IMG/VR virus record: IMGVR_UViG_3300032797_000092
Coordinates: 1-23,836 of that record
Source: a virus
Reading direction: 5' to 3' (one strand)
DNA length: 23,836 nucleotides
Of the stretch, positions 1 through 23,836 are shown piece by piece. Both the position numbers and the translations under genes were made by a program. The notes under the pieces are model-generated. The model saw only the letters and a list, made by a program, of their open reading frames with translations. It did not search any database and was not told where the DNA came from. Numbering within the stretch: position 1 is the first letter of the stretch; each line of letters starts with the position of its first letter.

Positions 1-107
1 GGAGGTGCCCCCCATAGGGGGCTAAGTCCGTAGTTTTGCTTCTCCCAAGGATTATTCCAGGCATTTTGTTGTTGTCGATAATATTCTTCCATTTCTTCTT
101 GTGTCAT
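1..107 (-). CDS. Small hypothetical protein downstream of terL (partial, runs off the left edge)
   Basis: The reading frame opens with ATG at 107-105 on the minus strand and stays open to base 1, giving about 35 codons. It begins MTQEEMEEYYRQQNAWNNPW. The start overlaps the terL stop as ATGA, the usual sign of translational coupling, and a purine-rich stretch (GTAGGAGA) inside the end of terL can serve as ribosome binding site. The visible part is hydrophilic, rich in Glu, Gln, Asn and Trp, with no signal peptide or membrane segment. I do not recognise the family. Its position as the last visible gene of the leftward packaging operon suggests a morphogenesis role, but that is inference only. 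Confidence 0.7.
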   Translation of the reverse strand, partial: MTQEEMEEYYRQQQNAWNNPWEKQNYGLSPLWGAP

Positions 108-1678
108 TTGTCTAAATCTCCTACGTCAAAACTATCTAAATCGTTTAATTTGCTTTGTTTGCGGTATTCCTCGTCTACTTCTTCGTCTGAAGCTGCCCTG
201 CGAAGCCTCCAGTTTTCCATGGCTTGTTCCTTGGGTTTTTGGGCTCCTGGAGGGTAACAGAAGACTTCTCCATAGGCCAGGCAGTCCTTCAGGTCATTGA
301 ATTTGGAATCGGGATGCAGGATAAGTTGTTGCTTTAATTCAACTTGACCACTCTTGAGGAACTTGATGCGGCCAGTCTTTAGCCTAGGAAGGAGCCTATC
401 TACCCTTATGTTTTTGTCCTTGTCTGGACGCATGGGTATAGGATAGATGTGTTTATATCCCCACTTCTCCGCGGTGAGCCTGAGAACATCCCAGAATCCC
501 CTCTGGCAAGCTGCCTCCTCCACCCCCACGGCAATGGGATTCCATTTATCCCTATAGGCAAAAACATCCTTGGCGAAGTCATACCAATCTGCCTTGATTT
601 GGTAGGTATCCAGAATATACCAGGTATCAGAAGGGTCTACCGCAATGACTACCAGGGCACTAAAGCAGTTCCGTTTCTCCTTTCCTATTGCTAGGTCAAT
701 AAGTATAAAGATGTTATAGGGTTGTTGATAGAGGTCCATGTCCTGTAAACTATAGGTGGATTTGAGCATATCTTCCGTAATGGGGTGACGGTCTGGGGGC
801 AAGGGGTTGCAGAGGTATTCCGTAAAGTAGACATATAAGTGGCCACTCTCTGATAGGTCTCTTTTGAGTTCAGCCAAGTCTGCCGCGCTCTTATGCTCCT
901 GCCACAGCGGCACCCCAACGTCTGTCATGGCAGAGAATCGTTGGAAGAAGACATGACTGCGGTTCCGCTGGCGCTCAATCAGGCATTCTGCGGTAACTGG
1001 GGTAGATATCATAATAATCCTGCCGTTCTCATCCAGCGATGGTTCTACCTCTTTTATCAGCCAGCGTTCGTTTTTATCCACGTTATTGGGGTTTTCTGCT
1101 ATCTTCATATCCTCTGGGTCATCAATAACTATCAACTGGGGGCGCTTTTCGAGGTATTTGGAGCCTAAAATGGTCTGCCCGAGGCCCTTTGCTAGCATTT
1201 TGCAGTGGATTTTAGCCTTATCATTGCGTAAAACCAGTTCTTTCTCCCCCCATTTCTCGGATACCAAATCCCCAAAAAACAGACGGAACGTGGAGTTGTT
1301 CTCGCATTCATGCTTTAGGTCTATAAGTCTGTCTGCGGCCCTCTCCTCAACCTGGGAAATAAAGATGATAAAGAGGGTTCCGTCAAAGACGGCGCTATGC
1401 AGCATGAGAAACTCGGCCAGGGTAGTCTTGGCAAAGCCTCGGGGGGCTTCGTATGCCTGTAGTCTATTGGGTAGGGTTCTCCAATTCCTGGCTATTTCGT
1501 AGTGGAAGGCTGGAGATTTCTTGGTAAAATAATGGGGAAAGAAGTATCGACACCAACTGATGGGGTCCATGCTCCATTTTTTGAACAGAAGGGCTATGGC
1601 CTCGTCATCCATCTCCTCTGGAAGCTCAAGGTCAAGCCCAAGGTCGTCAAGATTCTGTCTTGTTGGGTATTTTCTCAC
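104..1678 (-). CDS. terL: Terminase large subunit (ATPase-nuclease packaging motor)
   Basis: This is the ATP-driven motor that pumps DNA through the portal into the prohead and cuts the concatemer. The 524-residue length is normal for the family. The N-terminal ATPase has a Walker A-like APRGFAKTT (about 78-86), a Walker B LIVIDD (about 182-187) and a coupling-type STP (about 225-227). The C-terminal RNase H-like nuclease shows its first Asp in IFILIDLAIG (about residue 328), the acidic pair in VGVEEAA (about 387-388) and a late Asp in NDLKDCLAYG. The start is GTG at 1678: an in-frame TAG lies just upstream and AAGGGG sits six bases before it. It overlaps the end of terS by 32 bases. All key motifs are present. 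Confidence 0.95.
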   Translation of the reverse strand: MRKYPTRQNLDDLGLDLELPEEMDDEAIALLFKKWSMDPISWCRYFFPHYFTKKSPAFHYEIARNWRTLPNRLQAYEAPRGFAKTTLAEFLMLHSAVFDGTLFIIFISQVEERAADRLIDLKHECENNSTFRLFFGDLVSEKWGEKELVLRNDKAKIHCKMLAKGLGQTILGSKYLEKRPQLIVIDDPEDMKIAENPNNVDKNERWLIKEVEPSLDENGRIIMISTPVTAECLIERQRNRSHVFFQRFSAMTDVGVPLWQEHKSAADLAELKRDLSESGHLYVYFTEYLCNPLPPDRHPITEDMLKSTYSLQDMDLYQQPYNIFILIDLAIGKEKRNCFSALVVIAVDPSDTWYILDTYQIKADWYDFAKDVFAYRDKWNPIAVGVEEAACQRGFWDVLRLTAEKWGYKHIYPIPMRPDKDKNIRVDRLLPRLKTGRIKFLKSGQVELKQQLILHPDSKFNDLKDCLAYGEVFCYPPGAQKPKEQAMENWRLRRAASDEEVDEEYRKQSKLNDLDSFDVGDLDK

Positions 1679-2171
1679 TGGTATCCCCTTCTTCTACATA
1701 TATACCCTCTGGATTTGCCTTCAAGCGCCTGATTTCCTGCCTAAGTTCGTCCAATTTCTTCTCTGGAAGGTGAAAAACGAACTCCCTGCGCTCTGTTTTC
1801 TCTATTTTCTGCATGGAAGTTTCTTGAAAATCCTCCACATACTGGAGGAATAACTTGGCTGCTCTCTCGTTTCCCGTTTTGGCCACCTTTACCAGGGAGT
1901 CGATGACATCTGAAGTAAACTGCTTGAAAAAGGTCTTTCTGTATTCCATAACGTCATCCTTGAACTTAGGGTCGCGCTTAATCTGGCACAATCGTTCCTC
2001 GCTGACATCCAAGATGGCGGCAAGTTCCTTCTGACTGGCAGGGTTTCGGACCTTGGTGGGCAGGGCAAGCCAATAAGCCAGGGCCTCCCGAGTTGTCATA
2101 CCCTTAAATTCGTCAGGATTTACTTTTACGGGTTCTGGTTGGGTGGATTCTGTCAGCTTTTTTGGGTCCAT
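1647..2171 (-). CDS. terS: Terminase small subunit (DNA recognition)
   Basis: It probably recognises the packaging site and delivers DNA to the large terminase. With the ATG at 2171 the protein has 174 residues and starts MDPKKLTES. This start has a GGAG eight bases upstream, while a longer in-frame version from 2222 lacks support. Residues about 46-66 (SQKELAAILDVSEERLCQIK) form a clear helix-turn-helix of the type seen in small terminases. A helical, charged middle follows (about 70-120), likely for oligomerisation. It lies directly upstream of terL and overlaps it by 32 bases. The first 59 bases of the gene overlap the end of the preceding small gene. Assignment rests on the HTH and on adjacency to terL. 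Confidence 0.88.
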   Translation of the reverse strand: MDPKKLTESTQPEPVKVNPDEFKGMTTREALAYWLALPTKVRNPASQKELAAILDVSEERLCQIKRDPKFKDDVMEYRKTFFKQFTSDVIDSLVKVAKTGNERAAKLFLQYVEDFQETSMQKIEKTERREFVFHLPEKKLDELRQEIRRLKANPEGIYVEEGDTSEKIPNKTES

Positions 2172-2430
2172 TTCTTGACTCCGTAAGGTAAACAATGCGA
2201 TGCACCATTCCCCTGGGGACAACCATCAGGCCTTGGAACTGCCCATCTATCGAGCATCCCATGGCCAGGAGCAGGCGTTTTTTATTCCAGCCTAGGAGCC
2301 AGCCTACCGATTCTACCACATATGGTATGTCTAACTCAGAGTGTGCCATATCTTGTGAGTGCCAGGAGGTTTCAACGCAGAAATCTTCCCAAATGATCTT
2401 TACTGGACTGAAGTTATGGAACTTGGCCAT
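2113..2430 (-). CDS. Small phage protein of the packaging operon, unknown function
   Basis: The protein has 105 residues, starting MAKFHNFSPVKIIWEDFCVE at 2430, one base after the stop of the gene upstream. A longer frame from 2526 would overlap that gene almost entirely, so the inner ATG is preferred. The shape is familiar from small proteins found beside terminase genes in many phages: an N-terminal V-x-I-x-W-x-D strand, a Trp-containing early segment (ETSWHSQ), a central VGWLLG segment and a late VVPRGMVHRIVYL strand. I cannot name a function. The basic C-terminus (RTRKSKS) may touch nucleic acid. It overlaps terS by 59 bases in another frame, so expression is probably coupled. An AAGAAG purine run precedes the start. 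Confidence 0.75.
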   Translation of the reverse strand: MAKFHNFSPVKIIWEDFCVETSWHSQDMAHSELDIPYVVESVGWLLGWNKKRLLLAMGCSIDGQFQGLMVVPRGMVHRIVYLTESRNGPKKADRIHPTRTRKSKS

Positions 2431-2431
2431 G

Positions 2432-2692
2432 TTATTTCTTCTTGCTTGGTATTTTCGGGAGCGGGGGTGGGGTCCACCCATCATGTGGGGCAAACTGAGC
2501 TGCCAGCTCGGCCATGTAGCGTCCACGGTTGGGATTCCAAACCAAGAAATAGATAAAAAATTGGCTGTCTAGGTGATGTTCTGCCCAGATGGCCCGAACC
2601 GTGGTTATGGTTCCCCTCTTGAGTCCACCATCCTTCTCGTCTACCAAGGGGTTGATAACCTCAACCTCAAAGGCTTCGCATGGTAATAGCAT
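2432..2692 (-). CDS. Hypothetical protein, 86 residues
   Basis: It starts at ATG 2692 with a strong AAGGAG seven bases upstream. The sequence is acidic and beta-prone at first (EAFEVEVINPLVDEKDGG) and has an aromatic run FFIYFLVWNP in the middle. The tail is Pro- and Lys-rich (GWTPPPLPKIPSKKK). The aromatic run is too short and too interrupted by charge to be a convincing membrane segment; a buried beta strand fits better. I do not recognise the family. It lies between two other small genes in the leftward packaging operon with gaps of 10 bases and 1 base, so it is surely co-transcribed with terS and terL. Confidence 0.75.
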   Translation of the reverse strand: MLLPCEAFEVEVINPLVDEKDGGLKRGTITTVRAIWAEHHLDSQFFIYFLVWNPNRGRYMAELAAQFAPHDGWTPPPLPKIPSKKK

Positions 2693-2702
2693 TGTTTTCT
2701 CC

Positions 2703-3020
2703 TTAATATCCCGCCAGATAATCGGATAGCCCCACCATTCCCCTGGTGAGGTAGACCCTCATGCCAATGTTATCTTGCTTCAGAAATCGTTGTAGGGCCT
2801 CGTCATTGTGGGTAAAAAAGGTATCTATCCGTATCTTTCTGAGGATTCTTTGGTCCAGGTCTCGATATGATTCATCCTTGTTTTGAACCCTATGACTGAC
2901 TGAACCATCGGGATTCTTGATGAGCCACCGATTTACTCGGTCACTCCAGGTCACTGTTAAATCAGGGTTTATAAGTCCCAATTCTTTCTTAAACCATGCT
3001 GGGGCTCTTCTTACTGGCAT
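2703..3020 (-). CDS. Hypothetical protein, first gene of the leftward operon
   Basis: A 105-residue soluble protein beginning MPVRRAPAWFKKELGLINPD. Start ATG 3020 has AGGAG seven bases upstream, with the same leader AGGAGAAAACAATG as the next gene. The middle reads like a small alpha/beta fold: LTVTWSDRVNRWLIKNPDG is a likely beta hairpin, then RDLDQRILRKIRIDTFF is a helix. No signal peptide, membrane segment or catalytic motif is visible. Being first in the operon that ends in the terminase genes suggests a virion-assembly or packaging accessory role, but the function is unknown. The gene faces away from the portal operon across the 254-base intergenic region. Confidence 0.75.
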   Translation of the reverse strand: MPVRRAPAWFKKELGLINPDLTVTWSDRVNRWLIKNPDGSVSHRVQNKDESYRDLDQRILRKIRIDTFFTHNDEALQRFLKQDNIGMRVYLTRGMVGLSDYLAGY

Positions 3021-3095
3021 TGTTTTCTCCTACTTAACTAATGTTCATCTTAGTTGTATCATAGAATTACTGGTCATGCAACATTAAAATGATTT

Positions 3096-3133
3096 TTACA
3101 TAGAATTGGAGTTTTCTTAGCAATTCTGTGTAA
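3096..3133. repeat. 13-bp inverted repeat (hairpin) in the divergent region
   Basis: The arms are TTACATAGAATTG (3096-3108) and CAATTCTGTGTAA (3121-3133), separated by 12 bases. Twelve of thirteen positions pair and the remaining one is a G-U wobble. No U-run follows on either strand, so it is not a normal intrinsic terminator. Its near-perfect dyad in the middle of a divergent promoter region fits an operator for a dimeric regulator, or an RNA hairpin. A partial third copy of the arm (ATAGAATT) lies at 3061-3068. Confidence 0.6.
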
Positions 3134-3137
3134 TTAT

Positions 3138-3244
3138 ACCCCCAGGGCTTGTATGGGCATAATATTTCTGCTACTCTATATGGGTGTCATATAAGACCAT
3201 AGGGAGTTGGGAAGGGCGCTAGCTAGCATTGACTCCCTGGGGGT
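3138..3244. repeat. Nested inverted repeats upstream of the head operon
   Basis: Two perfect inverted repeats share bases. ACCCCCAGGG at 3138-3147 pairs with CCCTGGGGGT at 3235-3244 (10 bp, 87 apart). AGGGAGT at 3201-3207 pairs with ACTCCCT at 3232-3238 (7 bp, 24-base loop). Because 3235-3238 is used in both, the two stems exclude each other if transcribed together. Inside the smaller loop lies the palindrome GCTAGCTAGC at 3218-3227. The ribosome binding site of the first head gene follows about 20 bases later. Pairing is directly visible; a switching role is inference. Confidence 0.55.
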
Positions 3245-3274
3245 TGATGACGGGGACCAGGTAAAGGAGCCTCA

Positions 3275-3538
3275 ATGATATACGTTCTAGCATTCTTATT
3301 CGTGGCCCTACTGGTATTTATCTATTTTGAAACAAAGCAATACATAGGTGTTATTCGACATCTTACCAGGGTCATTAGCGACCTCAAGGCATTTTCAATG
3401 GGAAAACCAGAGGAAAAAGACGTGACACCAAATCCCATGAAGCCCCCGAGTGACCCAGACTTTGGACTGGGGGAGGTCCTCGAGGAAGCAGATGAAGCAT
3501 TAAGGGTGAAGGACCAAGAAGAGATATTGAATGTCTGA
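3275..3538 (+). CDS. Small single-pass membrane protein, first gene of the head operon
   Basis: The protein has 87 residues. An N-terminal hydrophobic segment (about residues 2-17, IYVLAFLFVALLVFIYF) is followed by a helical Lys/Arg part and a Pro-rich, acidic tail ending in LEEADEAL and EEILNV. This looks like an N-in or signal-anchor protein with a cytoplasmic or periplasmic charged domain. The start has AAAGGAG nine bases upstream. The last 8 bases overlap the portal start in another frame, so the two are coupled. I do not recognise the family. A spanin or membrane-docking role is possible, but its position before the portal gives no direct clue. Confidence 0.7.
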   Translation: MIYVLAFLFVALLVFIYFETKQYIGVIRHLTRVISDLKAFSMGKPEEKDVTPNPMKPPSDPDFGLGEVLEEADEALRVKDQEEILNV

Positions 3539-5477
3539 AACATACTCCAGTTTCAAGTCTACGGTCATCCAAAGAAGGAAGGACATCTACGACAATCATT
3601 CTGTCCGTAATGTGTATCACCCAGTATGGCACACGGCCATGGCCTTCTTTGAGGGTGAACAGTGGAAAATTTGGAGTAAACTCGATAAAAAATTGAGGGA
3701 TTTCGAGCCATCTTCCCTGACCAGGCGCATGGTGATAAATAAGGTCGAGTCCATTGTCACCACCTTTGTCGCCCATTACATGAAGGAAATGCCAACCTTT
3801 AATGTCAATCCCAACAGCAATACCCCAGATGACCTCAATTCGGCAGACCTATCTCAGAATGTTTTGCAGGTAGAGTATTCCCTGAAACTGGAAGAAATAC
3901 TCGGGGAATATTTCTACTGGAAATATATTATTGGAACTGGCATTAGGGGGCTTTTCTGGAACCCCAAGGCTTCTGGCGAAATCAAGATGCCTGATTATGA
4001 TGCGAATGGACAGGAAGAGGGTTCCCATATTGTCACTGTTCCCGATATAGGACAACTTTACGAGAAGGTTATTAACCCCTTTAATTTTTATCCAGTAGGT
4101 GGAAATACCGTGGATAATTGCACCGAGATCCTCTACGTAGAAGCATTGTCCCTGGAGACCATCAAGGAACAGTTTGAGGTAGATGCCGTAGAGGAAAGCG
4201 TGGATACCCAGTTGACCTCTACTGGATATAAGCGTGATTACCAGGAGGGACACAGGGAGCGCTTTGAGAAACGAGCCAGGGTATTTTACTATTGGAAAAA
4301 GCCTTGCGGTGGTTTCCCCAAGGGTGCCTATGCCGTCATAATCAACGATAAAGTTGTTAAGTATAGGGACAATCCCTATGTTCAATATGGGTTCAATTAC
4401 CCATTCTTCAAGTCTTGCGCTATTCCCGTTCCTGGGCAGTTCTGGGGAAAGAGTCCGGTTGAGCAGATTCGGCGTGTCCAAATTGCCTATAATTATGTTT
4501 ATTCCATCCTGATTCAGACCATGGAAAGGATGGGAAAGCTGAAGTGGTGGCTCGATAGGCGGTCCAATGTGGAGTCCAATGCTATCAACAGTAATCTCGG
4601 GGAATTTGTTTATTACACAGGTGGTCTAAATATTCCAACACCGCAGCAAGCCAACCTCAACCCTGTCCCCTATTACTACTTTCAAATACTGGAATGGTTA
4701 GACAAGGCCTTTGAAGATATTACTGGCTTTCACGAAGTCAAGTCGGCCAGGCTACCCACTGGGGCTAATAATCCCAGTGGTGTGATGGTAAATCTGCTTC
4801 TTGAGCAAGATGAAACTCGTTTGGCCCCAGCCATTAAACAATACCTGACTTCTTTAAAACAAGAAGCCAAGTTATACCTCAAGATGGTTCAGGATCTTTA
4901 CACGGAAGACAGGATTCTCAAGATTTGTGGAGCTGACAAGGAAGCGGAAATCATCGACTTTCATGGGTCCACCATCAGGGACAATAATGATGTCCAAATA
5001 GAACTTGCCCCCCTACTTTCTGAAAGCAGGGCAGCCTGGGAACAGACAGTGTTTAAGGCCCTGGAAATGGGGATTATGGACGGAAGGACGGCCATTCAGA
5101 AATTAAAACTGGAGCATCCCAAGGCCATCCTGGATGAAATTTCTGATGAGCGCCTGGCCCTGCGTGAGAACACGGAGATGCGTCAGGGAAAACAAAGGCA
5201 GCCCCAGGACTGGGAAAATGAGGATGTTCATCTGCATATCCATGAAAACTTCCTGAGGACTGCTACCTATGAAAAATTGCCCGATGACATTAAGCAGATT
5301 TTCCAAAACCATCGGGATGCTACCAGGCAGATTCAGGCCCAGAAGTTCCAGCAACGTCTTGTAGCGCAACAGCAGGCCATGCAAGCCGCTCAGCCTCAAA
5401 TGGGGGCCCAAGGCGGTCAGCAGCCTGGTCAGGGTGGACCCCAGCCTGGTCAAGGGGCACCACAGGGTATGGCATAA
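3531..5477 (+). CDS. Portal protein (head-tail connector ring)
   Basis: It forms the dodecameric ring at one capsid vertex through which DNA is packaged and ejected. The 648-residue length suits portals of short-tailed phages. The N-terminus carries the familiar FFEGEQWKIW segment (about 38-47). The middle has a VINPFNFYPVG segment and the crown/stem-like helix YNYVYSILIQTMERMGKLKW. A late segment ANNPSGVMVNLLLEQDETRL resembles the conserved portal region with SG and acidic residues. From about residue 575 it becomes helical and Gln-rich and ends in Gly-Pro-Gln repeats, like the barrel or flexible tail of P22-type portals. The stop overlaps the next ATG as TAATG. The exact portal subfamily is uncertain. 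Confidence 0.88.
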   Translation: MSETYSSFKSTVIQRRKDIYDNHSVRNVYHPVWHTAMAFFEGEQWKIWSKLDKKLRDFEPSSLTRRMVINKVESIVTTFVAHYMKEMPTFNVNPNSNTPDDLNSADLSQNVLQVEYSLKLEEILGEYFYWKYIIGTGIRGLFWNPKASGEIKMPDYDANGQEEGSHIVTVPDIGQLYEKVINPFNFYPVGGNTVDNCTEILYVEALSLETIKEQFEVDAVEESVDTQLTSTGYKRDYQEGHRERFEKRARVFYYWKKPCGGFPKGAYAVIINDKVVKYRDNPYVQYGFNYPFFKSCAIPVPGQFWGKSPVEQIRRVQIAYNYVYSILIQTMERMGKLKWWLDRRSNVESNAINSNLGEFVYYTGGLNIPTPQQANLNPVPYYYFQILEWLDKAFEDITGFHEVKSARLPTGANNPSGVMVNLLLEQDETRLAPAIKQYLTSLKQEAKLYLKMVQDLYTEDRILKICGADKEAEIIDFHGSTIRDNNDVQIELAPLLSESRAAWEQTVFKALEMGIMDGRTAIQKLKLEHPKAILDEISDERLALRENTEMRQGKQRQPQDWENEDVHLHIHENFLRTATYEKLPDDIKQIFQNHRDATRQIQAQKFQQRLVAQQQAMQAAQPQMGAQGGQQPGQGGPQPGQGAPQGMA

Positions 5478-5818
5478 TGTTTAACGATAAAGAATATCAC
5501 CGGAAAAGTCACCTAGAAAGAAAGGATATCATTATTGCTCATTATGGTGGAAAGTGCCAATGCTGTGGAGAAACCCAGAAAGAATTTTTGAGTGTTGACC
5601 ATATTAACGGTGGCGGAAGGGAACATAAAAAGACATTAGGTTTAACGGGCGATGGTTTTTATCGTTGGATTATAAAAAATAATTTTCCTGATGACCTTCG
5701 GATTCTTTGTTATAACTGCAATTTGTCCATGGGTCATCTCGGTTATTGCCCGCATGAATTAAATACATTGTTTTTTAATCGGGACAACTCGGAAGAGTCA
5801 AGTTCCGAAATTCAATAA
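5477..5818 (+). CDS. HNH endonuclease, free-standing, inserted between portal and scaffold
   Basis: This 113-residue protein shows an HNH nuclease core. The zinc pair C27-x2-C30 is followed by the catalytic strand with D41-H42 (FLSVDHINGGG). A helix with YRWIIKNNFPDDLRILC comes next, then the second zinc pair C78-x2-C81 and an N82 in CYNCN, ending in GHLGYCPH. It probably nicks or cuts DNA in the cytoplasm. Free-standing nucleases of this type often behave as homing endonucleases that spread between related phages. The gene is visibly AT-richer than its neighbours and sits tightly between portal (TAATG overlap) and scaffold (14-base gap), typical of an inserted element. A recombination or packaging role is possible instead. 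Confidence 0.85.
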   Translation: MFNDKEYHRKSHLERKDIIIAHYGGKCQCCGETQKEFLSVDHINGGGREHKKTLGLTGDGFYRWIIKNNFPDDLRILCYNCNLSMGHLGYCPHELNTLFFNRDNSEESSSEIQ

Positions 5819-5832
5819 ATGGAGTATTTTCA

Positions 5833-6618
5833 ATGAAGGACACCGAGGTCAAATCCGACGGCAGCCAGGAAGTAAAGCCTGGCCAAGCCAAAGAAACCCC
5901 AGGTCAAGCCGCGCCTGAGAGTAATCAACCCATTACCGAAGTGGAATTACCCGATGGCACAAAGGTTTCAGTTGAGGAACTGAAAGCTGGCTATCAGAAG
6001 GATGCCGATTATCGGCGCAAGACTGCCGCATTGGCAGCGGAGAGGAGACAACTTGAGGCAGACAGGGCAGCCATGGAACAGGCTGCGCCAAAGCGCAGTT
6101 ATGTCAACCAGGTTGCCGAGGGCGTGGACGAAGAAGAGCCTAATCCTATGCAGATTCTTGCCAATGAAGTCTTGGCTCTGAAAACCGCCTATGCTCGGGA
6201 TTACCTGAATCGAGAAATCGACAAGCGGGTAACCATATATCCCGAAGCGGACCGTAAGGCCGTCTTTGACGCTTGCTGGTCCAATCCTCGGACTAACATA
6301 GACGAGGAAATGGCGCAGAGTCACGAAACCATCACCAAGAAACTGACGGAACGAATGGCCCAGAACAAGTCCCCTCAAACTCTTGAGGAGTTTTTCAAAA
6401 CCCACCCCAAAGAGAAAGAGGACTATGACCGCAAGGTTCTCGATGAGAACTTGCGGAAAAAGGCCATGAAGTCCGAGGAAGCGAAGACCGTTCCCGCTAC
6501 TGGTGGAAGCTCCAGTGCCGAGAGTGTCCATGAGGTGGTTAAGCCCGCGAAGGGTTACTCCGAAATTTCTAAGCGCCTGAAAGAACGGTTGAAAGAAGAA
6601 AACAAAGAGTCCTTCTAA
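5833..6618 (+). CDS. Putative capsid scaffolding protein
   Basis: At 261 residues it is acidic, Lys/Glu/Gln-rich, lacks Cys-rich or hydrophobic core segments and is mostly helical, as scaffolds are. Residues about 36-83 hold VELPDGTKVSVEELKAGYQK followed by a coiled coil (AALAAERRQLEADRAAMEQ). I recall this VEEL-GY-ADY-RKT pattern from phage scaffold-like proteins. The last 20 residues are a charged helix (SEISKRLKERLKEENKES), comparable to the basic coat-binding helix of P22 scaffold. It lies directly upstream of the major capsid gene. GGAG stands nine bases before the ATG. No protease motif is visible, so removal by exit rather than cleavage is more likely. Confidence 0.78.
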   Translation: MKDTEVKSDGSQEVKPGQAKETPGQAAPESNQPITEVELPDGTKVSVEELKAGYQKDADYRRKTAALAAERRQLEADRAAMEQAAPKRSYVNQVAEGVDEEEPNPMQILANEVLALKTAYARDYLNREIDKRVTIYPEADRKAVFDACWSNPRTNIDEEMAQSHETITKKLTERMAQNKSPQTLEEFFKTHPKEKEDYDRKVLDENLRKKAMKSEEAKTVPATGGSSSAESVHEVVKPAKGYSEISKRLKERLKEENKESF

Positions 6619-6638
6619 GCCAGTTTTTAGTCAACTTC

Positions 6639-6674
6639 TTGAAATCTCATTTTTTTTCGATTTCTAATTCTAAT
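6639..6674 (+). promoter_or_regulatory. Candidate sigma70-like promoter of the capsid gene
   Basis: TTGAAA at 6639-6644 and TCTAAT at 6663-6668 each match the bacterial consensus at five of six positions, with an 18-base T-rich spacer. The TCTAAT hexamer is repeated immediately at 6669-6674. The predicted start is around 6675, giving a short leader with GGGAG just before the capsid ATG at 6692. The TTTTTTTCGA sequence occurs twice (6651-6660 and 6674-6683). This is the only large gap in the head operon, which supports a local promoter. Confidence 0.5.
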
Positions 6675-6691
6675 TTTTTTCGAGGGAGAAA

Positions 6692-7918
6692 ATGGGAACA
6701 AATTATGCGTCAATCGACAAGGCCCTAAAGCTCGACTATCTCCCAGAACTGCAAAAGAACATCGAAAAAAAGGTAAAGACATGGGACTTGCTTTCCAAAT
6801 CTCAAGAAGGCATCAAGGGACGCGACCTCTATATCAAGATGTTCAAGTCCTTCCCGCAAGGTGTTGGCCCCGCGATTGCAGAAGCAACGCTGCCGACTCC
6901 TGGAAATGCGGGCTATGCTGAATCCAAAATTTCTGTAAAAAGAAATTATGCCGTGGTTCAGTTCGATGCCATGCTGGAAAAAGAGAGCAACGCCATCGTT
7001 GATATCGTTGATTTCGAGATGCAGGCTGCGGAAGAGTCGCTCCAAAAGGAGCTTAACTATCAATTAGCCTATGGTAATGGGGATGGGTCCAGGAGCAAGG
7101 TCATTACGGCCATTGGCTCGGGAACCACGACTGTTGCCGTGGGTTGCAGTGTCGAAACCGAGGGAACTCGCGGAGGCACTGATTTTCTGTATCCTGGAAT
7201 GTATATCTATATCGCTGGGTGCACCCCCACCGACAATACCATCGTGTCTATCGACAGTTCTTCGCAGATTACCGTTGGCACTACAATCACGAACTGCCCC
7301 GATAACGCACTGATTTATAGGCTTGGTGCCTATAGCGCCAGTGTGCAGGTTGGCATGATGGGCATTCCTGGCATCGTGAAGGATTCCGTGGCCCTTCAGG
7401 GTCTCGACCCCGCTACGGAAACCTGGTGGAAGTCCTATAAAAAGGACATGAGTAACAAGTGGTCCACCAGTGATGGTCTCTTCCTGGATGCCATTCAGGA
7501 AACCATCGACGCAATTCAGTGGAACAGCAATGGCAGAATCGACCTCATCTATGCGTGGCCCCTGTTCCAACGCCAGTATCGCTATGCGATGGAAGCAAAG
7601 CGGCGCATCGTCAACACCCTGGACTTCAAAGAAGGGCGGTCTGGTTTAGCCTATGTCACGGAAGACGGAGAAATCTCAATCCAGTCAGACACCTATCTGC
7701 CCTGGTTCAACGTCTATTTCCTTGACTCCAGCAAACTTTCTATCCGCACCCTTGAGGGAATCACCTGGGAAGAGAAAGACGGTGCCGTTCTGCGGTTCCT
7801 GGAAAGGAAAGACGTTTTCACCGCGTGGCTCAAGCTCTATTCCGAACTCATCACGACCATGAGAAATGCTCATGGATATTGGATTAACACTGGCACAACC
7901 GTTGGAGACTATAGCTGA
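6692..7918 (+). CDS. Major capsid protein
   Basis: This is the shell-forming protein. The 408-residue length is normal for an HK97-fold coat. The N-terminal helical arm (to about 50) leads to KSFPQGVGPAIAE and a PTPGNAGYAESKISVKRNY segment like the E-loop region. It continues with the long spine-helix region DFEMQAAEESLQKELNYQLA (about 108-127) and then GNGDG. Residues about 137-212 look like a small inserted beta domain (AIGSGTTTVAVG, YIYIAG, SQITVGTTI), as many coats carry. The C-terminal part ends in a beta-rich FLERKDVFTAWLKLYSELIT segment. It lies after the scaffold gene, has GGGAG before ATG, and is followed by a strong terminator. Fold assignment is by pattern and context. Confidence 0.87.
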   Translation: MGTNYASIDKALKLDYLPELQKNIEKKVKTWDLLSKSQEGIKGRDLYIKMFKSFPQGVGPAIAEATLPTPGNAGYAESKISVKRNYAVVQFDAMLEKESNAIVDIVDFEMQAAEESLQKELNYQLAYGNGDGSRSKVITAIGSGTTTVAVGCSVETEGTRGGTDFLYPGMYIYIAGCTPTDNTIVSIDSSSQITVGTTITNCPDNALIYRLGAYSASVQVGMMGIPGIVKDSVALQGLDPATETWWKSYKKDMSNKWSTSDGLFLDAIQETIDAIQWNSNGRIDLIYAWPLFQRQYRYAMEAKRRIVNTLDFKEGRSGLAYVTEDGEISIQSDTYLPWFNVYFLDSSKLSIRTLEGITWEEKDGAVLRFLERKDVFTAWLKLYSELITTMRNAHGYWINTGTTVGDYS

Positions 7919-7955
7919 TTCGTGAGGCTAACAGTCTTCTTCTAGTAGAAAGCTC

Positions 7956-7988
7956 GATGGGGGCCGCAAGGCCCCCGTCATTTTTTTT
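7956..7988 (+). terminator. Intrinsic terminator behind the capsid gene
   Basis: A 10-bp stem GATGGGGGCC/GGCCCCCGTC (one G-U pair) with a GCAA tetraloop is followed by one A and eight T residues. This is a textbook rho-independent terminator, 38 bases after the capsid stop. The next gene's GGAGG starts only three bases after the T run, so downstream genes must depend on read-through or on a promoter inside or upstream of the capsid gene. Confidence 0.95.
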
Positions 7989-8000
7989 CTGGAGGATATG

Positions 8001-8456
8001 ATGAAGAAATTATCCATCTTTGTAATCCTGGCCTTTGCTTGCTTGCAGCTTTGGGCGATGTATACGCAGCCATTTTTGAGTGCTGACATTGCCGTTAATG
8101 CTGGAGTTCTGAAGGTCAATGGAACAGACTTTACCTCTGCCGAAATAGATGTTGACCGATTTTCGGGCAATGGAACCGCTTCGCTTTATATGCAGTTTAC
8201 CAGGGCTGCTGGGTCCGCCTCAACGATAGATGCTAATTTTGAAGTTAGCTCTAATGGCGGAGCAACCTGGGCGACATTAGAGGGCGGGACACTTTCCGTG
8301 GCTACCAATCATTCTGTTATTAGCGGAACTACCGTAAGGGTATACAAACAATACAATCTCAATGGAGTTGGTAAGATTCGTTTGCAGAGCGTTAAGAACA
8401 ACGACGCATCCAATAACATTACCGCCTTCAATATTACACTCGGTATAAAGTCCTAA
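8001..8456 (+). CDS. Small exported beta-rich protein with signal peptide
   Basis: The 151-residue protein starts MKKLSIFVILAFACLQLWA, a classical signal peptide: two Lys, a hydrophobic core, then an A-x-A-like LWA site before MYTQPF. An ATG three bases earlier lies too close to the GGAGG (7991-7995), so 8001 is chosen. The mature part is Ser/Thr/Asn/Gly-rich with alternating strands. Segments such as SLYMQFTRAAG, ANFEVSSNGGATWATLEG and KIRLQSVKNNDASNN suggest a beta-sandwich like small phage surface or decoration domains. No catalytic motif is seen. It lies between the capsid terminator and another signal-peptide gene, so both may act outside the cytoplasm. A virion protein that happens to be exported is the alternative. 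Confidence 0.75.
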   Translation: MKKLSIFVILAFACLQLWAMYTQPFLSADIAVNAGVLKVNGTDFTSAEIDVDRFSGNGTASLYMQFTRAAGSASTIDANFEVSSNGGATWATLEGGTLSVATNHSVISGTTVRVYKQYNLNGVGKIRLQSVKNNDASNNITAFNITLGIKS

Positions 8457-8471
8457 AATCCGCAACGGATT
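8457..8471 (+). repeat. Short hairpin between the two exported-protein genes
   Basis: AATCCG and CGGATT form a perfect 6-bp stem around the loop CAA, directly after the stop codon at 8456. No T run follows, so it is not an intrinsic terminator. The next ribosome binding site (GAGGAG) comes six bases later. It could protect the upstream mRNA end or tune the second gene, but this is inference. Confidence 0.4.
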
Positions 8472-8485
8472 ATCGAGGAGCCTCC

Positions 8486-10930
8486 ATGAGATTGTTTTCA
8501 AAAGTCTTCCTTATCATTGCCTGCCTGCTTCTTTTTACCAACATTGGTCTGGCTACTGATTACTATGTTGATTCCGCCGTTACGGATACCAATTATCAAA
8601 GTGCCACCCCGGATTTTACGACCTACGACCACCTTACTTTTGCGACCACCGGAGGAACCGACTCTGTTTTCGCAACCGTAGCTGATGTCAATGCCGTAGC
8701 CTTGGCGGCCGGGGATAATGTCTATTTTCGCAGGGGACAGATATGGCGTGAGGCTTTACTGATAACCCATTCTGGATCAGCCGGAAGTCCGATCACCTAT
8801 ACGGCATTTGGAGCGGGAGAACTTCCAAAGATTTATTCCGTTTTCAAGGTCAACGGCGCCGATTGGCGCGATTACGACGTCTGGAAGGACATAGATACTT
8901 GGTATAGCGGAAACGGTAGTTTTGAAATCGGTACCGAACCCACAAACCGGTGGTCTATGGGTACGGCACTTTCTGGTGGTTCAACGTGTGCTCAAGATAC
9001 GGGAGAACATTATCACGGAAATAAGTCTCTGAAATTATACAAGGCAAATGGGGGATCTGTCGTTGACCCGGGAATGGGCGCTTCTTTCAAGCCCTGGGGA
9101 GCTAAATATAAGCTCAGATTCTACGGAAAGACAGATGCCTCCGCCAACATAGATTTGCGTTTCCAGATTACCGACAACGGGACAAACTACTATCTGCAAT
9201 CTGACGGTGTTACCTGGTCGACGTCACCGGCCTACTGGTTTCCAGCCGTCATTCCGGCGAATACCGCAAACTGGACGGAGTACACGCGCACATACACCCT
9301 TCCGACTTCGGGAACCTCTATGACCCTGAATCGTGTGTCTGTCAGAGTAGCCGACGCTGGTCCAGCTACCGCTTATATTGACTATTTTAGGATGGAAGAA
9401 CTGTGGCAGACGGAAGTCGCCAACAAGTATAAGATTTATTTGTATAATGGGACCGTCGGAAACCACACAATTATCATCGACGGCATAAGGGCGACCTGGA
9501 AAACCTCCATCGCCAATTTAACCACAGATAAGGATTATTATTACGACGCGACTACCGGATACTATTACGTTTATAACGCTGTCTCGCCAGAACTTGATAG
9601 TCGAAACTTTGAGTTTCCCATGACTATTCCAAGTAGCAGATCCATTAATTCAGTTTACTCATCCGGTCAAAGTTATTTCGTCCTCGACAGCCTTGCGCTA
9701 AGGGGGGGCGATAATTATACGGCTTCCTACTATGGAAATCTACATTTTGAGAACTGCGACCACTTCAGCGTAACGAACTGCCAAATATCAGGAGGCGACG
9801 GTTGTGGCATCTGTTGGGCATCCAGCGCATCACATAATAGCATCGACGGCAACTTCATAAATAACAACATCAGCCAGCATGGGGGAAGCGGCGGCGGAAT
9901 TATGATCGGAAGAAATAGTGATGTCCAGACAACCACGGGATTTCTGATTAGCGGAAATAATATCCATCATATCGGCATGAACTATATAGACCTCACCAAG
10001 GACGGTCACGCCATTGGCCTGTTCGGAAGTAGCGGGGCCGGAGGAACCCCTTGGTCAGTTGGAAACGGCGTCATAGAAAATACCGAGATTTCTTATTCCG
10101 GTCAATATGCGGTCGGAGCAGAGATCGGCCTTTACAATGCTTATAGTGTGGTAATAAAGGCCAATAACATTCATCATTGCCAAGAGTCGGGTCCCAAGAT
10201 GGGGACGGGCTGCAAGGATATGAGCGTTTACAATAACGTCATTTGGAAGAATGTCGCCACCGACGATACAAGTTATGCGAGGGGAGGCATAGTCGTCGAT
10301 TGGTCAACAGGTGGCCCGAGCTCCGTAACGAGCAATCAAAATATCAATATCTTCAATAACACGATTTGTTGGAATGATGATACTTCTGCGACGCACACCT
10401 ACGGGCACAGGGCCGGTATCCTTCTCAGGGCCTCGGGGGGCGGAAGTTTAATTAACATCGTCGCAAAAAATAACCTGGTCCTCGACAATTACAATTCTAC
10501 GGGAACCTATGGGCATCAATTATACACCCTGGGAACCCTGACCAGTTGTGTCCTTAATTATAATTGCTATTATGCGACCGACAATGTGGCTAACTTCATT
10601 TATTATGTCGATACCCTCTATTCACTCGCTCAGTTTGCTACTTATCAGTCGGGAAAGAGCCAGGACGCAAACTCCAAGGCCGTCGCCCCTGAACTCCTCA
10701 ACGCCTCGGGAACCCTGAATTACACGACCGACTATCAATTAAAATCGACTTCTCCCTGCCTTGAAAAGGGCGTTGCCCTCACTATCGTATATGAAGACTA
10801 TTGGAAAACCCCTCGACCACAGGGCCTTATGGATATAGGTGCATATGAAATGCCCACCAACGATGCCCTCAAGCTCGGGGTTGTGCTAAATCCAACCATG
10901 AATGTTCCAAGGATAGTAATCAAGAAATGA
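8486..10930 (+). CDS. Secreted right-handed beta-helix protein (putative polysaccharide-acting)
   Basis: The 814-residue protein has a signal peptide (MRLFSKVFLIIACLLLFTNI, cleavage likely near LA-TDYYVD). It then has the module YYVDS...GDNVYFRRGQIWREAL and SAGSPITYTAFGAGELPKI, familiar from bacterial secreted beta-helix proteins. Residues about 125-310 look like a carbohydrate-binding beta-sandwich (NKSLKLYK, KYKLRFYGKTDAS). From about 330 to 740 come beta-helix coils with repeated ISGNNIHHI, VIKANNIHHC and MSVYNNVIWKN units. The end has STSPCLEKGV and PRPQGLMDIGAYE, the signature I associate with choice-of-anchor Q proteins. It likely binds or cleaves polysaccharide outside the cell. CpG is much denser than in tail genes. 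No catalytic site can be assigned. The GGAG binding site is six bases before the ATG. Confidence 0.82.
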   Translation: MRLFSKVFLIIACLLLFTNIGLATDYYVDSAVTDTNYQSATPDFTTYDHLTFATTGGTDSVFATVADVNAVALAAGDNVYFRRGQIWREALLITHSGSAGSPITYTAFGAGELPKIYSVFKVNGADWRDYDVWKDIDTWYSGNGSFEIGTEPTNRWSMGTALSGGSTCAQDTGEHYHGNKSLKLYKANGGSVVDPGMGASFKPWGAKYKLRFYGKTDASANIDLRFQITDNGTNYYLQSDGVTWSTSPAYWFPAVIPANTANWTEYTRTYTLPTSGTSMTLNRVSVRVADAGPATAYIDYFRMEELWQTEVANKYKIYLYNGTVGNHTIIIDGIRATWKTSIANLTTDKDYYYDATTGYYYVYNAVSPELDSRNFEFPMTIPSSRSINSVYSSGQSYFVLDSLALRGGDNYTASYYGNLHFENCDHFSVTNCQISGGDGCGICWASSASHNSIDGNFINNNISQHGGSGGGIMIGRNSDVQTTTGFLISGNNIHHIGMNYIDLTKDGHAIGLFGSSGAGGTPWSVGNGVIENTEISYSGQYAVGAEIGLYNAYSVVIKANNIHHCQESGPKMGTGCKDMSVYNNVIWKNVATDDTSYARGGIVVDWSTGGPSSVTSNQNINIFNNTICWNDDTSATHTYGHRAGILLRASGGGSLINIVAKNNLVLDNYNSTGTYGHQLYTLGTLTSCVLNYNCYYATDNVANFIYYVDTLYSLAQFATYQSGKSQDANSKAVAPELLNASGTLNYTTDYQLKSTSPCLEKGVALTIVYEDYWKTPRPQGLMDIGAYEMPTNDALKLGVVLNPTMNVPRIVIKK

Positions 10931-11118
10931 TACAAACACGCCTCAAGGTATCCATCGGGGTTATTATCCTCATTTTCGTAGAGGCTGTCCTTAAACATTT
11001 TTTACCTGGCCTTCCCTTTGCCGAAGCCATTGGGGCCCAGGTAGTGGTCGCTGGTTGGTATGTTGATAAGGAGAATAAACGCAATATTGCCGCCATGCAA
11101 AACGGGGGAACAAAATGA
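10927..11118 (+). CDS. Small membrane protein, holin-like candidate
   Basis: The 63-residue protein has a hydrophobic segment VSIGVIILIFVEAVLKHFL (about 8-26). A shorter one, EAIGAQVVVAGWYV (about 33-46), follows, then a charged tail DKENKRN. This two-segment layout with a polar C-terminus resembles small holins or holin-like phage proteins. It starts at ATGA overlapping the stop of the beta-helix gene and ends in ATGA overlapping the next gene, so it is translationally coupled on both sides. Role as holin or as a membrane helper for the exported cargo is inferred from topology and from the next gene, which resembles XhlA-type proteins. No direct motif proves it. Confidence 0.6.
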   Translation: MIQTRLKVSIGVIILIFVEAVLKHFLPGLPFAEAIGAQVVVAGWYVDKENKRNIAAMQNGGTK

Positions 11119-11408
11119 CCAAGAAGGGGCTCATTGGGCCAAGGGGGCCAAGGGGAAGAGGTGGGGATATTGGACCGAAGGGAGAGAAGGGAGACACTGG
11201 ATTAACGTGCAAGGAGATTACGGTTCCGTGTGACCACAGGTTTACCCTCCTGGAAGAGGGACTCAAGGCTATCAAGGATAACGAACTTAAACATATCAAT
11301 AATGATCTGAAACTAATTAAAAGGATTTTGTATTTTATTTTAACCAGCGTTGTCGCTGGGTTTATTGGCCTGCTCTTCTTTATCATCAAGGGACATATTA
11401 TTTTTTGA
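11115..11408 (+). CDS. Collagen-like membrane protein (Gly-X-Y stretch, coil, C-terminal anchor)
   Basis: The 97-residue protein has three parts. Residues 5-30 are uninterrupted Gly-X-Y triplets (Gly at 5, 8, 11, 14, 17, 20, 23, 26, 29), including PKG-EKG-DTG, typical of stable collagen-like triple helices. Residues about 38-70 form a charged coil (HRFTLLEEGLKAIKDNEL, HINNDLKLIKR). Residues about 71-93 are one membrane span (ILYFILTSVVAGFIGLLFFI). The coil-plus-span half resembles XhlA-type holin-associated proteins; the collagen part is an unusual addition. It probably forms a membrane-anchored trimer. Topology, and so the side on which the collagen stalk stands, cannot be read from the sequence. 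ATGA overlap couples it to the previous gene. Confidence 0.7.
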   Translation: MTKKGLIGPRGPRGRGGDIGPKGEKGDTGLTCKEITVPCDHRFTLLEEGLKAIKDNELKHINNDLKLIKRILYFILTSVVAGFIGLLFFIIKGHIIF

Positions 11409-11417
11409 GGTAATAAA

Positions 11418-11576
11418 ATGCCATTAAGTAAAGTGGGAGAAAAAGTTTTGGCCAGATTTGAGAAAGAATACGGAACAAAAAAAGGTAAGTCTGTTTTCTA
11501 TGGCAAGGAAAATAAAGACAAGAAATTTGCCACCTTGGTAAAGCATGGCAAAAAACATCATAAAAAAGGGAAATAA
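11418..11576 (+). CDS. Small basic phage protein, 52 residues
   Basis: A short frame starting MPLSKVGEKVLARFEKEYGT with GAGG seven bases before the ATG. It is very basic: about a third of residues are Lys, ending KHGKKHHKKGK. The pattern K-V-L-x-x-F-E-x-E-Y-G-x-K-K-G-K-S-V-F-Y matches a small conserved protein I have seen in many podovirus late regions, often annotated only as hypothetical. The basic charge suggests nucleic-acid or portal contact. It sits 10 bases after the collagen-like gene and two bases before the adaptor gene, clearly inside the operon. Function is unknown. Confidence 0.8.
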   Translation: MPLSKVGEKVLARFEKEYGTKKGKSVFYGKENKDKKFATLVKHGKKHHKKGK

Positions 11577-11578
11577 CC

Positions 11579-12211
11579 ATGAACAGGGGACAGATACGGG
11601 ACAAGGCCAGGGTTCTTATTGAGGAATATGGTGAAGAGATAGCCTGGGAAGATGAGGAGCTGGACCACCTAATTGATCTTTCCTATAAGAAGGTCAGTTC
11701 TTATTTCATGCGTAAGGACGATTCCTTGTATGTCAAATCCGCGAATCTTAACCTAGAGGCAAATAAACCACTCTATGATTTAGCGGAAGACTTCCTTCGC
11801 CTGAAGGACCTCTACAACGAGGATGACTACCCGATATTCCGCCTGTATAATCCTGCCCTTAGATACAAATTTCTGGGCCAGGGAAATGTGGTGGTTTATT
11901 ATTTCCAGGGAAAGCAACTGGGACTGTTAGACATTCCTAGCGCTGGGGCTATCTATCCCTATAATTATGTCTATATCCCAGCGGCCCTAACCAGCGATGA
12001 AAGCACTCCAGATGTTCCCGAATATCTTGGACATGAACTTATCTGCCATGACGTTGCCATCAAAGCCCTGGACCTGGACGAGGAAACAAGTTCCACCCTG
12101 GTTGAGGAAACCAAGGAATTAAGGAAGCAAATCGAGGAAATTTACTATACCCGTAGCACGGACTTTCCGCGCCAGTCCGAGGGTGACGAGGCCCTTGATG
12201 ACCTGGATTAA
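11579..12211 (+). CDS. Head-tail adaptor protein
   Basis: The 210-residue, strongly acidic protein begins RGQIRDKARVLIEEYGEE followed by AWEDEELDHLIDLSYKKVSS. This is the common N-terminal helix pair of phage adaptor proteins that dock under the portal (R-x-x-V/I ... W-x-D-x-E-L-x-x-L-I-x-x-S). A central beta-rich part (PLYDLAEDFLRLKDLY, GNVVVYYFQGKQLGLLDIP) and a helical C-terminus (KALDLDEETSSTLVEETKEL) follow, again typical. It should close the portal and connect it to the tail hub encoded next. A gap of three bases separates it from the next gene. Comparable roles are played by P22 gp4 or T7 gp11, though sequence identity was not tested. Confidence 0.78.
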   Translation: MNRGQIRDKARVLIEEYGEEIAWEDEELDHLIDLSYKKVSSYFMRKDDSLYVKSANLNLEANKPLYDLAEDFLRLKDLYNEDDYPIFRLYNPALRYKFLGQGNVVVYYFQGKQLGLLDIPSAGAIYPYNYVYIPAALTSDESTPDVPEYLGHELICHDVAIKALDLDEETSSTLVEETKELRKQIEEIYYTRSTDFPRQSEGDEALDDLD

Positions 12212-12214
12212 CCC

Positions 12215-14065
12215 ATGAAAAGAAAGAGAGACCTTACTACCAGTCCCAGGTATGACTTCTCTGGTGGCCTGGTCACAATGGTAGCCAAAACGCGGTTACA
12301 GCCTAACCAACTCGCCAAGGCAAAGAACATTAACATCTTGGTAGATGGTGAAGTGCAAGTTCGTGGTGGCTGTGCCAAGGTTTCTACCGTTGCCTTCGGA
12401 ACGGAAATTGACAGATTCGTTCATTTCAAAACAGATGCTTACGATAAAATCATTGCCTATGGCGGAACCTATGTCAAGCGTCTGGATACGGGGTCACCCG
12501 ATGTTTGGACCACCCTTGAGAATGCCATGCCCGATACGGAAGATTATCGTCCCATGGAAATGGCCCAGAATATGCTCTACATTGCCCGCAGTGATGCCGT
12601 CAATGCCGTGCGAAAATATTACCCAACCAAAACCGTATTGTGGTTAGCTGGCATAGCGCCATCGGCTACCAAGGTTACGGCCACAGAGGGAACTTCGGGC
12701 AACCTGACGGGTGCCTATCGGTGGTATTATACATATTATAATTCTACCACCCTTGAGGAAAGTGACCCCAACCCAATCTCTGATGAATTGACCGTATCGG
12801 CCAAGCGGGTAACTTTAAGTGCCTTCGTGGCCAGCGCTGACCCTCAAGTGGATAAAATTCGTATTTATCGTAATTCCAGTGGAGTAACAGATTATTACTA
12901 TGTTGGAGAAAAGACCAACACCACTGCTTCCTTTGAAGATAATGTTGCCGATGATAACCTGGGTGCGTTAATTAGTTTCCTGAATGCAGCCCCACCCAAG
13001 TCCAATGTCTTGCTATGGCATCTCAATAGAATGTTTTATGTTGATGCTGATAATCCCAGCGACCTCTATTGGTCTCAACCATTCCTACCTGGGTCCGTCC
13101 CGCTTGTCAATAAGGTTTCCGTAGAACGTGGGGACGGGGGAAGAATTGTTCGACTTATTTCCTGCTATGACAATATTGTGGTCCTGAAAAACACAGGAAT
13201 ATATCTCCTTAATTTCAATGCCGCATCCCCCATAGATAGCTTTTACCAACCCGTTGCCACGAAATATGGCTGCGTAGCCCCCATGTCAGTGCAGAATGTC
13301 CGAGAGGTTATTGTTTTCCTATCTCCCGAGGGATTGAAAAAAATAACAAATGGTGGAACCACCATTGAGGACTTGGCCATCCCAGTGCAATCTGACTATG
13401 GAACGAAGGACCTGAATGCTGTTGCCAATATCTTTAGGGAATGTAGTAAGGCTACCATCGGTAGGGCCGTATCCATTTATTATGAAGACAAGAACCAATA
13501 TCATATCTCGGTTCCCTATTATACCAGTGCCAACAATGACCTGACAATAGTTTGGAATCTTGATTCCAATACCTTTGCTGCCCATGAGGGATGGAATGTT
13601 AAGGCGTGTGCGCCCTATAGATACTATGATAGCGAGCAGCTCTATCGTAGTCACAATGACCAATATATTTATCAGCACGACACTGGCAGCCTGGATGTCA
13701 CCACGCCCATTTCCTACGACTGGCAGACAGGCTGGAATGATGTCAATGGACTTCCTGACCGCAAGAGAATACGTCTATTTTTCCCAGTAATTTTTGGGGC
13801 CGATGGGGTTCAAATTAACTATGAAATCTTAAAGGATTTCGAGTCTTCGGGGTCAGGATTTACGGGGTCTATTACTCACGTTGGGGCATCCTGGTTTGGA
13901 TATGCTCATTGGGGATATAGCCACTGGGGACAGGGCGGGGAAATTCTATATCGAAAAAAGGCCCTGGTAAAGGGTAAGGTATTTTCAGTTCGCTTCTTCG
14001 GGTCATCCAGTAGTCCAGTGGGTGTGGCGGGATATCAATTCTTCTATCAACCGAGGGCACTCTAA
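12215..14065 (+). CDS. Tail hub/nozzle protein, beta-propeller type
   Basis: The 616-residue protein starts with the motif FSGGLVTMV...AKAKNINILVDGEVQVRGG, which I know from tail-closing proteins of short-tailed phages such as P22 gp10-like or T7 gp12-like. Residues about 160-250 form an FN3-like insert (GAYRWYYTYYNSTTLEESDP, DKIRIYRNSSGVTDYYYVG). Repeated propeller-blade segments follow: LLWHLNRMFYVDADNPSDLY, IVVLKNTGIYLLNF, VIFLSPEGLKKI-like and LTIVWNLDSNTFAAHEGW. The C-terminus is aromatic (WFGYAHWGYSHWG). It probably forms the hexameric nozzle below the adaptor and carries the tailspikes. The stop overlaps the tailspike start as TAATG. Family assignment is by pattern; exact homologue unknown. 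Confidence 0.8.
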   Translation: MKRKRDLTTSPRYDFSGGLVTMVAKTRLQPNQLAKAKNINILVDGEVQVRGGCAKVSTVAFGTEIDRFVHFKTDAYDKIIAYGGTYVKRLDTGSPDVWTTLENAMPDTEDYRPMEMAQNMLYIARSDAVNAVRKYYPTKTVLWLAGIAPSATKVTATEGTSGNLTGAYRWYYTYYNSTTLEESDPNPISDELTVSAKRVTLSAFVASADPQVDKIRIYRNSSGVTDYYYVGEKTNTTASFEDNVADDNLGALISFLNAAPPKSNVLLWHLNRMFYVDADNPSDLYWSQPFLPGSVPLVNKVSVERGDGGRIVRLISCYDNIVVLKNTGIYLLNFNAASPIDSFYQPVATKYGCVAPMSVQNVREVIVFLSPEGLKKITNGGTTIEDLAIPVQSDYGTKDLNAVANIFRECSKATIGRAVSIYYEDKNQYHISVPYYTSANNDLTIVWNLDSNTFAAHEGWNVKACAPYRYYDSEQLYRSHNDQYIYQHDTGSLDVTTPISYDWQTGWNDVNGLPDRKRIRLFFPVIFGADGVQINYEILKDFESSGSGFTGSITHVGASWFGYAHWGYSHWGQGGEILYRKKALVKGKVFSVRFFGSSSSPVGVAGYQFFYQPRAL

Positions 14066-15645
14066 TGGGTAAAGTTCCGTATATCATCGGGGAAGCCCTG
14101 GTTGATACGAACTTCCGACAGTTTGAAAAAGCGCACGGTAAGTTACGCAAGGATTTTGATTCTCACCAACATAGTATCAAAAATCTTACAGACTTAGCCT
14201 GGAAAGATATTAGGGTCTTTGGGGCCAAGGCCAATGACGTTAATAAAGATAATACGGTAGCCATTAACGAGGCCTTAGATGGCGGTGGATATATCCTCAT
14301 TCCCGATGGAACCTGGTGGATTACGGGTTATCTTAATATCCCAGATAATACACTGATTTTCTTTACGGAAAATGCAGTTTTGAAATTGCATGACGGGGCG
14401 GGGGTAACCTCTGGCACATTGGCTATCCTGACAAATGCAAGTTGGGCAAATGGAGGTTCCAACATTACCATCATTGGGGCCAAGATAGACGGAAATCATG
14501 CTGGCAATCCAGGAAAGGGTGTCCATGGTATGATTTTCAAGGGGGTTAGTCATTTAACCATTCGGGATGCCTACGTCCATGATTGTGAGAATTGGTCAGG
14601 TGGAAATTTGGGTGACGGTATTTATATGTGTCGCTCTACCAATGGCAACCACATGGATTATGTTACCCTGTCTAATATCCGCCTCTCTGATAATATCAGA
14701 AATGGACTCGCTGTTATAGATGCCAGGTTTTCTTCATTTCACAATGTCAAGTGCTATAACAATCATAATTATTCCATAGATGTTGAGCCCAATGGGGTAG
14801 ATGACAGGCTTGTTCAGGTAAGTTTTAGCAATATCAATATAGTTCATTCTTCAGCCGATTACCCTACGGACCATCTTTATTATGGTATGGTTCTTATGAA
14901 TAAGAATAGGGGTCAAACGGGGGGAATTACAGTCGCCAACCTAACGGCTGAGGGGTGTGGCTATTCTGGATTATTAGTCCAGGATATTTCATATTGTCAA
15001 TTTTCCAACATAGAATGCCGCAATAATTCCCAACTGGCTGATAATGGTTATCCTGGAATTTGGTTGTATGCCAGCAATAATCCAAATTATCCCGACCCTG
15101 ACCCAGACCTTTATTACTGCTACAAAAATAGTTTTACCAATATTCGTTCTTCGGGGCCCAAGCAAAATTATGGTATCAGGGAACAGGTATCTGGCAATGG
15201 CCTGGCTGATTATAACCGCATTGCCATAGCCGAGCTTTCTGATAATCATGCAGAGTCCCTGTTCGTTGGTGCGCACAGTGGCATTGTGAATCCACCCATT
15301 TCCGCTGGTGGTTCATGTAATTTATTAGATGGTTCAACACACTTAGATACCTTGGCTGGAACTGTGGCCAGGGGCGATATTGTGGTCGGAAATTCTACCC
15401 CAAAATGGGCCAAAAAAGCCAAGGGAACTACGGGTAAGTTGGTTGGCTATGATGCCAATGATGTTGTAGATATAGACCCAGCCACATTGGATGTAGATAA
15501 GTTGGACGGGTCTCACGCCTCGGCCTTTCTTGGGGCCACGGCACAGGCGGTTGATTCGGACAAGATAGATGGAATCAATATAACGGTTGGGACAACGCCA
15601 CCAGGTTCACCTGGGGTTGGTGACCTGTGGGTAGACACAACCTAG
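14065..15645 (+). CDS. Tailspike with pectate-lyase-like beta-helix
   Basis: A receptor-binding, possibly polysaccharide-cleaving tail protein of 526 residues without signal peptide, so it is assembled on the virion. A short N-terminal head-binding part (1-45, VDTNFRQFEKAHGKL) is followed by WKDIRVFGAKANDVNKDNT and GGYILIPDGTWWI (about 46-87), the standard entry to pectate-lyase-type beta-helix folds. Coils run to about 430. The end is a fibre-like segment LAGTVARGDIVVGNSTPKWA with DKLDGSHASAFLG and SDKIDG repeats, often seen at phage fibre tips as a trimerisation or chaperone region. Catalytic residues cannot be named. It directly follows the tail hub gene. Confidence 0.85.
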   Translation: MGKVPYIIGEALVDTNFRQFEKAHGKLRKDFDSHQHSIKNLTDLAWKDIRVFGAKANDVNKDNTVAINEALDGGGYILIPDGTWWITGYLNIPDNTLIFFTENAVLKLHDGAGVTSGTLAILTNASWANGGSNITIIGAKIDGNHAGNPGKGVHGMIFKGVSHLTIRDAYVHDCENWSGGNLGDGIYMCRSTNGNHMDYVTLSNIRLSDNIRNGLAVIDARFSSFHNVKCYNNHNYSIDVEPNGVDDRLVQVSFSNINIVHSSADYPTDHLYYGMVLMNKNRGQTGGITVANLTAEGCGYSGLLVQDISYCQFSNIECRNNSQLADNGYPGIWLYASNNPNYPDPDPDLYYCYKNSFTNIRSSGPKQNYGIREQVSGNGLADYNRIAIAELSDNHAESLFVGAHSGIVNPPISAGGSCNLLDGSTHLDTLAGTVARGDIVVGNSTPKWAKKAKGTTGKLVGYDANDVVDIDPATLDVDKLDGSHASAFLGATAQAVDSDKIDGINITVGTTPPGSPGVGDLWVDTT

Positions 15646-15655
15646 GAGGTAATAT

Positions 15656-16084
15656 ATGGCTATTTACAGTTTGGCAAACAGAACAACTAACGTAACGAGT
15701 GCGAATCCGACCTTGGAGATTCGCACAACCTCAACGGACAGGCCGAGAATCATGGAGATCGGCATCTTCCTTGCGGCTGCAACTGCCTCGACTTTCGGCC
15801 TTGGCAGGCCGCAGGCTATTGGTGGAACGCCGACGACTCCTGTGACGGTTATTGCTGAAGATCCTGGTGATCCTGCTGGAACAGTCCAGACGGCGCTAGC
15901 CTGGGGAACTCCACCCACGGTTCCGCTGTATTTCTTTCGTAGGATCTCATTGCCAGCGACTATCGGGACAGGTGTTATCTGGACCTTTCCGAGAGGACTT
16001 CTTATTCCCGTATCCTCGTCGCTAGTCGTTTGGAACATCACGGCGACTGGCGTTGCTGACATCTATGTAGTTATTGATGAGTAA
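15656..16084 (+). CDS. Conserved small phage beta-rich structural protein
   Basis: The 142-residue protein starts MAIYSLANRTTNVTSANPTL and contains AAATASTFGLGRPQAIGGTP, EDPGDPAGTVQTALAWGTPP and a C-terminal GVIWTFPRGLLIPVSSSLVV. I recognise this pattern from many uncultured-phage tail regions: a compact beta-sandwich of unassigned role, probably a virion decoration or fibre accessory. GGAGG stands six bases before the ATG. Its last bases overlap the next start. It is rich in CpG compared with the tailspike gene, so the module may have been exchanged independently. No enzyme motif is visible. Confidence 0.75.
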   Translation: MAIYSLANRTTNVTSANPTLEIRTTSTDRPRIMEIGIFLAAATASTFGLGRPQAIGGTPTTPVTVIAEDPGDPAGTVQTALAWGTPPTVPLYFFRRISLPATIGTGVIWTFPRGLLIPVSSSLVVWNITATGVADIYVVIDE

Positions 16085-16556
16085 ATTCATTCAGGCGAAC
16101 ACCTACTCAGGAACGAACTGGGCCCCCCGCTTAGAGGCAGGGATGGGGTCGTATGCCTTTGAGGTTTACGATAGGCCCCTACCGATAGACTGGGGCACGA
16201 ACATTTTTGAGTGGGACGAAAGTAGATTCGCTGGTGACGTGGTTGAACAGAGTGTGTTTAAGGGAACCTCTTGGGGCAACCGTCTTAATCCTATGCGAGG
16301 GACCAGTAGGTATCCCTATCGGATTCGTGGCTTCCTCTTGGACTATCTTGGACAGCCCGTAAGTGATGTGACCCTTTACCTTTTCAGGTCATCAGACAAT
16401 GTGCTGATTCGCATTGGGCCGTCCTCTGGTGGGGAGGGTCAAGGAATCTATGACATTCCAACAGACGATACCGTAACCCAATATTACATTGTAGCCTTTC
16501 GGGATAATCCACCAATCGTAGGAAGCACAGTTAGGACGTTGACGGGAAGTGATTAA
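16077..16556 (+). CDS. Hypothetical tail-region protein with Ig/carboxypeptidase-like domain
   Basis: Using the ATG at 16077 (an in-frame TTG three bases earlier is less likely) the protein has 159 residues and overlaps the previous gene by 8 bases. The N-terminal half contains Asn/Trp/Arg-rich repeats. FIQANTYSGTNWAPRLEAGM and VFKGTSWGNRLNPMRGTSRY share a G-T-x-W-x-x-R-L core. The C-terminal half, YRIRGFLLDYLGQPVSDVTL to VAFRDNPPIVGS, looks like a small carboxypeptidase-regulatory-like beta-sandwich (G-x-L-x-D-x-x-G-x-P-V). No signal peptide. A minor virion protein or fibre linker is likely. Coupled start, no clear ribosome binding site of its own. Confidence 0.7.
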   Translation: MSKFIQANTYSGTNWAPRLEAGMGSYAFEVYDRPLPIDWGTNIFEWDESRFAGDVVEQSVFKGTSWGNRLNPMRGTSRYPYRIRGFLLDYLGQPVSDVTLYLFRSSDNVLIRIGPSSGGEGQGIYDIPTDDTVTQYYIVAFRDNPPIVGSTVRTLTGSD

Positions 16557-16993
16557 TGCCGAATATCAACTTGTATGCAGGCGAGGCAACTCCGCAAAAC
16601 ATTAGACTTCGTGCAGTCTTTGAAGACTTAGTGGCATGGGTTCTAAAGACTATCTATCTCTACCCAATGGAACCCCACACGCTAGACACTTCTCGGCTCG
16701 ATCTTTACTTGTATCAGGGCGAAGCCACTCCATCGAATATCAGGCTGAGAGATATTTTCGCACCCCTCATTACGCTGAGTCCCTGGAATATTCGGCTATA
16801 TGACCCAGCAATGCTCGCTAGCGGCATTATAACTCCGCCATATGTTCCACCTAGTTATTACGGTATTCTGAGGCGATGGGCAGGCTCATGGGTCAAGGCC
16901 CTCCTAAAGACCTACTTTGGTGGTTCCTTTGTAACTAAACCACTCAAGCGGTGGGATGGAAGTGGGTGGAAACTTGTAGATAGCGGTGGATGA
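16556..16993 (+). CDS. Repeat-containing small tail-region protein
   Basis: The 145-residue protein carries a duplicated motif: LYAGEATPQNIRLRAVFEDL (about 6-25) and LYQGEATPSNIRLRDIFAPL (about 52-71), with a third partial copy, PWNIRLYDP. I know the G-E/P-A-T-P-x-N/D-I-R-L-R pattern from unassigned phage tail-region proteins. The C-terminal third is Trp-rich and basic (RRWAGSWVKALLKTYFGG, KRWDGSGWKLVDSGG), with a second W-x-G-S-x-W repeat. It starts with a TAATG overlap. The repeats suggest several copies of one binding unit, perhaps contacting fibres or DNA. Function unknown. Confidence 0.7.
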   Translation: MPNINLYAGEATPQNIRLRAVFEDLVAWVLKTIYLYPMEPHTLDTSRLDLYLYQGEATPSNIRLRDIFAPLITLSPWNIRLYDPAMLASGIITPPYVPPSYYGILRRWAGSWVKALLKTYFGGSFVTKPLKRWDGSGWKLVDSGG

Positions 16994-17032
16994 TTAACAT
17001 GAGAGAAGAATCCGAGCCTCCAGGGGTTACTA

Positions 17033-17272
17033 ATGACGTTATTTCTCGGCTTACTGCTTGGATTTGCCAGGGAATTTTCGGTAGTGCGTTACCTCAAGGC
17101 AGTCCAAGCAAGGTCGGCTTTATTGGGGTCGGTTCTTACATTGGGGATTGGATGCTTAGACCTGGTAGTGATAGCCAGGTTAGCCCTAGAGGGTGATTTA
17201 AGAATGGCAATAGGATTTTTGATAGGAGAGACACTGGCATCTTACTTTGCCATTAAGGCTAAACATGAGTAA
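17033..17272 (+). CDS. Multi-spanning small membrane protein, holin candidate
   Basis: At 79 residues it has three hydrophobic segments: MTLFLGLLLGFA (1-12), ALLGSVLTLGIGCLDLVVIA (about 29-48) and MAIGFLIGETLASYFAI (about 58-74). The tail KAKHE is charged. Arg and Glu residues at the segment edges and the GETLASYFAIK ending recall a DUF5698-like phage membrane family. It directly precedes an M15-type peptidase and overlaps it by 8 bases, the classic holin-endolysin order, and three spans fit a class I holin. The frame is blocked upstream by a TGA, so 17033 is the only ATG. An alternative frame (16990-17196) across the same bases looks like a shadow. Confidence 0.72.
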   Translation: MTLFLGLLLGFAREFSVVRYLKAVQARSALLGSVLTLGIGCLDLVVIARLALEGDLRMAIGFLIGETLASYFAIKAKHE

Positions 17273-17711
17273 AGAATACATCTCGCGTCACCTACTCTTG
17301 GCGGAATATCAATGCCATCACTGCGGAAAATTGCCTCCATTCCTTGACCCAGAAATGCCATCTATCTTGCATGAGATTCTCTTCGATAGATATGACCGTG
17401 TTTGGGAAGCGTGGGTAGAACAGATGGGGAATGTGCTGACGGTATCATCGGGATATCGGTGTCCAATCTGGAATCAGCATGAAGGCGGCGAAGCACTTAG
17501 CCTGCATATCTTTGGGGTGGCCCTTGACTTGGATGTTTCTACTGCCGACGAGGTAAGGCAATTAGTTCAGGTGGCCGAAGCCATTGACCCTGACCTGCGC
17601 TTGGGATTTGAGCAATATCTTCGCCAGGGGAAAACCCTGGTTCATATGGACATAGGATACCTGGTTAATCCTAGGTTTAGCCTAGACCTACATGAGAGAG
17701 CCAGATGGTAA
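17265..17711 (+). CDS. M15-family peptidase, putative endolysin
   Basis: Probably a zinc D-Ala-D-Ala or L-Ala-D-Glu peptidase cutting peptidoglycan cross-links at lysis. With ATG 17265 the protein has 148 residues. The metal site is complete: S-x-H-x-x-G-x-A-x-D as SLHIFGVALD (H81, D88) and V-H-x-D as VHMD (H127, D129), with SSGYRCPIWN before it. The N-terminal YQCHHCG (C17, C20) is a feature common in small M15 phage proteins. There is no signal peptide, so it needs a holin, matching the membrane gene upstream. It overlaps neighbours on both sides (8 and 7 bases). A virion-borne hydrolase is possible but less likely. Confidence 0.9.
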   Translation: MSKEYISRHLLLAEYQCHHCGKLPPFLDPEMPSILHEILFDRYDRVWEAWVEQMGNVLTVSSGYRCPIWNQHEGGEALSLHIFGVALDLDVSTADEVRQLVQVAEAIDPDLRLGFEQYLRQGKTLVHMDIGYLVNPRFSLDLHERARW

Positions 17712-18376
17712 AGAGAACTATGGTTATGGCATTCCTAGTCATCCTGCTGGCATTAGGAACCACGGTGTCCCCCAGGTCATCGCTGGACACAACCATGAAG
17801 AATATTGTTCAAGTGATTTACACTTATTCCATAAAAACAGTCTATGGAACAGAATGCGAAGGAAACATGAAGGGTAGCGGTGTCTTATTGGGACACGATA
17901 AAATCTTAACTTGTTACCACCTCTTAGATGCGAATCCCCCAGGGGTTATCAAGATTACCTATTTTGGCGATGGGAAACCAGAGGTTCGCACAGGAGACCA
18001 GGTAGACATTCTTTTGTTTGATGAAAAAAAAGATTTGCTATATTTGCAGGTAAAACCAGCATTTGACAATGGTTTGACTTGGTTATCCGTTGAACTTCCC
18101 GAGGCGGGGGATGATATAGTTATCATGGGTTATCCTGGGATTCGTCTTAATCCTGTTCGTTTTTATAAATTCAGCATCAACCAATATGGCATTATGGTTT
18201 TTCCTGTCTATAACGGAGATTCTGGTGGTGGTGTTTTCAATATGAAGGGAGAACTCATTGGCATCTTGAAGGCAATTCTTTTCCTCAAGGAACCATATCA
18301 GCAGGTGACCTTCGTTGGATATGCTATACCACTGAATCTTATCAAGGAATTTCTTGGAACTGAAACGGTGAGGTGA
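17705..18376 (+). CDS. Exported trypsin-like serine protease
   Basis: The 223-residue protein starts with a signal peptide or anchor (VKRTMVMAFLVILLALGTTV). The chymotrypsin-fold triad is visible: His in ILTCYHLLD (H72), Asp in DEKKDLLYLQV (D110) and Ser in YNGDSGGGVFN (S173, with the oxyanion GDSGG). KGSGVLLG before the His and GELIGIL after the Ser match the trypsin-like core. No PDZ domain is present, so it is shorter than DegP. Its place right after the M15 peptidase (7-base overlap) suggests a role in the envelope during lysis, or cutting host or phage surface proteins. Capsid maturation is unlikely given the signal peptide and distance from the head genes. Such an exported protease is unusual for a phage lysis cassette. 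Confidence 0.87.
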   Translation: MVKRTMVMAFLVILLALGTTVSPRSSLDTTMKNIVQVIYTYSIKTVYGTECEGNMKGSGVLLGHDKILTCYHLLDANPPGVIKITYFGDGKPEVRTGDQVDILLFDEKKDLLYLQVKPAFDNGLTWLSVELPEAGDDIVIMGYPGIRLNPVRFYKFSINQYGIMVFPVYNGDSGGGVFNMKGELIGILKAILFLKEPYQQVTFVGYAIPLNLIKEFLGTETVR

Positions 18377-18379
18377 AAT

Positions 18380-19660
18380 ATGTTACCTACTTTACCCAAT
18401 GTTTTTGTCAATGGCATGGGTGAGTCCAATATCATTGATGCCCCCAAGGTCAACGCTAATTTTGATGAGCTGGTTGAGGTTCTGACTGGCAATATTGAGA
18501 AGGATAATATTAAGGTGGGTTCAGCCATCTGCATTAGAGATGTAGCCATGACTATTTCGGCAGCTTGGACGTTCTCTACCAATCCCATCTTTAATGCTGG
18601 CGGAATTTCCGATGCAGCCCTGTCTTCCAATATTCCCAAAAAAGATGCCACCAATGCCTTCAGTGCCAAGCAAACATTTAATGCTGGCGTTGATTTCAAT
18701 AAGACCCAGGCCGAGAATATTGTGGTTCATAAAGTGTCCTCTCTTCCAGGAGGGGAATCTGCCGATATAGGACGAATTGTTTATTGCACCACTGACAATA
18801 AGTTCTATGGTTGGAATGGAACCGCCTGGAATCAATTAGACTATACGGGTGGCTATACGGGTGGGGCCGTCAGGGGTGTCTCTGATTTTGGCATTGTTGA
18901 TGACGGGGATGGTTATAAACTCTGGTTCAAAACCGAGGGGGCTTCCCCTACTGTGAAGATTGCCATTAAGGGTGAACCGTTCCCCAAGAGGTTCTATACC
19001 GAGTTAGCCTATCATACCCATGCTTTTACTGGAGATTCCCATACTCATTCCGTGACGGATTCTGGGCATATTCATTCCGTGGTGCTGGGTTCACATGACC
19101 ACGGAGCCAAATCTTATGCTCTATCCACTCATACGCATGGTATTTCGGGCGATACTGGTAATGAGAGCGCTAACCATTTGCACCATACTGTTGTTGCTGG
19201 AGGAAGTGATACTTCGATACAAAGTTCTTATCATCATCATGCCATTGCGCTAACAAGTGAAACTCCTTCGGCAAGCGATAATGTTGATTCCAAGGATTTG
19301 GGTTCTAAAAACAGTGCCTCTGCCACTACGGGAATTTCCTTGGCGGGAACAGTGCCAGCGGGTAGTAATGCCTATGCTGGTGTGAATATTGGAGCAAGTC
19401 TTAGTTCTGTCCAGAAATTATATGGCAAGAACTTAAGCGTTAAGATAGACGGGACCACCGTAACCAGCAATATCCTAACTGCTACTGGATGGGGAGCAAT
19501 CGGAGATGGCACTGGGGCCCATGCTTTCCATACTACTGGGTCTGGTGAGATGAATGCCAGCGCATGGAAGAGCTATGCCGCTGGTTATCATTTACTGGAA
19601 ATCCTGGAACCCGATTCTGGCTTCGGTTGTAATCTTTTAATCTTCATTGAGACCTCATAA
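18380..19660 (+). CDS. Tail fibre with seven metal-binding HxH motifs
   Basis: The 426-residue protein starts with a virion-attachment type segment (ESNIIDAPKVNANFDELVEV) and has a fibre-like shaft rich in Ser, Thr, Asn and Gly. NKFYGWNGTAWNQL (about 140-153) is a common fibre motif. Residues 212-287 hold seven HxH motifs, at 212, 221, 230, 239, 251, 266 and 285. The first four are exactly nine residues apart. In T4 long tail fibre gp37, HxH motifs from three chains bind iron ions in the receptor-binding needle, so a trimeric metal-stabilised tip is likely here. The C-terminus (AAGYHLLEILEPDSGFG, CNLLIFIETS) would form the cap. GAGG precedes the ATG. Confidence 0.85.
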   Translation: MLPTLPNVFVNGMGESNIIDAPKVNANFDELVEVLTGNIEKDNIKVGSAICIRDVAMTISAAWTFSTNPIFNAGGISDAALSSNIPKKDATNAFSAKQTFNAGVDFNKTQAENIVVHKVSSLPGGESADIGRIVYCTTDNKFYGWNGTAWNQLDYTGGYTGGAVRGVSDFGIVDDGDGYKLWFKTEGASPTVKIAIKGEPFPKRFYTELAYHTHAFTGDSHTHSVTDSGHIHSVVLGSHDHGAKSYALSTHTHGISGDTGNESANHLHHTVVAGGSDTSIQSSYHHHAIALTSETPSASDNVDSKDLGSKNSASATTGISLAGTVPAGSNAYAGVNIGASLSSVQKLYGKNLSVKIDGTTVTSNILTATGWGAIGDGTGAHAFHTTGSGEMNASAWKSYAAGYHLLEILEPDSGFGCNLLIFIETS

Positions 19661-19675
19661 GGGGGGGTGAATAAA

Positions 19676-20524
19676 ATGCCAAATAATTTAAGTTTTTCAA
19701 TGCCTGGATACGGCGGAGGTGCCGCTGGGTGGACTGGCAATGCTGGTTTCGGTGGCGGTGCACCCATGACCATGGCCTACCCTGGTATGGGGGGTGGCGG
19801 AGGTGGTGGTAGCTGGCTTACCTCTGCTATAGGTGGTCTCAGTGGAATGACCCCCTTGGGCATGGGTATTGGCCTATTGGGTGGTGTTCTCCAGGGTATT
19901 GCTGCCAATGCCAAGCAAAATAAGGCCATTAAAGCCTATGGAAAACAGCAAAAAGCCTACCAAGCAAAAGCCGCCGAACTATTCCCCGAACTGGGTAAGA
20001 AAACTTTCCAGTATTCCAATCCACAACTTACCAATGCTTATCAGTCTGGGTTGGGCTATATGCTGAAAAATATGTTTGGCCAATGGGGTATGCCCAAGGG
20101 AACACAAACTGGACTAGGAGACATACAGCAGATGTTTAGCGGTCTTATGCAACCCCCTCAAAAGTTTGCAGGTGGGGGTATCGTTACCCGTCCCACTAAT
20201 GCGATAATCGGAGAGCGCGGTCCCGAGGCGATTATTCCGCTTCAATATCAGGCCAACCCTAATTTTTCCGCCCCAATGTTGTCATATCAAAACACTGGAA
20301 CTCCGCAGCAGGTAGGGGGCAGGAGAATGGCACAGGACCTACAGCGACAGCAGGCCCTATCTGGGGAACAATTCCACCAACAACAACTTCAGCAGGCACA
20401 GCAAGGGCTTCATAGGTCACTGCAATTTCACCAGAAGATGTTGCAGCAATATCAGCAGCCTGGTGGTGGATGGCAAGACCAAATGCGGAGACAGCAAATG
20501 GGAGGTATCTATGGCACAATATAA
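19676..20524 (+). CDS. Gly-rich internal/tail protein with tape-measure-like motif
   Basis: From ATG 19676 (GGGGGGG 9-15 bases upstream; an in-frame GTG at 19667 lies inside that run) the protein has 282 residues. The first 50 are extremely Gly-rich, ending GMGGGGGGGSW. A hydrophobic segment GMGIGLLGGVLQGIA (about 62-76) may insert into membranes. A Lys/Ala/Gln helix follows. Residues about 164-189 read FAGGGIVTRPTNAIIGERGP then EAIIPL. This motif is otherwise typical of tape-measure protein C-termini in long-tailed phages. The end is Gln-rich coiled coil (HQQQLQQAQQGLHRSL). Likely an ejection or core protein that helps DNA cross the envelope. Confidence 0.7.
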   Translation: MPNNLSFSMPGYGGGAAGWTGNAGFGGGAPMTMAYPGMGGGGGGGSWLTSAIGGLSGMTPLGMGIGLLGGVLQGIAANAKQNKAIKAYGKQQKAYQAKAAELFPELGKKTFQYSNPQLTNAYQSGLGYMLKNMFGQWGMPKGTQTGLGDIQQMFSGLMQPPQKFAGGGIVTRPTNAIIGERGPEAIIPLQYQANPNFSAPMLSYQNTGTPQQVGGRRMAQDLQRQQALSGEQFHQQQLQQAQQGLHRSLQFHQKMLQQYQQPGGGWQDQMRRQQMGGIYGTI

Positions 20525-21452
20525 TCCTAATCCATATAGTAATGACCCAGCGGTCCAGTATAAGCAGTATCCTGCCAATCCCTATATCAACCCACCTTCC
20601 TTGGGACAATTTCAAGGAGTGCCCCTTCAATATCAGCAGGTAGATGCTGGGGCTGGAGCTGCCCCACCTAATCCTACTACTATTCCTGGGGGTGGATATT
20701 ACAAGGCCCCTGGAGGTGGCGGTGGACCAGCGGGATATGGTTGGGCCAAGAATATGTATTCTCCAGATTTCCTTAACAGCATGAAGGATATGTATGGTCA
20801 ATACCAGAAGAACCTTGGGAATGTTCCAAATCTTGCTGGTCAGTATCAGCAATATCTACAACAAAGTCCAGAACTGGAACAGATGCAGTATAACCAGGCC
20901 CTTGCTCGCCTGAAGGGACAGATGGGGACAGCACAACAACAGTTAATGGCTGGGGCTGGTGCGCGGCGCGGCGGTGGAGAAGGTGGATGGCTCTTACAGG
21001 GTCAACAGGATCTTAACCGTCAACTCATGTCGGGCACTAGTCAAATAGCCGCACAACAGGCCATGCAAAATCTTGCTGACCAGGAACGTCGAATGCAGCA
21101 ATATCTTGGATATCAGCAAGGAGACTGGGCTAATCAACAGGGGGCCCTTGGTGCTTCCAGTGGATGGCTCAATCAAATGATGCCCTTTGAACAATTTAAT
21201 ATTCAGTGGCCACAGCAATACGGGCTCCAACAAGGTCAACTTGGATTAGCCAGATCCGCCCAGGAAGAGCAAATCAATGCTGCCAGGAGAGCTGAACAGA
21301 TGGGTTGGCTTGATAGACTTCTTGGTTTGCAGGGTCAACTTGGTGGTCAGTATTATCAAGGCCAAGGTGACTGGGAGAATTACAAAAATATGCAAGGCGG
21401 AAATGTCCTTCAGGGTTATACGCCCCAGTGGCTAGCACCCTACGGGATGTAA
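20511..21452 (+). CDS. Gln-rich internal virion (ejection) protein candidate
   Basis: Start ATG 20511 has GGAGG six bases upstream and overlaps the previous gene by 14 bases; a longer frame from 20463 is less likely. The 313-residue protein begins MAQYNPNPYSNDPAVQYKQY and is very rich in Gln, Gly, Tyr and Asn. The first 85 residues are Pro/Gly-rich and probably disordered. Residues about 110-260 are long Gln/Leu/Ala helices (EQMQYNQALARLKGQMGTAQ, IAAQQAMQNLADQERRMQQY). An AGARRGGGEGG linker sits in the middle. Such proteins occur as ejected core proteins in podoviruses. No enzymatic motif is seen. Function is inferred from composition and place. Confidence 0.68.
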   Translation: MAQYNPNPYSNDPAVQYKQYPANPYINPPSLGQFQGVPLQYQQVDAGAGAAPPNPTTIPGGGYYKAPGGGGGPAGYGWAKNMYSPDFLNSMKDMYGQYQKNLGNVPNLAGQYQQYLQQSPELEQMQYNQALARLKGQMGTAQQQLMAGAGARRGGGEGGWLLQGQQDLNRQLMSGTSQIAAQQAMQNLADQERRMQQYLGYQQGDWANQQGALGASSGWLNQMMPFEQFNIQWPQQYGLQQGQLGLARSAQEEQINAARRAEQMGWLDRLLGLQGQLGGQYYQGQGDWENYKNMQGGNVLQGYTPQWLAPYGM

Positions 21453-21462
21453 GGAGGTAAAC

Positions 21463-22446
21463 ATGGGTATCGGTGGAATCGACTGGGGAACAGCATTGAT
21501 GCAGGGGCTTGGCTCGGGTCTTAGTGGTGGTGCCCGCAATATTCAAGATATGTTCCAGCTTCAAATGCAGCAGCAGATGGCTAGGCAGAGACAGCAGTGG
21601 GAAATGGAGCAGATGAAACAGTCCCACGCCAATGAAATGCAGCAAATGGAAACAGCTCATGGATATCGAGGAACAGAAGAGGAGCAAAAACAGGCAAATA
21701 CACTGGCGCAAATGGACAAGGAAAAGGACATAACCATGCTGCGGGACACCATTGCTCGTAATCAGATGTTAATAAACGCCAGCATGGATGTCTGGAGGGC
21801 AGAAAAGACGGCACAAATTCAAATGAAAGAACAGAAATACCTTGAAGGGATGCGCTTTGGATTCACAGAAAAAGAACATAAGCTCATTATGGACAGGTTA
21901 AAGTCTGCCGCAAAAGACAATACTGGTCAATTCATGGATGCTATGTCTGGTGCAATGCTGAAATCGGTGACCGCTCTTGCTGGCTTGGACGAACTGGAAT
22001 CCAATAATGCCAAAGAATTGGATTTCATGGCAGGAAATTATAGCAAGGGAGAAGATAGGCTTGGAACCAAATATACTCCAGACCAAATGAAGACCCTGGG
22101 GAGCAAGTTGGATATACTAAAGAAAAAGGCTGAATCATATTCTCGCGCCAGGGATGTCATCAGTGGACAGATAGAACAGTATAAAACCGTTGGTGTTTCG
22201 GGCCAGGGCGTTGTGCATCCAGATAGACAAGTGTTTCTTCGCCAACAACTCAAAATTATGGATGATAAACTTCGAGAAAGGGGTGCCAATAGAAATGCTC
22301 TTGGTCCACAGGGTGTGGCTGCACTTCTTGATTATTCCCTGAAAGATGCTGGCGACCCCAAGGGTTTAACTCCAGCCGACCAAGTATTTCTCAATGCTAT
22401 CCTGGCAGAAGAAAAGACATCTAAGAGCCCAGGAAGGTCCAGATAA
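21463..22446 (+). CDS. Coiled-coil internal virion protein candidate
   Basis: The 327-residue protein starts with a Gly-rich GIDWGTALMQGLGSGLSGG and continues into a long Gln/Met/Lys coiled coil (residues about 28-130: LQMQQQMARQRQQWEMEQMK, HANEMQQMETAHG, EEEQKQANTLAQMDKEKDIT). After about 150 it is helical and charged, ending in a basic tail KTSKSPGRSR. GGAGG lies seven bases before ATG. It is the third gene of the Gln-rich block and ends before a structured gap, so it may close this transcription unit. It resembles ejection/core proteins by composition only. Confidence 0.68.
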   Translation: MGIGGIDWGTALMQGLGSGLSGGARNIQDMFQLQMQQQMARQRQQWEMEQMKQSHANEMQQMETAHGYRGTEEEQKQANTLAQMDKEKDITMLRDTIARNQMLINASMDVWRAEKTAQIQMKEQKYLEGMRFGFTEKEHKLIMDRLKSAAKDNTGQFMDAMSGAMLKSVTALAGLDELESNNAKELDFMAGNYSKGEDRLGTKYTPDQMKTLGSKLDILKKKAESYSRARDVISGQIEQYKTVGVSGQGVVHPDRQVFLRQQLKIMDDKLRERGANRNALGPQGVAALLDYSLKDAGDPKGLTPADQVFLNAILAEEKTSKSPGRSR

Positions 22447-22473
22447 GTGCGCGGCTATCTTATCCTGGATTTT

Positions 22474-22532
22474 CCCCTAAAAACGCAGCCATGGGGCTGC
22501 CAGGGGCCAAAAACTGGTATATTTTTTTACCA
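22474..22532 (+). terminator. Possible terminator in the gap before the last gene
   Basis: The 109-base gap 22447-22555 holds nested stems. CCCCT (22474-22478) pairs with AGGGG (22502-22506) around GCAGCC (22485-22490) with GGCTGC (22495-22500). A short stem TGGTA/TACCA (22515-22519 with 22528-22532) then encloses seven T residues (22522-22528). The T run is 15 bases from the main stem, so this is not a textbook terminator. It could attenuate transcription into the following large gene. Confidence 0.4.
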
Positions 22533-22555
22533 TCAGTGTTCCATAAAGGTGTAAT

Positions 22556-23836
22556 ATGCCACAACAGTCGGCGTATGATTCCTACCTGGACGAACTCCTG
22601 AAGAAGAAACGGGAGGAGACTGCCCAGCAGTCTAATACTTTTGATGAGTTTCTGGATAAACTCCTAACATCTTCTACAGAAAAGCCCCCTACCCCCCTTG
22701 AGCCAGTAAAGCCGAAGCGGTCTCCTATGTATGGATATGCAGAACTCGGGAGACAGGCCAGGGAATCTGCCGAAGATATATTTAACAGCGTTAAACAAGA
22801 GGGTTTATCTGTCTTTCCCAAGGCTCTCTATTCCACATCAAGTGGTATCTACAAAAGTGCCGCCAAGGCCGTCAAGGCCCTGGATATGATAGCTGGGGCT
22901 GGGGACCCATTCAGGGATCTTTATCGTAAACCTGGAGAGGTCAACCCCGCTGAAGACTGGCTTATGCGTCAGGCAGAATCCATGGGTCAATCTGGCTTTG
23001 GGGCCGAAACTCTACCTGGGCAATTCTATTCGGGCCTAGGCGGAGCTGCCGTTGACATCGCGGCCCTCAGGGGCCTGGGGCTAGCGGGGATACCCGCTGC
23101 CGCGTCCCTACCCATGTATGGAGCCGCCACTGGAGGAGCAGAAGGTGGATGGAAAGGGGCAGCAATGGGTGGCCTACAGGGGGCAGCCTTTGGTGGCATT
23201 ATGAAGGGCATCGGGCAGTTACCATCGTCCTGGAGGGTTCCGACTGGAGTTGGTGTAGGTTTGGCTATAACACCAGGCACCCTTGAAGAGCGTGTAGCCC
23301 AGGGTGGAATCCTTGGTGTCCTTTCTGGGGGTGGTGGAAAAAAGACCGTAGGTGAATTTTTTGCCAAACCCCTAGAGCCACTGACAAAGCGAGAGACCGC
23401 TATTTTACGCATGGTCAGGGATAGGCTTTTTGGCCCCGAGGCTGAAACGGTAGTTTCGGCCCTAACGGGAGAACCCAAGATAGAACAACCAACTGTCATG
23501 GGGGTAGCCAAGGAGCAACCCACTCAATCAACTGGGGTAGAAAGCCACGACTTTAATCGACGCATGACCCTCACGGCCCCTAAGATTGCCGATATCCACA
23601 ATGAAACTGGGGGAAGCACCGTTCATACCAGGCGAGGAAACCTGGTTGGAAAACCTTATTATGCCGTCAGCATTTTTCCAGATAAAGGAATTACTCAGGA
23701 TATTCCAGGTAGGTCTATCACGGAACAACAGGTTAAGGATTTTATGTGGAGCAGGCGCGGATTACTCAAGGACCCGAGATTCAGCGTTGGAACCTGGTAT
23801 GATTCCAGCACAGATACTTCGGTCTTAGATGTTGTA
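22556..23836 (+). CDS. Large Gly/Ala-rich phage protein (partial, runs off the right edge)
   Basis: The frame is open from ATG 22556 to the last base, 427 codons without a stop. It begins MPQQSAYDSYLDELLKKKRE, followed by a Pro-rich linker (STEKPPTPLEPVKPKRSP) and helices. Residues about 160-250 are strongly Gly/Ala-rich with weak hydrophobicity (IAALRGLGLAGIPAAASLPM, AAMGGLQGAAFGGIMKG), suggesting membrane-interacting helices. The last visible part, LTAPKIADIHNETGG with YYAVSIFPDKG and GTWYDSSTDTSVLDVV, resembles a domain I recall from large multi-domain phage proteins (G-x-W-x-D ... LDV). It is probably a large ejection or polyvalent virion protein. Binding site GGTG is weak. Confidence 0.8.
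   Translation, partial: MPQQSAYDSYLDELLKKKREETAQQSNTFDEFLDKLLTSSTEKPPTPLEPVKPKRSPMYGYAELGRQARESAEDIFNSVKQEGLSVFPKALYSTSSGIYKSAAKAVKALDMIAGAGDPFRDLYRKPGEVNPAEDWLMRQAESMGQSGFGAETLPGQFYSGLGGAAVDIAALRGLGLAGIPAAASLPMYGAATGGAEGGWKGAAMGGLQGAAFGGIMKGIGQLPSSWRVPTGVGVGLAITPGTLEERVAQGGILGVLSGGGGKKTVGEFFAKPLEPLTKRETAILRMVRDRLFGPEAETVVSALTGEPKIEQPTVMGVAKEQPTQSTGVESHDFNRRMTLTAPKIADIHNETGGSTVHTRRGNLVGKPYYAVSIFPDKGITQDIPGRSITEQQVKDFMWSRRGLLKDPRFSVGTWYDSSTDTSVLDVV

Follow-up and report, generated by a model that had tools for sequence, protein, structure and literature searches.

The window, a linear IMG/VR virus contig of 23,836 nucleotides from an SU10-like podovirus, encodes behind its capsid gene two putatively exported proteins, a small one (S) and a large one (L), and such a pair recurs in six phages with different head genes and with a large partner that changes its fold. 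We give an about even chance to the reading that S and L form a phage-specific, Sec-exported cassette of proteins that are not part of the virion, in which a constant S is combined with an exchangeable glycan-binding or adhesin-like L and which would act late in infection at the envelope or outside the cell. The pair represents a new family and a new arrangement within a known kind, the phage-encoded exported proteins. To our knowledge, few exported phage proteins have been characterised outside lysis and superinfection exclusion, and the recurrence of this pair in phages whose head genes differ suggests that they have a task in common late in infection, at the host surface or in its surroundings.

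As an SU10-like podovirus, the window carries genes for terminase, portal and capsid, for an adaptor (PF24175) and a tail protein, and for a tailspike-like protein. The capsid gene (6692-7918) is followed on the + strand by an intrinsic terminator consisting of a hairpin and then a T tract (7956..7979; -25.8 kcal/mol, z -4.6), and comparable hairpins occupy the equivalent position in two other S-bearing phages, designated L004 and L019. Behind the terminator lie, also on the + strand, S (7998..8456), a protein of 152 aa with a signal peptide at approximately residues 1-20 and then a beta-sandwich, and L (8486..10930), a right-handed beta-helix protein of 814 aa with a signal peptide at approximately residues 1-23. 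The original prediction of a signal-peptide protein pair behind the capsid terminator is borne out, as both open reading frames are real and have Sec-type N-termini; the location given for the pair was correct except that S starts at 7998 and not at 8001. Plausible ribosome-binding sites precede S and L (CTGGAGGATATGATG and GAGGAGCCTCCATG, respectively), and with such a site at each start the hydrophobic N-termini look like translated starts rather than upstream extensions. Starts, homologues and family matches are concordant, and the possibility that S and L are chance open reading frames was rejected.

Both N-termini fit a Sec signal peptide, that of S reading MMKK and LSIFVILAFACLQLWA with the putative cleavage site before MYT, and that of L reading MRLFSK and VFLIIACLLLFTNIGLA with the putative cleavage site before TDYY. 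Signal peptides were judged by a strict home-made rule together with reading by eye for the n-, h- and c-regions, an approach cruder than SignalP. This rule is passed by 9 of the 12 S and L proteins from the six phages and by 2 of 133 other open reading frames of at least 90 aa on nine contigs (Fisher p = 2e-10, a value that overstates independence because the S and L members are partly homologous). Three pair proteins are missed: S of L019 was removed by an ORF-overlap filter, and the other two carry an acidic residue in the n-region, while the two positives outside the pair are a trypsin-like protease of the window (17705-18376) and the L019 membrane protein encoded immediately 3' of the pair. 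The S proteins of three phages (L015, L018 and L019) carry basic residues directly behind the hydrophobic stretch, a position where cleaved signal peptides less often have them. A conserved lipobox was not found in S or L; in the six-member alignment the signal-peptide-like N-terminus is the least conserved part of S and holds no conserved cysteine, and the window's L has IIAC at residues 10-13, within the hydrophobic stretch, where the N-terminus of L004's L has no cysteine. Signal-peptide-like N-termini thus recur on S and its neighbour in six phages despite changing sequence and partner fold, and the export of both proteins that had originally been proposed, here predicted to run through Sec, is well supported by these N-termini.

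Profile searches place S in six phage contigs, which comprise two groups of SU10-like podoviruses and HK97-type phages. Besides the window these are L004 (IMGVR 3300032069_000052), a relative of the window's virus (MCP ~50%); L019 (3300031862_000026), a distant SU10-like phage with an SU10_MCP capsid and a portal at 24%; L018 (3300031999_000077) and L020 (3300033489_000157), both with an HK97-type capsid (Phage_capsid) and with neighbouring genes in common; and L015 (DQHV01000381.1), a contig in a Candidatus Aminicenantes MAG with Terminase_3 and a different portal. The last was found by a genome-wide pattern scan on short conserved stretches, which distant members may escape, and its presence in the MAG offers a lead, and only a lead, to the host. 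As profile searches did not find S in 395 other genomes of this phylum, S looks phage-specific, and its gene could serve as a marker by which further phages of this kind, and possibly their hosts, may be recognised. Neither S nor L of the window had a tblastn match among 50,697 phage records, and L searched alone in viral contigs and phage records gave no match.

In all six phages a signal-peptide-like start is present on S and on a second protein encoded directly 3', the body of which is a beta-helix in three, a ConA-like lectin in one and a set of fibre-like repeats in two. The beta-helix partners are those of the window (814 aa), of L004 (916 aa, plus three choice-of-anchor D domains) and of L018 (4666-10965; 2099 aa, with several beta-helix stretches). 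The partner in L019 is an SO2946-like/ConA-like lectin (PF22237, 3e-18), and those in L020, with YadA-like repeats, and in L015, a repeat protein cut by the contig end, were classed as fibre-like from the sequence by eye. The large proteins of L019 and L020 have a common N-terminal segment of 40 aa (57%) and unrelated bodies, and the window's L is 57.7% identical over residues 21-117 to one module of the L protein of L018, which, given the different heads of these two phages, points to exchange between phages. The L018 protein is itself composite, several beta-helix modules being combined in one chain with a TIG and a choice-of-anchor D domain.

Two close relatives of the window's virus (L002 and L003) keep the capsid, adaptor and tail genes and have between capsid and adaptor only small open reading frames without signal peptides, which makes the S and L genes an accessory cassette that is not needed for building this type of virion. 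The GC contents of S (0.447) and L (0.477) are close to those of the other genes in the window; together with the absence of S from the 395 other genomes, this makes recent import of a host gene unlikely. These observations bear on whether the pair is a moron, that is, host-type surface proteins acquired by chance and without a role in the phage cycle. L-like beta-helix proteins do occur in bacteria, as partial matches of 26-47% identity in genomes of the L015 phylum and on plasmids; the absence of S from genomes of that phylum, the recurrence of the pair in phages with different head genes and the GC content nevertheless make a moron very unlikely. A search with the portal profile among the genome contigs found no prophage.

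The predicted structure of S (monomer, pLDDT 76.8) comprises an N-terminal helix at residues 4-22, corresponding to the signal peptide, and an antiparallel beta-sandwich, in agreement with the beta-rich character anticipated for the small protein. The top VIA-align matches of this model are YomS (Z 9.4 over 94 aa) and the C-domain of XepA (Z 9.1 over 96 aa), closely followed by phage neck, capsid-cement and other unrelated jelly rolls at Z 7-8. Foldseek matches in the PDB are generic jelly rolls and lectins, with YomS and XepA not among the top 50, and hhalign of the S profile with YomS gave a probability of 0.2% over 12 columns, a weak test as it involves a single YomS sequence. As there is no profile link and generic jelly rolls are nearly as close, S was not filed as YomS; its fold is a common jelly roll that is also found in capsid-cement proteins.

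This fold is among the arguments for regarding S and L as decoration and fibre proteins of the virion, with an N-terminus that serves for membrane insertion or anchoring, or as an export signal for fibres that are loaded at or after lysis. In L020 and the podoviruses alike, the pair is flanked by head genes on one side and tail genes on the other, a usual place for virion genes that counts against an exported module; in both L018 and L020 it is 3' of head-completion genes, followed in L020 by a tail-terminator-like gene. The same slot in a distant SU10-like phage, from another genome of the L015 phylum, holds proteins that by reading have no signal peptide, and the large partners of L015 and L020 are fibre-like. 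Homology to known virion proteins, which the original prediction had counted as evidence against it, is only brushed: the L020 partner resembles tail-spike and virion-structural PHROG families weakly (best E 1.3e-8), and the window's S and L have no PHROG match. Virion proteins assemble in the cytoplasm, however, and signal-peptide-like starts on both partners in six of six phages are hardly a matter of chance; moreover, the pair is missing from L002 and L003, and a tailspike-like protein without a signal peptide is encoded separately in the window (14065-15645). On account of gene position, jelly-roll fold and fibre-like partners, the virion assignment keeps about a fifth of the probability. 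There is a slim chance that in some phages Sec-exported fibres or decoration proteins are held in the periplasm and loaded onto virions at or after lysis, and in that case a part of the particle would be built outside the cytoplasm.

The beta-helix nature of the large protein, also part of the original prediction, is confirmed by a match to Pfam PF13229 at approximately residues 420-608 (33.3 bits, cut-off 25.9). Its DIGAYE end had been taken for a signature of secreted bacterial proteins; this corresponds to the NCBIfam family choice_anch_Q (NF041518), which clears its cut-off in the L proteins of L004 (38.1 bits) and L018 (67.4 bits) and falls slightly short of it in the window (residues 746-789, 24.4 bits, cut-off 25). 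A CBM_4_9 match at residues 154-280 is weak and below the cut-off (20.6 bits, cut-off 25.9), and the AlphaFold2 prediction for L (pLDDT 38) was of no use. Right-handed beta-helices are common to many pectate-lyase-type enzymes and phage depolymerases, and the fold and the CBM_4_9 match would suit a secreted enzyme that degrades polysaccharide and so clears the host's surrounding matrix or capsule. Searches of L against Pfam and NCBIfam with E values as high as 1 returned no catalytic family, a negative result weakened by the strong divergence of beta-helix lyases, and phmmer of L against the PDB gave no match. The suggestion that L is an enzyme which changes polysaccharide is therefore unsupported: the folds found are of glycan-binding or adhesin-like types and, as the L019 partner is lectin-like and those of L015 and L020 are fibre-like, catalysis is not something that the cassettes have in common. 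We consider an enzymatic L improbable.

For the exported, non-virion cassette that we prefer, the following course may be envisaged. S, a small beta-sandwich, would be the constant partner and L, whether beta-helix, lectin or fibre-like, the exchangeable one, which most likely binds surface or matrix glycans. Both would cross the inner membrane during late infection, and since no anchor was recognised at the C-terminus of L in the window, this protein should stay in the periplasm or leave the cell. The pair would probably coat or loosen the envelope or matrix, and the outcome may be an easier escape of the progeny, or progeny that do not stick to the dying cell and debris. We counted as support for an exported module the predicted export of the window's trypsin-like protease, which is encoded beside the endolysin.

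An exported pair might instead mask or block the phage receptor on the surface of the infected cell and thereby exclude superinfecting phages. Ltp of TP-J34 is one of the known exported phage proteins that act in this way, and for C. acnes phages a signal-peptide protein resembling Ltp has been proposed (PMC11480721). Ltp-type proteins are small, exported and phage-encoded, as S is by prediction, and a large partner that is swapped would suit receptors that change. The classical exclusion proteins, however, are small lipoproteins, whereas S and L have no conserved lipobox and include a large exchangeable second protein, and a place among late structural genes is late for excluding a second phage; this role is accordingly rated unlikely.

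Among characterised proteins, XepA of prophage PBSX and YomS of prophage SPbeta are, like S, small late phage beta-sandwiches, and yomS adjoins a minor tail gene. XepA has been reported to be exported during PBSX development and to be absent from mature particles (PMC6834076), which makes it a useful analogy for an S that would be exported and not part of the virion. XepA is among the proteins discussed in a paper on secretion without signal peptides (PMC1266369), whereas S has a signal peptide; the XepA literature consulted describes no exported partner comparable to L. The bacterial choice-of-anchor Q/D beta-helix proteins (NF041518, NF012200, PF13229) likewise have a signal peptide, a beta-helix and a GAYE end, as in the window, L004 and L018; L differs in being phage-encoded behind a phage-specific partner gene, in having no recognised anchor after the domain and, in the window, in matching choice-of-anchor Q just under the curated cut-off. 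Signal-peptide endolysins of the phage fOg44 Lys44 type carry a Sec signal peptide and are exported during infection (PMC6116005), whereas S and L show no peptidoglycan hydrolase domain. Choice-of-anchor D domains are present in Erwinia phage cellulase (PMC9544554), and these cellulases (S6 gp095, phiEaP8) have that domain in common with L of L004; the phiEaP8 protein, however, has no signal peptide at its start, and S6 gp095 contains a GH5 domain, which the S and L cassette lacks. A literature search of partial coverage found no title or abstract describing the pair.

Two small genes on the + strand follow L, and their membership of the cassette is suggested by position only. The first (10927..11118) overlaps the end of L and encodes a hydrophobic 63-aa protein, possibly a small membrane partner or holin, which has a hydrophobic N-terminus without a cleavage site and no family match, including in the Pfam search. 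The second (11115..11408) encodes a 97-aa protein with a collagen-like repeat (Collagen 18.6 bits, below cut-off) and a C-terminal transmembrane segment at residue 67, an unusual combination within a single protein; it has a PHROG hemolysin match (E 0.009), and homology to the membrane protein of L019 was not supported.

The lysis genes lie elsewhere in the window. The S and L block was rejected as an endolysin cassette, as the endolysin and holin-like genes are located at 17033-17711; the endolysin itself is of the M15 type without a signal peptide (17247-17711), separate from S and L, and directly 3' of it is the trypsin-like protease (PF13365, GDSGG; 17705-18376), predicted to be exported by its signal peptide. 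This protease was not found in L002 or L003 by tblastn. Close to the holin-like genes of L004, in a comparable location, lies a gene for a GDSGG protein (L049, 5057-5866) that begins with a signal-peptide-like stretch and has only short weak matches with the window protease. Around the head and tail genes of the distant podovirus ctLwi270 (MW202554), three genes encode proteins with signal-peptide-like starts (L007, 1289-3829, 4403-5194 and 11958-12452), one of which is a LamG lectin; no S gene was recognised in ctLwi270, and a comparison of S with a signal-peptide protein of this phage did not support a link. Finally, an open reading frame of the window between the portal and scaffold-like genes (5477-5818) has a GC content of 36.5%, against ~47% elsewhere, and encodes a CxxC...H pattern resembling that of HNH endonucleases; it is perhaps a recent insertion.
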